A stretch of DNA of 51,041 bases from Candidatus Saccharimonadota bacterium (GTDB lineage Bacteria; Patescibacteriota; Saccharimonadia; Saccharimonadales; Saccharimonadaceae), in assembly GCA_017511865.1 (NCBI GenBank), contig JAFWIQ010000006.1, positions 1-51,041 on the forward strand. The letters run 5' to 3'. The position numbers and the translations under genes are program-made. How positions within the stretch are numbered: position 1 is the first letter of the stretch; every line of letters begins with the position of its first letter. Shown here one piece after another: positions 1-51,041 of the stretch. A model generated the notes under the pieces. It saw only the letters and a list, made by a program, of their open reading frames with translations, did not search any database and was not told the DNA's origin.

Positions 1-63
1 GAGACTCGAACTCCTCACCTCGACAATGCGAATGTCGCGCTCTACCAGATGAGCTAGCACCCC
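1..63 (-). tRNA. tRNA-Ala (anticodon CGC), 3' end cut by window edge
   Basis: Read on the minus strand from 63, the sequence starts with the acceptor half GGGGTGC, then a D arm (GCTC/GAGC) and an anticodon arm with stem CGACA/TGTCG and loop TTCGCAT. This puts CGC at positions 34-36, which decodes Ala GCG. The T arm begins (AGGAG, TTCGAGT) and is cut by the window start, so the 3' acceptor strand is not seen. The G-rich acceptor end agrees with alanine identity, but the G3-U70 pair cannot be checked because that strand is missing. Confidence 0.9.
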
Positions 64-71
64 ATATCAAT

Positions 72-80
72 ATTATATCA
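72..80 (-). promoter_or_regulatory. extended -10 promoter of tRNA-Ala
   Basis: The minus strand reads TGATATAAT, a TGn extension plus a perfect -10, ending 8 bases before the first base of the tRNA. This is the spacing expected if transcription starts at or just before the mature 5' end. Confidence 0.65.
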
Positions 81-101
81 CCAAAACCAACATAAAACAA
101 T

Positions 102-800
102 TTAGAACGTGCGGATTTTGTCAAGCGGGAACAATCTCAAAAGCACCGGACCAATTATACGACAATACGGAATAGTACCAAGTCCATTTCTTGAATCCCA
201 AGAATTAGACCCCTCCCGGTTATCCCCAGACACAAAAAGCTCTCCCTCTGGCACCACCAAATCCACTTCTCCGGAAGTATGCTGCTTCGGCCCTTCATTT
301 TCTGATGTTCGCCAGCCATCATCATAAACAAATCCTTCTGGATGCTCCTCATTGTAGATTTTCATAATTCCATCCTTCACGGTCACTCGTTCCCCCGGGA
401 AAGCAATCACTCTTTTTATTATATACTGATCATTGATATTAGAAGGAACCGAGCAAGTCACAGGATTTGATACGCCCGCAGCCTTGTATTCATCAACTTT
501 CTTCTCGTCCTCATTAAGAAAAACGATTATCTGACCACGATCTGGAACATATTCTTGCCCAATAAAATGCGACCAAGAAACTGCCGCCCGGTTTACAATC
601 ACCCTATCGTCATTGTGTAAAGTATTCTCCATGCTACCTCCCACCACATTATAAGAACGATAAATAAAAGTATTCAAAAACAGCGTACCAAGCACAACCG
701 CAATAACAAACCCAGCCAAACTAAGCAAGTCTTTCATCAGCGGATGTTTCTGAAAAAAAGTTGGTTCCATAAAATCCATTATATCATTTTTTAAGCTCAT
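102..800 (-). CDS. lepB: signal peptidase I
   Basis: Type I signal peptidase (S26), which cleaves signal peptides from Sec-exported proteins at the outer face of the membrane. It has 232 residues. A single N-terminal membrane segment (about residues 25-47) precedes the catalytic serine in GGSMENT (Ser56). The general-base lysine lies in YIIKRVIAFPGE (Lys129), and the box GDNREGSNSWDSR follows near residues 200-212. I start at the ATG at 800 rather than the ATG at 830 in the same frame, because the minus-strand -10 (TATATT, 818-823) would start transcription near 811, downstream of 830. It is divergent from the gene at 829, with overlapping promoters. Confidence 0.93.
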   Translation of the reverse strand: MSLKNDIMDFMEPTFFQKHPLMKDLLSLAGFVIAVVLGTLFLNTFIYRSYNVVGGSMENTLHNDDRVIVNRAAVSWSHFIGQEYVPDRGQIIVFLNEDEKKVDEYKAAGVSNPVTCSVPSNINDQYIIKRVIAFPGERVTVKDGIMKIYNEEHPEGFVYDDGWRTSENEGPKQHTSGEVDLVVPEGELFVSGDNREGSNSWDSRNGLGTIPYCRIIGPVLLRLFPLDKIRTF

Positions 801-811
801 TTTTAAATATT

Positions 812-823
812 TGTTATAATATA
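812..823. promoter_or_regulatory. overlapping divergent promoters, lepB / membrane-protein gene
   Basis: On the plus strand TGTTATAAT (812-820) is an extended -10 ending 8 bases before the ATG at 829, so that mRNA would be leaderless or nearly so. On the minus strand TATATT (818-823) overlaps it and could serve lepB with a leader of about 10 bases. The two polymerases could not bind together, so the two directions should compete. Confidence 0.55.
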
Positions 824-828
824 AACAC

Positions 829-1611
829 ATGGCAGATTATGTTTTAGTTAGAAAATCACGCAATATAGCCAGCAATATGGTCCATATACTATTAAATATA
901 TTGCTCGGCGTAGGCTCAGTCCTTATCACGGTATTGTCTGGTAGTCCATTACTCGGACTACTGCTAGTATTAATCTCAAAATGGCGCGTCTTTGCAGTAC
1001 GTGCGAGATATTTTGCCATCAATTTAAAATCTAATCTAGTAGATATGATTGTTGGCGCCAGTGTCGTTCTCCTGGCTTATTATGCTGGCCCCTCGTTTTT
1101 ACCGGTAGATTTTATTTTAGCGACTTTCTATGTAGTATGGCTAATCTTCATCAAGCCATTATCCTCAGAAAGAGCCCTTTTAGTACAGTCGCTTATTGCC
1201 GTTTTCTTAGGAATATCGGCAGCCACTATTTTATCAGCAAATCTAAATTCCATAGTAATTACCGCTTTGGCCTTCCTTATTGGTTACGCGGCAAGCCGCC
1301 ATATCCTAGTACAAACCAGCGACAAAGATTTCACTTTGACAACACTAGTTTGTGGGCTAATCTTTGCTGAGATTACCTGGCTGTGTCATTCATGGAGTAT
1401 TATTTACACATTCGGGACTACAGGAGTCAGAATTCCTCAAGTAGCAATTATTTTGACCATCTTTGCTTTTGTCTATAATTACGCAAGGCAAGCCATGATC
1501 AAATACCAAGACGATTTTAAATTCAAGCATATCCTAGGACCAGTCGCATTCGGCGTTATTCTGGTCGGTATTATCGTAATATTTTTTAGTAAACCAATAT
1601 TTAATATATAA
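829..1611 (+). CDS. polytopic membrane protein of unknown function
   Basis: A 260-residue hydrophobic protein with roughly eight membrane segments separated by short loops. It has a basic N-terminus (RKSRN at residues 8-12) and a short hydrophobic C-terminal end. I do not recognise a family and see no catalytic motif. The start is set by the extended -10 that ends 8 bases upstream. There is no Shine-Dalgarno sequence, so translation is probably leaderless. The HtrA protease gene begins 11 bases after its stop behind a good ribosome site, so the two are very likely co-transcribed, and a role in envelope quality control is possible but unproven. Confidence 0.75.
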   Translation: MADYVLVRKSRNIASNMVHILLNILLGVGSVLITVLSGSPLLGLLLVLISKWRVFAVRARYFAINLKSNLVDMIVGASVVLLAYYAGPSFLPVDFILATFYVVWLIFIKPLSSERALLVQSLIAVFLGISAATILSANLNSIVITALAFLIGYAASRHILVQTSDKDFTLTTLVCGLIFAEITWLCHSWSIIYTFGTTGVRIPQVAIILTIFAFVYNYARQAMIKYQDDFKFKHILGPVAFGVILVGIIVIFFSKPIFNI

Positions 1612-1622
1612 AGGAGAATAAA

Positions 1623-2801
1623 ATGGAAGACAAAAAGGGCAAAAATGTTGATGCCGAAAACAATATCAAAACCGAGGATAGCCACGCCAAGAACAACCCC
1701 CTCGCTCTGATATTAGCTATCATCGCTCTTCTACTAGGTAGCGGCGGGCTCGTTTTTGGCTGGATGGCATACGAAAAAACCGCCAAACCAATCACCTTTT
1801 TAAACTCAGGCACAGACGGCAACTCGGCCAACTTCACCGAAGGCTCCATCGCAGACATCGCCAACAAAGTGTCAGAAAGCGTAGTATCAATCATTACCTC
1901 AACCAAAACCACCAATCTATTTGGGCAAAGCTATGATTCCGCCGCTGCTGGCACCGGAGTCATCGTGACTAGCGACGGATACATCTTGACCAACAAGCAC
2001 GTAATCAATGGCGCAAATGAAGTCACCGTAGTACTAGACGACGGAACAACCTACGAAAAAGTAGAAGTAGTCGCCACAGACCCCCTAAACGACATCGCTT
2101 TCTTGAAGATTGATGGCGTTTCTGATTTGTCCGCAGCCACCCTCGGAGACTCAAAAACAATCACCGTAGGACAGCAGGTTATTGCCATCGGCAACGCATT
2201 GGGCGAATACCAAAACACCGTCACCGCCGGTATCATTTCTGGTACGGGACGCTCCGTCACAGCATCCGATGGAAACGGTTACAACGTAGAAACCCTAACT
2301 GACATGATTCAAACCGATGCCGCAATCAATTCTGGCAATTCAGGTGGCCCCTTGGTCAATGCCACAGGAGAAGTTATCGGCATCAACACCGCAACCTCCG
2401 CATCGGCAGAAAATATGGGCTTCGCAATCCCAATCTCATCAGTCAAAGGCATGCTTTCTCAGCTTATCGAAACCGGCAAAGCAAGCCGAGCTTACCTGGG
2501 AGTTTATAGCGCAGAAATCACACCAGAACTTGCAAAAGCCTACAATTTACCAGTATCCGTCGGTACCTATCTATATAGCTCCTCGTCATATTCAGCCATC
2601 GTCAAAGACAGTCCAGCCAGCAAAGCCGGCCTCAAAGACAAGGATATCGTAACCGCCGTTAATGGAGTCAAAGTTGGCGCCGCCGGCTCATTGTCTAATT
2701 TAATCGGTGAATATAAACCAGGCGACACGGTCCAATTAACCGTCATACGCGAAGGAAACGAAGTCGCCGTCAACGTCACCCTAGAAGGCTACAAAAACTA
2801 G
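1623..2801 (+). CDS. HtrA/DegP-family serine protease with PDZ domain
   Basis: Membrane-anchored trypsin-like protease (S1C) for quality control of extracytoplasmic proteins, 392 residues. An N-terminal cytoplasmic stretch of about 25 residues is followed by a membrane segment (about 27-49). The catalytic triad is visible as His126 (TNKHVI), Asp157 (DPLNDIAFLK) and Ser240 (GNSGGPL). One PDZ domain fills about residues 285-390, with a Ser/Tyr-rich insertion (SSSSYS) near its carboxylate-binding loop. The ribosome site is AAGGAG, 7 bases before the ATG. The single PDZ and N-terminal anchor match the HtrA form of Gram-positive bacteria rather than periplasmic DegP. Its stop codon overlaps that of convergent prmC. 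Confidence 0.93.
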   Translation: MEDKKGKNVDAENNIKTEDSHAKNNPLALILAIIALLLGSGGLVFGWMAYEKTAKPITFLNSGTDGNSANFTEGSIADIANKVSESVVSIITSTKTTNLFGQSYDSAAAGTGVIVTSDGYILTNKHVINGANEVTVVLDDGTTYEKVEVVATDPLNDIAFLKIDGVSDLSAATLGDSKTITVGQQVIAIGNALGEYQNTVTAGIISGTGRSVTASDGNGYNVETLTDMIQTDAAINSGNSGGPLVNATGEVIGINTATSASAENMGFAIPISSVKGMLSQLIETGKASRAYLGVYSAEITPELAKAYNLPVSVGTYLYSSSSYSAIVKDSPASKAGLKDKDIVTAVNGVKVGAAGSLSNLIGEYKPGDTVQLTVIREGNEVAVNVTLEGYKN

Positions 2802-3454
2802 CGACGCACAAAAGTTAAAGCATAGCCCCTGATTTCCATCAAGACATAGCTATTCTGCTTTGCAAAATCAATAATTCTATCATGTTGGCAAGGATCGGCT
2901 TCAAGTATAAGATATTTAGTATTGCAAACGCTAGCCGATCCAATTAATTCATATATAAGAGCCAAGCCACCATCCTCAGCATAAAGAGCCTCACTTGGCT
3001 CATAACCCAAAGACTCTTTATCAAGCCAACTCCAATTTTCATCCACATAAGGAAGATTAGCCACGATTAAATCAGGGGTAAACTTGACTTTTTCGAGCAA
3101 GTGTGATAAAATAAAAGGTATGGATACGCCGTACTTTGCGGCATTTTTTCTTGCAATATTTAAGGCTTTTTCAGAAATATCACAAGCCATCACCTCGGCT
3201 TCGGGTAATTCAAGTTTGATAGTGATAGCAATACAACCAGACCCAGTCCCAACGTCAAGGATTTTTGGAACCTCTGGCAACAATCTAGGACTAGGGATAA
3301 CACCAGGCAAATATGATTTTCCAGCTAAATTGAGTACACCATCAACAATAGACTCGGTCTCGGGACGAGGTATTAAAACATCTTGATTAACCAAAAAATC
3401 ACGTCCATAAAAATCCTGGTAGCCGACTTCATACGCTTTTGGCTTTTTTGACAT
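2798..3454 (-). CDS. prmC: release factor glutamine methyltransferase, lacking the N-terminal domain
   Basis: PrmC/HemK methylates the glutamine of the GGQ motif in release factors. The 218-residue protein begins directly at the family's linker, seen as YEVGYQDFYG followed by LIPRPETE. It then carries the SAM-binding motif ILDVGTGSGCIAI and acidic motif ACDIS. The usual N-terminal helical domain of about 70-80 residues is absent: upstream sequence is prfA, whose stop is at 3464. The active-site tetrapeptide reads NLPY instead of NPPY. The ATG at 3454 has AAAGGTGAT before it, overlapping the end of prfA. Adjacency to its substrate gene prfA supports the assignment. TAG stop overlaps that of the convergent protease gene. 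Confidence 0.9.
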   Translation of the reverse strand: MSKKPKAYEVGYQDFYGRDFLVNQDVLIPRPETESIVDGVLNLAGKSYLPGVIPSPRLLPEVPKILDVGTGSGCIAITIKLELPEAEVMACDISEKALNIARKNAAKYGVSIPFILSHLLEKVKFTPDLIVANLPYVDENWSWLDKESLGYEPSEALYAEDGGLALIYELIGSASVCNTKYLILEADPCQHDRIIDFAKQNSYVLMEIRGYALTFVRR

Positions 3455-3463
3455 CAATCACCT

Positions 3464-4507
3464 TTAGGAATTTCCGGCAAGCTCACGCTCGTTTTTAGTG
3501 AGCTCCTTGATTAAATCGTCAATATCTCCATCCATAGCAGCAGGGAGATTACTACGAGAATAGTGGATACGATGATCGGTAATACGATCCTGAGGGAAAT
3601 TATAAGTGCGAATTTTTTCACTACGATCACCAGTTCCAATCAAAGATTTACGAGCCTCAGAAGCACTCTTTAATTCCTCTTCTTTTTTCTTCTCCAAAAG
3701 CCGCGAACGCAAAATATTCATCGCCTTGACGCGATTCTGCTGCTGCGAACGCTCATCCTGCATAGCCACCACTATACCAGTAGGCAGATGTGTGATACGC
3801 ACGGCAGAATCAGTGGTATTCACGCCCTGCCCACCATGACCGCCAGAACGATAAATATCAATCCTAAGATCTTCTGGCTTGATTTCCAAATCTTGCTCGG
3901 AAGCCTCCGGCAAAACCGCCACCGTCACCGTGGAAGTATGGATTCTTCCCTGAGATTCCGTAACTGGCACACGCTGCACACGATGCACTCCGCCTTCAAA
4001 CTTCAATTGACCATAAGCATTGTCGCCGCTAATTTTAAAAATCACTTCTTTCATCCCACCTGCTTCATTCTGATTTTCGGAAACCAATTCCGACCTAAGA
4101 CCATGACCTTCGGCATATTTAAGATACATCCGATATAATTCCGCCGCAAAAAGACTCGCCTCATCGCCACCAGCTCCAGCACGAATTTCAATAATAGCCG
4201 GTTTGTCATCCGTAGGGTCTCTAGGAATCAAAAGCTCTTCCAATTCCAAGTTCAACTCCTCAATCTGCTTTTTTAGCGTAGCAATATCTTCTTTTGCAAT
4301 CTCTCCAAGCTCTGGATCATTAGCTAAGTCCTCCGCTTCGGACAAGCTCTTAGATAAATGTTTGATCTTTTGGTCGAGCTCGATAATATCGCGAAGCACA
4401 CTAGCGCGCTTATTCTTAGCCGCAAAATCCGGCTTACTGTAAGCATCCGCCTGAGCCAAATAATCTTCAATTCCCCGAAGTTCTTCTTCGTATTTAGATA
4501 AATCCAT
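3464..4507 (-). CDS. prfA: peptide chain release factor 1
   Basis: RF1 terminates translation at UAA and UAG. The 347-residue protein has an N-terminal coiled region (about 1-100), the RF1-type codon-recognition tripeptide PVT (in [12 protein letters not shown]2 would have SPF) and the catalytic GGQ in [12 protein letters not shown]. It also has the usual basic C-terminal region. I start at [10 protein letters not shown] because the extended -10 TGTTATAAT ends 10 bases upstream, which would leave the in-frame upstream start untranscribed. No Shine-Dalgarno sequence is present. It is followed by prmC, the enzyme that modifies it. Confidence 0.95.
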
Positions 4508-4509
4508 GA

Positions 4510-4526
4510 TATAATATATTATAACA
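4510..4526. promoter_or_regulatory. palindromic bidirectional -10 between prfA and tRNA-Val
   Basis: A perfect 14-bp palindrome TATAATATATTATA (4510-4523) with TGT on the prfA side makes an extended -10 for prfA, 10 bases from its ATG. Because it is symmetric it also offers TATAAC (4520-4525) on the plus strand, 9 bases before tRNA-Val. The same 14 bases occur before pheS and before the gene at 42885. Confidence 0.6.
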
Positions 4527-4534
4527 CAATTCAT

Positions 4535-4611
4535 GGATCTTTAGCTCAGTTGGCTAGAGCGTACGATTCACATTCGTAAGGTCACTGGTTCGAGCCCAGT
4601 AAGATCCACCA
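4535..4611 (+). tRNA. tRNA-Val (anticodon CAC), CCA encoded
   Basis: A complete cloverleaf: acceptor GGATCTT/AAGATCC, D arm GCTC/GAGC with loop AGTTGGCTA, and anticodon stem TACGA/TCGTA with loop TTCACAT giving CAC (Val GUG). The variable loop is AGGTC, the T arm ACTGG/CCAGT has loop TTCGAGC, and discriminator A is followed by an encoded CCA. The last 18 bases plus GA recur 179 bases downstream. Confidence 0.96.
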
Positions 4612-4792
4612 GAAAATAAAGAGAGAGCCGAAGGCTCTTTATTTATTTTCTGACGACACTTGCTGGGCGAGAACCGAAGGTTCGCCCTTTCAAGGAAGCG
4701 AGCAAAAAGAATGGTTTACTATTCTTTTTCGAGCGACGCCGAAAGGAAGACTTTTGCCAAGACAAAAGTCTAGCCCAGTAAGATCCACCAGA
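4593..4792 (+). repeat. 21-bp direct repeat of the tRNA-Val 3' end flanking a hairpin-rich segment
   Basis: The bases of 4593-4613 (T-arm 3' half, acceptor strand, CCA and GA) are repeated exactly at 4772-4792, 179 bases on. Between them lie four hairpins: 4624-4638 (AGAGCC gaa GGCTCT), 4665-4687 (GGGCG..AACC gaa GGTT CGCCC), 4704-4729 (AAAAAGAAT/ATTCTTTTT) and 4748-4771 (AGACTTTTG/CAAAAGTCT). No ORF fits. Duplicated tRNA 3' ends are the usual footprint of site-specific integration, so this may be an attL/attR pair around a shrunken element. No integrase is in the window. Confidence 0.6.
4615..4650 (+). terminator. terminator-like hairpin after tRNA-Val
   Basis: Stem AGAGCC/GGCTCT with a GAA loop, followed by a T-rich tract (TTTATTTATTTTC) and preceded by a matching A-rich side. 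It is placed 13 bases after the tRNA CCA. Confidence 0.6.
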
Positions 4793-4803
4793 TTTTATAT
4801 AAC

Positions 4804-4826
4804 TCGGCATTTTCGCCGATTTTTTT
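4804..4826 (+). terminator. intrinsic terminator after the hairpin segment
   Basis: Stem TCGGC/GCCGA with a six-base loop followed directly by seven T residues on the plus strand. It closes the tRNA-Val transcription unit if the first hairpin is read through. Confidence 0.65.
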
Positions 4827-4853
4827 AGTAGTAATTTTCTGTTAAGTACCCTG

Positions 4854-4934
4854 CGGGTTCTAGTATATTATTTTGTGCTAGTTTTGCACGAAAAATGGGG
4901 CAAAACGATGGTTTTGCCCCTACAAATCAACCCG
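4854..4934. repeat. multi-stem palindromic element
   Basis: A perfect 10-bp stem GGGGCAAAAC/GTTTTGCCCC (4897-4906/4911-4920) with loop GATG follows a small stem GTGC/GCAC (4875-4878/4886-4889). An outer stem CGGGTT/AACCCG (4854-4859/4929-4934) encloses both. There is no T tract, so it is not an ordinary terminator. It resembles the short GGGGC...GCCCCTAC palindromes scattered in many bacterial genomes, but I cannot search for other copies outside this window. Apart from this and the hairpins before it, I see nothing coding in 4612-4995. Confidence 0.5.
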
Positions 4935-4995
4935 TTAATACTTTAAACATTTTATATAAGCAAAGACTAAATTCCTTTGGAGTTTTTTGAGTTAT

Positions 4996-5865
4996 TTACT
5001 TTTTTGTAACGCCGGTTAGCTTATATTCGCCGTCTTCTTCAATAAACTTAAATTCATAGATAGAATTCTCTGTTTTTAAACTTTCCATATCGAGATCAGG
5101 ACAATTATAGGCACTGCTGTCACAATTAGATAAGCGCTCACCAAAGCTTGTGGCTTCTGTAGCATCAAGATGGAAGACTGATGCGAGAGCAATAAACCCA
5201 TCCTCACCAGCTTCAACACTTGCAATATCTACATAAAACCCAGCCGGACTGTATCCACAACCAAGACCTCCTAGATATTTAACCCTAAAACTATCGGCCT
5301 CTTCAATATATTTAGCCTCCCCTATCCCCAACACATTCAAATCATCATAATCTTCTTTTTTTAAGTCGTTAGAATTTCCGAAATATAGATGATTTTTTTC
5401 ATTAATTTCATCGTAGCTAATAGTTTTGTATTCACATAAACCATCACAGTCGTTATATTGCATTTCTTGAGTATTGAAGAAATATTTCTTAATAATAAAA
5501 CCTAGTTTAAATCTATCACCGAACTCTTCGTGGCCAAAAAGACTTGTCACCGTATTTCCGCCACAACCAGAATTGTTAAACTCCTTCACGCCATATTTAT
5601 CGTCAAGGACTTCTGCAATACTACTTTTTGACGGTATTTCTTTTTTTGTATCACTATTAGTGTCGATTGCTGTATTTGTATCAGTATTATTGGCAACCTT
5701 ATTGTCAATTTTGTTAAAAAACATGCCATAAACACCAAACCCAATACCACAAGCTGCCACGATACATGCAATTGCCGTAGCAATTTTTAATCCATTACCG
5801 CTATTCTGCTTAACGCTGTCCACCACAGGTGCTACTGGTGCGCCAGCGTCTGTATTTTGTTCCAT
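4996..5865 (-). CDS. anchored extracytoplasmic protein of unknown function
   Basis: A 289-residue protein I cannot assign. A short Pro/Ala/Val-rich N-terminus (about 1-25) precedes one membrane segment (about 27-49), then a Thr/Asn/Asp-rich linker with repeated TNT/DTN units (about 57-75), then an acidic globular domain of about 200 residues. That domain has eight or nine cysteines (for example GCGG, DCDGLC, CGYS, NCDSSAYNC), which suggests disulfides outside the cell. The ATG is preceded by AAAGGG. The overall plan (proline-rich tip, membrane segment, external domain) is like that of the protein at 45652-46767. A weak extended -10 (TGTTATCCT) lies 33 bases upstream. Confidence 0.7.
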   Translation of the reverse strand: MEQNTDAGAPVAPVVDSVKQNSGNGLKIATAIACIVAACGIGFGVYGMFFNKIDNKVANNTDTNTAIDTNSDTKKEIPSKSSIAEVLDDKYGVKEFNNSGCGGNTVTSLFGHEEFGDRFKLGFIIKKYFFNTQEMQYNDCDGLCEYKTISYDEINEKNHLYFGNSNDLKKEDYDDLNVLGIGEAKYIEEADSFRVKYLGGLGCGYSPAGFYVDIASVEAGEDGFIALASVFHLDATEATSFGERLSNCDSSAYNCPDLDMESLKTENSIYEFKFIEEDGEYKLTGVTKK

Positions 5866-5897
5866 GTTATTACCCTTTCAGTTATTCTTATGCTTTA

Positions 5898-5906
5898 AGG
5901 ATAACA
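5898..5906 (-). promoter_or_regulatory. possible extended -10 for the 4996-5865 gene
   Basis: The minus strand reads TGTTATCCT, giving a leader of about 25 bases that contains the AAAGGG ribosome site. A second candidate, TGATACAAT, lies at about 5962-5970 on the same strand. Confidence 0.35.
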
Positions 5907-6115
5907 TATATTTCAAAAAAAAGAACCCCCGGCTTTAACTCAACACCTTCACAACAAATATTGTATCAAAAAAGGTAGCCCTCTAAACTGTAGACATAAA
6001 AGTAAATAGCCTAAACACCCTATTGTTTTTTTTCTTGTCTGCCTAAAGACTTCTGAGATTTTTTATGTATATAAAGACGTAGGGGAGTTTGAAACAGGAT
6101 TTCAGAAGCGCCAAT

Positions 6116-6149
6116 GAGAAACCCCCACAGCTTGTGCTGCGGGGGTTTT
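6116..6149. terminator. terminator-like hairpin shared by flanking genes
   Basis: Stem AAACCCCC/GGGGGTTT extended inward by CAGC/GCTG across one mismatch, just after the stop of the secreted-protein gene at 6157. The T run is short on both strands (TTTT or TTT). I see no gene between 5866 and 6156. Confidence 0.55.
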
Positions 6150-6156
6150 GATTCAT

Positions 6157-6789
6157 TTAAGACTTCGGATAATAGATTTCAACGGTGATACTGTAATCAC
6201 CATCGATGTTCTCCGTCGCCGTCGACATGAAAGCGAAGGAGAGGGTGCCAGTAGTGTTCTGGCTGATGGTGCCGAAATAATAGTCCGACGCCACCATCAG
6301 ACCGTCGCTCTCCTGATACCAGGGACCATCGCCATCGCTAAAAATAATGAAATCTCCAGCATTATCCGTGGTACCGGTAATTTCAACCCCTACAACCAAA
6401 GCCTCTGCGGCTTTCTCCGCTTCGGGGCCCTCCAGCTTGAGGCGAAACATCAGCGGAATGTTGTCGACATCTCCTTTGTTGATGGCAACGGTATACATTG
6501 CCGTCCGGCTGACTCTGGCGCCATAGGCGTCGGACCAGATTCCACATTCACCAAGGCTCAGACTCTGAACATCGACGAACGGGAACTCCTGCTGCTCGTC
6601 GTTGACATAAGAGCCGTCAATCCTTAATAAGTTGTCCGTCGACGCATGGTTCACACCGAAGGTGCCGTGACCAGCCGAGAGACTGAACCAGTTGCCAGTC
6701 AGGCCGGCAGCGGCAGCACCGATAATCATTGATGCGACGACGATAATAGCCGTCATGGATGCGAGGATAGTTTTCTTCATAATTTTCAT
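6157..6789 (-). CDS. secreted protein of unknown function, atypical base composition
   Basis: A 210-residue protein with a clear signal peptide: KKTILAS, a long hydrophobic core, and a likely cut after GAAAAG or IGAAA near residue 27. The mature part is rich in Gly, Thr, Asp and beta-type residues and holds one cysteine (GECGIW). The order of small hydrophobic secreted leader, FSLSAG stretch and beta-rich domain recalls TasA/camelysin-type fibre proteins, but I see no decisive motif. Five 60-base lines counted by hand (6181-6480) average 52% GC, far above neighbours (27% in one line of the previous gene). It lies behind a perfect promoter and a leader of about 225 bases. Its ATG overlaps the stop of a 34-codon ORF (ATGA). 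Confidence 0.75.
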   Translation of the reverse strand: MKIMKKTILASMTAIIVVASMIIGAAAAGLTGNWFSLSAGHGTFGVNHASTDNLLRIDGSYVNDEQQEFPFVDVQSLSLGECGIWSDAYGARVSRTAMYTVAINKGDVDNIPLMFRLKLEGPEAEKAAEALVVGVEITGTTDNAGDFIIFSDGDGPWYQESDGLMVASDYYFGTISQNTTGTLSFAFMSTATENIDGDYSITVEIYYPKS

Positions 6790-6890
6790 AATATAGTACC
6801 CCCCATTGAAGGCGACCCCACATTAACAGATAGATTTTGCGCATCAAATGAAACACAACACCATTTCTGTAATATAAGATCGATTTCCAT
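6786..6890 (-). CDS. possible 34-residue leader ORF coupled to the secreted-protein gene
   Basis: The ATG at 6890 lies exactly at the inner end of a 54-bp palindrome, and the ORF runs 34 codons (starts MEIDLILQKWCC) to a TGA that overlaps the next ATG as ATGA. AGGT lies 5 bases upstream, within the palindrome arm. It has no recognisable domain. Coupled translation of the next gene is the most economical reading, but it may be chance. Confidence 0.4.
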   Translation of the reverse strand: MEIDLILQKWCCVSFDAQNLSVNVGSPSMGGTIL

Positions 6891-6941
6891 GAGAGACCTA
6901 CTCTATAAATAATATTTTATTTACGAAGTAGGCCACTCATG
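6888..6941. promoter_or_regulatory. 54-bp imperfect palindrome in the leader of the secreted-protein gene
   Basis: Bases 6888-6941 pair around a centre at 6914.5, with 21 of 27 positions complementary. The outer arms CATGAG..CCTACT match almost fully, and so does the AT-rich core AAATAATATTTTATTT. On the minus-strand mRNA it hides the start and AGGT of the 34-codon ORF in one arm and holds the 7-codon ORF in the other. No T tract follows, so it is not a terminator. It could also be a dyad operator. Confidence 0.6.
6917..6940 (-). CDS. possible 7-residue leader peptide
   Basis: ATG at 6940, then codons for MSGLLRK and TAA, lying wholly inside the first arm of the palindrome on the mRNA. This is the layout of leader peptides in translational attenuators. 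No strong ribosome site precedes it (TTGGGAAATTC), so this rests on position only. Confidence 0.3.
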   Translation of the reverse strand: MSGLLRK

Positions 6942-7020
6942 AATTTCCCAATAACAAAAATCCTTCGTTGCCTAAATGAACCTTTTAATGTTCTATAAGC
7001 TCAAACAAGCTTACACCCAC

Positions 7021-7049
7021 ATTATACCACATATGCTTATTTTTGTCAA
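7021..7049 (-). promoter_or_regulatory. consensus promoter TTGACA-17-TATAAT
   Basis: On the minus strand a perfect -35 TTGACA (7044-7049), a 17-base spacer and a perfect -10 TATAAT (7021-7026) with TGG extension. It is the best sigma-70-type promoter in the window. Start of transcription is expected near 7014, giving a leader of about 225 bases before the gene at 6789. The rest of 6790-7114 holds the leader ORFs and palindrome, and I see no further gene there. Confidence 0.85.
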
Positions 7050-7114
7050 TAGTATTATAATAATCCGCCGCTTCCGCAACATAAACAGCGAATCGCCCCC
7101 ATCAAAAATCCAAC

Positions 7115-8299
7115 CTAAACCCTATAAACCTCAACTAAATCCTGTATAAAATTGTCATTCGAATAATGGTTAATGGCATATTCTGCGACTTTTTTGCGAT
7201 CAAACTGCTTCTTCCCAGAAAGTACATTCAGAATCGCACTAGCAAGCCCCTTCGAATCCTCGGGATCTATCAAAATCCCAGTTTCGTCAGTAATGATATC
7301 CTTAATGCCACCATCATTTGTGCCAATCACCGGAGCACCACAAGCCATCGCCTCAACTACAACCAGCCCAAAAGGCTCATTCCTAGACGGCGCCAACGAC
7401 ACGTCGGCAATATTATAAATCTTGCGCAAAACATCGTGCGTCTGGTTCCCTAAGAACTTCACATGCCTTAAATTCAGCCTCTTCGCCAACTCCTGCATCT
7501 CCCCAAATAGTTCACCACTCCCGGCCAAAAGCGTACAGGTTTTATCATCTTCGTATTCTTTTGCCGCGTTCAATAAAATATCAATACCCTTAAAATGCGC
7601 AAATTTACCTGCAAAACAAACTATTTTTTCAAATTGTTCATCTATACCGAGTTCCCTCAACGCCTCTTCGCGACTACAATTCTCTAAATAAAATCTCCCC
7701 GCATCATAACCATTCGGTATCAATACTACCTTATCCTTGGCAAAAGGAAAACACTCCTCCACCAATTTCTTATTTTTCTCCGAAATCGTAATGATTTTCT
7801 TAGCCTTTTTCGCCGCCAGGGTAGCATCCTTGCGAAAACGCTCACTTTCCTGATAACCTATCAAATCCGTTCCATGCGCCGTTATCACCAATGGCAAATC
7901 AAATTCACTTGCAATGGCAGACAAAACCCAAATATGACCACAGTGAATCACGTCTGGATGAAATGCCTCAACTCCTTCTTTAATTGCCTTCCGAAACGCC
8001 ACCCGATATTCATTCTCCTCCTCCGGGCTCAATTCGTAAAAAGTATTATAACTCATCGGATGGGTCGTAAAACAAGGAAAATTAAATTGCAAAGCCTCTT
8101 CTTCTACGCTATCATCATCCCCAGAAAAATAAACCGGGCGCACACCATACCCATAAAAACCACTATCCACACGTTTATTCGTCGGAAATATAACTTTAAC
8201 TTCATGTCCAAGTTTTTTGAGGCTCGTTGCTACATTCGCCGTGTATACACCGCTCCCCGATCCCTCAAGGGGAAAATGATTTATTAATAATACCCTCAT
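7115..8299 (-). CDS. GT4-family glycosyltransferase
   Basis: A retaining GT-B glycosyltransferase of 394 residues. The N-terminal Rossmann half starts with LLINHFPLEGSGSGVYT, the glycine-rich loop of GT4 enzymes that glycosylate lipids or polysaccharides. The C-terminal half has the nucleotide-sugar site GKFAHFKGIDILL and the EPFGLVVVEAMACG region with the E-x7-E pair. No signal peptide or membrane helix; it would act at the inner membrane face. The acceptor cannot be told from sequence. AAGGAG lies 8 bases before the ATG. It is a single gene between two unrelated ones, and a second GT4 lies at 31099. Confidence 0.9.
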   Translation of the reverse strand: MRVLLINHFPLEGSGSGVYTANVATSLKKLGHEVKVIFPTNKRVDSGFYGYGVRPVYFSGDDDSVEEEALQFNFPCFTTHPMSYNTFYELSPEEENEYRVAFRKAIKEGVEAFHPDVIHCGHIWVLSAIASEFDLPLVITAHGTDLIGYQESERFRKDATLAAKKAKKIITISEKNKKLVEECFPFAKDKVVLIPNGYDAGRFYLENCSREEALRELGIDEQFEKIVCFAGKFAHFKGIDILLNAAKEYEDDKTCTLLAGSGELFGEMQELAKRLNLRHVKFLGNQTHDVLRKIYNIADVSLAPSRNEPFGLVVVEAMACGAPVIGTNDGGIKDIITDETGILIDPEDSKGLASAILNVLSGKKQFDRKKVAEYAINHYSNDNFIQDLVEVYRV

Positions 8300-8333
8300 C
8301 TTTTATCTCCTTGATCTAACTATCTATAACTAA

Positions 8334-8342
8334 ATTATATCA
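8334..8342 (-). promoter_or_regulatory. extended -10 for the GT4 gene
   Basis: Minus strand TGATATAAT, 34 bases upstream of the ATG at 8299, leaving a short leader with AAGGAG. Confidence 0.65.
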
Positions 8343-8356
8343 CGAAGCAGTACATG

Positions 8357-8383
8357 AAAAAGCCCGCCATACGGCGAGCTTTT
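8357..8383 (-). terminator. intrinsic terminator after the VanY-like gene
   Basis: Minus-strand hairpin AAAAGCTCGCC/GGCGGGCTTTT with loop GTAT, followed by T residues, starting 5 bases after the stop at 8388. Confidence 0.8.
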
Positions 8384-8387
8384 ACTA

Positions 8388-9083
8388 TTACGACAGGGAG
8401 GATAAATACTCTTCTAAGGTTATCCCGCATTCCGAAATAACCCTAGCAGCATCTTCGCCTACATAGCGCAGATGCCAAGGCTCATAAGAATATCCAGTGA
8501 TATCCTCCTTCCCGTCCGGATAGCGTAAGATAAATCCATACTTAGGGAGTAGCTGATGAATTTCGGCAAAATCTTTAATGTCAGCAATCATGCCGTCATT
8601 GTCACGTACGATTTTGTTATTCTTCTGAATTACAAAGATATCAATCGCTAGACCAGTATGATGTTCCGAATAGCCGGGTTTGGCTAGATATCTCTCACAA
8701 TAATCTTTGCCATAAACCGCCATCCATTCATCCCAAATCTCTTGCTGCTCCTCCACGGAACGATAGGCGCTATCAAGCTCAATATCAATCCCCTGCTCAA
8801 GCAGCTCTTCTCTCAAGGCGTCAAAGTGTTCAAGTGTCACTTTTTCCGCCCACACTTCTTCTCCTAGTGCGTTGTACTCAACTTTCAACTCTATCCTATC
8901 CGTCCAGTCATCAGGAAGCTTATTCTCCTTATTGACTAATACCAAATAGATATCCTGCTTAATCTCTTCCGGACGCAAAACTACTTCCGTCTCTTTGCCA
9001 GAAGAGCTCACATCCGCTTGTCCACAAGCAGAAAAAGCAAAGCATACACACAACGCTATCATAATAGCTGCAATTTTCCTCAT
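8388..9083 (-). CDS. VanY-like D-alanyl-D-alanine carboxypeptidase lipoprotein (M15B)
   Basis: A 231-residue secreted lipoprotein: hydrophobic leader with lipobox FSAC (Cys20), then an M15B peptidase domain. Zinc ligands and signature are seen as SEHHTGLAID (His141, Asp148) and EPWH (His204), with the YRS substrate element at SAYRSVEEQQ. Such enzymes trim the terminal D-Ala of peptidoglycan stem peptides. AGGAGG lies 6 bases before the ATG at 9083; the in-frame ATG at 9107 lies before this ribosome site and would spoil the signal peptide. Transcribed alone, with its own promoter and terminator. Nothing suggests vancomycin resistance, since no other van genes are near. Confidence 0.92.
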   Translation of the reverse strand: MRKIAAIMIALCVCFAFSACGQADVSSSGKETEVVLRPEEIKQDIYLVLVNKENKLPDDWTDRIELKVEYNALGEEVWAEKVTLEHFDALREELLEQGIDIELDSAYRSVEEQQEIWDEWMAVYGKDYCERYLAKPGYSEHHTGLAIDIFVIQKNNKIVRDNDGMIADIKDFAEIHQLLPKYGFILRYPDGKEDITGYSYEPWHLRYVGEDAARVISECGITLEEYLSSLS

Positions 9084-9126
9084 AAAGTACCTCCTATAAA
9101 AAAACAAAAAATATAGAACAAATAAT

Positions 9127-9156
9127 ATTATATCACAATGAATATCGTTTGTCCAA
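9127..9156 (-). promoter_or_regulatory. promoter of the VanY-like gene
   Basis: Minus strand TTGGAC (9151-9156), 18-base spacer, TATAAT (9127-9132). TGA precedes the -10, so it is also an extended -10. Leader about 35 bases. Confidence 0.65.
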
Positions 9157-9183
9157 AAAAGCGGTCAGCAAAAAGCGCCTAGC

Positions 9184-9213
9184 AAAAAAATAACTCCTTT
9201 CGGAGTTATTTTT
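9184..9213 (-). terminator. intrinsic terminator at the end of the ribosomal operon
   Basis: Hairpin AATAACTCC/GGAGTTATT with a four-base loop followed by seven T residues on the minus strand, directly after the rpsI stop. Confidence 0.85.
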
Positions 9214-9615
9214 TTAACGCTTTGAGAACTGCTCTTTTTTACGAGCCGAACGCAAACCATATTTTTTACGCTCTTTCTCACGTGGATCTCGCTTCATCAT
9301 TCCCGCCTTCTTAAGCATAGGACGCAAATCTGGAGCTTCCACTGTCAAAGCCTTTGAAATTGCAAGCTTTATAGCATCAACTTGCCCGGCCAATCCACCA
9401 CCTTTAACAGAAATCGTAATATCATACTCTTTCTGTTTTTCAGCTATAGCCAAAGGATCGGTAATCTCTGCCAAAAATGTCTTATTGCCAGATAAATATT
9501 CAATCGCAGGCTTATCATTTATCGTAATTTCACCTTTACCCCTATAAAGACGCACCGTTGCAGTTGCAGACTTACGTCGTCCCAACCCATAGGTATATTT
9601 TTTAGTGGCTGCCAT
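9214..9615 (-). CDS. rpsI: ribosomal protein uS9
   Basis: uS9 binds the head of the 30S subunit, its C-terminal tail reaching the P-site tRNA. The 133-residue sequence has GLGRRKSATATVRL near the start and ends RKKEQFSKR, a typical S9 tail with the final Lys-Arg. Its ATG overlaps the rplM stop as TAATG, so translation is coupled. Last gene of the long operon before a strong terminator. Confidence 0.97.
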   Translation of the reverse strand: MAATKKYTYGLGRRKSATATVRLYRGKGEITINDKPAIEYLSGNKTFLAEITDPLAIAEKQKEYDITISVKGGGLAGQVDAIKLAISKALTVEAPDLRPMLKKAGMMKRDPREKERKKYGLRSARKKEQFSKR

Positions 9616-10040
9616 TATTTAATCTCCTTTGGATTCTGTGCTGAGTGAGCATGTTCTGCCCCATCAAACACTCTAAGTCTAAGCAATCTATCAGCAGACA
9701 ATTTATTCTTTGGCATCATCCCCTTCACTGCCTCACGAATCACCCGTGACGGATCTTTCTCAATGACTTCTTCTAATTTTAGCTCTTTTATTCCCCCAGG
9801 ATAACCACTGTGACGATAATACTTCTTCTGGGTCATTTTTTTGCCAGTAACTACTACGTTTTTCGCATTTGTTACGACAACATAATCACCATTATCTATA
9901 TGGGGAGTGTAGTCAACTTTTGACTTCCCCATCAATTTATCAGCAATCACCACGGCAAGTTTACCTAGTGGCATACTCGAAGCGTCAATAACCCACCATT
10001 CACGCTTAATTTCTGAGCCTTTCAAATTCATAGTTTTCAT
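9615..10040 (-). CDS. rplM: ribosomal protein uL13
   Basis: uL13 is an early-assembling 50S protein. The 141-residue product shows the family's WWVIDASSMPLGKLA start, DYVVVTNAKN and the GMMPKNKL region. rplM-rpsI is a pair conserved across bacteria. Here it follows rplQ directly, with its ATG overlapping the rplQ stop (TAATG). Confidence 0.97.
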   Translation of the reverse strand: MKTMNLKGSEIKREWWVIDASSMPLGKLAVVIADKLMGKSKVDYTPHIDNGDYVVVTNAKNVVVTGKKMTQKKYYRHSGYPGGIKELKLEEVIEKDPSRVIREAVKGMMPKNKLSADRLLRLRVFDGAEHAHSAQNPKEIK

Positions 10041-10468
10041 TATTTGGCTCCCTTCTTCGTAGAAGAACTAGCCTTTTTTGCTGGCTCTTTCTTCTCTGCC
10101 TCTTCAAAGGAAATCTCATCAACAAAACTAATGGTGCCCATCTCAGAATTGTCTCCACGACGGCTACCAGCACGTTCAATCCTGAGATACCCAGAATCAC
10201 GCTTAATTTGCGGAGCCACCACGTCCATTAATAAAGTTGCTGTTTCGAGATCGCCTAATCTAGAAATAATCAATCTTCTGTTGTGAAGACCACCTTTTTT
10301 CGCCATCGTAACCAACTTTTCCGTCATGCGACGAATCTCTTTGGCCCGAGCAAGCGTAGTGGTTATAGTTTGGTACTTAATCAAAGAACACATTAATCCA
10401 CGAGTTAAAGCCTTCCTCTGATCAGTCTCTCGGCCGAACTTGCGACCTTTATATCCATGACGATGCAT
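10040..10468 (-). CDS. rplQ: ribosomal protein bL17 with Lys-rich tail
   Basis: bL17 lies near the peptide exit tunnel. The 142-residue protein has GRETDQRKALTRGL and the TLARAKEIRRMTEKL helix. After about residue 118 it carries an extra charged low-complexity tail rich in Glu, Lys, Ala and Ser that is not needed by the fold. It begins 1 base after the rpoA stop; no separate ribosome site is obvious, suggesting coupling to rpoA as in the alpha operon of other bacteria. Confidence 0.96.
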   Translation of the reverse strand: MHRHGYKGRKFGRETDQRKALTRGLMCSLIKYQTITTTLARAKEIRRMTEKLVTMAKKGGLHNRRLIISRLGDLETATLLMDVVAPQIKRDSGYLRIERAGSRRGDNSEMGTISFVDEISFEEAEKKEPAKKASSSTKKGAK

Positions 10469-10469
10469 A

Positions 10470-11420
10470 CTAAAAATTTAACTCCGTTAACTTTTCTTTT
10501 ACTTCGTCCAACGCCTTAGAACCAAAACCTTTCAAATCTTTCAAATCTGTCTCAGAAAGCATAACTAGGTCTCTTATAGTTCGAATATCATTATTAAGTA
10601 AAGCATTGGCCGTACGCGCAGAAAGATCGAGTTCCTCGATTGGCAAAAGCAATCCAGAATCATCTTCCTCGTGCTGCGCTCCTGGTGTTGGGGCGGATTC
10701 CACCTTAGTCCCACCAGCAAGAGCCGTATATTGATTTACCAATATCGCCGCAGCCTCTTCAAAAGCCTCTTTTGGCGTAATGGTACCATCGGTTTCTACT
10801 GTCAAAGTTAGCTGTTGCAAATTAGTATCTCTTCCGACACGCGTATTTTCAACTTTATAGCGCACACGGAGCACCGGTGTAAAGACGGCGTCAACTGCAA
10901 TCATGTCGCTATGTACTCTCTCTTCACTTGATTGCTCAATAGTAAGATATCCTCTACCAGTCTCCACAATAAAGTTCATCTTGAGTACTTTTTTAGGATC
11001 ATCGATATGGCAAATCACTTGATTGGGGTTGGCTATTTCTACTTCAGCTGGAAGCTTTATATCTCCAGCTACAACCCTCTTGTCGCCATCTTTCTCAGAT
11101 TGTTTGTCACCCTTTATCTCCAAACTCAATTCAATTGGCGCATCAGAATGACATTTAAATCGAATGTTTTTCAAATTCAACATAATGTCTATCACGTCTT
11201 CCCTCACCCCAGGGATAGAAGTATATTCGTGATTAGAACCATCGATTGAAAAAGCAGTAATCGCTGCGCCCTTCACGCTGGAAAGGAGTACTCTTCGGAA
11301 AGAATTGCCCAAAGTGTTACCGTAGCCATAATAAAGTGGCTTAATAACGAATTCCGCAACATTTTCACTAAGTTCTTTTACACTATCAAGTGCCGCTTCG
11401 TGAATATTTTTTGTCGTCAT
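10470..11420 (-). CDS. rpoA: RNA polymerase alpha subunit
   Basis: Alpha dimerises and nucleates the polymerase; its C-terminal domain binds DNA and regulators. 316 residues. The N-terminal domain has YGYGNTLGNSFRRVLLSS and the GREDVIDIMLNLK-like VREDVIDIML segment. The C-terminal domain (about 250-316) has ELDLSARTANALL and KGFGSKALDEV, the helix-hairpin-helix region. Placed between rpsD and rplQ as in the classical alpha operon. AAGGAGAAA precedes the ATG. Confidence 0.97.
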   Translation of the reverse strand: MTTKNIHEAALDSVKELSENVAEFVIKPLYYGYGNTLGNSFRRVLLSSVKGAAITAFSIDGSNHEYTSIPGVREDVIDIMLNLKNIRFKCHSDAPIELSLEIKGDKQSEKDGDKRVVAGDIKLPAEVEIANPNQVICHIDDPKKVLKMNFIVETGRGYLTIEQSSEERVHSDMIAVDAVFTPVLRVRYKVENTRVGRDTNLQQLTLTVETDGTITPKEAFEEAAAILVNQYTALAGGTKVESAPTPGAQHEEDDSGLLLPIEELDLSARTANALLNNDIRTIRDLVMLSETDLKDLKGFGSKALDEVKEKLTELNF

Positions 11421-11433
11421 ATTTCATTTCTCC

Positions 11434-12051
11434 TTAACGTGAGTAATACTCAACGATTAATTGTTCATTAATACCAGCTTCCGCTTCTTCTCGCTTCGGC
11501 TTGGCGGTTACCTCTATTTTCATCTTCTTCGCGTCGACCTTTAACCATGAAAGCGGAGTTACATTCGCCGCTCCAGTGATATTCGGAAGATTCTTGAAAT
11601 ATTCAGTTTTACCTGATTTTGGACGAACTTCTAAAACATCACCCGGGTTCAATCGAATTGACGGAACATCAATTCTACGACCGTTCAAAAGAAAATGTCC
11701 ATGCGAAATTAGCTGTCGGGCTTGCCTACGAGTCAAAGCAAAACCCGCACGAAAGACCACATTATCAGCCCTTCTCTCTAGGAATTCGAGCAATTTCTCA
11801 CCCGTTAGCCCTTCAGCTTTTTGAGCCTCTTTCATTAATTTTGCAAATTGCTTCTCGAGGAGACCATACATCCTGCGTACTTTTTGCTTTTCGCGAAGCT
11901 GAGTAAGATACAAGCTTCCGCCACGCACACGCATATCTCCATGCTCACCTGGAATACCAGATTTTTTTGCCATCACTTTGTGGGCCTTTGGCGCAAGCGC
12001 ATAACCCTCGCGACGACTTTGTTTAACTATTGGGGAATAATCTCTAGCCAT
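11434..12051 (-). CDS. rpsD: ribosomal protein uS4, zinc-free form
   Basis: uS4 binds 16S rRNA early in 30S assembly. 205 residues: N-terminal domain, then LREKQKVRRMYG and an S4 RNA-binding domain (about 95-155, RADNVVFRAGFALTRRQARQ). The N-terminal Cys cluster found in zinc-binding S4 proteins is replaced (IVKQSRREG where the zinc form has VCKLCRREG); the protein has no cysteine in this region. Its ATG overlaps the rpsK stop (TAATG). Confidence 0.96.
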   Translation of the reverse strand: MARDYSPIVKQSRREGYALAPKAHKVMAKKSGIPGEHGDMRVRGGSLYLTQLREKQKVRRMYGLLEKQFAKLMKEAQKAEGLTGEKLLEFLERRADNVVFRAGFALTRRQARQLISHGHFLLNGRRIDVPSIRLNPGDVLEVRPKSGKTEYFKNLPNITGAANVTPLSWLKVDAKKMKIEVTAKPKREEAEAGINEQLIVEYYSR

Positions 12052-12491
12052 TATGGTTTCCTTTCTCCCTTAGGACGCACACCACCATGTGCAATCGGAG
12101 TTACATCGACGATGCTGTCGATCTTTATTCCTGCCGCAGAAACCGCTCTGATGGCCGCATCTCGCCCCAAGCCAATTCCCGATACATACACATCAACCGA
12201 GTTCAACGCATGGTTTTTCTTCGCGGTTTCTAAGGCCTTCTCTGCAGCTACGCCAGCCGCAAAAGCCGTACCCTTCTTTGAACCACGAAAACCATTTGCC
12301 CCAGCTGAAGATGCCGAAAGCACGCCACCAGTTTTGTCGGTTACACTAATAATTGTATTATTAAAGGTTGCCTGAATATGCACTGCACCAGCATTTACAA
12401 TCCTCTTACCTTTTTTTGCCGCCTTAGACTTTGGAGCAGTAGACTCAGTAGTCTCAGCAGCAACAGTAGTTTTAACTTCTTCTTCTGCCAT
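12051..12491 (-). CDS. rpsK: ribosomal protein uS11 with N-terminal extension
   Basis: uS11 is on the 30S platform and contacts mRNA near the E site. The 146-residue protein has the core from about residue 30 (VHIQATFNNTIISVTD, SSAGANGFRGSKKGTAFAA, VTPIAHGGVRPKGERKP). An extra N-terminal stretch of about 28 residues is rich in Glu, Thr, Ala and Lys. ATG preceded by AAGGAG. Order rpsM-rpsK-rpsD-rpoA is the usual one. Confidence 0.97.
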   Translation of the reverse strand: MAEEEVKTTVAAETTESTAPKSKAAKKGKRIVNAGAVHIQATFNNTIISVTDKTGGVLSASSAGANGFRGSKKGTAFAAGVAAEKALETAKKNHALNSVDVYVSGIGLGRDAAIRAVSAAGIKIDSIVDVTPIAHGGVRPKGERKP

Positions 12492-12500
12492 AATTCTCCT

Positions 12501-12887
12501 TTAAGTCTTACTCGCCGCCTTAGGCTGCGTTCCACCAACTGCAATCGCTTTACCCTTACGTGTACGTGCGTTCGTACGAGTACGCTGTCCGTTGACTGGT
12601 AATTTAGCCTTATGACGAATACCTTTGTAAGAATTAATGTCTTTTAGACGTTTGATATTATTGCTCACGAGACGTTTCAAATCACCCTCAACATGATATT
12701 TCGCAGAAATAATGTCGTTGATTTTTTGTTCATCAGCCTCGGTGAGATCTTTCACCCGAGTGGTAGGCTCGATTTTAGCCTCCGCAAGGATGGCTTTAGA
12801 AGTTGTTCTTCCGATTCCGTAAACATACGTAAGGGCAACCCATACTTGCTTATCGGAAGGAATCACAACGCTAGCTATTCTAGCCAT
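12501..12887 (-). CDS. rpsM: ribosomal protein uS13
   Basis: uS13 contacts the P-site tRNA and 50S subunit. 128 residues from the ATG at 12887: [24 protein letters not shown] (helix-hairpin-helix) and the basic tail [15 protein letters not shown]. An upstream in-frame start (12998) lies inside rpmJ and would add residues not found in the family. rpmJ ends 4 bases before it. Confidence 0.97.
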
Positions 12888-12891
12888 ATTT

Positions 12892-13008
12892 TTAACCCTG
12901 CCTTTGCTTATTCTTAGGTTTTTTCTTGTTGATGACCCTAAGGACGCCTTTTCGACGCACAATAATGTCATCCGGGGAGATTTTTTTAACACTTGCACGT
13001 ACTTTCAT
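12892..13008 (-). CDS. rpmJ: ribosomal protein bL36, zinc-free form
   Basis: bL36 is the smallest 50S protein and normally holds one zinc through a C-x2-C...C...H cluster. The 38-residue sequence starts [10 protein letters not shown], then ISPDD where zinc forms have a CRNC-like pair, and [14 protein letters not shown] where they have C and H. All four ligands are therefore replaced, so this is a C-minus form. The start at 13008 is fixed by homology; longer in-frame starts are AT-rich noise. It sits between infA and rpsM, as usual. Confidence 0.95.
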
Positions 13009-13124
13009 AGTGTCAAAATATCCTTTCCTTATTATTTTTAAGTTTAAATTTCTTAATATTAAGTTTCGAAATCTCAACATTAAGATCTTACGATTTTTAC
13101 CTCTGTAAAAACCAGAAGCCAAAA

Positions 13125-13133
13125 ATCATAACA
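13125..13133 (-). promoter_or_regulatory. possible extended -10 before rpmJ
   Basis: Minus strand TGTTATGAT about 117 bases upstream of rpmJ, in the 146-base gap after infA. The leader would be AT-rich with no clear structure. Weak evidence, but an internal promoter here is plausible. Confidence 0.3.
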
Positions 13134-13154
13134 TTAAACTTAAAAAATTTAATA

Positions 13155-13379
13155 TTAATCTTTGAGCCGAAAGCTGATTCTGCCCTTTGTAAGATCGTAA
13201 GGGGTTAACTCAACCTCAACTCTGTCGCCAGGAACGAGGCGAATGTAGTTTTTTCGCATCTTTCCGCTCATGTGGGCAACAATAACATGACCATTCTCGA
13301 GTTCAACCCGAAACTGGGTATTCGGCAGCGCTTCAACAACACTACCAGTGAGTTTAATCACTTCCTTTTGACTAGCCAT
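13155..13379 (-). CDS. infA: translation initiation factor IF-1
   Basis: IF-1 occupies the 30S A site during initiation. 74 residues, one S1-like OB fold: [56 protein letters not shown]. Close to the usual 72 residues. AAAGGG precedes the ATG and a possible -10 (TGCTAAACT) lies near 13393-13401. It is downstream of the sortase gene, where many bacteria have adk-map-infA. Confidence 0.97.
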
Positions 13380-13429
13380 AAATTACCCTTTCAGTTTAGC
13401 ACAAAAAACAGGGTTTGTAAAGATTAATT

Positions 13430-14116
13430 TTAACCTTCCGCAAGCACAGCTCTCGTGAATTGGCGAGACAGATAAGTCCTTTGCTGCTGAGACCATTCCC
13501 CGGTGCAAGTAATCAAAGTAATCGACTCCTTACCCGCCTCCGGCGATTCTGCCGCCACGCTCATGTAAGCATCAGAGTCCGCCAAAGATATAGTCTCATT
13601 CTCAACGACTTTGTATTTATATTTCAAGCCATCACCACGCTCAACCACAATAACATCGCCATTCACCAAATCTGGTAATTTCTTAAAAACTCCGTGCATG
13701 GTTGGTCCACCATTATGACCATCAATTATCATCGTTCCGCCATTCCCAGGTTTTCCGGAAGCTTCATACCAGCCTACATCAAAAATATTACTCGGCGTGG
13801 CCAATTCTCCACCAGAATTCACTCCCACTGGCAAAATCCTTGCATTCAAAACCCCCAATTTCTCTATCGTAAGATACCTCGGCCTATCCGGAGCCACAAC
13901 ATACTCCTTCACCTCTTCCTCGGTTGGTTTTACCTCTATTAGCTCCTCTTCCTCTTCGACGACATCTACTACCGCCCGTTCGCTTCCTTCTTTTTCGGCA
14001 TAATAGCTGTTCTCAAAAGTCACTACCCTAATCAAAAACACCAAAAACAATGCACCCAAAATAGACCAAATCGTCCATTTTATAACTCTTCGCCAACCCT
14101 TAATCTTCAAGCTCAT
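13430..14116 (-). CDS. sortase
   Basis: A membrane-bound cysteine transpeptidase that links surface proteins to the cell wall or to each other. 228 residues: N-terminal anchor (about 12-32), an acidic linker of about 40 residues (EEEEELIEV), then a sortase barrel (about 80-228). The active-site set is complete: His134 (DGHNGG), Cys204 (LITCTG) and Arg218 (LSRQF). The subclass is uncertain; the short barrel fits class E/F or D better than A or B. The ATG at 14116 lies within the secY end (17-base overlap), so translation is coupled to secY. No LPxTG substrate is encoded in the window. Confidence 0.9.
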   Translation of the reverse strand: MSLKIKGWRRVIKWTIWSILGALFLVFLIRVVTFENSYYAEKEGSERAVVDVVEEEEELIEVKPTEEEVKEYVVAPDRPRYLTIEKLGVLNARILPVGVNSGGELATPSNIFDVGWYEASGKPGNGGTMIIDGHNGGPTMHGVFKKLPDLVNGDVIVVERGDGLKYKYKVVENETISLADSDAYMSVAAESPEAGKESITLITCTGEWSQQQRTYLSRQFTRAVLAEG

Positions 14117-15533
14117 TGCTGAAATCGTCATAAGTTATCATTAGAGCCCTAGAATCCACCGACCTTAGATTCTCTAACGCCACCGTCACCACGATAAGAA
14201 GCCCCGTACCAGAGATAGAAAGACCAATCGGAGCCCCCGTCACGAGGATAAATATATAATCCGTAATAAATGGCAACATCGCCACCAACCCAAGAGCCAA
14301 AGCCCCAAACAAATCCAGGCGATTCACTACTTTACCTAAGTATTTGGCCGTCGTTACACCGGGTCTAACCCCCTCAATAAAACCACCTTGCTTTTGCAGA
14401 TTATCGGCAATCTCCTTCGTATTAAAGATAATCGAAGTGTAAAAATACGTAAACATAAACACCAAAGCAAAATATGTAATCGGATAAATAAACCATTGCG
14501 CAGTAATACCATCTGGATACATTGTTTTGAAATTATTTGCCGATGGCGCCGAAAAAACAGTCACTAAATTCGCACCAAATTCGTTTCCTGGATCAATCGT
14601 TGTAACTACCTGCCCAATCAAAGCCGGCAAAGACAAAAACGCCGTCGCGAAAATCACCGGAATCACACCGGCTGCAATCATCTTGATTGGCAAAATCGAC
14701 TTAATGCCACCATAAGAAGAATTACCGTGCACCCTCTTTGCGTAATTTATCGTAATAATTCTTTGAGACTCATTCAATTTAACCAAGATATATACCACGG
14801 CCAACATAGCAATACTAAAACCAAGCATAATCCAGAAGATAGTTGGATTTACTGGTAGCTCGAACCATCCAAATAGATTCAATGCACCCTCACTAGTGTC
14901 AAACAAGGCAGCTCCAAGAGAAGCCATCGTTGTGGGCAACTGAGAAATAATCGAGGCAAAAATCAAAGTCGAAATACCATTGCCAATCCCTTGCTCCGTA
15001 ATCAACTCGCCCATCCACATAAGTAGCATCGACCCAGCCGTCATCGCTGTCACCGAAAGCACCCAATCCCCAGTCGTCGGTACAAAATCAGTTGCAATAT
15101 TTGCAGCAATCGTAGACTGATAAAGAATAAATATATAAGCTATTGACTGGACGATAGCCAAAGGCAACGTCAAAATCCTAGTCCACTGGTTAATTTTCCT
15201 TCGCCCAGTTTCGCCATCATTCGACAATTCTTCAAGAGACGGTATAGCTTTGGTAAGCAACTGTACTACGATTGATCCAGTAATATACGGAGAAAGCCCC
15301 ACCAGAATAATACTAAACGAGGCAAGCCCTCCACCAGAAATCAAATTCAAGAAACTCGAAAAATCAGATTTTTCCAACAAATTAGAAACCGCTTCCTTGA
15401 ATGTATTTGCATCACCCATAGGCACCGGAATCTGCGCAAGCAATCGATACGCCACAATAATCCCGAGTATTACCAATACTCGCTTCAACATGTCTTTATT
15501 TTTTAGGGATTTGAAAATAGTCTTGAAATGCAT
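14100..15533 (-). CDS. secY: protein translocase subunit SecY
   Basis: Channel subunit of the Sec translocon. 477 residues with ten membrane segments. Recognisable parts are VAYRLLAQIPVP in TM1, the plug region with GGGLASFSIILVGLSPYI, GETGRRKINQWTR before TM3, and ENLRSVDSRALM near the C-terminus. A ribosome site AAGAGG precedes the ATG. In most bacteria secY follows rplO; here it starts its own unit after the rpoC terminator, and the next gene is a sortase rather than adk. Confidence 0.97.
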   Translation of the reverse strand: MHFKTIFKSLKNKDMLKRVLVILGIIVAYRLLAQIPVPMGDANTFKEAVSNLLEKSDFSSFLNLISGGGLASFSIILVGLSPYITGSIVVQLLTKAIPSLEELSNDGETGRRKINQWTRILTLPLAIVQSIAYIFILYQSTIAANIATDFVPTTGDWVLSVTAMTAGSMLLMWMGELITEQGIGNGISTLIFASIISQLPTTMASLGAALFDTSEGALNLFGWFELPVNPTIFWIMLGFSIAMLAVVYILVKLNESQRIITINYAKRVHGNSSYGGIKSILPIKMIAAGVIPVIFATAFLSLPALIGQVVTTIDPGNEFGANLVTVFSAPSANNFKTMYPDGITAQWFIYPITYFALVFMFTYFYTSIIFNTKEIADNLQKQGGFIEGVRPGVTTAKYLGKVVNRLDLFGALALGLVAMLPFITDYIFILVTGAPIGLSISGTGLLIVVTVALENLRSVDSRALMITYDDFSNELED

Positions 15534-15557
15534 AAAAACCTCTTAGCAACTACATAT

Positions 15558-15566
15558 AATATATCA
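15558..15566 (-). promoter_or_regulatory. extended -10 for the secY operon
   Basis: Minus strand TGATATATT, 24 bases before the secY ATG and just after the rpoC terminator region, leaving a leader with AAGAGG. Confidence 0.55.
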
Positions 15567-15599
15567 CACATTTTTTGTTTTTAAAACCCCTTCTGAATC

Positions 15600-15630
15600 A
15601 AAAAAATACCCCTTAGGGGGTATTTTTTTG
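15600..15630 (-). terminator. intrinsic terminator after rpoC
   Basis: Minus-strand stem AAAATACCCC/GGGGTATTTT with a short loop and a run of T residues, starting 4 bases after the rpoC stop. Confidence 0.88.
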
Positions 15631-15634
15631 CACT

Positions 15635-18600
15635 TTAAAGATTTTCTAAATCTTCTTCAGTTGGTATCTTCGAATCTGGCACCTCAAGTTTCTCTAGCGG
15701 CACCACCCCAGTTCCTACAGGAATCTTGCGCCCGATAATTACGTTCTCCTTCAAGCCACGTAATCTATCAACCCGACCATTAATGGCGGCATTGATAAGC
15801 ACACGCGTAGTATCCTGGAAGGAAGCTGCGGAAAGGAAGGAATCCGAGAAGATAGATACCTTAGTGATTCCTAACAACAAATTATTATAAGTTGCTGGCT
15901 CTTTTCCGGCCGCTTCGAGTTCTCTATTTTGAAGCATTACCGCCGCCCTAGAAGTAATGTCACCAGAAACAAACTCTGAATCACCTGGATCCTTAATTTG
16001 CACTCTGGAGAACATTTGGCGCACAATAATCTCAAGATGCTTTGGAGAAATCTCATGACCTTGCGCAGCATAGACATTGAGAACGTCGTTCATAATATAT
16101 CGCTCCGTCGCTTCAATGCCCTTATATTTCAACAGATCTTGAAGATTCAAAGAACCCGTAGTTAATCTATCTCCAGCAGTCACCGAATCATTTGATTTTA
16201 CTACCATCTCGGCATCGCCTGGAATTTCAATCCTAATTGGAGCTGTAGCTACAGCTACCAGGATAACGGCTCCCTTCACCAGCTCAACTACTCCATCGTA
16301 TGGAGCTTTTATAGCCGCCTCAGAACCATTCTTCTTAACTAAAGTTGCACCGGCTTTAACACTTTCCCCATCTTTTACTACTGGCTTCCTGTCGCCAATC
16401 TCAAAGCGCTCAACCGAACCAGATTGCGGAGTAATCTGAACAATATAACGATTATTGTCTTCCCATAATTCCACAACACCATCAACAGGCGCAACATATG
16501 CCTGACCTTTTGGCGTACGCGCCTCAAGAAGCTCTTCCACACGTGGAAGACCCCTAGCGATTGCGCCAGAGCCAGCCACACCAGAACCGTGTTTCGTATC
16601 GAGCGTCAGCTGTGTACCAGGCTCACCAAGCGACTGTGCCGCAATTACACCAACTGGTTCATTTGCCGCTACGAGTTCCCTTGTAGACATATCCACACCA
16701 TAAGCCCGGCGCGGAATTCCATCAACCGCGGCAGTAGACAAAATCGATTGAATTTTGACACCTTCAATTTTTTCATCAGCTTCAATTTGCTCTGCCATCT
16801 CTTTGGTGATTAACTCACCAGCCTCGAGATAACCGGGAACCGCCTCCGCCGTATATCTACCAGTCAATCTTGCATTAAACCCAATTCCAGACAATTCTGT
16901 TTCATTGCGATAGACCATAAAGCCTGGATCCTCGGCTTCCTCATCGGTAGTAAACACATCTTGAGAGACATCCACCAAGCGACGAGTAAGATACCCAGAG
17001 TCAGCCGTACGAAGCGCCGTAGATACCTGCCCCTGACGTGCACCTCGTGTCGCAATAAAGGATTCTAGAGTATTTAAACCTTTCTTGTATGAAGACTTCA
17101 CCGGAAGCTCAATCTCGTTGTTATTAATATCAACCATGATACCAATCTCTGCCGAGGCAAGCTTGATATTGGAAATATTACCACGAGCACCAGAGTTCAC
17201 CATCACAGCAATATCAGTATCCATCTCTGCCAACTTTGTTTGCAAGAAATCAGAAATTTTCTTATCTATATCGCGCCAGTTAGCAATAGTCAATTTATAA
17301 CGCTCATCTTCCGTCACCAAACCATCATTGAACTGTTGTTGAATCAATGCAGTTTTGGCATCACCCTCTGCAATGAAGTCATCAATCTCATCGTAAGTTG
17401 GGTAATCGTCCTTCGCCGTAGAGATAGACGCAATAGTCTCATACTCAAAGGCCAAATCCTTTAAGTCATCAGCGGTCTTCACCATTACTTCCGAACCATA
17501 AAGGTCAAAGATGTTAGCCATCACCTTAGACAAATGCTTCTTCGTCTGCACTGAATTATCGTAAGGATAATCTTTTGGCAAAATCTCATTGAAAATTACA
17601 CGTCCCAAAGTTGTATCGCGAATTTCTTTCTTCGCAAAAACTCGAATTGGAGTTTGCAATGCAATGATTCCCTGATCGTAAGCCATTTCTGCTTCATAAA
17701 CCGAAGAAAAGGCTTTTGGGTTGCCCTGATCGGTACCAGGCTTGTCATAAGTCAAATAATAGGCACCTAGAACCACATCCTGATAAATCGCCAGCACCGG
17801 TGAACCATCTGCCGGTTTAAGAAGGTTCTTACTTGCCGACATCAATTCTCTCGCTTCAGCTTGCGCTGCATCTGATAGTGGCAAATGTACAGCCATCTGA
17901 TCACCATCATAGTCAGCGTTAAAACCAGACGCCACCAAAGGATGCAACTTAATTGCCTTACCATCTATCAGTCTTGGCTGGAAAGCCTGAACCGACAACC
18001 TATGAAGTGATGGAGCACGGTTCAAAAGTACATACTTGCCTTTAATCACTTCGTCCAACGCATCCCATACCACAGTTTCTTTCGCCTCAATCAATCTAGA
18101 AGCCGCTCTGATGTTGTTCGCATGCTCATTACCGATTAACCACGAAATCACAAAAGGTTTAAAGAGTTCAAGCGCCATCTGCTTAGGCAAACCACATTCA
18201 TTGAGTTTAAGTTCTGGACCAACCACAATTACCGATCGCCCAGAGTAGTCAACCCTCTTACCAAGCAAATTCTGGCGGAATCGGCCTTGTTTGCCCTTCA
18301 AGAGATCCGAAAGAGATTTCAATTTACGTCTACCATTCGAAGAATTGGCACCCCTCGAACCATGTGCCGCTGAATTATCAATCAACGCATCCACGGCCTC
18401 CTGAAGCATCCTCATTTCATTACGACAAATCACTTCCGGAGCGTTCAAATCAAGTAATTTCTTCAACCTATTATTACGATTGATAACCCTTCTGTATAAA
18501 TCATTCAAATCAGATGTTGCGAATCGTCCACCAGGAAGCGCAATCATCGGACGAAGATCCGGTGGAATCACTGGAATCACAGTCAAAATCAAATCTTCTG

Positions 18601-19468
18601 GCTTTATTCCAGCCGCCTGCATACCTTCTAGTGTCTTCAAACGCTTCTGAATCTTCTTCTCTTTTTGACCTTTAGCCTCCGCCTCTGCCGCATGTAGTTC
18701 CTCAATTAATTTTTCCAAATCAATCTCATCCAGCATCTTCTTAATGGCAGTAGCACCCATACCAACAGTAATCAAATCCTCATATTCTTCTGGTAAATTA
18801 CGATATTCAACCTCAGTAATCACTCCACCCTTCTTAAAGGATTCTAGAGTAGATTTTCGAGAAAGATAGTCTGCCTCAAGTTCCTGCAATTCTTTAGTCT
18901 GAGCCTCAGCCAAAGCTTTGATATCTGCACCTTCGGCTTTCGCTTCCTTCTCGTAGCGAATCTTGATTGCATCTTTGGCTGCATTAGTCTGCCCCTCTAG
19001 ACTCTCCAAAACCTTCGTAATTTCCTCAGTCTTTGCATCTGTGATCAAATATGTCGCAAAGTAAACTACTTTTTCAATATTTTTGACCGTAATATCAAGC
19101 AGCAAACTCAATGCCGACGGAATTCCCCTCATAAACCAAATGTGAGCCACCGGCGCCGCAAGAGAAATATGACCCATTCTCTCGCGCCTAGTAATAGACT
19201 TTGTTACAAGATTACCCTCTTTATCGACAGCTGCTTCACGCGATCGTACACCTTTTAATTTTGAATCGTGTGGATTTATATCTTTGGTTGGACCAAAAAT
19301 TCTCTCACAAAACAACCCGTCTCTCTCTGGCTTTTGAGTACGATAGTTAATTGTTTCTGGCTTCGTGACTTCACCATAGCTCCAATTCAATATGTCGTCT
19401 CGGCTTGCCACCGAAAGCCTAATTGAATCAAAGTCCGAGGCCGAAATGAAATTATCCATCCACGCCAT
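15635..19468 (-). CDS. rpoC: RNA polymerase beta' subunit lacking both zinc-binding Cys clusters
   Basis: Catalytic subunit of RNA polymerase. 1277 residues from MAWMDNF. The Mg-binding motif reads NADYDGDQMAVH near residue 515 (usually NADFDGD). The bridge and trigger region GVIAAQSLGEPGTQLT is intact. The N-terminal zinc site, normally CxC...CxxC between GLFCERIFGPTK and RRERMGHI, is replaced by residues 61-92 with no cysteine. The second site, normally a four-Cys cluster ending CxxCYG, reads STAAVDGIPRRAYG. A charged coiled insertion fills about residues 140-235. Start chosen 1 base after the rpoB stop. rpoB-rpoC form one unit. Confidence 0.97.
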   Translation of the reverse strand: MAWMDNFISASDFDSIRLSVASRDDILNWSYGEVTKPETINYRTQKPERDGLFCERIFGPTKDINPHDSKLKGVRSREAAVDKEGNLVTKSITRRERMGHISLAAPVAHIWFMRGIPSALSLLLDITVKNIEKVVYFATYLITDAKTEEITKVLESLEGQTNAAKDAIKIRYEKEAKAEGADIKALAEAQTKELQELEADYLSRKSTLESFKKGGVITEVEYRNLPEEYEDLITVGMGATAIKKMLDEIDLEKLIEELHAAEAEAKGQKEKKIQKRLKTLEGMQAAGIKPEDLILTVIPVIPPDLRPMIALPGGRFATSDLNDLYRRVINRNNRLKKLLDLNAPEVICRNEMRMLQEAVDALIDNSAAHGSRGANSSNGRRKLKSLSDLLKGKQGRFRQNLLGKRVDYSGRSVIVVGPELKLNECGLPKQMALELFKPFVISWLIGNEHANNIRAASRLIEAKETVVWDALDEVIKGKYVLLNRAPSLHRLSVQAFQPRLIDGKAIKLHPLVASGFNADYDGDQMAVHLPLSDAAQAEARELMSASKNLLKPADGSPVLAIYQDVVLGAYYLTYDKPGTDQGNPKAFSSVYEAEMAYDQGIIALQTPIRVFAKKEIRDTTLGRVIFNEILPKDYPYDNSVQTKKHLSKVMANIFDLYGSEVMVKTADDLKDLAFEYETIASISTAKDDYPTYDEIDDFIAEGDAKTALIQQQFNDGLVTEDERYKLTIANWRDIDKKISDFLQTKLAEMDTDIAVMVNSGARGNISNIKLASAEIGIMVDINNNEIELPVKSSYKKGLNTLESFIATRGARQGQVSTALRTADSGYLTRRLVDVSQDVFTTDEEAEDPGFMVYRNETELSGIGFNARLTGRYTAEAVPGYLEAGELITKEMAEQIEADEKIEGVKIQSILSTAAVDGIPRRAYGVDMSTRELVAANEPVGVIAAQSLGEPGTQLTLDTKHGSGVAGSGAIARGLPRVEELLEARTPKGQAYVAPVDGVVELWEDNNRYIVQITPQSGSVERFEIGDRKPVVKDGESVKAGATLVKKNGSEAAIKAPYDGVVELVKGAVILVAVATAPIRIEIPGDAEMVVKSNDSVTAGDRLTTGSLNLQDLLKYKGIEATERYIMNDVLNVYAAQGHEISPKHLEIIVRQMFSRVQIKDPGDSEFVSGDITSRAAVMLQNRELEAAGKEPATYNNLLLGITKVSIFSDSFLSAASFQDTTRVLINAAINGRVDRLRGLKENVIIGRKIPVGTGVVPLEKLEVPDSKIPTEEDLENL

Positions 19469-19469
19469 A

Positions 19470-22400
19470 TTAGAACTCCTCTCCGAGGTCAACCATACCA
19501 TCATCGTCGCCCTCTTTTATTTCGATACCTTCTTCCGCCATCATAGCCTCCGCTTCCGACTCGTCAAGGTCTAAAATTTGCGGCTCTGTATCTTTTTTGT
19601 GTTGATCATAGATGGATTGATCATCCTTATCTTTTTCAATCTCCCTAGAAGTTTTTTCGATTACATCTCCAGCATCAGTGGCTTCACCATGATCCAAGAG
19701 ATCAACTTTAAGACCTAATCCCTGAAGCTCTTTCACTAACACATTGAAACCTTCTGGAAGCTTCGGTCCCTCAATCGGCTCATGCTTAATAATTGCTTCA
19801 TAAGCCTTAGCGCGCCCATACACATCATCAGATTTAATAGTCAACATCTCCTGCAAAGTCGTCGCAGCACCATAAGCTTCAAGCGCCCAGACCTCCATTT
19901 CCCCAAATCTCTGACCACCATTTTGAGCCTTACCACCAAGCGGCTGCTGTGTGACCATTGTATATGGACCAGTTGACCTAGCATGAATTTTATCTTCAAC
20001 CATATGATGAAGCTTCAACATGTGCATAATACCAACGCTGGTTCTTTCATTGAATGGCTCTCCAGTCAAACCATCATATAGCTGTACGCGACCATCTCTA
20101 GAAAATCCGGCTTTCTCTAACTCTTCAGAAATTTTTTCGTCTGAAACTCCGTTAAATGAAGGGGTTGCAACCTTATAACCCAAAGCCTTTGCAGCCATAC
20201 CAAGATGAGTTTCAAAGAGCTGACCAAGATTCATACGGCTTGGTACGCCCATTGGTGACAAAACTACATCAATCGGTGTACCATCTGCCATAAACGGCAT
20301 ATCTTCAACTGGCAAAATACGCGATACGACACCTTTATTACCATGTCTACCAGCCATTTTGTCGCCTACACCAATTTTGCGCATTTCAGCCACAAAAATC
20401 TTAATCTGCATCAATACTCCAGCCTTAAGATCGTGCCCTTGTTCTCTGGTATAAACACGTACATCCACAACCTTGCCAGTCGATGAACCATTCATCCTCA
20501 CCGAAGTGTCACGTACATCTTTAGCCTTTTCACCGAAAATCGCACGCAACAATCGTTCCTCAGAAGACAGCTCCTGTTCACCTTTAGGCGTAATCTTACC
20601 AACCAAGATATCGCCGTTTTTAACTTCCGAGCCAACAGTCACAATCCCATCTTCGCCAAGGTGCCTCAATGAGTGTTCTGAAACATTTGGAATATCCCTA
20701 GTTACCTGTTCTGGACCAAGTTTGGTTTCGCGTACTTCGACGTCAAAATCCTTAATATTAATAGAAGTCAGAGTATCATCTTCGACCAATCGATTAGAAA
20801 TCACAATTGCGTCATCCATGTTATAACCACGCCAAGGCATAAATGCTACCAACAAATCTCGCCCAAGCGCCAATTCACCATCATTGATCGAAGCACCTTC
20901 AATTATCGTATCGCCCTTCTTGACTTTTTGACCCCTAGCCACAACACATCTCTGGTTATAGCAACGATCATCATTTGTCTTTTCGAAGTGCTGCAATTTA
21001 TACTCGACATCGCCTCCCTTGTCATAAGCCACAACAACGGATTCGCCATCGGCTTTTTTTACCACACCATTACCAGTAGCCATTATTAGCTGTGAAGTGT
21101 TTTTAGCAACTTCACGCTCAATACCAGTACCGACAACAGGATTATCGTTTTTTAGTAGAGGTACTGCCTGCTTCTGCATGGCGCAAGCCATGAGAGAGCG
21201 GTCAACACGGTTTTTCTCAACAAATGGAATCAAGCTAGCCGAAACGCCCAAAATCTCTTTGTGGGCCGCATCTATATGAGTAACATTCTTTGACTCAACC
21301 TGCGCTGGTGTACCATGTACTCTAGCCGAAACCCAATCTTCAACAAACTTTCCGTTCTTATCAAGTTTTACCGATGCGTCTGCAATCACCATGTCATTCT
21401 CAGTGTCGGCATCCATATAAACGACTTCATTGGTGACTTTACCATTCTTTACCACCAAATAAGGCGCCTCAATAAAACCGTATTCGTTAATCCTGGCATA
21501 AGTGGCAAAATTAAGCACCAAACCCACGTTCCCACCTTCTGGAGTTTCTACCGTACATATACGTCCATAATGCGTTGGATGGGCATCACGCACATCAAAT
21601 CCAGCTCTTTCGCGCGTAAGGCCACCAGGACCCATTGAGCTAAGACGACGCTTATGTGCAAGTTCCGAAAACGGATTTACTTCATCCATCAACTGTGAAA
21701 GCTGTGAGGTAGCAAAGAATTCTTTCACCGCTGCAACTACTGGACGTGAGTTCAATAACTGAGATGGAGTAACTTCCTCAAGATTAGCCATTGACATACG
21801 GTCAAGTATATTTCTCTGTAAGCGAAGCATCCCCAACCTGAACTGCCTCTGAACCAACTCGCCAACTAATTTCACTCTACGATTAGACAAAGAGTCGATA
21901 TCGTCTGCAGGCTCCTGAGTGTTATTTAGTCTAATAATCTCCGAAACAATCGCCACCACGTCATCCATCTGAAGAGTCCGATGCGCCGGATCATTAGGAG
22001 TATCAAAACCTAATCTTCTATTAATCTTAAAACGTCCAACACTTGAATAATCATAGCGCTTCTGGTCAAAGAACGTTCGTTCAATCATGGATCTAGCGTT
22101 TTCAACCGTCGCAAGATCACCTGGACGCAAGCGACGATACACCTCAAGCAAAGCCTCCCCTTGACTAGAAGTCGTATCTTTTTCTAGTGTTGCATCGATA
22201 AAACTTTTTTCACCAGAATCAACTTTCTCAAATTTCGCTTTTATATCAGATTTAGACAAACCAAGCGCTCGAAGAAAAGTTGTCACTGGAATTTTTCTGC
22301 GTCGATCAATTTTTACATAAATCGCCCCGTTAGCTGCCGTCTCAAATTCAAGCCACGCACCCCTACCAGGAATTACTTTAGCCCCATAATAACGTTTTAA

Positions 22401-22847
22401 ACCAATTGTCTCGGCATTAAAGAAAACCCCAGCCGATCGAATCAACTGCGAAACAATTACCCTTTCCGTTCCATTAATGATAAAAGTTGCTCTTTCCGTC
22501 ATCCACGGATAATCGCCAAAGTAAATATCTTGTTCTTTCTTCTCTCCAGTAGTTTTGTTTTCTAGCTCAACCAAAACGTGTAGTGGAGCCTCATAGGTCG
22601 CAAGATTATATTTTGCTTCTTTTTCTGTTTCTTTTGGATCTTTAAAGTAATAATCTTTAAAGCGAAGCGATAATTTTTGTCCAGTGTAGTCATCGATCGG
22701 ATTAAGCTCAGCAAAAACCTCTCGGAGTCCATTCTTGACAAAGTCTTCCCACGAATCTTTCTGATGAGCAGTAAGATCCGGAATCGGAAGCGCATAATCG
22801 CCCTCGGTGAAAAATACCCTCTCACCTGACTTCGATTTTGTAGCCAT
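19470..22847 (-). CDS. rpoB: RNA polymerase beta subunit
   Basis: Second-largest polymerase subunit, site of rifampicin binding. 1125 residues. The rifampicin region shows [34 protein letters not shown]. The lysines of [13 protein letters not shown] and the C-terminal [24 protein letters not shown] are present. The C-terminal tail of about 60 residues is acidic ([15 protein letters not shown]). It is a compact beta without the large insertions of proteobacteria. GAGGT precedes the ATG. Preceded by a leader of about 115 bases. Confidence 0.97.
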
Positions 22848-22968
22848 TCTACCTCTTTTTATTAGTGTTATTAGTATCTCAGCGCCGAAGAATACTACCC
22901 CATCCTCTCCCCTAGATTCGCCACATCCATAAGATTACAAAAAACGGAGTACACTACTTCTTAACCCC

Positions 22969-22996
22969 ATTATACACCACCTAGCCAAAAAATCAA
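22969..22996 (-). promoter_or_regulatory. promoter of rpoBC
   Basis: Minus strand TTGATT (22991-22996), 16-base spacer, TATAAT (22969-22974). It lies downstream of the terminator-like hairpin at 23017-23047 and gives a leader of about 115 bases for rpoB. Confidence 0.6.
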
Positions 22997-23016
22997 TACA
23001 AAAACGTCATAAAACC

Positions 23017-23047
23017 AAAAAATCGCCCCAACGGAAGACGATTTTTT
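23017..23047 (-). terminator. terminator hairpin between khpA and rpoB
   Basis: Perfect 9-bp stem AAAAAATCG/CGATTTTTT on the minus strand, ending in a T run. It either ends the khpA transcript, ends a small RNA begun near 23110, or attenuates an upstream rpoB promoter. Confidence 0.75.
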
Positions 23048-23110
23048 AGACATAGATAAACTCTCAACTTATTGTGTTTTCTATAAGCCGACTCGCAGTT
23101 AGTTAGCTTA
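23017..23110 (-). ncRNA. candidate small RNA or rpoB leader attenuator
   Basis: A promoter with TTGCGT (23139-23144), 16 bases and TATAAT (23117-23122) lies after khpA and points to the hairpin terminator at 23017-23047, about 94 bases on. The expected RNA has a stem ATAAGC/GCTTAT enclosing ACT/AGT and contains no ORF. It could be an independent RNA or the first, attenuated leader of rpoBC. This accounts for much of the 322-base gap 22848-23169. Confidence 0.4.
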
Positions 23111-23116
23111 TGTTTA

Positions 23117-23144
23117 ATTATACATATTATTTTACAAAACGCAA
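23117..23144 (-). promoter_or_regulatory. promoter within the khpA-rpoB gap
   Basis: Minus strand TTGCGT-16-TATAAT, located 26 bases after the khpA stop. The only product before the next terminator is an RNA of about 94 bases. Confidence 0.5.
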
Positions 23145-23169
23145 GACTTTTTTGTGACTTTTTTTAATT

Positions 23170-23577
23170 TTATATATCTAGATCATCTAAATCTGCTAGT
23201 TCTGCACGAGTTTTTTCGGCCAATTCAGAATGCTCCTCTGGTGCCTCAACCTCTTCCTCAGTCTCTACCTCGTCTTCCATTTCCTCATCTTCCGCGTTCT
23301 TTGGTGTATCCGCCTTTGAAGGCTCATCATTGTCAGTGTTTACAATCTTCAAGTTGTATCTAGCATCCTGCTTGGTACCAAGAGCCCGTAGCAGAACTCT
23401 AATTGCCTGAGCAGTTACGCCACGTTTTCCAATTACTCTCCCCACATCCTCAGGATCCACAGTCAAAGATAAAAGCACGCCTTTTTCATCAATTTTTCTT
23501 TCAACTACAACTTTCTCTGGATTGTTGACAAGGGTTTTTACTATATATTCTACGAATTGTTGGTCGATAGTAGCCAT
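23170..23577 (-). CDS. khpA: KH-domain RNA-binding protein with acidic tail
   Basis: Small KH-domain RNA chaperone of the KhpA/YlqC family. The first 80 or so residues form one KH domain with the GxxG loop seen as VIGKRGVTAQAIR and the family start FVEYIVKTLVNNPEKV. From about residue 82 a strongly acidic tail (repeated E/D blocks such as EDEEMEDEVETEEE) follows; the usual protein ends near residue 76-80. rpsP lies just upstream, as is common, but a terminator and a separate promoter separate the two here. Confidence 0.9.
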   Translation of the reverse strand: MATIDQQFVEYIVKTLVNNPEKVVVERKIDEKGVLLSLTVDPEDVGRVIGKRGVTAQAIRVLLRALGTKQDARYNLKIVNTDNDEPSKADTPKNAEDEEMEDEVETEEEVEAPEEHSELAEKTRAELADLDDLDI

Positions 23578-23611
23578 AATATTTCTCCATTTTAACGTTA
23601 TTATTTTCTAC

Positions 23612-23620
23612 ATTATAGCA
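23612..23620 (-). promoter_or_regulatory. extended -10 for khpA
   Basis: Minus strand TGCTATAAT, 34 bases before the ATG and immediately after the rpsP terminator. The leader contains ATGGAGAA. Confidence 0.65.
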
Positions 23621-23623
23621 CAA

Positions 23624-23652
23624 AAAAATAACCCCATGAAGGGATTATTTTT
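23624..23652 (-). terminator. intrinsic terminator after rpsP
   Basis: Minus-strand stem AATAATCCC/GGGGTTATT with a five-base loop and seven T residues, starting 3 bases after the rpsP stop. Confidence 0.85.
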
Positions 23653-23655
23653 TAA

Positions 23656-24045
23656 TTAAGCTTCCGAAGGCACTTCGGCTTGAGTTTCAGCTGCCACCTC
23701 TTCCGTTGTCGCTTCCGCACTTGGCTCATCTTTTGGTTGATTTTTACGAAGCTTATCGGCATGTTTTGCCGCCACCTTCTTTACAGTAGCTTCTTTATAC
23801 CATTTTGGCAATTTTATACCATTTTTCTTCAAAATAAACGCCACACGGCTTGATGGCTGTGCGCCATTTGATAAATATTTCTCTACTGCCTCTTTATCTA
23901 AAGTTAAAGCTTTAGTTTGGGGGTTATAGTTGCCGACCTCAGCTACCACGCGCCCCGAAAGCGGATGACGCTGTGATTCTTGGACGACTATCCGGTACGT
24001 AGGATAATGCGCCCGGCCGTTACGTTGCATGCGAATCGCTAGCAT
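23656..24045 (-). CDS. rpsP: ribosomal protein bS16 with C-terminal extension
   Basis: bS16 is a 30S assembly protein. The 129-residue product has IRMQRNGRAHYPTYRIVV, VAEVGNYNP and GAQPSSRVAFILKKNG, the normal core of about 80 residues. A tail of about 40 residues follows, first basic (AAKHADKLRKNQ) then Glu/Ala-rich. AAGGAG lies close before the ATG. Confidence 0.96.
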   Translation of the reverse strand: MLAIRMQRNGRAHYPTYRIVVQESQRHPLSGRVVAEVGNYNPQTKALTLDKEAVEKYLSNGAQPSSRVAFILKKNGIKLPKWYKEATVKKVAAKHADKLRKNQPKDEPSAEATTEEVAAETQAEVPSEA

Positions 24046-24074
24046 TTTTCTCCTTTATTTCATTTATTTCCCCC

Positions 24075-24083
24075 ATTATAACA
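24075..24083 (-). promoter_or_regulatory. extended -10 for rpsP
   Basis: Minus strand TGTTATAAT between rnc and rpsP, 29 bases before the rpsP ATG, leaving a leader with AAGGAGA. Confidence 0.65.
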
Positions 24084-24114
24084 TAATTCAAAATAAAATA
24101 AAAGAGGTGGCCAA

Positions 24115-24828
24115 CTAGGCTTTATTTTTATCTTGAATTTGACGATATTTTTTTACACCTTCACGTGCTGCCTCGGTCTGTGCTTCCTGCTTGGAATGTC
24201 CAGTTCCAGTGCCCTTCAAAACGTTGCCCACATACAGACCAACAGTAAAAACTTTATCATGGTCAGGACCATCTTCCTTTAATGTTTTATAAACCGGCGT
24301 AATCCCATCAATCTTTTGCGCTAGTTCTTGTACATAAGACTTTGGATCCCTCCAGGTTCCTTCCTCCAAAATAGCATCAATTTTTATTAAAATATGTTTC
24401 TTGATAAAATCTTTAGCCGCATCATAACCTTGATCTAAATAAATCGCCCCAATTACCGCCTCAAAACAATCCGCCATTATTACTTCATGTGCCCTCTCTG
24501 AACCATTTTTCTCGCCCCTAGATAATCTAACCAAGGGTTCATAACCAAGCTTTATGCCAGCCTCACCAATAGATTCTGTTCTGACCAGTGCCGCCCTAAG
24601 TGCAGTCATAATTCCCTCAGGTTCGTCGTAATTCCTATACAAAAAATCTGAAGAAACTAATTCAAGCACCGCATCTCCCAAAAATTCCAACCTCTCGTTA
24701 TGCTCATGAGTTTTTTTATGCTCATTAACATAGCTACGATGCGTCAATGCTGTAATTAATAAATCTATATCATTAAATTCAAATCCTAATTTATCTTTTG
24801 CAAACTGCTGATATGCCGCCCTATCCAT
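24115..24828 (-). CDS. rnc: ribonuclease III
   Basis: Double-strand-specific endoribonuclease that processes rRNA precursors and structured RNAs. 237 residues. The catalytic domain has the signature NERLEFLGDAVLEL with its Glu and Asp, and DCFEAVIGAIYLD carries the second metal ligands. A dsRNA-binding domain (about 155-230) has DPKSYVQELAQK and GTGHSKQEAQTEAA. AGGAGG precedes the ATG. It follows the NUDIX gene in one unit with rpmF and nusB. Confidence 0.96.
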   Translation of the reverse strand: MDRAAYQQFAKDKLGFEFNDIDLLITALTHRSYVNEHKKTHEHNERLEFLGDAVLELVSSDFLYRNYDEPEGIMTALRAALVRTESIGEAGIKLGYEPLVRLSRGEKNGSERAHEVIMADCFEAVIGAIYLDQGYDAAKDFIKKHILIKIDAILEEGTWRDPKSYVQELAQKIDGITPVYKTLKEDGPDHDKVFTVGLYVGNVLKGTGTGHSKQEAQTEAAREGVKKYRQIQDKNKA

Positions 24829-24855
24829 TTTGTGTCCTCCTTTTGTTTTTAATTT

Positions 24856-25464
24856 TTAATAATCACCCGAACGAACTTTCTTCTTCGCCAAAAGCATTAA
24901 TTTTTCGATATCTTCATATTCAATTACGTCAAGCGCTTCGGAAAAAGAAAACCATTTAATCCCCTTCATCCATTTTTCGCCAATCAAAGTTTCATGTGCA
25001 TCTAATGCCTGCACCAAATAAATCTGCGTAGTCATCAAAACCAACTTGTCCATCCTGCGATACTTAAAATGAATCTTTCCCAACCAAGTCAAAATCGATA
25101 CATTTTTCAATCCAGTTTCTTCCTCAATCTCTCGCCTAGCCGTCATTTTTGCCGTTTCTCCAGGCTCAATATGACCTTTAGGAATAGTCCATCTTTCCTT
25201 AGAATCCTGAATCAACAAAATCTCAATATCTTTCCTATCTTTCGTGAATCTAAAAACAATCCCACCCGAAGTTGGCTCCCTGACAATCGACTGGATTGCC
25301 GCCTTCTTCCTAAAAACAGCTGACCGAATCTTATCAAAAGCCGACTCTTTTACCTTTTCTGTCGGCAAGGCCTCTGGGACCTTTAATCTTCTCTTTTCTA
25401 GTGGTTCGCTAGGCCTCGTCTTCCTTTTTATCGGACCCTTCGCTAGATTTTTTCTCTGATTCAT
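24856..25464 (-). CDS. NUDIX hydrolase
   Basis: A 202-residue protein with a NUDIX domain from about residue 60. The NUDIX box runs from [11 protein letters not shown] to REIEEETGL and has the full G-x5-E-x7-RE-x2-EE-x-G pattern. The substrate is unknown; the IPKGH lead-in is common in Ap4A or diphosphoinositol-type and general house-cleaning enzymes. The N-terminal 45 residues are very basic ([16 protein letters not shown]) and could bind nucleic acid. From the ATG at 25464 it overlaps the nusB end by 56 bases, which is long for this genome; a later, non-ATG start cannot be excluded. Confidence 0.85.
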
Positions 25465-25909
25465 GACTTTTCTCTTCAACAATTCCGAGCTTCTTGAATG
25501 CTGTTCCAAGTACCCCGTTTACAAACTTAGAAGAATTCTCTGATCCAAACGCTTTTGCAAGCTCCACAGCTTCATTAATTGCCACCTTCGGCGGAATGGA
25601 ATCTCTGCACTCTGAAAGCTCGTATAATCCCATCCTTAGAACATTTCGATCAATCGCCGCGATTGAGCTGATAGGCCATTCGGGCGCAATCGGAGCCAAA
25701 ACCGCATCCAATGTCTCAAAATTCTTTGCCACATTATGTGCCAAATTATAGACAAATTCAGTATCACCAAGTGCTTTTTCGTATGGCTCAATGTTTTTTG
25801 CGATAATAATATCCAAATCGACGTCTGGATCCTTTGCAGAAGTCCGAAGTTCATACTCGTATAAACTTTGCAAAACAATTACTCTACCTAAATGTCGATT
25901 ACTAGCCAT
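25409..25909 (-). CDS. nusB: transcription antitermination protein NusB
   Basis: NusB works with S10 in rRNA antitermination. 166 residues: [16 protein letters not shown] at the start, [14 protein letters not shown] and [27 protein letters not shown], all typical. After about residue 145 a charged tail ([17 protein letters not shown]) is added and overlaps the next gene. Adjacent to rpmF upstream. Confidence 0.95.
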
Positions 25910-25936
25910 ATTTTTAAATCTTCTCTTTTAATTTTA

Positions 25937-26095
25937 TTATTTATTAGTTTTAACTTTTAAATTTGGGGTCTTCTTCTTAGTTTCAAAGGCCTTGACTGGA
26001 GAAAGTTTGTTTACTCTTTTAGCCAATTTAAGCCTCAGATGACTCCTGCGAAGCCCAGTCTTACGTGGACTACTTTGTTTCTTGGGTTCAGGCAT
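25937..26095 (-). CDS. rpmF: ribosomal protein bL32, zinc-free form
   Basis: A 52-codon ORF read by hand on the minus strand. It starts MPEPKKQSSPRKTGLRRSHL and continues with basic residues to NK. The P-K-K...S..R...RRSH pattern is that of bL32. The C-x2-C...C-x2-C ligands of zinc-binding L32 are absent; the protein has no cysteine at all. AAGGAG lies 4 bases before the ATG. It is the first gene of a unit with nusB, the NUDIX gene and rnc, behind its own extended -10; rpmF is often near rnc in other bacteria. Confidence 0.85.
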   Translation of the reverse strand: MPEPKKQSSPRKTGLRRSHLRLKLAKRVNKLSPVKAFETKKKTPNLKVKTNK

Positions 26096-26129
26096 CTTAC
26101 TCCTTAAATTTTAATAGATAATTTAGCTC

Positions 26130-26138
26130 ATTCTATCA
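26130..26138 (-). promoter_or_regulatory. extended -10 for the rpmF-nusB-NUDIX-rnc unit
   Basis: Minus strand TGATAGAAT, 34 bases before the rpmF ATG, in the gap after the glutaredoxin gene. Confidence 0.55.
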
Positions 26139-26146
26139 CAAAATAT

Positions 26147-26344
26147 CTATTTTCGCAAGGCTCTTTTGATTGCGGGACGATCAAAACCAACAATCCTCTC
26201 TCCGTTAATTTCTGTAACCGGCACAGTTGTTATGTCCGACTCGCGCGTAGCGTCTTTTTCTTCATACTCTATGCCCATCTCATCCAACCAATCCATCAAA
26301 GCATGACAATAAACACAAGTCGGTGTAGTATAAATCTTAATCAT
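26147..26344 (-). CDS. glutaredoxin-like protein
   Basis: A 65-residue thioredoxin-fold protein with the redox pair in TPTCVYC near residues 10-13 (CVYC) and the cis-proline segment TTVPVTEING. The end IVGFDRPAIKRAL matches NrdH/YruB-type small glutaredoxins. Slightly short for the family (about 75). A thiol-disulfide role is likely, the partner unknown. Its ATG overlaps the stop of the methyltransferase gene (ATGA), so it is translated by coupling. Confidence 0.88.
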   Translation of the reverse strand: MIKIYTTPTCVYCHALMDWLDEMGIEYEEKDATRESDITTVPVTEINGERIVGFDRPAIKRALRK

Positions 26345-26847
26345 AAGTTCATTATACCATACAACGCAATCCCAGTAGCCACCGAAACATTAAAAGATTC
26401 TTTCTGCCCACGCATAGGAATTTCGACAAACAAATCAATCATATCATATAATGAATGATCAATTCCTTCCACTTCTTCGCCCAATACCAGAATCACCTTA
26501 TCTGTCAATTCCGATTTCAATCTTCTATCGTTCAATTTTAGTAATTTATCGTTTTCAATATTATTCTCCAAACCTACAATTTTCCAGCCCTGTTTTTTGT
26601 ATTCCTCTAAATCCCCAACAATATCATTAGATAAAGAAATATCGAGCATATCTTCGGCCCCCAATGCAGTCTTATGGATCTCCTTATCAAGTTTTTCTCT
26701 CAAATGAGGCAACAATGTAGAATCATGTAGCCTCGGCGTATAACCAGAAAGAACCACCTTCATTACCCCGAAACCCTCCGCTGTCCGTAAAATAGCACCC
26801 ACATTATAGCAAGACCGGATATTATGGAGCACCAATATCAAATCCAT
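26341..26847 (-). CDS. TrmH-family (SPOUT) RNA 2'-O-methyltransferase
   Basis: A 168-residue protein with the three SpoU/TrmH motifs: motif 1 HNIRSCYNVGAILRTAEGFG, motif 2 VLVLGEEVEGID, and motif 3 IPMRGQKESFNVSVATGIALY that forms the SAM-binding knot. There is no N-terminal RNA-binding extension, and the exact target (tRNA or rRNA ribose) cannot be told. I start at the ATG at 26847; a TTG six codons upstream is less likely. It follows leuS by 22 bases and is coupled to the glutaredoxin gene. Confidence 0.9.
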   Translation of the reverse strand: MDLILVLHNIRSCYNVGAILRTAEGFGVMKVVLSGYTPRLHDSTLLPHLREKLDKEIHKTALGAEDMLDISLSNDIVGDLEEYKKQGWKIVGLENNIENDKLLKLNDRRLKSELTDKVILVLGEEVEGIDHSLYDMIDLFVEIPMRGQKESFNVSVATGIALYGIMNL

Positions 26848-26869
26848 AAAAACACTCTTTATCAAAAAC

Positions 26870-29167
26870 CTAAACCACTATGTTTAGAATCTTTGCCTTC
26901 TTCACAAAAACCGTTTTCTTTATTCCATCTTTGGTATATTTCTCTACCCTCTTGTCCGCCAAAGCTAAACTTACAATTTTTTTCTCGTCCTCTAAATCTT
27001 CGGTCACCACTTCCAGTTTTGCCCTCAACTTACCATTTACCTGTACTACTACCTCAACCACATCGTCCACCAAATATTTATCTTCCCACTTTGGCCATTC
27101 GTCATCAGCGTCCAGCCTCTCCAACATCTCTGAAGCCAAATGTGGCGCAAAAGGCTTCAATAATTTTGCTAGCACAATCAAATCCTCTTTCTCTGCGCCA
27201 ATTTTATAAAGCTCGTTTACATATTCCATCAATGCCGCTACTGCGGTATTAAAATTACACCGATAAATATCCTCTGTCACCTTCTTGATTGTTTTATGTC
27301 TTATTGAAGACGAGTCCGAAGATTTTTCTCCAGGACGCAAGTTCCAACACCGATTCAAAAACCTATAAACCCCGCCGACCGAACGCGGATCCCAGGCTGC
27401 ATCTAATTCTACAGGACCAATAAACATCTCATAAGTGCGCAAAGTATCCGCCCCATAACCATCGTTGATTACGTCTAAAGGATCAATCACATTACCCTTA
27501 GACTTACTCATTTTCTTGCCATCCGGTGCATTTATATAACCATGATAAATCAACTTCTTAATCGGTTCCCTAAACGGCAAATAACCTAAATCCGCAAAGA
27601 ACTTACACCAAAAACGTACATACAACAAATGCGCTACCGCATGGTCCGCCCCCACATAAATATCGGTCGGAGCCCAATAAGCAATCGCCTTTGGATCCCA
27701 GGCATGCTTTGCATCGTGTGGCGAAACATATCTCCACAAATACCAGCTAGAACACGCATATCCATCTAGGGTGTCTGTCTCGCGAGTCATTTCTTCCATA
27801 TGCGTTTCACCGGTTTTAGGATCTTTTACTGGAATTTCCACTTTCAACCAATCTTTAGCTTTCGCCAATGCTGACCGCCCAGACTTATCCGGTTGATAGT
27901 CCTTTACTTCTGGAATCAAAACTGGCAACTGATCCTCCGGAATCGGATGTGGATTTCCTTCTTTATCATATGCAATAGGAATCGGACAGCCCCAATATCT
28001 TTGTCTAGAAATCAGCCAGTCCCTCATTCGGTAACTTACCTTTTGCGTACCAAATTTATCGAAATCGCACAATTCTGCTTCTACGACTGGTAACTTAAAT
28101 TTCTCAGCAAATTCGCGATCACGCTCGTCATATGCTGGCACCGCCATAATTGCACCGGTACCATAACCAGCAAGAACATAATCCGCTACGTAAACTGGAA
28201 TTTTTTCTTTCGTAGCCGGATTAATCGCATAGGCTCCAGTAAATACGCCCGTCTTTTCTTTGTTTTCCTGTCTTTCAATTTCAGATTTCAACAATGCCTC
28301 CGCCACATAAACTTCTACTTCCTCTTTCGCATCGTCAGAAACAATATATTTCAACTCAGGATATTCTGGCGCCACCACAAGGAATGTTGCTCCATAAATC
28401 GTGTCTGGTCGCGTCGTAAAAACAGTTATTTTACGAGAAGATGCTTTGTTGTCTTCTCGCGCGAGAGCAAATTCAACTTCCGCCCCCACCGATCGCCCAA
28501 TCCAATTCTTCTGCATCGTTTTTATCTTGTCTGGCCAATCCAAAGCATCAATATCATTCAAAAGCTCATCTGCATATTCAGTAATCTTAAAGAACCACTG
28601 TTTCATCTTTTTCTTTTCAACTTCATGACCACATCGCCAGCATCTACCATTCTCTACTTGCTCATTTGCAAGCACCGTCTGATCTTCTGGGCACCACCAC
28701 TGGAAAGATTCCTTCTGATAGGCCAACCCCTTTTTATAAAGCTGTAAAAAACACCACTGAGTCCACTTGTAATACTCCGGATCAGAAGTATTTATTTCTC
28801 TATCCCAATCAATCGCATAGCCAAGCCGCTTTGCTTGCTTTCTAAAGTTTGCGATATTTATCTTTGTTACTTCTTGCGGTGCTGTACCAGTTTTGATGGC
28901 ATAGTTCTCCGCTGGCAAGCCAAAGGTATCATATCCAAATGGTCGCATTACATTTAATCGTTGCTGTTCATAAAAACGCGTCAAAACATCTACAATTGTA
29001 AAATTCCGCACATGCCCCACATGTAGTCCTGCGCCGGAAGGATAAGGAAACATCTCCGCCAAAAACATCTTTGGCGTCCCATCCTTCTCTACTGCCTTAT
29101 ATGGTTTTTCTTTTTCCCAAATTTTCTGCCATTTTTCTTCTATTTTTAGCGGCTCATATCTTTCCAT
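26870..29167 (-). CDS. leuS: leucyl-tRNA synthetase
   Basis: Class I synthetase charging tRNA-Leu. 765 residues, shorter than the usual 800-880. HIGH motif as GAGLHVGHVRNF near residue 45, KMSKS as KKMSKSKGNVIDP. The zinc-knuckle segment retains cysteines (WWCPEDQ, GRCWRCG). The CP1 editing domain has VFTTRPDTIYGAT and GTGAIMAVPAYDERD, with Tyr where many have His. The extended -10 TGGTATAAT ends 8 bases before the ATG and there is no ribosome site, so the mRNA should be leaderless. Confidence 0.97.
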   Translation of the reverse strand: MERYEPLKIEEKWQKIWEKEKPYKAVEKDGTPKMFLAEMFPYPSGAGLHVGHVRNFTIVDVLTRFYEQQRLNVMRPFGYDTFGLPAENYAIKTGTAPQEVTKINIANFRKQAKRLGYAIDWDREINTSDPEYYKWTQWCFLQLYKKGLAYQKESFQWWCPEDQTVLANEQVENGRCWRCGHEVEKKKMKQWFFKITEYADELLNDIDALDWPDKIKTMQKNWIGRSVGAEVEFALAREDNKASSRKITVFTTRPDTIYGATFLVVAPEYPELKYIVSDDAKEEVEVYVAEALLKSEIERQENKEKTGVFTGAYAINPATKEKIPVYVADYVLAGYGTGAIMAVPAYDERDREFAEKFKLPVVEAELCDFDKFGTQKVSYRMRDWLISRQRYWGCPIPIAYDKEGNPHPIPEDQLPVLIPEVKDYQPDKSGRSALAKAKDWLKVEIPVKDPKTGETHMEEMTRETDTLDGYACSSWYLWRYVSPHDAKHAWDPKAIAYWAPTDIYVGADHAVAHLLYVRFWCKFFADLGYLPFREPIKKLIYHGYINAPDGKKMSKSKGNVIDPLDVINDGYGADTLRTYEMFIGPVELDAAWDPRSVGGVYRFLNRCWNLRPGEKSSDSSSIRHKTIKKVTEDIYRCNFNTAVAALMEYVNELYKIGAEKEDLIVLAKLLKPFAPHLASEMLERLDADDEWPKWEDKYLVDDVVEVVVQVNGKLRAKLEVVTEDLEDEKKIVSLALADKRVEKYTKDGIKKTVFVKKAKILNIVV

Positions 29168-29175
29168 ATGATAAC

Positions 29176-29184
29176 ATTATACCA
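29176..29184 (-). promoter_or_regulatory. extended -10, leaderless start of leuS
   Basis: Minus strand TGGTATAAT with 8 bases between the hexamer and the ATG, squeezed into a 25-base gap. Confidence 0.7.
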
Positions 29185-29192
29185 CAGATAAA

Positions 29193-31058
29193 CTATCTAC
29201 CCGTATAATCCTGCAAACACCTAGTTACTGCCCCACCAGCCTTATGATTGGTGCCAGTTCCAGGATAAGTTGTAGTGTAATCCTGGCTATAATCGTAGCC
29301 AAGCGCAAAAGTATATTTACCATTAGCCTGCCTGCTAGTAGATGTATTATAGTATGTCATTGCTACCCCGCGATAGTTGATAATGTTAGTGTTGGCATTA
29401 TATTGACCAGCATACATAAAATTGTTTGGGTAAGACCAGAATGGATTATTGGCGCTACCAGAATATAGATATACATAAAAATTATTAGACGAGTTAAGCT
29501 CTGGCGCTTCGCCAGTGATTGCTACACCTAGCTTATAGTAGTCGCTATTTAGAGCATTATCCGGATCTCCACCTCTAGGCAATACCCAACCAGCTGGACA
29601 AATGCTGCCGTTCACTGAAGTATTATTTGCTGTTATACTGCTTGTACCAGTGCCGGCTGTAGCTGAATACCAGTTGTAATAATTACCATAAGAATATACG
29701 TTTGTATTTGGCGCAGTCATATTGGCTACGGCATTAGTGGTATTGTCTGTGTTAATAAATGATTGGTCAATACAACTTGCCTGATTTGAATAACACCAAC
29801 TATTAGAGCTTGCAGATAGATAATTACTAGTGGTGCCAAGTGTTGTATCGTTCGTTAGTGGTAATAACGGGTGGTCAGTAGTATCAGCAGAAAGCTCTAC
29901 GCTATTGTCTAATCTCAAGTTTTCTATCATCCAACAATGTCCATCTGCTAGTTTAGCTACGGCGTATGTATTATTATCACGGACATCAGTAAGAGCAGTT
30001 ACATCACCTATGCTCATCGAGCCACAACCGCTCCAGGTTTGGAAATATCCAGCAGACTTTACCCATACTGCATAGAGCGAAATGCCTTTTGTTGAAATAT
30101 CTCCTACATTGATTCTCTCAGTAGGACCATAGTAATCTCCCGAATAGTCGTATTCTGTATTCCATCCTGCAAAACCATAGCCTGGTCTTTGGAAGTTAGA
30201 TGCCCACAGAAGCACGTCCATATTGGAAGTAATAGTAGTAACATCGGGCGGATTGTTGGAATTCATTATACTTGTCTGATCCCCCATCGTATCCACCACA
30301 GTATTACCAGCATTAGGCCAATAGCAAATCGTATTGGCATTACAATCATGTGGCCCATTTGGAACGTTGGTAGCTGGGTGCACCAAAGTATATTTCACCT
30401 TTCCACTGTACATACCCGCCGGCTGATTCTTGGCCATATACACGGCATAAGTAGTGGTAAGCTTAACTCCACCAGTAACAGCATCCATATAAGAGGCTGA
30501 GTTCTTGTGTGCCACCTTAGTAAAATTATTCGGCACGGTATGATAAACGCTAAATGGCCCTTCCGTATCGCTATCTATTACAAAAGCATTAGTGCCGGTA
30601 GTATCACCAGAATCCTGCGTAATGGCTAGCTTCATTGCCCAGTTGGATACGTCTGGATTACCAGCACTAGTGGCAGTCCCAGTAGCTATATTTCCTATGC
30701 CCTGCGTAGTACCTACGAGTTTATTGCTATTTTCCCCCCCAATAGTCCCCCCAGTATATCCAGCAGCGTAGATAGCAAATCCTTCATTGTCATTGCAAAA
30801 AGCAGATAATACCGTAGTACCTATATCATCTTCATATGTGCCATTATAAATCTCTACATTATGAGTATACATACCAACGCCATCCAAACTACACGATACG
30901 GGTACGTCGATATTTATTTTATCTATCACGGAATCGCTAATTGTATTATCCGCAAGAGCCACAGGAGAGGCAAGAAAAGCAAAAGAAAGAAAAACGGAAC
31001 CAACAAAAACTAACGACATACACGATATAACACTAGAAATAGTAAAAGATTTAACCAT
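29193..31058 (-). CDS. secreted surface protein with InlB-type repeat and FISUMP domain
   Basis: A 621-residue exported protein. The signal peptide ends near LASPVALA (about residue 38). About residues 40-240 form a Gly/Thr/Asn-rich domain. One Listeria-Bacteroides (InlB B) repeat follows: GYGFAGWNTEYDYSG...ISLYAVW, about 310-350. The C-terminal 270 residues are a FISUMP-like domain: YAVAKLADGHCWMIENLRLD, YGNYYNWYSA, SICPAGWVLPRGG and TRCLQ at the end. Such domains occur in outer-surface and adhesion proteins; binding partner unknown. No LPxTG or C-terminal anchor is seen. Start at MVKSF because the extended -10 TGCTATAAT ends 6 bases upstream; leaderless. Confidence 0.85.
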   Translation of the reverse strand: MVKSFTISSVISCMSLVFVGSVFLSFAFLASPVALADNTISDSVIDKINIDVPVSCSLDGVGMYTHNVEIYNGTYEDDIGTTVLSAFCNDNEGFAIYAAGYTGGTIGGENSNKLVGTTQGIGNIATGTATSAGNPDVSNWAMKLAITQDSGDTTGTNAFVIDSDTEGPFSVYHTVPNNFTKVAHKNSASYMDAVTGGVKLTTTYAVYMAKNQPAGMYSGKVKYTLVHPATNVPNGPHDCNANTICYWPNAGNTVVDTMGDQTSIMNSNNPPDVTTITSNMDVLLWASNFQRPGYGFAGWNTEYDYSGDYYGPTERINVGDISTKGISLYAVWVKSAGYFQTWSGCGSMSIGDVTALTDVRDNNTYAVAKLADGHCWMIENLRLDNSVELSADTTDHPLLPLTNDTTLGTTSNYLSASSNSWCYSNQASCIDQSFINTDNTTNAVANMTAPNTNVYSYGNYYNWYSATAGTGTSSITANNTSVNGSICPAGWVLPRGGDPDNALNSDYYKLGVAITGEAPELNSSNNFYVYLYSGSANNPFWSYPNNFMYAGQYNANTNIINYRGVAMTYYNTSTSRQANGKYTFALGYDYSQDYTTTYPGTGTNHKAGGAVTRCLQDYTGR

Positions 31059-31064
31059 AAGACC

Positions 31065-31073
31065 ATTATAGCA
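31065..31073 (-). promoter_or_regulatory. extended -10, leaderless start of the surface-protein gene
   Basis: Minus strand TGCTATAAT, 6 bases before the ATG at 31058. Confidence 0.7.
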
Positions 31074-31098
31074 TGATAAAAATCTAAAAACAAACAAA

Positions 31099-32349
31099 TT
31101 ATTTCATCGTTATTACTTTTTTATATATGTTAATAAACTTATCCAAAGTTTTTTCAAAATCGTGTTCTGTGGCAATTTTAACCGACTCTTCTCCAAACTT
31201 TTTCCTCATCGCATCGTTACCTAAAATTTTTATCATCGCCTCGCTAATCCCATAAACATCTCCAGGCTGACATAAAAATCCATTTTTATTATTTATGCAC
31301 ACCTCAGAGACCGCACCAGCATTCACTGCTATAAGCGGCAATCCACTTGCAGCCGCCTCAATCAATACAATACCCTGAGTTTCAATCTCACTTGCCGTGG
31401 CAAACACATCTCCAACCCTATAAAGCTCATGAAGATCTGGCGGCAAAACTCGCCCCAAAAATTGTATCCGATCATTAAGTCCCATACCAAATACCATTTT
31501 TTCTAAACGCAACTTATCTACTCCGTCACCAACTATCACCATCTGAATATTATGCACTTTAGCGCATGCCTTATTAAAAGCCTCTATTACCAAGCCGACC
31601 TTTTTTTCTGGGTCCACTCGCCCCACATACAAAACAATCTTTTTGTCTTTAAGAATCTTATATTTTTTATAAATCTCACTGCTCGCCTTTCCGGGCTTAA
31701 AATCACTCAGGTCCACTCCATTTGATACCGCTGCCACCGGCACCGGAAAATCTTTATTGGAAGATAAAATCAAATTTTCAATAGCTTGCATCGTTGGCAT
31801 CGTTACAAAATCGCTCTTAGCCTGACGATTCCGAAAATACGACGACAATAATACATTCACGGGTTTTTTTATTAATCTTGGAACCTTTAAGGGATCTGTC
31901 AAAACTTCCGGTTGATTATGCTCAGTCGTAACGACCGGTATATGGTTTTTTCTTGCATAAGACGCCACCGAAAGGCCAATCGGATCAGAAACTTGCACAT
32001 GAACTACTTCTGGCTGGAACTCGTCAAATGCTTTTTTAATCTCCGCAGACGGAAAAACCGACACCCTAAAACTGTGCTTATACCAAAAATGCGGTACCTC
32101 TACACCAAAAACCTTCTTCTTTTTGGGAACCGGGTGTATCTGATCCGGATACACTTTCGCTTGAACTGATTTCAAATATATCGTCTTAACCCCGTCAATT
32201 GTGCGCGTATAATTCTTCCCGGTTTGACTTGGACAAACCACCAGAACCTCATGACCACGTTTAGCCAGTCCAACAGCAAGATTGTGAGAAAACACTGCCA
32301 CCCCATTTATCATCGGATAATACACCGCTGTCGCAATTGCAATTCTCAT
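31099..32349 (-). CDS. GT4-family glycosyltransferase, lipid-acceptor type
   Basis: A 416-residue GT-B enzyme. Start MRIAIATAVYYPMINGVAVF and the GHEVLVVCPSQ segment match GT4 enzymes of the diacylglycerol glucosyl/mannosyltransferase group, which build membrane glycolipids. Donor-side motifs LYVGRVDPEKKVGLVIEAF and the TQGIVLIEAAASGLP stretch with the E-x7-E pair are present. It lacks membrane helices. AGGAG lies about 6 bases before the ATG at 32349. It follows ctpA by 19 bases and is probably transcribed with it. Confidence 0.9.
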   Translation of the reverse strand: MRIAIATAVYYPMINGVAVFSHNLAVGLAKRGHEVLVVCPSQTGKNYTRTIDGVKTIYLKSVQAKVYPDQIHPVPKKKKVFGVEVPHFWYKHSFRVSVFPSAEIKKAFDEFQPEVVHVQVSDPIGLSVASYARKNHIPVVTTEHNQPEVLTDPLKVPRLIKKPVNVLLSSYFRNRQAKSDFVTMPTMQAIENLILSSNKDFPVPVAAVSNGVDLSDFKPGKASSEIYKKYKILKDKKIVLYVGRVDPEKKVGLVIEAFNKACAKVHNIQMVIVGDGVDKLRLEKMVFGMGLNDRIQFLGRVLPPDLHELYRVGDVFATASEIETQGIVLIEAAASGLPLIAVNAGAVSEVCINNKNGFLCQPGDVYGISEAMIKILGNDAMRKKFGEESVKIATEHDFEKTLDKFINIYKKVITMK

Positions 32350-32368
32350 CAATAACTCCTAGACAATA

Positions 32369-33562
32369 TCAAAGCTCCTTTGCTTTATCCATTTGCGGAT
32401 CGCGCATCGCATTGATATCTTCATAAGAACGCTCAACTTCTATATCTGGAGTAATCCCTTCATTATTTATAGAACGATCATTTGGCGTATACCATTCTGC
32501 AGTTGTAACTTTAAGTATGGTATTTCCAGACAAATCGTATAAACTCTGTACTACTCCTTTACCATAAGTAGTCTCACCAACAATCGTTGCCTTATTGTAA
32601 TCTTGCAAAGCCCCCGCCACAATCTCTGAAGCTGAAGCGGTCGAACCATTCACCAATACTATGGTTTTCATATCCTTAAGTAAAGCTTTTCCGGAATTTG
32701 CCAAAGTCGTCGAATCTCCAAAATGTTTAGATTTTTGAGTAAGTACCTTGTCTCCATCAATCCAAAGGCTAAGCAAATCTTTTGCCGCGGCCACATAACC
32801 ACCATCATTTCCTCTAAGATCCAAGATCACCTTTTTTATCCCCTTATCAGCAAAACCTCTTGCAAAGTTTTGAATCATGGTTCCAGTATCTTCATCAAAT
32901 CTCGTCACTGTAACGATTGCCGTTTTTCCATCATAATCCACATATGCAGACACGTTATTTATTGTTTCACGCTTCATCGTAAAGGTTTTTTCTTCACCAT
33001 CTCTCACAACCGCTATCGTTACTTCGGTGCCAGTCTCGCCACGCACCTTTTTGGCAATTTCATCGACCGACAAATCGTAAACTTCTTCACCATCAATCTT
33101 ATATATAATATCACCAGCCAAAATTCCTGCTTTCCTAGCCGGATTATCAGGCAAAGTCCTAAGCACTCTCACATACCCGTCACGCATACCCATTTCTATA
33201 CCGACTCCAGAACCCACATTGCCATGTAAGTCATTATAAAAATCCGAAGCTTCTTCTGAGTCCATATATACAGTGTATTTATCTTCAAGCGCTTCGACTA
33301 ATCCTTTTTTAGCTCCCTCTATAATTTCAGAAGTAGAGATTTCTCCATTATAAGAAGTAGCCAATTTGTTATAGACCTCGTCAAGCGAAGACCAATTGAC
33401 GCTAGAAGTCTGACCAGAGGACATACCCAAATATGGCGCAAACCCACCAAATATATTATTCCAATTTGCTCCTAATATTAATCCGACAACCAACATTATT
33501 GCCGAAACAACAATGGCATTGCCTAAACTAGTCTTTTTTTCTTTCCACTCTTGCTTATCCAT
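32369..33562 (-). CDS. ctpA: C-terminal processing protease (S41)
   Basis: Extracytoplasmic serine/lysine protease that processes or degrades envelope proteins. 397 residues: N-terminal membrane anchor (about 13-31), PDZ domain (about 113-200, GSGVGIEMG, ILAGDIIYKIDGE) and S41 domain. The dyad is Ser310 (GSTASASEI) and Lys335 (TTYGKGVVQ), 25 residues apart as in E. coli Prc. The start at 33562 has an extended -10 TGGTAGAAT 6 bases upstream and no ribosome site. Its place after the PcsB-like hydrolase suggests control of wall enzymes, as Prc does in other bacteria. Confidence 0.94.
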   Translation of the reverse strand: MDKQEWKEKKTSLGNAIVVSAIMLVVGLILGANWNNIFGGFAPYLGMSSGQTSSVNWSSLDEVYNKLATSYNGEISTSEIIEGAKKGLVEALEDKYTVYMDSEEASDFYNDLHGNVGSGVGIEMGMRDGYVRVLRTLPDNPARKAGILAGDIIYKIDGEEVYDLSVDEIAKKVRGETGTEVTIAVVRDGEEKTFTMKRETINNVSAYVDYDGKTAIVTVTRFDEDTGTMIQNFARGFADKGIKKVILDLRGNDGGYVAAAKDLLSLWIDGDKVLTQKSKHFGDSTTLANSGKALLKDMKTIVLVNGSTASASEIVAGALQDYNKATIVGETTYGKGVVQSLYDLSGNTILKVTTAEWYTPNDRSINNEGITPDIEVERSYEDINAMRDPQMDKAKEL

Positions 33563-33568
33563 CAGCCT

Positions 33569-33577
33569 ATTCTACCA
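33569..33577 (-). promoter_or_regulatory. extended -10, leaderless start of ctpA
   Basis: Minus strand TGGTAGAAT, 6 bases before the ATG, in a 27-base gap. Confidence 0.6.
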
Positions 33578-33589
33578 CAAAAACTAGAA

Positions 33590-34771
33590 TTATTCCAAAT
33601 GAATAAAATTATATTGCCAAACCTCGCCGGCGCCAATTGTACGTGCGCCAAAGTCACCAGAACGAGAAATACCAGAATATAAATAAGTTGCATACCAGTT
33701 ATTATATTCTGTCACGTTAATCGAACCGTCAGCATTTACACTCTCTACCCAAAAAACATGTCCATACGGAGAACCGTCAATCTGTCCAATTGTTCCGGCC
33801 GCTGGATTTTTATCCACCAAATAACCTGCCGCCCTGGCCCCATCATCCCAAGAATAAGCATTACCCCATGCCGCCGCCACTCCATAAGCTTCATAGGCCT
33901 TCCAACCAGCATAGCTCACACACTCACAGACATAACCTCCAATTTTATGTACCCCAAAACTATCCTCCCAATAAGTCAAATAATCGTCTTGTCTAGCCGG
34001 ACAATCACCTTGCCACGGATATGTATTTGCGCCTGTATAAGCACTACCACGATACAGCTCTGGGTGAGCATCCTGCTCCGCCTTCTCGGCCTCCCTCTGT
34101 GCAGCTACCGCAGCCTTGGCCACCTCAGCATAAGCCTCCGCATCATTTTCGTATTTTTCCACTAAAGCCTGCTGCTCGGTACGCTTTGAGACCATCGATT
34201 CTTTTGCCGCCTGCTGTTGCGCCAATAAATCTTCCACTTCCGCCCTATTCGCCTCCAATTCTTCTTTTACCTCCCTCACTTTTGCCGCAGAAATACTGAT
34301 TTGCTCCTTCACCACTTCTTCTCGTGCCGCCTTTTCTGCTAAATCCGAAATAGAACTTGCTCCAGCCAAAATTTTTATCGGCTCCGCATCAGACTCAAAA
34401 TGCATATTTACCAAAAGTTCAGCCAAAGCCTCTTGTTCTGATCTCAATTTTTTCTCAGTTTCTCGAATTTGAGTCTTTAAAGCCCGAATTTCAGTCTCAG
34501 TCTCAACAATTTCAGCTTCTTTCCCAGCAATCTCTGCAGTTAATTCGCTAACTTTAATTTGATAAGCGTTAGCCGTTTGTGCCGCCGAAGCCGCATTACG
34601 ATTTGCTTCCTGCTCCTTCTCCACCGCCTCAAGACAAGCTTTCGAATTACGACAAGCTTTCGAAATTCCTTCAGCCCCACCGCTGGTCACTAGCAAATTT
34701 AAAATCGGAACCATTAACAACGCCGCCAAAGCTACAAAGATTATTCTATTTTTATTTTCAAAAATAACCAT
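33590..34771 (-). CDS. PcsB-like peptidoglycan hydrolase: coiled coil plus CHAP
   Basis: A 393-residue secreted or anchored protein. The N-terminal hydrophobic segment (about 10-29) is a signal peptide or anchor. About residues 45-235 are a long Ala/Glu/Gln-rich coiled coil with a hinge (HFESDAEPIKILAGASS, about 124-140) that matches the FtsX-contact region of PcsB and EnvC-type proteins. The C-terminal CHAP domain (about 250-393) has Cys284 (ECVSYAGW), His338 (YGHVFWV) and Glu355. CHAP enzymes cut peptide cross-links or stems. It is directly after ftsX, its expected activator. Extended -10 TGCTATAAT is 6 bases before the ATG; leaderless. Confidence 0.9.
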   Translation of the reverse strand: MVIFENKNRIIFVALAALLMVPILNLLVTSGGAEGISKACRNSKACLEAVEKEQEANRNAASAAQTANAYQIKVSELTAEIAGKEAEIVETETEIRALKTQIRETEKKLRSEQEALAELLVNMHFESDAEPIKILAGASSISDLAEKAAREEVVKEQISISAAKVREVKEELEANRAEVEDLLAQQQAAKESMVSKRTEQQALVEKYENDAEAYAEVAKAAVAAQREAEKAEQDAHPELYRGSAYTGANTYPWQGDCPARQDDYLTYWEDSFGVHKIGGYVCECVSYAGWKAYEAYGVAAAWGNAYSWDDGARAAGYLVDKNPAAGTIGQIDGSPYGHVFWVESVNADGSINVTEYNNWYATYLYSGISRSGDFGARTIGAGEVWQYNFIHLE

Positions 34772-34777
34772 AACTTG

Positions 34778-34786
34778 ATTATAGCA
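34778..34786 (-). promoter_or_regulatory. extended -10, leaderless start of the PcsB-like gene
   Basis: Minus strand TGCTATAAT, 6 bases before the ATG, in the 44-base gap after ftsX. Confidence 0.7.
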
Positions 34787-34815
34787 TAAGTGTCAATATT
34801 TCACATCAAAAGCAA

Positions 34816-35856
34816 TTAAGTCTTATTGAGGTATTTCGACACCGCCAACCTTGCCGACAATCTTCCAATAATCACGCCAGCCGCAATGAATACCAAAAAT
34901 ACCAAAATCAATTGATTAGACTCTAGCACCTGGTTGATCGAACCCACATCAATACCATATCCTGCCAATTTGGGAGACAAAAATTTAAATCCAAAGTAAG
35001 AAACAGTTCCAGCAATCACACCGGCAATTATCCCACAAATTTCAGCCTCCACCAAAAACGGCCCTCTAATGAATCCCTTATCGGCGCCCACAAGCTTCAT
35101 CATATATATTTCCTCGCGCCGCGAGAAAATTGCCATTCTAATTGTGCTAAAAATAATCAAAATCGAAATTACCAAAAATACCGCGGCCAAAATAATCCCA
35201 CCAGTTCGAGCAATCCTTGCCCATGAAGTGATGGTGTTGATCTCCGCCCGATTTACGTCATAAGTAGGAGCCTTCTCTTTGTCCACATATTTTTCGAATA
35301 ATTCATCTTCTTCAACCAACCTCTTTACGCTAGTCAAATCGTCCACATCATACACTTTTATCCTCATCGTAGATTGCATCTTCCCAATCATCAATTCTTT
35401 CATTTCGTCATCCAAAATATTTAGCACCTCGTCACTATTCGCATTTTCAACCAAAAACTTCTCATACTCCTCCTGCGAAGTTGAAGTCTCCACGCTCTTT
35501 ACATTAGAATCTTCTCGCATCAATTCCTCCAAATCGGCCAAGGCAGATTCTGAAGTGGTCGGTTTAAAATAAATTGTTATATCGATTTTATCCTTCATCA
35601 TTTCTGCCGTACTGGTCAATATGATACTTGCAACAACCGTCACAAACAAAATTATTAAAGTAATAGACATTACAACGGTAGCCGCCGAAGACAACCAAAT
35701 ATTACGCGAAAAACCCCTTGTACCATATTTAACGATTCTCGCTTTTTCGCGTACGACATGACGCTTGCGAGTCCTCTGCATTGTCCTCAAGCTCTTCTTA
35801 GAGACTCTCTTTAATTTCTTTTCTTTGTCCTTTTTGTTGAGTTCTTTGTCCGTCAT
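34816..35856 (-). CDS. ftsX: cell division protein FtsX
   Basis: Membrane half of the FtsEX ABC-type complex, which switches on wall hydrolases at the septum. 346 residues: a very basic cytoplasmic N-terminus (about 1-45, KKDKEKKLKRVSKK), TM1 (about 54-80), an extracellular domain (about 85-205) and three further membrane segments (about 220-245, 270-295, 315-340). It overlaps ftsE by 4 bases (ATGA). The next gene encodes a coiled-coil CHAP hydrolase, as expected for its target. Confidence 0.95.
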   Translation of the reverse strand: MTDKELNKKDKEKKLKRVSKKSLRTMQRTRKRHVVREKARIVKYGTRGFSRNIWLSSAATVVMSITLIILFVTVVASIILTSTAEMMKDKIDITIYFKPTTSESALADLEELMREDSNVKSVETSTSQEEYEKFLVENANSDEVLNILDDEMKELMIGKMQSTMRIKVYDVDDLTSVKRLVEEDELFEKYVDKEKAPTYDVNRAEINTITSWARIARTGGIILAAVFLVISILIIFSTIRMAIFSRREEIYMMKLVGADKGFIRGPFLVEAEICGIIAGVIAGTVSYFGFKFLSPKLAGYGIDVGSINQVLESNQLILVFLVFIAAGVIIGRLSARLAVSKYLNKT

Positions 35857-36623
35857 TGAATCACCCTTCTCCTTGCCTTCAAAGCGTGACCAGGTGTTTG
35901 CACTTTTCTAGCTGGCTGCTTTGGCACCGGCGTTTCATCCAATTTATAAATACCGTTATTCTTCTGGTCATTTACAATCATGCCATTCTTTAGTGTTACC
36001 ACTCTCTTTTGCAAGGTATTCACCACCCCCTCATCATGAGTAGACACCAAAATCGTTGTTCCAAAATCATTAATCTTTTTAAGTAATGCAATAATCTCTG
36101 CCGTAGTAAGTTTATCTAGATTGGCCGTCGGCTCATCCGCTATCAAAATCTTAGGCTGCCTCGCTACCGACCTCGCAATCGACACTCTCTGCTGCTGACC
36201 ACCAGATAGCTGACTTGGGAATTTTTTCGCCTGATCTAGCAAATCGACCAACTCCAAAACCTTCGGCACGGTTTTGCGTATGTCTTTACCACTCATCCCA
36301 GCAATCTCAAGCGCAAAAGCCACATTTTCATAAACCGTTCGCCGTGGCAACAACTTAAAATCCTGAAACACCACGCCAAGCCTCCTCCGATATCCAGGAA
36401 TATGACGTTTTTTTACATAATCAAGATCAATCCCACCAACGATAATCTTACCAGAATCCGGAGTTTCTTCCTTCGTAATCATCTTAATCAAAGAGGATTT
36501 TCCCGCTCCCGATTTTCCCACCAAGAAAACAAATTCGTTCGGCTCAATATGAAGCGACACTGACTTTAAAGCCGGCTCCGCATCACCCGGATATTGCTTA
36601 GTTACTGAATCCAGCAGAATCAT
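35853..36623 (-). CDS. ftsE: cell division ATPase FtsE
   Basis: ATP-binding half of FtsEX. 256 residues. Walker A GKSGAGKSS (36-44), Q-loop VVFQDFKLL, signature LSGGQQQRVSIA, Walker B ILIADEPTANLD and the switch His in VSTHDEG. After about residue 220 a basic tail (KQPARKVQTPG...KARRRVIQ) is added that most FtsE proteins lack. The extended -10 TGCTAAAAT ends 7 bases before the ATG, with no ribosome site. Confidence 0.95.
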   Translation of the reverse strand: MILLDSVTKQYPGDAEPALKSVSLHIEPNEFVFLVGKSGAGKSSLIKMITKEETPDSGKIIVGGIDLDYVKKRHIPGYRRRLGVVFQDFKLLPRRTVYENVAFALEIAGMSGKDIRKTVPKVLELVDLLDQAKKFPSQLSGGQQQRVSIARSVARQPKILIADEPTANLDKLTTAEIIALLKKINDFGTTILVSTHDEGVVNTLQKRVVTLKNGMIVNDQKNNGIYKLDETPVPKQPARKVQTPGHALKARRRVIQ

Positions 36624-36630
36624 ACTTTAT

Positions 36631-36639
36631 ATTTTAGCA
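36631..36639 (-). promoter_or_regulatory. extended -10, leaderless start of ftsE
   Basis: Minus strand TGCTAAAAT, 7 bases before the ATG, in the 30-base gap after pheT. Confidence 0.65.
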
Positions 36640-36653
36640 TAAACGCTAAACAA

Positions 36654-39059
36654 TTACAATTTTTCTAATTTTTCCATTACCTCTTCTTTAAAATCAGTAA
36701 ACTCCAAATGGATTGTTATATGTTTATCCTTTTCATTCTCCGACTGATATATAGAAACTGGACTAATTTTTGCCTCTACGCCATACTCGTCCAAGATTTT
36801 TTCGACCCCATCAACAATCTCACCATATGTTTTGTCCGTTATGACGGTCAAATCACGTTTTTCTTTCATCAAGACAACGATATCCTTCTTATTTGCAGCA
36901 TGCTCTAAGATCAGATCCAAATCAACTTCAAACCCAGCCAAATATTCCGCTAGCTTAAAACTATCTTTAACGGAATTCCTAAATTCCCCCACCACACCGA
37001 GCAAAACATCCGGATTATCCTTCAAGCGAATTTCCGCCGACCTCAATGGCTCAAATGGTTTCATTGCCGCCAACTCCGCCTTTAATGGCACATATTGCAC
37101 GCCAATTCCATAAGCATTAAACAATTCATCGACATACCTTTTTGCTTTATAGTATGCTGTATTATTATTTTTACGCTCCGCCACCACAAACCCCATATGC
37201 ATCTTTTCAATCGGAACACCTTCCTCATTTACCCCCCACTTCTTTTGATGCACCTTATTGATTTCATAAATCGCAAACTTCTCCACTGGAAGTTTTTCAT
37301 TCAAATAAGCTTTATCCAGTAAGCTAGGCACAAGAGACTGCCTCATATATTGCAATGCCGGACTAATCGAATTTATTATTTTGTAAGAATTTTTTTTGTC
37401 TTGATAAGATTTTTCCAACAAATTCTCACTCACAAAACTATATGTCAAAACCTCATTTGCCCCAAATCTCAACATTTTTTCACGAATGTCAGACTTAAAG
37501 CTAAACATTCTATTTTTCTCAGCTGTCTTATGTAATGGTAGAGTCGGTTCAATATTGTCGTATCCCAATAATCTCCCAACCTCCTCAATAATGTCTTCTT
37601 TAATATGAATATCAGTACGCCATAAAGGGGCAATAATATTCAGCTCGTTCTGATTTTCCTTTATCAAAAAACCCACATTTCCTAAAGTTTTTACTATTTT
37701 TTCTTGAGAATATTGTGTACCCAACAACCCATTAATTTCATCCGCTGATATCTTGATCGTCTCAGACCCTTTTCGGCCCAAAAACCTGTCACAAAGAGCC
37801 AAAGGTTTACCATTAATCTCTTTCACCGCTTCGGCAAGTACATTAAATGTGCCACCCGCCGGCACACCTTTTGTAAATCTCGTAATTGCTTCCGAGAATA
37901 TTCCGTGTGTCATTTGCGTCTTACGAAGATTATAAAGGCTAAAAGAAGCTGATTCCAGCAACACATTCTTGGTATTTTCATCAATTTCTGTATTTTTACC
38001 ACCCATTGCCCCTGCCAATGCTACCGGAACGTCATTTGAAGTAATCAAAATATCGCTATCTACACATTCAACTATCTTTCCATCTAGGAGTTCAAGCTTC
38101 TCGCCGCTCTTTGCCAATCTTACTATAATATTAGGCTCATTCTTGCCGCCAACCTTCAAAAACTTATCATAGTCAAACGCATGTAAAGGCTGCCCCGTAA
38201 GCAACATTAAGTAATTTGTCGCATCCACAACCTTTGACTTACTCGTCATGCCAGATTTAGCAAGCAAAACCTGCATCTCAGAAAGATATCTGGACTGACC
38301 GGTTGCTTCGTTAACTTTAAGCAAGGCACAAGTGTATCGTGGACAAATTTGAACATCCGTAATTTCAACCCTCAAATCATTATCTCTGCTCTGAACTCCA
38401 TCTTTCGTTTCTTCCAAAAACCCTTCCGGAAAAACTTCTTCATGCAAAAGAAAATCCGGCTCCTCAAATGATTGTCCCAAAATCCCTGATACTTCCCTCG
38501 AAAAACCAATTATTCCAAAACAATCCGGCCTATGCGTCAACGATTTGTTTTCAATTTCCAAAACCAAATCGTTTAAATTAAATACGTCCGCCAATTTATC
38601 GCCAGGCTTAGCAGATTCAGGATTAATCTCTGCGATTCCAGAATGGTCGCCACCAAAATCTAGCTCATCCGCTCCCGCCAACATACCATTCGACTCATAC
38701 TTGCCAAGCATCTTACGCTTACCAATCACAAAAGGAGCATCTTCGTGTACGCTAGCTGGCACTACCGCACCAGGCGCAATCCATACCGCCAACATCCCCT
38801 CCTGTACATTTGGCGCACCACAAACTACCTGTATCAATTCCGAACCACCATTATTCACCTGACACAATGTCAAATGGGTTTCTGAAATCTTCTCTGCTTT
38901 TTCTACTCGTACTATATATATATTGTCATACTTATGCGACTCATCAATTACCCCCTCAACCTCCACCAATCTAGCACCGATTAACCGAATCAATTCTTCA
39001 TTGGTAATTTCTTTTGGAATATTTACATATTTTTTAAGCCAATTCAAACTAATTTTCAT
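36654..39059 (-). CDS. pheT: phenylalanyl-tRNA synthetase beta subunit
   Basis: 801 residues, the normal bacterial size. In order: an N-terminal B1 domain with an EMAP-like tRNA-binding fold (about 40-150, VCGAPNVQEGMLAVW), the B3/B4 editing domain (SLTHRPDCFG, ATNYLMLLTGQPLHAFD), the B5 domain (EINGLLGTQYSQEKI), a catalytic-like domain (RFGANEVLTYSFVSENL) and a C-terminal FDX-ACB domain (about 705-801) that binds the anticodon stem. Three bases after pheS, so coupled. Confidence 0.96.
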   Translation of the reverse strand: MKISLNWLKKYVNIPKEITNEELIRLIGARLVEVEGVIDESHKYDNIYIVRVEKAEKISETHLTLCQVNNGGSELIQVVCGAPNVQEGMLAVWIAPGAVVPASVHEDAPFVIGKRKMLGKYESNGMLAGADELDFGGDHSGIAEINPESAKPGDKLADVFNLNDLVLEIENKSLTHRPDCFGIIGFSREVSGILGQSFEEPDFLLHEEVFPEGFLEETKDGVQSRDNDLRVEITDVQICPRYTCALLKVNEATGQSRYLSEMQVLLAKSGMTSKSKVVDATNYLMLLTGQPLHAFDYDKFLKVGGKNEPNIIVRLAKSGEKLELLDGKIVECVDSDILITSNDVPVALAGAMGGKNTEIDENTKNVLLESASFSLYNLRKTQMTHGIFSEAITRFTKGVPAGGTFNVLAEAVKEINGKPLALCDRFLGRKGSETIKISADEINGLLGTQYSQEKIVKTLGNVGFLIKENQNELNIIAPLWRTDIHIKEDIIEEVGRLLGYDNIEPTLPLHKTAEKNRMFSFKSDIREKMLRFGANEVLTYSFVSENLLEKSYQDKKNSYKIINSISPALQYMRQSLVPSLLDKAYLNEKLPVEKFAIYEINKVHQKKWGVNEEGVPIEKMHMGFVVAERKNNNTAYYKAKRYVDELFNAYGIGVQYVPLKAELAAMKPFEPLRSAEIRLKDNPDVLLGVVGEFRNSVKDSFKLAEYLAGFEVDLDLILEHAANKKDIVVLMKEKRDLTVITDKTYGEIVDGVEKILDEYGVEAKISPVSIYQSENEKDKHITIHLEFTDFKEEVMEKLEKL

Positions 39060-39062
39060 AAA

Positions 39063-40019
39063 CTAAAACTCCCTTAAGAAATAAAGATTTCCTGATTCAA
39101 AATATCTCACATCCATTAATCCATATTTAAGCATCACTAATCTATCAATGCCTCCACCCCAAGCAAAGCCATGATAAATCTCTGGATCAATCCCCGCCAA
39201 CTTTAGCACATTTGGATGAATCATCCCGCACCCCAACATTTCTAGGAAATCACCCTTCTTCCCCCCTAAACTTTTTGGCTTTTCAATCAAAAATTCCAAA
39301 CTTGGCTCCGTAAATGGAAAATATCCTGGCTGAGTCCGTATATTCAATTTCTGCTCATAATATTTTTCAAAAAACTCCCTCAAAATCCCCAACATGTCAC
39401 CCATCGTACAAGTTTTTGATACATACACTCCCTCACACTGATAAAAAGTATGCTCATGCGTGGCATCTACGTCTTCGTTCCTAAATACCCGTCCAGGCAC
39501 CACCACTGCAATTGCCTTTCCTTCGTCAAGATTTTTCTTATATTGCTTCAAGACTCTATGTTGCATAGTTGAAGTATGAGCAGGAGGAATCAAGCTTTCT
39601 TCTGTTCTAAACGTATCGTAGCCATCTCGTGCGGGATGTTCTTTTGCAAAGTTCAAACTATCAAACATATGATACTCATCATCTAATTGTCTAGATTCCA
39701 CCGCATCAAAACCCATCATCTGATAAATTTCAACCACCCGGTCCATCTCTGTGGTTAAAGGATGCCTGGAGCCCATCAAAGTCGAATAAAACTCTGGCAA
39801 AGGTTCATTTACTCCGCAAAACGCCGTCACGTCAATTGGCTCTACTTTGGCATCCAATGCTGCTTTTTCAACCGCAGCAATCTTCGCCAAAATCTCTTGC
39901 TTCCTCAAATTTAGATTTCGCCCAAATTCCGCCCGCTGCTCCGTAGGTACATCACGAATCTTCGCCGCTTCTTCATTAAGTTTTTTTAATTCTTGTTTTA
40001 GTTGCTCCAGCTCTTGCAT
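39063..40019 (-). CDS. pheS: phenylalanyl-tRNA synthetase alpha subunit
   Basis: Class II catalytic subunit, 318 residues. An N-terminal coiled coil (about 1-50) binds tRNA. Motif 1 region GSRHPLTTEMDRVVEIYQMM, motif 2 RVFRNEDVDATHEHTFYQCEG and motif 3 GGGIDRLVMLKYG are present. The extended -10 TGCTATAAT inside the palindrome TATAATATATTATA lies 7 bases before the ATG, so the message should be leaderless; no T-box or leader peptide is present. Confidence 0.96.
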   Translation of the reverse strand: MQELEQLKQELKKLNEEAAKIRDVPTEQRAEFGRNLNLRKQEILAKIAAVEKAALDAKVEPIDVTAFCGVNEPLPEFYSTLMGSRHPLTTEMDRVVEIYQMMGFDAVESRQLDDEYHMFDSLNFAKEHPARDGYDTFRTEESLIPPAHTSTMQHRVLKQYKKNLDEGKAIAVVVPGRVFRNEDVDATHEHTFYQCEGVYVSKTCTMGDMLGILREFFEKYYEQKLNIRTQPGYFPFTEPSLEFLIEKPKSLGGKKGDFLEMLGCGMIHPNVLKLAGIDPEIYHGFAWGGGIDRLVMLKYGLMDVRYFESGNLYFLREF

Positions 40020-40035
40020 ATAATATATTATAGCA
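40019..40035 (-). promoter_or_regulatory. palindromic extended -10, leaderless start of pheST
   Basis: TGC plus the 14-bp palindrome TATAATATATTATA; the hexamer is 40027-40032 and the ATG begins at 40019, within the palindrome end. Confidence 0.7.
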
Positions 40036-40065
40036 AAAAACTACCAAAATAACACCGTGTTTATA

Positions 40066-42885
40066 TTAGACTAAATAAACTCGGTTTCTCGTATCTGCAT
40101 GTTCAAATCTTCTTGACCATAAACCATATATACCAATGGCGGTGTTTGTATCCTTGCTAAATTGCAAAGCGTCTTTCGGTGGTTCCATTATCGCCACAAA
40201 ATTATACCGTTCTTGAGGGTTATATTGCGCTATTCTCGTTAGAAATTCCTGGTATCCTAAGGCTATTTTTACCTCATCAACTGAAAGTCCCGAAATTCTC
40301 GCCAATCTCCCCTCATAAGAATTATCTAAAGGATGCGCTTCGTAATATTCCTTCCTAAACGCCGTCACCGCACTCTCCTCCTCGGTTAAGAACGATTTTA
40401 CCCTGTCATGCAACATATAGGCAGAAAGCAATTTAACTTTATCAAAATCAATCTCGCTACCACCACCCGAATTACTACTACTCAAAGTATATCTAGCACC
40501 GGTTGCCAAATCGTCAGGAACTTCACTACAATTTTTTTCCAATGCCTGTGCACTGCCACTTGTCAAAACACGGTATATCTTCTTAAAAAAGTTTCCTATC
40601 CCGCCAAAAAGCCCGCCTTCTTCATTCTCCTCCTCCTTAAAGCGTTGACATATTACATCACTCTTGACCCCAACTGTTGCCTCTCTATCCGCCCCATAAA
40701 CGATAAATTTAGCCATGGCACCAGTTTTTACTATTTCGCCATTTTCATCGATAACCTGCTCTCCAAACACACTATTTAATTCTCTCTTCCAATCATCCTC
40801 CGTATAATCCATATGCTCCATACTCATCGTATTGCGAGAATTGCAATACAAATCTCCTATCACATTTGCCGCTACCTCCACGGTATCACAATCACCCTTT
40901 AGAGAGGTAAAGCGATCTTCTTCACTATCGGCCAAAGCTTCATCAACCAATCTAGCTGCAGAATCGTTAAATAATCCTGCCATTAAACCAGAAATGCCCC
41001 CAAAAGATACTCGATCACTAGAATCATACTTCTTTATTATCACGGACGCCAAATTTCTCACCAAACTCCCCATGAAAGTATTTGGAGAAGAAGTATCAAA
41101 CGGACTCTTGGTCGTACGATCTGCTTCTGCTCGTCTAGCCAATATCCTATTTACCTCACCCTGATAAGCCATCACTACACTACTATCCGACGGCATTGCC
41201 CCTAACACGTGTTGGTTCAAGCTATTTGAAATAAATGAACCGCCCTCAATCACCCGATTACCTCCTACAATACTGGGAAATGTATCGGAGCTTTTTTCGG
41301 TCAACGCCAATCTAACACCGTCAGTTGCTACTTCCAATCCAGTCGGGGGTTCCTCACCACAATTATTATTCATAGTAAAACCCGAAGAAGACTTTTCTCC
41401 TGCCATCGACACTACAGATTCCCCTATAACCTTCTGATTAGCAAAGTTAGTCGCCCGAAATACACGATCTCGCGAAAAATTATTAGCCTCTTCCTTAGAA
41501 TAAGTTCCATCCGTCACCGCTGCTACAAAATTAGTCGTCTCTAGAATAGATTTATTTTCGACCTTAGTCTCACCAGTACTTACATCAGTATAAGTTATTT
41601 CTGTCGGCATTGTCAAAGTATTCATCAATTCATTAACTGGACCATTATCACCAACCTGGGCTCGTTCAATTAACCCCACGGTCGTCATAAAAACATTTGC
41701 AGCCAAATATGGCTCCCCCGCCGAAACTGTCATATTCAAAAATTGTGCAGCATTCTCGCGAGCAGTACCATTGTCATTTTTTCTTGAACCCCCAACCACC
41801 GCGCTCATTAAACCGCTAGCCTTTTTCTCACCCGATCCGACCGAAGAATAATCCCACGTTTGCCCCTCGCATCTTTGAATCGTTTCCCCATCATCATTAG
41901 TATATTCATGTATTTCATTATACTCCCCGTAGGTATTCAAATTAAAATCTATATCCAAATTCTTTGCCAAAAGCTCTTCAAACTTTTTTTGATCTTCTTG
42001 CGCATTGCCAGTCGACTCCCATTCACTAAAGGCGCTACGATTTACCCCCATCGTATTATAAACCTCGTTCACCTCATCACTATAATAATATCTAGTCGCT
42101 ATATCTAACCCTTCTGAATATGCCGCATATAGTTCTGGAGAAGACTCTACCGCCACTACAAAATCATCCGCTTTTATGATTTCATTCTTAAATCTCACCG
42201 CCAACTCACCCTTACTACTACCATAATACTCTCCATTCGCAGCCACTTCCACGCCATCGAGTTCTGCCAAATATTTGTTTGTTCGCACAAAATCCCCAGC
42301 CAACGTCACTTGGCCTACTTCAATTCCTTGTGCCAAAAAATCCGCCGCCAAACCGTCCGGCATCTCACCCTTAGACAAAGCCCCTCCTATCTTATATTCT
42401 GCCGCTTTTTCTAAAATCGCAACCGTATCCTCAAATCCCAACGCTTTGATTAAGTTTTCTTTAATTGTTCCAATCATTAATGGCATCGCTATAAATGAAG
42501 CTGTTGCCAACACGATAATCACGATTATTATTATCCCAATCGGCCCAAACTTTCCCACCCTAGCCAATATACCACCTGCCTTTGCTGCCCCAACAGCAGC
42601 CCCTGCTCCTGTCACCGCCGTCTTCACAGCAGAGCCTGCCCCGGCTACGTCTTTTTTGTTTCCAGCGTCTTCTTTTTCCCCCATACCTCCCTTATGGAGC
42701 TCTTCTGGTCTTTTTTCCTTCTCAACCACATCGTTTGAATCGCTCCCAACCTGTTGCCCCACCGAACCCTCTTCCGCAGATTTTAGTTCGTCCGATATGT
42801 CCCTAAACCCCCTAACTACTTCATCAGAAAAAGAAGAACCATCCGGCCCTTCATTTACCTCATAATCAGAACCATCGCCATCCAT
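40066..42885 (-). CDS. large single-pass membrane protein of unknown function
   Basis: A 939-residue protein I do not recognise. About 1-105 is an acidic, low-complexity cytoplasmic region that turns Ala/Gly-rich (AVKTAVTGAGAAVGAAKAG). One or two membrane segments follow (about 112-140, GIIIIVIIVLATASFIAMP). About 800 residues are then predicted outside, with mixed alpha-type sequence and at least eight scattered cysteines (QRCEGQ, NNNCGEE, GDCDTVE, LYCNS, VICQRF, KNCSEV). No enzyme motif is seen. The palindromic extended -10 ends 9 bases before the ATG. A 78-residue tail-anchored protein lies just upstream. A secretion or envelope-complex component is possible but only a guess. Confidence 0.75.
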   Translation of the reverse strand: MDGDGSDYEVNEGPDGSSFSDEVVRGFRDISDELKSAEEGSVGQQVGSDSNDVVEKEKRPEELHKGGMGEKEDAGNKKDVAGAGSAVKTAVTGAGAAVGAAKAGGILARVGKFGPIGIIIIVIIVLATASFIAMPLMIGTIKENLIKALGFEDTVAILEKAAEYKIGGALSKGEMPDGLAADFLAQGIEVGQVTLAGDFVRTNKYLAELDGVEVAANGEYYGSSKGELAVRFKNEIIKADDFVVAVESSPELYAAYSEGLDIATRYYYSDEVNEVYNTMGVNRSAFSEWESTGNAQEDQKKFEELLAKNLDIDFNLNTYGEYNEIHEYTNDDGETIQRCEGQTWDYSSVGSGEKKASGLMSAVVGGSRKNDNGTARENAAQFLNMTVSAGEPYLAANVFMTTVGLIERAQVGDNGPVNELMNTLTMPTEITYTDVSTGETKVENKSILETTNFVAAVTDGTYSKEEANNFSRDRVFRATNFANQKVIGESVVSMAGEKSSSGFTMNNNCGEEPPTGLEVATDGVRLALTEKSSDTFPSIVGGNRVIEGGSFISNSLNQHVLGAMPSDSSVVMAYQGEVNRILARRAEADRTTKSPFDTSSPNTFMGSLVRNLASVIIKKYDSSDRVSFGGISGLMAGLFNDSAARLVDEALADSEEDRFTSLKGDCDTVEVAANVIGDLYCNSRNTMSMEHMDYTEDDWKRELNSVFGEQVIDENGEIVKTGAMAKFIVYGADREATVGVKSDVICQRFKEEENEEGGLFGGIGNFFKKIYRVLTSGSAQALEKNCSEVPDDLATGARYTLSSSNSGGGSEIDFDKVKLLSAYMLHDRVKSFLTEEESAVTAFRKEYYEAHPLDNSYEGRLARISGLSVDEVKIALGYQEFLTRIAQYNPQERYNFVAIMEPPKDALQFSKDTNTAIGIYGLWSRRFEHADTRNRVYLV

Positions 42886-42886
42886 A

Positions 42887-42903
42887 TATAATATATTATA
42901 CCA
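42887..42903 (-). promoter_or_regulatory. palindromic extended -10, leaderless start of the 939-residue protein gene
   Basis: TGG plus TATAATATATTATA (42887-42900), the third copy of the palindrome in the window, 9 bases from the hexamer to the ATG. Confidence 0.65.
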
Positions 42904-42916
42904 CTTACGCTATTTT

Positions 42917-43153
42917 TTAGAAAAATATAATTGCTAATAATGACAAAATTGCCAAAACGATTAAAACTACCCACACCCAGCCAAATTTACTGGTCTTTTT
43001 GAAATTCTGCATATATTCCGAATCATCCACCAGATCAGGAGTTTCCCCATCAATCACTCCTACCCCCCCACTCATTTTTGTACGCAAATCCGCATTAATC
43101 CTTTTTGAAAGCTCATCGTTTTTAATATTTTCTTTGTTTACAATTACACCCAT
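42917..43153 (-). CDS. small C-terminally anchored protein of unknown function
   Basis: 78 residues: about 55 polar residues with a Gly-rich centre (SGGVGVIDGETP) and then a single hydrophobic C-terminal helix (VWVVLIVLAILSLLAIIFF) that ends the protein, so it would be tail-anchored with its N-terminus in the cytoplasm. AGGAAAA lies before the ATG. It has its own extended -10 at 43185-43193 and runs into the 939-residue protein gene, whose promoter lies 14 bases after its end. No family recognised. Confidence 0.65.
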   Translation of the reverse strand: MGVIVNKENIKNDELSKRINADLRTKMSGGVGVIDGETPDLVDDSEYMQNFKKTSKFGWVWVVLIVLAILSLLAIIFF

Positions 43154-43184
43154 CTTTTTTCCTAAATAAATTATTAACTTTTTT

Positions 43185-43213
43185 ATTATATCACATAAAA
43201 ATTGTGCTATAAT
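43185..43213. promoter_or_regulatory. back-to-back divergent extended -10 promoters
   Basis: Minus strand TGATATAAT (43185-43193) serves the 78-residue gene; plus strand TGCTATAAT (43205-43213) serves the aquaporin-like gene with a leader of about 25 bases. Only 11 bases separate them. Confidence 0.65.
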
Positions 43214-43243
43214 AATACAAAATATTATTTAAGGAGGTCCAAA

Positions 43244-44158
43244 ATGGCGACTAAAAAGTCGAAATCGTCGAACAAGTCTACTAAGACCAAATCGACAAAA
43301 TCCGCCGCGAAGACTGCAGAAAAGACAGAACTCGAGGCCGTCAAAACCAAAACGGTGGAAAAATCAACTAAAGAGAAAAAATCCTGCCTCAGCGGATTCT
43401 TTGCTCGCAAATACGAAGAAAAAGAGAGTATTCTCACGATCTTCAAAGATCACAAATTCTACGGCGCATTACTTGGCGAAATTATTGGAACCATGCTAAT
43501 TGCCTTAATTTTATTCTCTTTGTCGCTCATGGGTATCGCTAGCATCGCAACTTATGCATTCGCAATCATCGCAATACTGATTGCAGTTTACGCATTTTCT
43601 GGCGCCTGCCTCAACCCACTCGTCGTAGTTGGCATGATGGCTTCTCGCCGTATGTCAGTAATCCGTGGAATTATGTATATTATCGTTGAAATCATCGGCG
43701 CTTGGTTTGGCTGGCTAATCTTCAACGGTTTCCATCTTGCTGGCGGAGAAACCGCCTACGACATTCCAGCAATGTCCGCCCTCGCAGAGAACGGTTTCTT
43801 GCCAATCGCAATGATTGAATTACTTGGTGCAGCAATTATTGCATTCTTCTTTGCGCGCGCACTCAAATACAAACGCAGCGTTTTTACTTTCGCTGCAGTC
43901 GTAGCTGGTGGTCTCGCACTTGCAGTTGTCGTGGGATATGTAATTTCTGCAGCCTTCATTGGCGCTAATAACAATTTCATATTCAACCCAGCCGTAGCAC
44001 TCATGATGCAAATCTTCCCCACTGCTGGCGAAAGCTTTGGCGAAATTCTCGGTGGCATCTGCCAAGCTCTGTCAATTTATGCAGTCTTCCCAATGATTGG
44101 TGGCGTAATCGGATTCTATCTTTCTGATTTCACCTCAAAACTATCCGGCGAAGAATAA
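43244..44158 (+). CDS. MIP-family (aquaporin/glycerol facilitator-like) protein with Lys-rich N-terminus
   Basis: 304 residues. The first 60 or so are a very basic Lys/Ser/Thr-rich cytoplasmic extension (KKSKSSNKSTKTKSTKSAAK) not found in standard aquaporins. Then six membrane segments with the MIP pattern: GEIIGTMLIA in TM1, first half-helix SGACLNPLVV (NPL instead of NPA), ELLGAAIIAFFFA in TM4 and second half-helix FNPAVALM (NPA kept, but Val where the selectivity Arg normally follows). It is likely a channel for small neutral solutes; the substrate cannot be inferred. AAGGAGG precedes the ATG at 43244. One of three plus-strand protein genes. Confidence 0.82.
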   Translation: MATKKSKSSNKSTKTKSTKSAAKTAEKTELEAVKTKTVEKSTKEKKSCLSGFFARKYEEKESILTIFKDHKFYGALLGEIIGTMLIALILFSLSLMGIASIATYAFAIIAILIAVYAFSGACLNPLVVVGMMASRRMSVIRGIMYIIVEIIGAWFGWLIFNGFHLAGGETAYDIPAMSALAENGFLPIAMIELLGAAIIAFFFARALKYKRSVFTFAAVVAGGLALAVVVGYVISAAFIGANNNFIFNPAVALMMQIFPTAGESFGEILGGICQALSIYAVFPMIGGVIGFYLSDFTSKLSGEE

Positions 44159-44176
44159 AATATCAAGGATAGCGAA

Positions 44177-44204
44177 AAGATAGCCCGAATGGGCTATCTT
44201 TTTT
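44177..44204. terminator. intrinsic terminator between the MIP gene and metG
   Basis: Perfect stem AAGATAGCCC/GGGCTATCTT with loop GAAT and a T run on the plus strand; the A run on its left lets it work for convergent metG too. Confidence 0.88.
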
Positions 44205-44229
44205 GTCCGATAAATTTATCATCATATAA

Positions 44230-45642
44230 TTACTGTTTTGGAAACAGCGGAATCTTTGGCGGCTCTATCTTTCCTGCAAAAATCTCCGCAATCCTCTCGC
44301 TAGTTTTCGGAAGAAACGGAATAATCTCAACGTTTACTTGCAAAAGATCTTTTATTAAACCGCCGAGACATTTTTGTAATTTTTCCGTCTCGCCATTCTT
44401 CGCCAAAGCCCAAGGTTTTTCCTCGTCAATTCTACGATTCAAACCTTGCACTTTTTCCCAAACCAGATCAAATGCCCTTGAAAATTCAAACGCATCCATT
44501 AATTTTTTATATTCATCAGATACAGCAAATTCACCTTCTTCCACCCCAACATTATTTTTCGCCGCCAAAGTCGCCAATCTTTGTACTAAATTACCCAAAT
44601 CGTTGGCAAGCTCATTATTATAGGCATCTTCAAACTTCTCCCAAGTAAAATCAGAATCTGCAAACGTATCAACGTGCCTCAAGAAATAATATCTAAAAGC
44701 ATCTATTCCGTGTTTATCGATTACCTCCATAGGATCAACTACGTTACCAATCGATTTAGACATCTTTTGCCCATTAGCCAAAATCATTCCATGAGATACC
44801 AAAACTTTTGGCAGTGGCAAACCCAATCCCAACAACATCGCCGGCCAGATAATTGCATGAAACCTCAAAATATCTTTTCCTACAAATTGCGCTGCGGCCG
44901 GCCACCACTCAGAAATATTCTGATCCGGATACCCCAATACCGTAATGTAATTTGATAAAGCATCTATCCATACATACATTACCTGGCTATCGTCACCCGG
45001 TACCGGCACACCCCAAGTTAATTGTGTCTTTGGTCTAGATATAGATACGTCTGGCGACTCTTCCAATAATTTCAATATTTCTTTTTTTCGAAATTCTGGC
45101 AAAATCAACATTTCGTCAGCCAAAATCGCTTCCCTAATTCTGTTTTTAAAATCAGAAATCCTCAAATAATAATTCTCTTCTTCGAGCTTTTCGTAAGGTT
45201 TTTGATGGTCTGGACATGTGCCATGATTTTCTTCATATTCTTTGTCCGTCACAAATCTCTCACAACCAGTACAATACCAGCCTTCATATTTGGCCGAATA
45301 TATATGCCCTAAAAGCTTTTGCCAAATCTTTTGGCATAGCTCCTCATGACTAGCGTCAGTAGTTCTAATAAAATCAGTATAAGAAACATTTAGTTTTGCA
45401 ATAAAATCTTTAAATTTCTTAGAATTAGCGTCGACATATTCTTCAACCAAAACCCCAAGCTCATTAGCTTTTTGAAAGATTTTATTTCCGTGCTCATCCG
45501 TACCAGCCTGAAATTTTACATCGTCACCCACAAGCCTTAAATACCTTGCATAGGTATCCGCCAAGCAATAATCAACCGCATGACCAATGTGTGGAACGCC
45601 ATTCACATACGGTATCGCCGTCGTTATATACTTTTTTGCCAT
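44230..45642 (-). CDS. metG: methionyl-tRNA synthetase
   Basis: Class I synthetase, 470 residues. HIGH as GVPHIGHAVDYCLAD, KMSKS as GQKMSKSIGNVVDP. The single zinc knuckle is kept (YCTGC...CPDH). The FQAGTDEHGNKI stretch is typical. There is no C-terminal EMAP-like tRNA-binding domain, as in short MetRS forms. The -10 TAAAAT ends 6 bases before the ATG and overlaps the stop codon of the upstream gene; no ribosome site, so leaderless. The product also supplies Met-tRNAi for initiation. Confidence 0.96.
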   Translation of the reverse strand: MAKKYITTAIPYVNGVPHIGHAVDYCLADTYARYLRLVGDDVKFQAGTDEHGNKIFQKANELGVLVEEYVDANSKKFKDFIAKLNVSYTDFIRTTDASHEELCQKIWQKLLGHIYSAKYEGWYCTGCERFVTDKEYEENHGTCPDHQKPYEKLEEENYYLRISDFKNRIREAILADEMLILPEFRKKEILKLLEESPDVSISRPKTQLTWGVPVPGDDSQVMYVWIDALSNYITVLGYPDQNISEWWPAAAQFVGKDILRFHAIIWPAMLLGLGLPLPKVLVSHGMILANGQKMSKSIGNVVDPMEVIDKHGIDAFRYYFLRHVDTFADSDFTWEKFEDAYNNELANDLGNLVQRLATLAAKNNVGVEEGEFAVSDEYKKLMDAFEFSRAFDLVWEKVQGLNRRIDEEKPWALAKNGETEKLQKCLGGLIKDLLQVNVEIIPFLPKTSERIAEIFAGKIEPPKIPLFPKQ

Positions 45643-45648
45643 GAAAAT

Positions 45649-45654
45649 ATTTTA
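45649..45654 (-). promoter_or_regulatory. -10 hexamer, leaderless start of metG
   Basis: Minus strand TAAAAT, 6 bases before the ATG and overlapping the stop codon of the gene at 45652. TTG precedes it, so the usual TGn extension is imperfect. Confidence 0.5.
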
Positions 45655-46767
45655 CAATACTTCACAGGTGAAATCAAGGTCTTCGTAATTTACCTGAATC
45701 GCATCGAGCGCCAAGTTTACCTTGCCATTAGTACTTATTGGTAAATCAAGTAGTTTTGCGGCACTAGACGTCAACTCGTCAGCCTCATACTCGTGCACTT
45801 CCATCTCTACCGGCTCATTAGAAGCAGCATCATCATCACTATAAACCACGGACTTTACCATAGATATCATATCTAGAGTACCACTATTAAACTCTGCCGT
45901 TATGCTTACGGTACCAGAAATCGCATCCTTAAAACCGACAATCTCCTTCTCCGTCATATTCTTAGTGCAGCTCAAAGTTTTATCCGCCAACACAACAGAC
46001 CCACCACTGCCACTAGGCTTGCTATTGCCACCACTGTTATCGCTTGTTTCATCATCGCCCCCAGTAGCAGGTACCGTATCTGGCTCATCCAAATCATCTG
46101 ATTCATTTGGGATAATGGCACTATCCTGTCCACCAGAAGTATTTTGATTATTGTTCCCACCACCCATTAACTGAAACGCCAAAACCGCACCCAGCGCTAT
46201 CGCTACTAGCAAGAAAATAATAACTAAAGCAATCAACGTATTTTTGCTAGTCTTCTTCTTGGCAGGGGCCGTATCTGGAGCAGGCGCGCTACTATCCGGT
46301 TGCTTTGCCGGGTCGTTAAACGCCACGCTTGGAGTATTATTAGTTTTGGCCGCAAAAGGATTTTCTCCTAAACTTTCGCTCCCCACGGCAGCGGCACCAC
46401 CGGTCGCTTCACCTGGACCAGAAATCGCCGAGCCAATGGACCCAGGGACTGGATCTGCGGCTTTCATCGGAGCCTTCAGCTCCTCTTCGACTGGATCTGG
46501 TGCTGGCGCTGGCTCAGGCATCATAATCGGATCCGTTGCGGCTACCCCTGGCTTAGTAGGCTGAAATACTGGATTCACCGGAGCAGGATTTGGCCCTAAA
46601 CCAGGCATCGGCGCAGGACCAACCGCTGGAGTAGAATTAGCTACCGGTACAGGATTACTAATCGGATTCGCAGCCGGCGCTGCAACAGGCGTAGGGTCAG
46701 ACGGCGATACCGGTGGGACACCAGGCGCCGGACTTGATGTTGGTGTTGGGTTTGTCATTGGATCCAT
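45652..46767 (-). CDS. Pro/Ala-rich anchored protein of unknown function
   Basis: 371 residues. The first 170 are a low-complexity Pro/Ala/Val region with many NP, PV and PAP units, predicted cytoplasmic because a Lys-rich stretch (KKKTSKN) precedes the single membrane segment (about 178-202). Outside are an acidic Gly/Asn/Asp linker and a domain of about 110 residues with two cysteines (LSCTKNMTEKE and FTCEVL at the very end). This layout is like the protein at 4996-5865. No family recognised. AAAGGAATT precedes the ATG. Confidence 0.7.
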   Translation of the reverse strand: MDPMTNPTPTSSPAPGVPPVSPSDPTPVAAPAANPISNPVPVANSTPAVGPAPMPGLGPNPAPVNPVFQPTKPGVAATDPIMMPEPAPAPDPVEEELKAPMKAADPVPGSIGSAISGPGEATGGAAAVGSESLGENPFAAKTNNTPSVAFNDPAKQPDSSAPAPDTAPAKKKTSKNTLIALVIIFLLVAIALGAVLAFQLMGGGNNNQNTSGGQDSAIIPNESDDLDEPDTVPATGGDDETSDNSGGNSKPSGSGGSVVLADKTLSCTKNMTEKEIVGFKDAISGTVSITAEFNSGTLDMISMVKSVVYSDDDAASNEPVEMEVHEYEADELTSSAAKLLDLPISTNGKVNLALDAIQVNYEDLDFTCEVL

Positions 46768-46809
46768 ATTAATTCCTTTTATTTAATTAAGTTCTACAAT
46801 CTTGTACTT

Positions 46810-46838
46810 ATTTTAACGCTTGTGCTATTTTTTTGCAA
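46810..46838 (-). promoter_or_regulatory. promoter of the Pro/Ala-rich protein gene
   Basis: Minus strand TTGCAA (46833-46838), 17-base spacer, TAAAAT (46810-46815), giving a leader of about 35 bases. Confidence 0.5.
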
Positions 46839-46853
46839 GAATAACAAACGACA

Positions 46854-48722
46854 TCATCTCCCCCCAAATCCTCCGCCGCCTCCACCCCCACCAGAGAATC
46901 CTCCCCCTCCACCACCAGAAAAGCCAGACGACGAACCGCCACCAGAACTAGACATCACCGTAGAAGTTGTTGCATAAGACGAAGCCCTATTTAGCCCACG
47001 TACAATCTCAGATGTAGCAAATCCTTGCATCAGATAATCCGGCTCTTCAATCTCCTCTACTTTACAATATTGTTTCATTTCATTCATCCAACTCTCCTCT
47101 AAACCAAACACAGCAGCATAAGGCAACAATTTTTCGTATAGTTTCACAATCCCATCCGCAGACACATCTGCACCCTTCACGCTCTGCAACATCTTCATAC
47201 GCTCCGCCTCCGCCATCCCAATATATAGTCTCAATCCATCCATATATCGCGACGCCTCTAGTCCCTTTTTTGTATGTTTTGCATATTTTTTCGCCATTTC
47301 AGTTATCACCACAACAAGCACCGTCGTAACCGCAATCATTACAAGAAACACCAAATTAAAATACTCATAAAAAACCAAATAGCCAGCAGTACTACATAAA
47401 TCTCCTATCACCTCTACCAAATAAAACCCCACAAATATCATCATAGGCACCGCAATAATAATCCTCGTAATCATACTCGCCAAACCACTCCTACCGCTAC
47501 TCCCAACCACATACTTATCTTCCACCAATTCATCTTTCTTAAGATTTTCCAAAATCTTATTCTCCACAGCCTTTTTTAGCGCGACCAACCTGCTAGTCGC
47601 AGAATATCGTTCTAGTTTTATCGTATCCCCCACCGCCGGCCTATTCCCGCCGTTCAAAATCGCCAACAAATCTTCGTATTCGTCACTCACAGACTCTTTT
47701 ACTACGATATCCCACTTTTTTCCATCTTTTTTAAGCTCAATTTTTCGTTGCACAATCATCTCCAGTAGCATCGCCACTTTCATGTCTTTTTTCTTTCCCA
47801 AATAAATTTCCGCCATTTCCGTCAAACCATAGTTAGCATTTGGCTGGTATTCCGGCTTTACAAAAATCCCCTTATAATACACTTTTTTCTCGCGAGTCTT
47901 CAAATATTTTCGTAGTGCAAGCCCTATGCACATTACACAAACTACCCCGAACCCTACTAAAATCCAAACATAAACATAGTTCTTCTCTACCTCCGGCACT
48001 ACAAAACTGCCAGCCTTCAGCTCTACATCAAAAGTCAGATTCTCCTCGCTCATCAAATTCTTTGTTACAAACTGCACCCCGTCGCTAATAGTAGTAATCT
48101 CGCATCTATCTTTCCCGCTCTTTCCATATTTGCCCACATAACACCAACTATCCCCAGCAAAAACTTCCGAATCCTCAAAATGCACCCTCGCCGTCACCGA
48201 ATCAAATCTCTGCAAAGACCCATTTCCATTCGTATCCCAATATAGTTCCTGAAATTTACGACCATCCTGATCAAACTCCGTCACCACTTTTGTAAATTCA
48301 TATTCAAATGTATAAATTTGCCCCCCTAGCACATACTCCTCAGTACCGGTACAAACACTATAATAATCCTTGCCCTTCTCAATACTATAAATTGGCTCGC
48401 TTACGCCATTCCTCGTCACCTTGATATTCTGAGACGTCAAATTAGGCAACGTTATATTTGCACCATTCTGATTTGTAAACGGAATTTGCCGACAAATCCC
48501 CTTATTCTGATTAAAGTTCGGAAAAACCGCCGTCACGCTTTCTTTTACCTTCAACCGCGAAGTGCCATCTTCGTCACGAGAAAGATAATAATCCCCCGTA
48601 AAATCACTAAAATAAAAATTAGACACATCGGCAAACACCGACGAACCCACCAATCCCCCACCCACCACTAGACAAAACATAAAAAGTATGATATAATTAA
48701 GGTATCTAGTAGTCTTCTTCAT
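46854..48722 (-). CDS. DUF2207-type membrane protein with Gly/Ser-rich tail
   Basis: 622 residues. A signal peptide (about 1-31, VGSSVFADVSNFY) leads to an extracellular DUF2207-like beta domain (about 32-245, with LKVKESVTAVF and YTFEYEF). A membrane segment (about 252-270), a cytoplasmic region (about 275-415) and a pair of membrane segments (about 415-485) come next. A helical segment precedes a terminal tail of about 35 Gly, Ser and Phe residues (SGFSGGGGGGFSGGG). Biochemical function is unknown for this family. The extended -10 TGTTAAAAT lies inside the end of ldh, 6 bases before the ATG, so the start is leaderless. Confidence 0.85.
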   Translation of the reverse strand: MKKTTRYLNYIILFMFCLVVGGGLVGSSVFADVSNFYFSDFTGDYYLSRDEDGTSRLKVKESVTAVFPNFNQNKGICRQIPFTNQNGANITLPNLTSQNIKVTRNGVSEPIYSIEKGKDYYSVCTGTEEYVLGGQIYTFEYEFTKVVTEFDQDGRKFQELYWDTNGNGSLQRFDSVTARVHFEDSEVFAGDSWCYVGKYGKSGKDRCEITTISDGVQFVTKNLMSEENLTFDVELKAGSFVVPEVEKNYVYVWILVGFGVVCVMCIGLALRKYLKTREKKVYYKGIFVKPEYQPNANYGLTEMAEIYLGKKKDMKVAMLLEMIVQRKIELKKDGKKWDIVVKESVSDEYEDLLAILNGGNRPAVGDTIKLERYSATSRLVALKKAVENKILENLKKDELVEDKYVVGSSGRSGLASMITRIIIAVPMMIFVGFYLVEVIGDLCSTAGYLVFYEYFNLVFLVMIAVTTVLVVVITEMAKKYAKHTKKGLEASRYMDGLRLYIGMAEAERMKMLQSVKGADVSADGIVKLYEKLLPYAAVFGLEESWMNEMKQYCKVEEIEEPDYLMQGFATSEIVRGLNRASSYATTSTVMSSSGGGSSSGFSGGGGGGFSGGGGGGGGFGGR

Positions 48723-48724
48723 AT

Positions 48725-49639
48725 CTATATTTTAACAGAATTAATAGCCTTTTTTAGTGTATTTATTGATTTTTGCAATTCTATTCCTTCTTTTTCTGAC
48801 AGTTTTATATCGAGCCTACGAACCACACCGGCCCTTCCCACTACCGAAGGAAAGCCAAAGCTCGTACCTGAAAAGCTATCATAAGACGACACCGCCAATA
48901 CCCTCATCTCGTCATTCAAAATACAATTCAAAATCTGCACCACACAAGTCGCAATACCATAATAAGTTGCGCCTTTTTTGTCTATAATTTCATAGGCTTC
49001 ATTTTTTACAAACTCAGAAATCCCCTTTCGAATGTCTTCCGACAACAACTCAGTCACCTTCTGACCACCCACATCCGCCAAAGACCACGCCGTAAGCTCC
49101 GTATCGCCATGCTCTCCCACCTGATAAGCATGCACGGATTTTGGGTTGATATTCAAATACCCAGCAATCCTAGACCTCAATCTCGCTGAGTCAAGCACCG
49201 TACCAGATCCAATCACTCGCTCCGCCGGCAAACCAGAAAATTTCATTGTGTAATACGTCAATACATCCATTGGGTTTGTCACTACCAAAAATATCCCATC
49301 AAACCCACTGTCCATAATCTGCTCAACCATCCCCTTCAAAATATTCACGTTCTTTTTGAGCAACTCCATCCTGGTTTCCCCAGGCTTTTGCGCCGCCCCC
49401 GCCGTAATCACTACCACGTCGCAATCTCTTGCATCCTTATAAGTGCCGTTGCTAACTTTTACATAACTCGGGGCCACCGCCAAAGCATCTCTAAGGTCCA
49501 TCGCCTCACCTTCAGCATCCTTCGCAATAATATCCGTTAATATAACTTCATTCACTGCTGTCCGCTGATTCACCAATGCAAACGCAATACTAGCCCCCAC
49601 ATTCCCCGTCCCCACAATCATGATTTTATTATTATCCAT
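48725..49639 (-). CDS. ldh: L-lactate dehydrogenase
   Basis: Reduces pyruvate to L-lactate with NADH, regenerating NAD in fermentation. 304 residues. Nucleotide-binding loop VGTGNVGASIAFAL, substrate loop AGAAQKPGETRMEL (Gln as in LDH, where malate dehydrogenase has Arg; catalytic Arg present), Arg in LDSARLRSRIAG and the catalytic His in QVGEHGDTE. The product fits a fermentative lifestyle. An extended -10 TGGTAAAAT lies at 49659-49667, and GGGTGG precedes the ATG. Confidence 0.95.
   Translation of the reverse strand: MDNNKIMIVGTGNVGASIAFALVNQRTAVNEVILTDIIAKDAEGEAMDLRDALAVAPSYVKVSNGTYKDARDCDVVVITAGAAQKPGETRMELLKKNVNILKGMVEQIMDSGFDGIFLVVTNPMDVLTYYTMKFSGLPAERVIGSGTVLDSARLRSRIAGYLNINPKSVHAYQVGEHGDTELTAWSLADVGGQKVTELLSEDIRKGISEFVKNEAYEIIDKKGATYYGIATCVVQILNCILNDEMRVLAVSSYDSFSGTSFGFPSVVGRAGVVRRLDIKLSEKEGIELQKSINTLKKAINSVKI
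48729..48737 (-). promoter_or_regulatory. extended -10 inside ldh, leaderless start of the DUF2207 gene
   Basis: Minus strand TGTTAAAAT, 6 bases before the ATG at 48722, lying in the last codons of ldh. Confidence 0.55.
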
Positions 49640-49658
49640 ACCACCCTTTCTTTTCTCT

Positions 49659-49667
49659 ATTTTACCA
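49659..49667 (-). promoter_or_regulatory. extended -10 for ldh
   Basis: Minus strand TGGTAAAAT, 19 bases before the ldh ATG, within the 33-base gap after the exonuclease gene. Confidence 0.55.
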
Positions 49668-49672
49668 TAAGT

Positions 49673-51041
49673 TTAATAATCTTCCGCAAAAATACTTTCA
49701 AAATAAAGCTTCAGCTCTTCGCCAATATACTCATCGACTTTATAAATTTCTGCCAGTTCCTTCAAAAATCTTGGTGCCAACCTCTCAATCCTTGCCTTTC
49801 TATACTCCTCCCATTCCTGAGCCTCTGTCTCCGACAAACTTTTTGGATAATTTCTCCCTTTATAATGCAACAAAAGTCCCATTAAACGTGTATCGACAAA
49901 ATCCGGACGAAAATCCGCCAACCGATTTTCATCCGCATTCCGTACCGCTGCCACCTTTACTTTATCTACGTCGTTTAAAAAACCATCATACAAAGCTGCT
50001 TCCGGCTCCACAGCTGGTGGAAATTCTGACCGACTTTCGTATTGTTCTCGTATCGTCTCGGCAAACTCCGGATGTTTTAATAGAATTTCCAAATTTTTAT
50101 CAACCACCTCCCGACTTAGTCCAATCCTCTCCCAACCATTATCACTCTCTAGTACCGTCACCGGCGCCACCGCTGGACATTTGTTGTAGCACAGCTCCTT
50201 TATAATTGGGAAAAATGATTTTAGCCGCGCGGATGAATCAGGTTCATCTGCCCGTTTCAATATCTCTTTCAGGTTGTATCTAAGATCAAACACCAACACA
50301 TTCCCATTTCGCCCACTCGTCAGCGGAAAAGCCACGGTAGTTTTGTTATGTTCCGAAGAATATCGCCCCGAAGCATAAACAAAAGGCCGCCTATCTTCAA
50401 GGTTTATTAATCTTTTAATCTCATTCTTATTCCGCATCTTAAACAAATATTCAAATAGCTTCGGCTGCTTTTCGCGAATCAATCGCGCCACTGCAATTGT
50501 CGCATAAACATCAGATAGAGCGTCGTGCGCATGCTCATGCGACACTCCATTTAGCTTAGTAATCAATTCAAGCCGATTCGTCGCCCGCCCATCCTCTGTA
50601 AACGGCCACTCAATCCCCTCCGGCCTTAAAGCCCTCGTCAATCTCACCACGTCCAAAATATCCCATCTAGACCTCCCATCTTTCCACTCCCACTCATACG
50701 GATCATAAAAGTTTCGCCACAAACATGCCCGCATAAACTCATCGTCAAATCTCACCGTATTATAGCCAACCGCTATCGTGCCAGGCGTAAAAATCTCCTC
50801 TATCACATATTTACAAAATTCCGCCTCGCTAATACCATCAGCTAAAGTCATTTGCGGTGTGATTTTTGTCACCATAATCGCACTCGGGCTCGGCAAGGCA
50901 TCCTCTGTCATTTTTACCAAAATATTCACTGGCTCACCTACCGGGTTCAAATCCATATCCGTCCTCTGCCCCGCAAACTGCATAATCCGATCCTCCCTAG
51001 CAGAAAGACCACTCGTTTCTAGGTCATAAAAGAAAAAATTA
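49673..51041 (-). CDS. sbcB: exonuclease I, 5' end beyond the window
   Basis: 3'-5' single-strand DNA exonuclease of the DEDDh family. The frame is open past the ATG at 50983 to the window edge and reads NFFFYDLETSGLSAREDRIM, so that ATG is internal and only a few residues are missing. Exo I (DFYDxET) carries the first Asp and Glu. VGYNTVRFDDEFMR supplies the next Asp, and HDALSDVYATIAVA the last His and Asp. A C-terminal SH3-like and helical region follows (about 200-455). Acts in recombination and mismatch repair. About 455 residues visible, near the E. coli length of 475. Confidence 0.93.
   Translation of the reverse strand, partial: NFFFYDLETSGLSAREDRIMQFAGQRTDMDLNPVGEPVNILVKMTEDALPSPSAIMVTKITPQMTLADGISEAEFCKYVIEEIFTPGTIAVGYNTVRFDDEFMRACLWRNFYDPYEWEWKDGRSRWDILDVVRLTRALRPEGIEWPFTEDGRATNRLELITKLNGVSHEHAHDALSDVYATIAVARLIREKQPKLFEYLFKMRNKNEIKRLINLEDRRPFVYASGRYSSEHNKTTVAFPLTSGRNGNVLVFDLRYNLKEILKRADEPDSSARLKSFFPIIKELCYNKCPAVAPVTVLESDNGWERIGLSREVVDKNLEILLKHPEFAETIREQYESRSEFPPAVEPEAALYDGFLNDVDKVKVAAVRNADENRLADFRPDFVDTRLMGLLLHYKGRNYPKSLSETEAQEWEEYRKARIERLAPRFLKELAEIYKVDEYIGEELKLYFESIFAEDY

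Follow-up and report, generated by a model that had tools for sequence, protein, structure and literature searches.

A folded leader RNA with a boxA-like motif precedes unrelated orphan genes in gut Saccharibacteria

The leader of a gene for a predicted secreted protein of 210 a.a. in a Candidatus Saccharimonadota genome is a divergent member of an undescribed family of folded-RNA leaders of gut Saccharibacteria. Leaders of this family stand before many unrelated orphan genes. They share a layout of consensus promoter, small hairpin (P1), the motif GNACNTTAA, linker, long hairpin of about 22 bp (P3), often a second long hairpin (P4), and a Shine-Dalgarno (SD) sequence held in base pairs. By analogy with leaders of phage lambda and of rRNA operons, control is probably exerted by Nus factors and/or RNase III. 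The gene lies in a stretch of 51,041 nt (contig JAFWIQ010000006.1), which is called the window throughout. The parts of the window leader are as follows:

7021..7049 (-): promoter TTGACA-17-TATAAT, with TTGACA at 7049-7044, TATAAT at 7026-7021 and the genus-wide spacer AAGCATATGTGG
6994..7015 (-): P1, a 9-bp hairpin at the expected RNA 5' end, in a boxB-like position
6983..6993 (-): boxA-like motif GAACATTAAAA, 13.0 bits on an rRNA-leader matrix from other saccharibacterial families (p 0.0012)
6948..6982 (-): linker, which holds an anti-SD in about half of the family and none in the window leader
6882..6947 (-): P3, the palindrome of the preliminary description, a 25-27-bp hairpin with the place and size of the covarying P3 of relatives
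6815..6880 (-): P4, a second long hairpin in the whole-leader fold
6799..6814 (-): SD of the main gene, GGGGGG (6804-6799), paired in the fold with GCCTTC (6814-6809)
6917..6940 (-): MSGLLRK mini-ORF inside P3, judged incidental
6786..6890 (-): 34-codon ORF over P4, judged incidental, with no Pfam match
6157..6789 (-): main gene, 210 a.a., with an N-terminal hydrophobic segment and of no known family

The promoter and the palindrome reported in the preliminary description are both present, the promoter on the minus strand at 7049-7021. The palindrome folds as a long hairpin of 25 bp over 6943-6886 (-29.4 kcal/mol, z -8.8, with none of 200 shuffles as stable), or of 27 bp over 6947-6882 in a second analysis. 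The entire leader reaches -78.5 kcal/mol (z -6.95), and no shuffle folds as well. The SD of the main gene has a mean pairing probability of 0.78 through a local hairpin, its partner GCCTTC lying immediately upstream. P1, the boxA-like motif, P4 and this small hairpin with the gene's own SD had been overlooked. Judged by the shuffle comparisons, the promoter and the folding go well beyond chance and the mini-ORFs do not.

Translational attenuators of the erm and cat type combine a short ORF with a stem near the translation start. The leader had been read as one of these, in which ribosomes on the MSGLLRK ORF open the stem and the 34-codon ORF couples translation to the main gene. All of the parts exist in this single sequence: the 7-codon ORF (ATG AGT GGC CTA CTT CGT AAA TAA, 6940-6917, minus strand) with GGGA standing before it, the stem near a translation start, and the 34-codon ORF, the TGA of which overlaps the ATG of the 210-a.a. 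ORF as ATGA. On the other hand, neither mini-ORF occurs in any of the other 41 leaders of a 42-leader family set, that of the closest gene homologue included, and no mini-ORF of any kind is conserved across the 42. Both are also expected by chance: among dinucleotide shuffles of the window leader, 95% contain an ATG ORF of 5-20 codons, 28% have one of 30 codons or more, and in 7% an ORF of 20 codons or more runs into the ATGA overlap. The palindrome covers the start of the 34-codon ORF and reaches neither the start codon nor the SD of the main gene; since the main gene has an SD of its own, coupling through the 34-codon ORF is not required. We judge both mini-ORFs incidental. Unlike erm/cat attenuators, the window leader has no conserved leader peptide, inducer or resistance gene. 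Attenuation of this type is very improbable and was rejected because the mini-ORFs are unconserved and at chance level. What survives of the earlier account is the leader itself, which is real, folds strongly, follows a perfect promoter and belongs to a family in which masking of translation signals is a theme. Conservation among relatives, which that account had proposed to examine, is absent for the mini-ORFs and present in the family for the long hairpin, which is kept with compensatory changes. The closest gene relative (G063) has no ATG mini-ORF, yet keeps a long hairpin. No close relative of the window locus was found.

The promoter core TTGACNNNNTTAAGCATATGTGRTATAATG occurs 82 times, with at most 2 mismatches, in 56 of 174 congeneric genomes, and a reversed-pattern control gave 0 occurrences. 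The exact pattern was found in 33 stretches of a genome-contig collection, all from Ca. Saccharibacteria and many labelled as ruminant digestive tract. Many genes with the core have short leaders; in a subset the leader is structured, common to its members and about 180 nt long. Within the genome of the window, the promoter and early leader recur on contig C6 before an unrelated gene, at 80% identity over 88 nt (E 3.9e-15 with the promoter; 87% over 31 nt, E 0.002, without it), so that the two leaders share promoter, P1 and boxA. A third copy in this genome (L226, C2:53897-54015) precedes a 204-a.a. ORF, with a gene of another leader-associated family (KENSI type) just downstream. In another genome (L092, G133 C15), the C6 gene has a homologue behind the same promoter, with a short leader that lacks the long hairpin, and leader and gene are thus separable.

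Covariance models were built from 11 leaders (R1, alignment A3, covering the motif to the start codon only, with the promoter excluded) and from 29 leaders (R2). R1 has matches in 37 and R2 in 47 of the 174 congeners. Among 392 genomes drawn from the order, matches are confined to one family and six genera, the weakest of them marginal. About 50 of 63 leaders were found without using the promoter; 58 of the 63 nevertheless have it with the exact 17-nt spacing (48 with TTGACA, 53 with TATAAT). The downstream genes fall by blastp into about 20 unrelated families, mostly unannotated, with only scattered matches in Pfam, PHROGs, NCBIfam and PADLOC. The window leader scores 14.2 bits (R1) and 16.7 bits (R2), in both cases through the motif alone. 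It has the promoter with 17-nt spacing, P1 followed by the GNACNTTAA motif, a long hairpin and a masked SD, and is without the linker anti-SD. A known RNA family was rejected, as the window leader has no Rfam match at the gathering score; ten leader loci run against Rfam returned tRNAs only. A MITE or other dispersed repeat was likewise rejected, the palindrome occurring once in the genome. Literature searches on Saccharibacteria with riboswitches yielded no report of such leaders, and those on Patescibacteria with structured RNA found nothing.

Across 42 leaders, the P1 regions fold better than shuffles (p 1.7e-10), and P1 typically ends 1-2 nt before the motif. P3 lies about 27-42 nt after the motif; 96% of its alignment cells are paired, and two-sided changes are seen in 16 of 21 pairs. 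Its covariation score is 0.596 against 0.336 for shuffles, and the signal collapses in slid controls. This score comes from an alignment fitted to the model (A6), and an independent MAFFT alignment (A3) gives the same picture. The long hairpin has therefore undergone compensatory evolution in the relatives. The P3 of the window differs in sequence from the others and, taken as 27 bp, begins 47 nt after the motif start, slightly beyond the 10-90% range of the family. A putative, mutually exclusive alternative hairpin pairing the boxA-like motif with the linker was noticed by eye in several members.

The SD is predicted to be paired with a mean probability of 0.76 across the 42 leaders, frequently with a partner 25-33 nt downstream of the motif start. 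Duplexes between linker and SD average -9.6 kcal/mol; shuffling the linkers gives -7.4 and swapping the partners -7.95. In 20,000 re-pairings, no set equalled that of own linker-SD pairs, by a statistic that ignores relatedness among members. SD/anti-SD complementarity is thus a property of the relatives, the linker of roughly half of the members being an anti-SD for the gene's own SD. In the window leader, the linker duplex reaches -4.1 kcal/mol, no better than shuffled. The pairing of the SD and the specificity of its complementarity would also suit a switch in which a ligand, temperature, a small RNA or a protein unwinds the helix of SD and anti-SD. The conserved top of P3 might then serve for recognition, and the likeness to boxA would be incidental or secondary. 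This alternative has a rather low probability: about half of the members, the window leader among them, have no linker anti-SD, no conserved junction resembling a ligand pocket was seen, and the unrelated downstream genes suggest no common metabolite. A DNA element, such as a recombination site of gene cassettes, is also conceivable for an inverted repeat that recurs before unrelated and comparatively GC-rich orphan genes. It is the least credible explanation, for the leaders inspected sit between promoter and start codon in one orientation, and pairing of the SD would be meaningless for a DNA site.

The motif that follows P1, WGNACNTTAA, matches the boxA of saccharibacterial rRNA leaders (GAACAUUAAAA in the window and GAACGUUAAAA in rRNA leaders); GAACATTAAAA of the window agrees with GAACGTTAAAA of rRNA leaders at 10 of 11 positions. 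In other saccharibacterial families, rRNA leaders carry GAAC(G/T)TTAAAA or close variants between the promoter and 16S. With a matrix from 11 rRNA sites, the motif is the best site in 33 of the 42 leaders. The match is weak in some family members, and the single rRNA boxA site from the genus of the window differs (ATAGTTTAACA). Because the motif helped the model find some of the 42 leaders, leaders chosen by promoter alone provide a cleaner test. In these, boxA is enriched (4.85 versus 2.00, p 4.6e-6), while the reversed matrix gives p 0.89 and downstream sequence is not enriched. Hairpins before rRNA boxA fold only modestly better than shuffles. The gamma-proteobacterial boxA consensus is GYTCTTTAANA (PMC5725501). 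Four short leaders behind the same promoter (L076, L096, L097 and L103) have a perfect GYTCTTTAAAA, the general bacterial boxA, and boxA may therefore be a mark of the promoter class and not of the structured leaders only. An mRNA stabilizer without a switch, in which the 5' and long hairpins protect or insulate the transcripts of highly transcribed orphan genes, would agree with the very strong promoter and with the 5'-terminal hairpin of nearly all members. It is unlikely, as SDs masked by their own specific partners and an rRNA-like motif would be superfluous for protection.

All 20 genomes examined for NusB encode it, and all 12 examined for RNase III encode that enzyme. In the window, the two genes lie about 0.6 kb apart on one strand, and they are also close together in several other genomes:

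25409-25909 (-): nusB, with the NusB match at 25490-25897
24115-24828 (-): RNase III gene

In the favored reading, which is about as likely as not, the family is a type of cellular leader patterned on the lambda N and rrn leaders, with hairpin and boxA, an RNase III-type hairpin and an occluded SD. It would operate in the following manner. A near-consensus promoter starts an RNA that opens with a small hairpin and then boxA, as in rRNA operons. Next is the long hairpin, which has about 22 bp in the family and 25-27 bp in the window leader. The SD of the gene is held in base pairs, by the linker anti-SD in about half of the family and by the local hairpin in the window. NusB-S10 would bind boxA and load a Nus complex, which could keep polymerase processive through the untranslated leader and/or hold translation off. 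Action on the long hairpin by RNase III, or by some other factor, would then free the SD, as in the lambda N leader. The parts and their order, the covariation and complementarity in relatives, the likeness to rRNA boxA and the presence of NusB and RNase III are observed. For the family we infer Nus binding, cleavage and a direction of control that may be either activation or repression.

Several known systems resemble this leader in part. Downstream of promoter P2 in the E. coli rrn operons, boxB comes first, then boxA, then boxC (PMC10250234). The family leader has promoter, hairpin and boxA in the same order, and its motif is close to the saccharibacterial rRNA boxA. Unlike in an rrn leader, what follows is an mRNA whose SD is masked and not 16S rRNA. 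The lambda nutL site is about 200 bp upstream of N; the intervening RNA is highly structured, and N together with Nus factors represses N translation (PMC5725501). RNase III reportedly modulates this repression (Wilson 2002, as cited there). The parts of the family leader thus stand in the order of an rrn start joined to a spacer like that of lambda N. The likeness extends to the strong promoter, a boxA with a neighboring hairpin, a long hairpin before the SD and a gene start about 200 nt on, and both RNase III and Nus factors act at the lambda leader. In contrast to the single lambda leader, the family genes are cellular, many and unrelated, with Nus action and cleavage putative; the hairpin precedes boxA, as in rrn, and there is no known N-like protein. 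Known boxA-bearing mRNA leaders likewise have one to several targets per genome, including some genes unlinked to translation. Their boxA stands 6 nt from the SD and they have no long hairpin, whereas the family boxA is found about 120-200 nt upstream, within a structured leader common to unrelated genes. In the E. coli adhE-type leader, RNase III reportedly frees a masked SD. The family leader has a comparable masked SD and double-stranded RNase III-type target; the adhE type concerns a single gene and has no boxA, and cleavage of the family leader is a putative step.

The protein encoded behind the window leader has a sole relative in a direct search of the genus, that of G063, at 35% identity. 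The G063 gene has the same promoter and a structured leader of similar length with a different long hairpin. Through blastp chains (WIN-G063, E 8.6e-30; WIN-G081b, 3.6e-4; G063-G061a, 0.004) the window protein is linked to five relatives, all behind such leaders. Searches of Pfam, PHROGs and NCBIfam returned no family for it, and it has no sequence match in the PDB. Its AlphaFold2 model is poor (pLDDT 58) and has no Foldseek match below E 0.001, and no fold is therefore claimed. A defence gene was rejected, as PADLOC gave no match, and a TasA-like resemblance was set aside as an impression only. The GC content of leader-driven genes (0.52 for window 6157-6789 and 0.50 for L002 816-1400) exceeds that of their surroundings (about 0.42), hinting at acquisition. 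The neighbor of the leader gene in the window (4996-5865, minus strand) encodes a protein that begins MEQNT. Its first ~60 residues are up to 75% identical in many congeners and the remainder differs, which suggests a shared membrane anchor with variable outer domains. In another species (L123, G157 C2:308033-308173), a family leader is the element next upstream of a gene of this MEQNT type, and a second promoter-like sequence lies between the two.

Gene control in this bacterial group is nearly unknown; a 2024 review calls the mechanisms of patescibacterial differentiation completely unknown, with regulation of translation likely to be key (PMC11665869). Common to about 20 unrelated, almost wholly unannotated protein families, the structured leader would be the marker of a regulon. 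Tentatively, this may be a saccharibacterial regulon of orphan, partly secreted proteins, in which an rrn-type promoter, hairpin and boxA are coupled to an RNase III-sensitive hairpin, the SD being unmasked through the latter, and output would track Nus-factor and RNase III status. If so, its proteins would be made, for instance, at the switch between free and host-attached cells, and Nus/boxA control of mRNAs would extend to the Patescibacteria. The leader sequence can also guide the search for co-regulated genes of unknown role.
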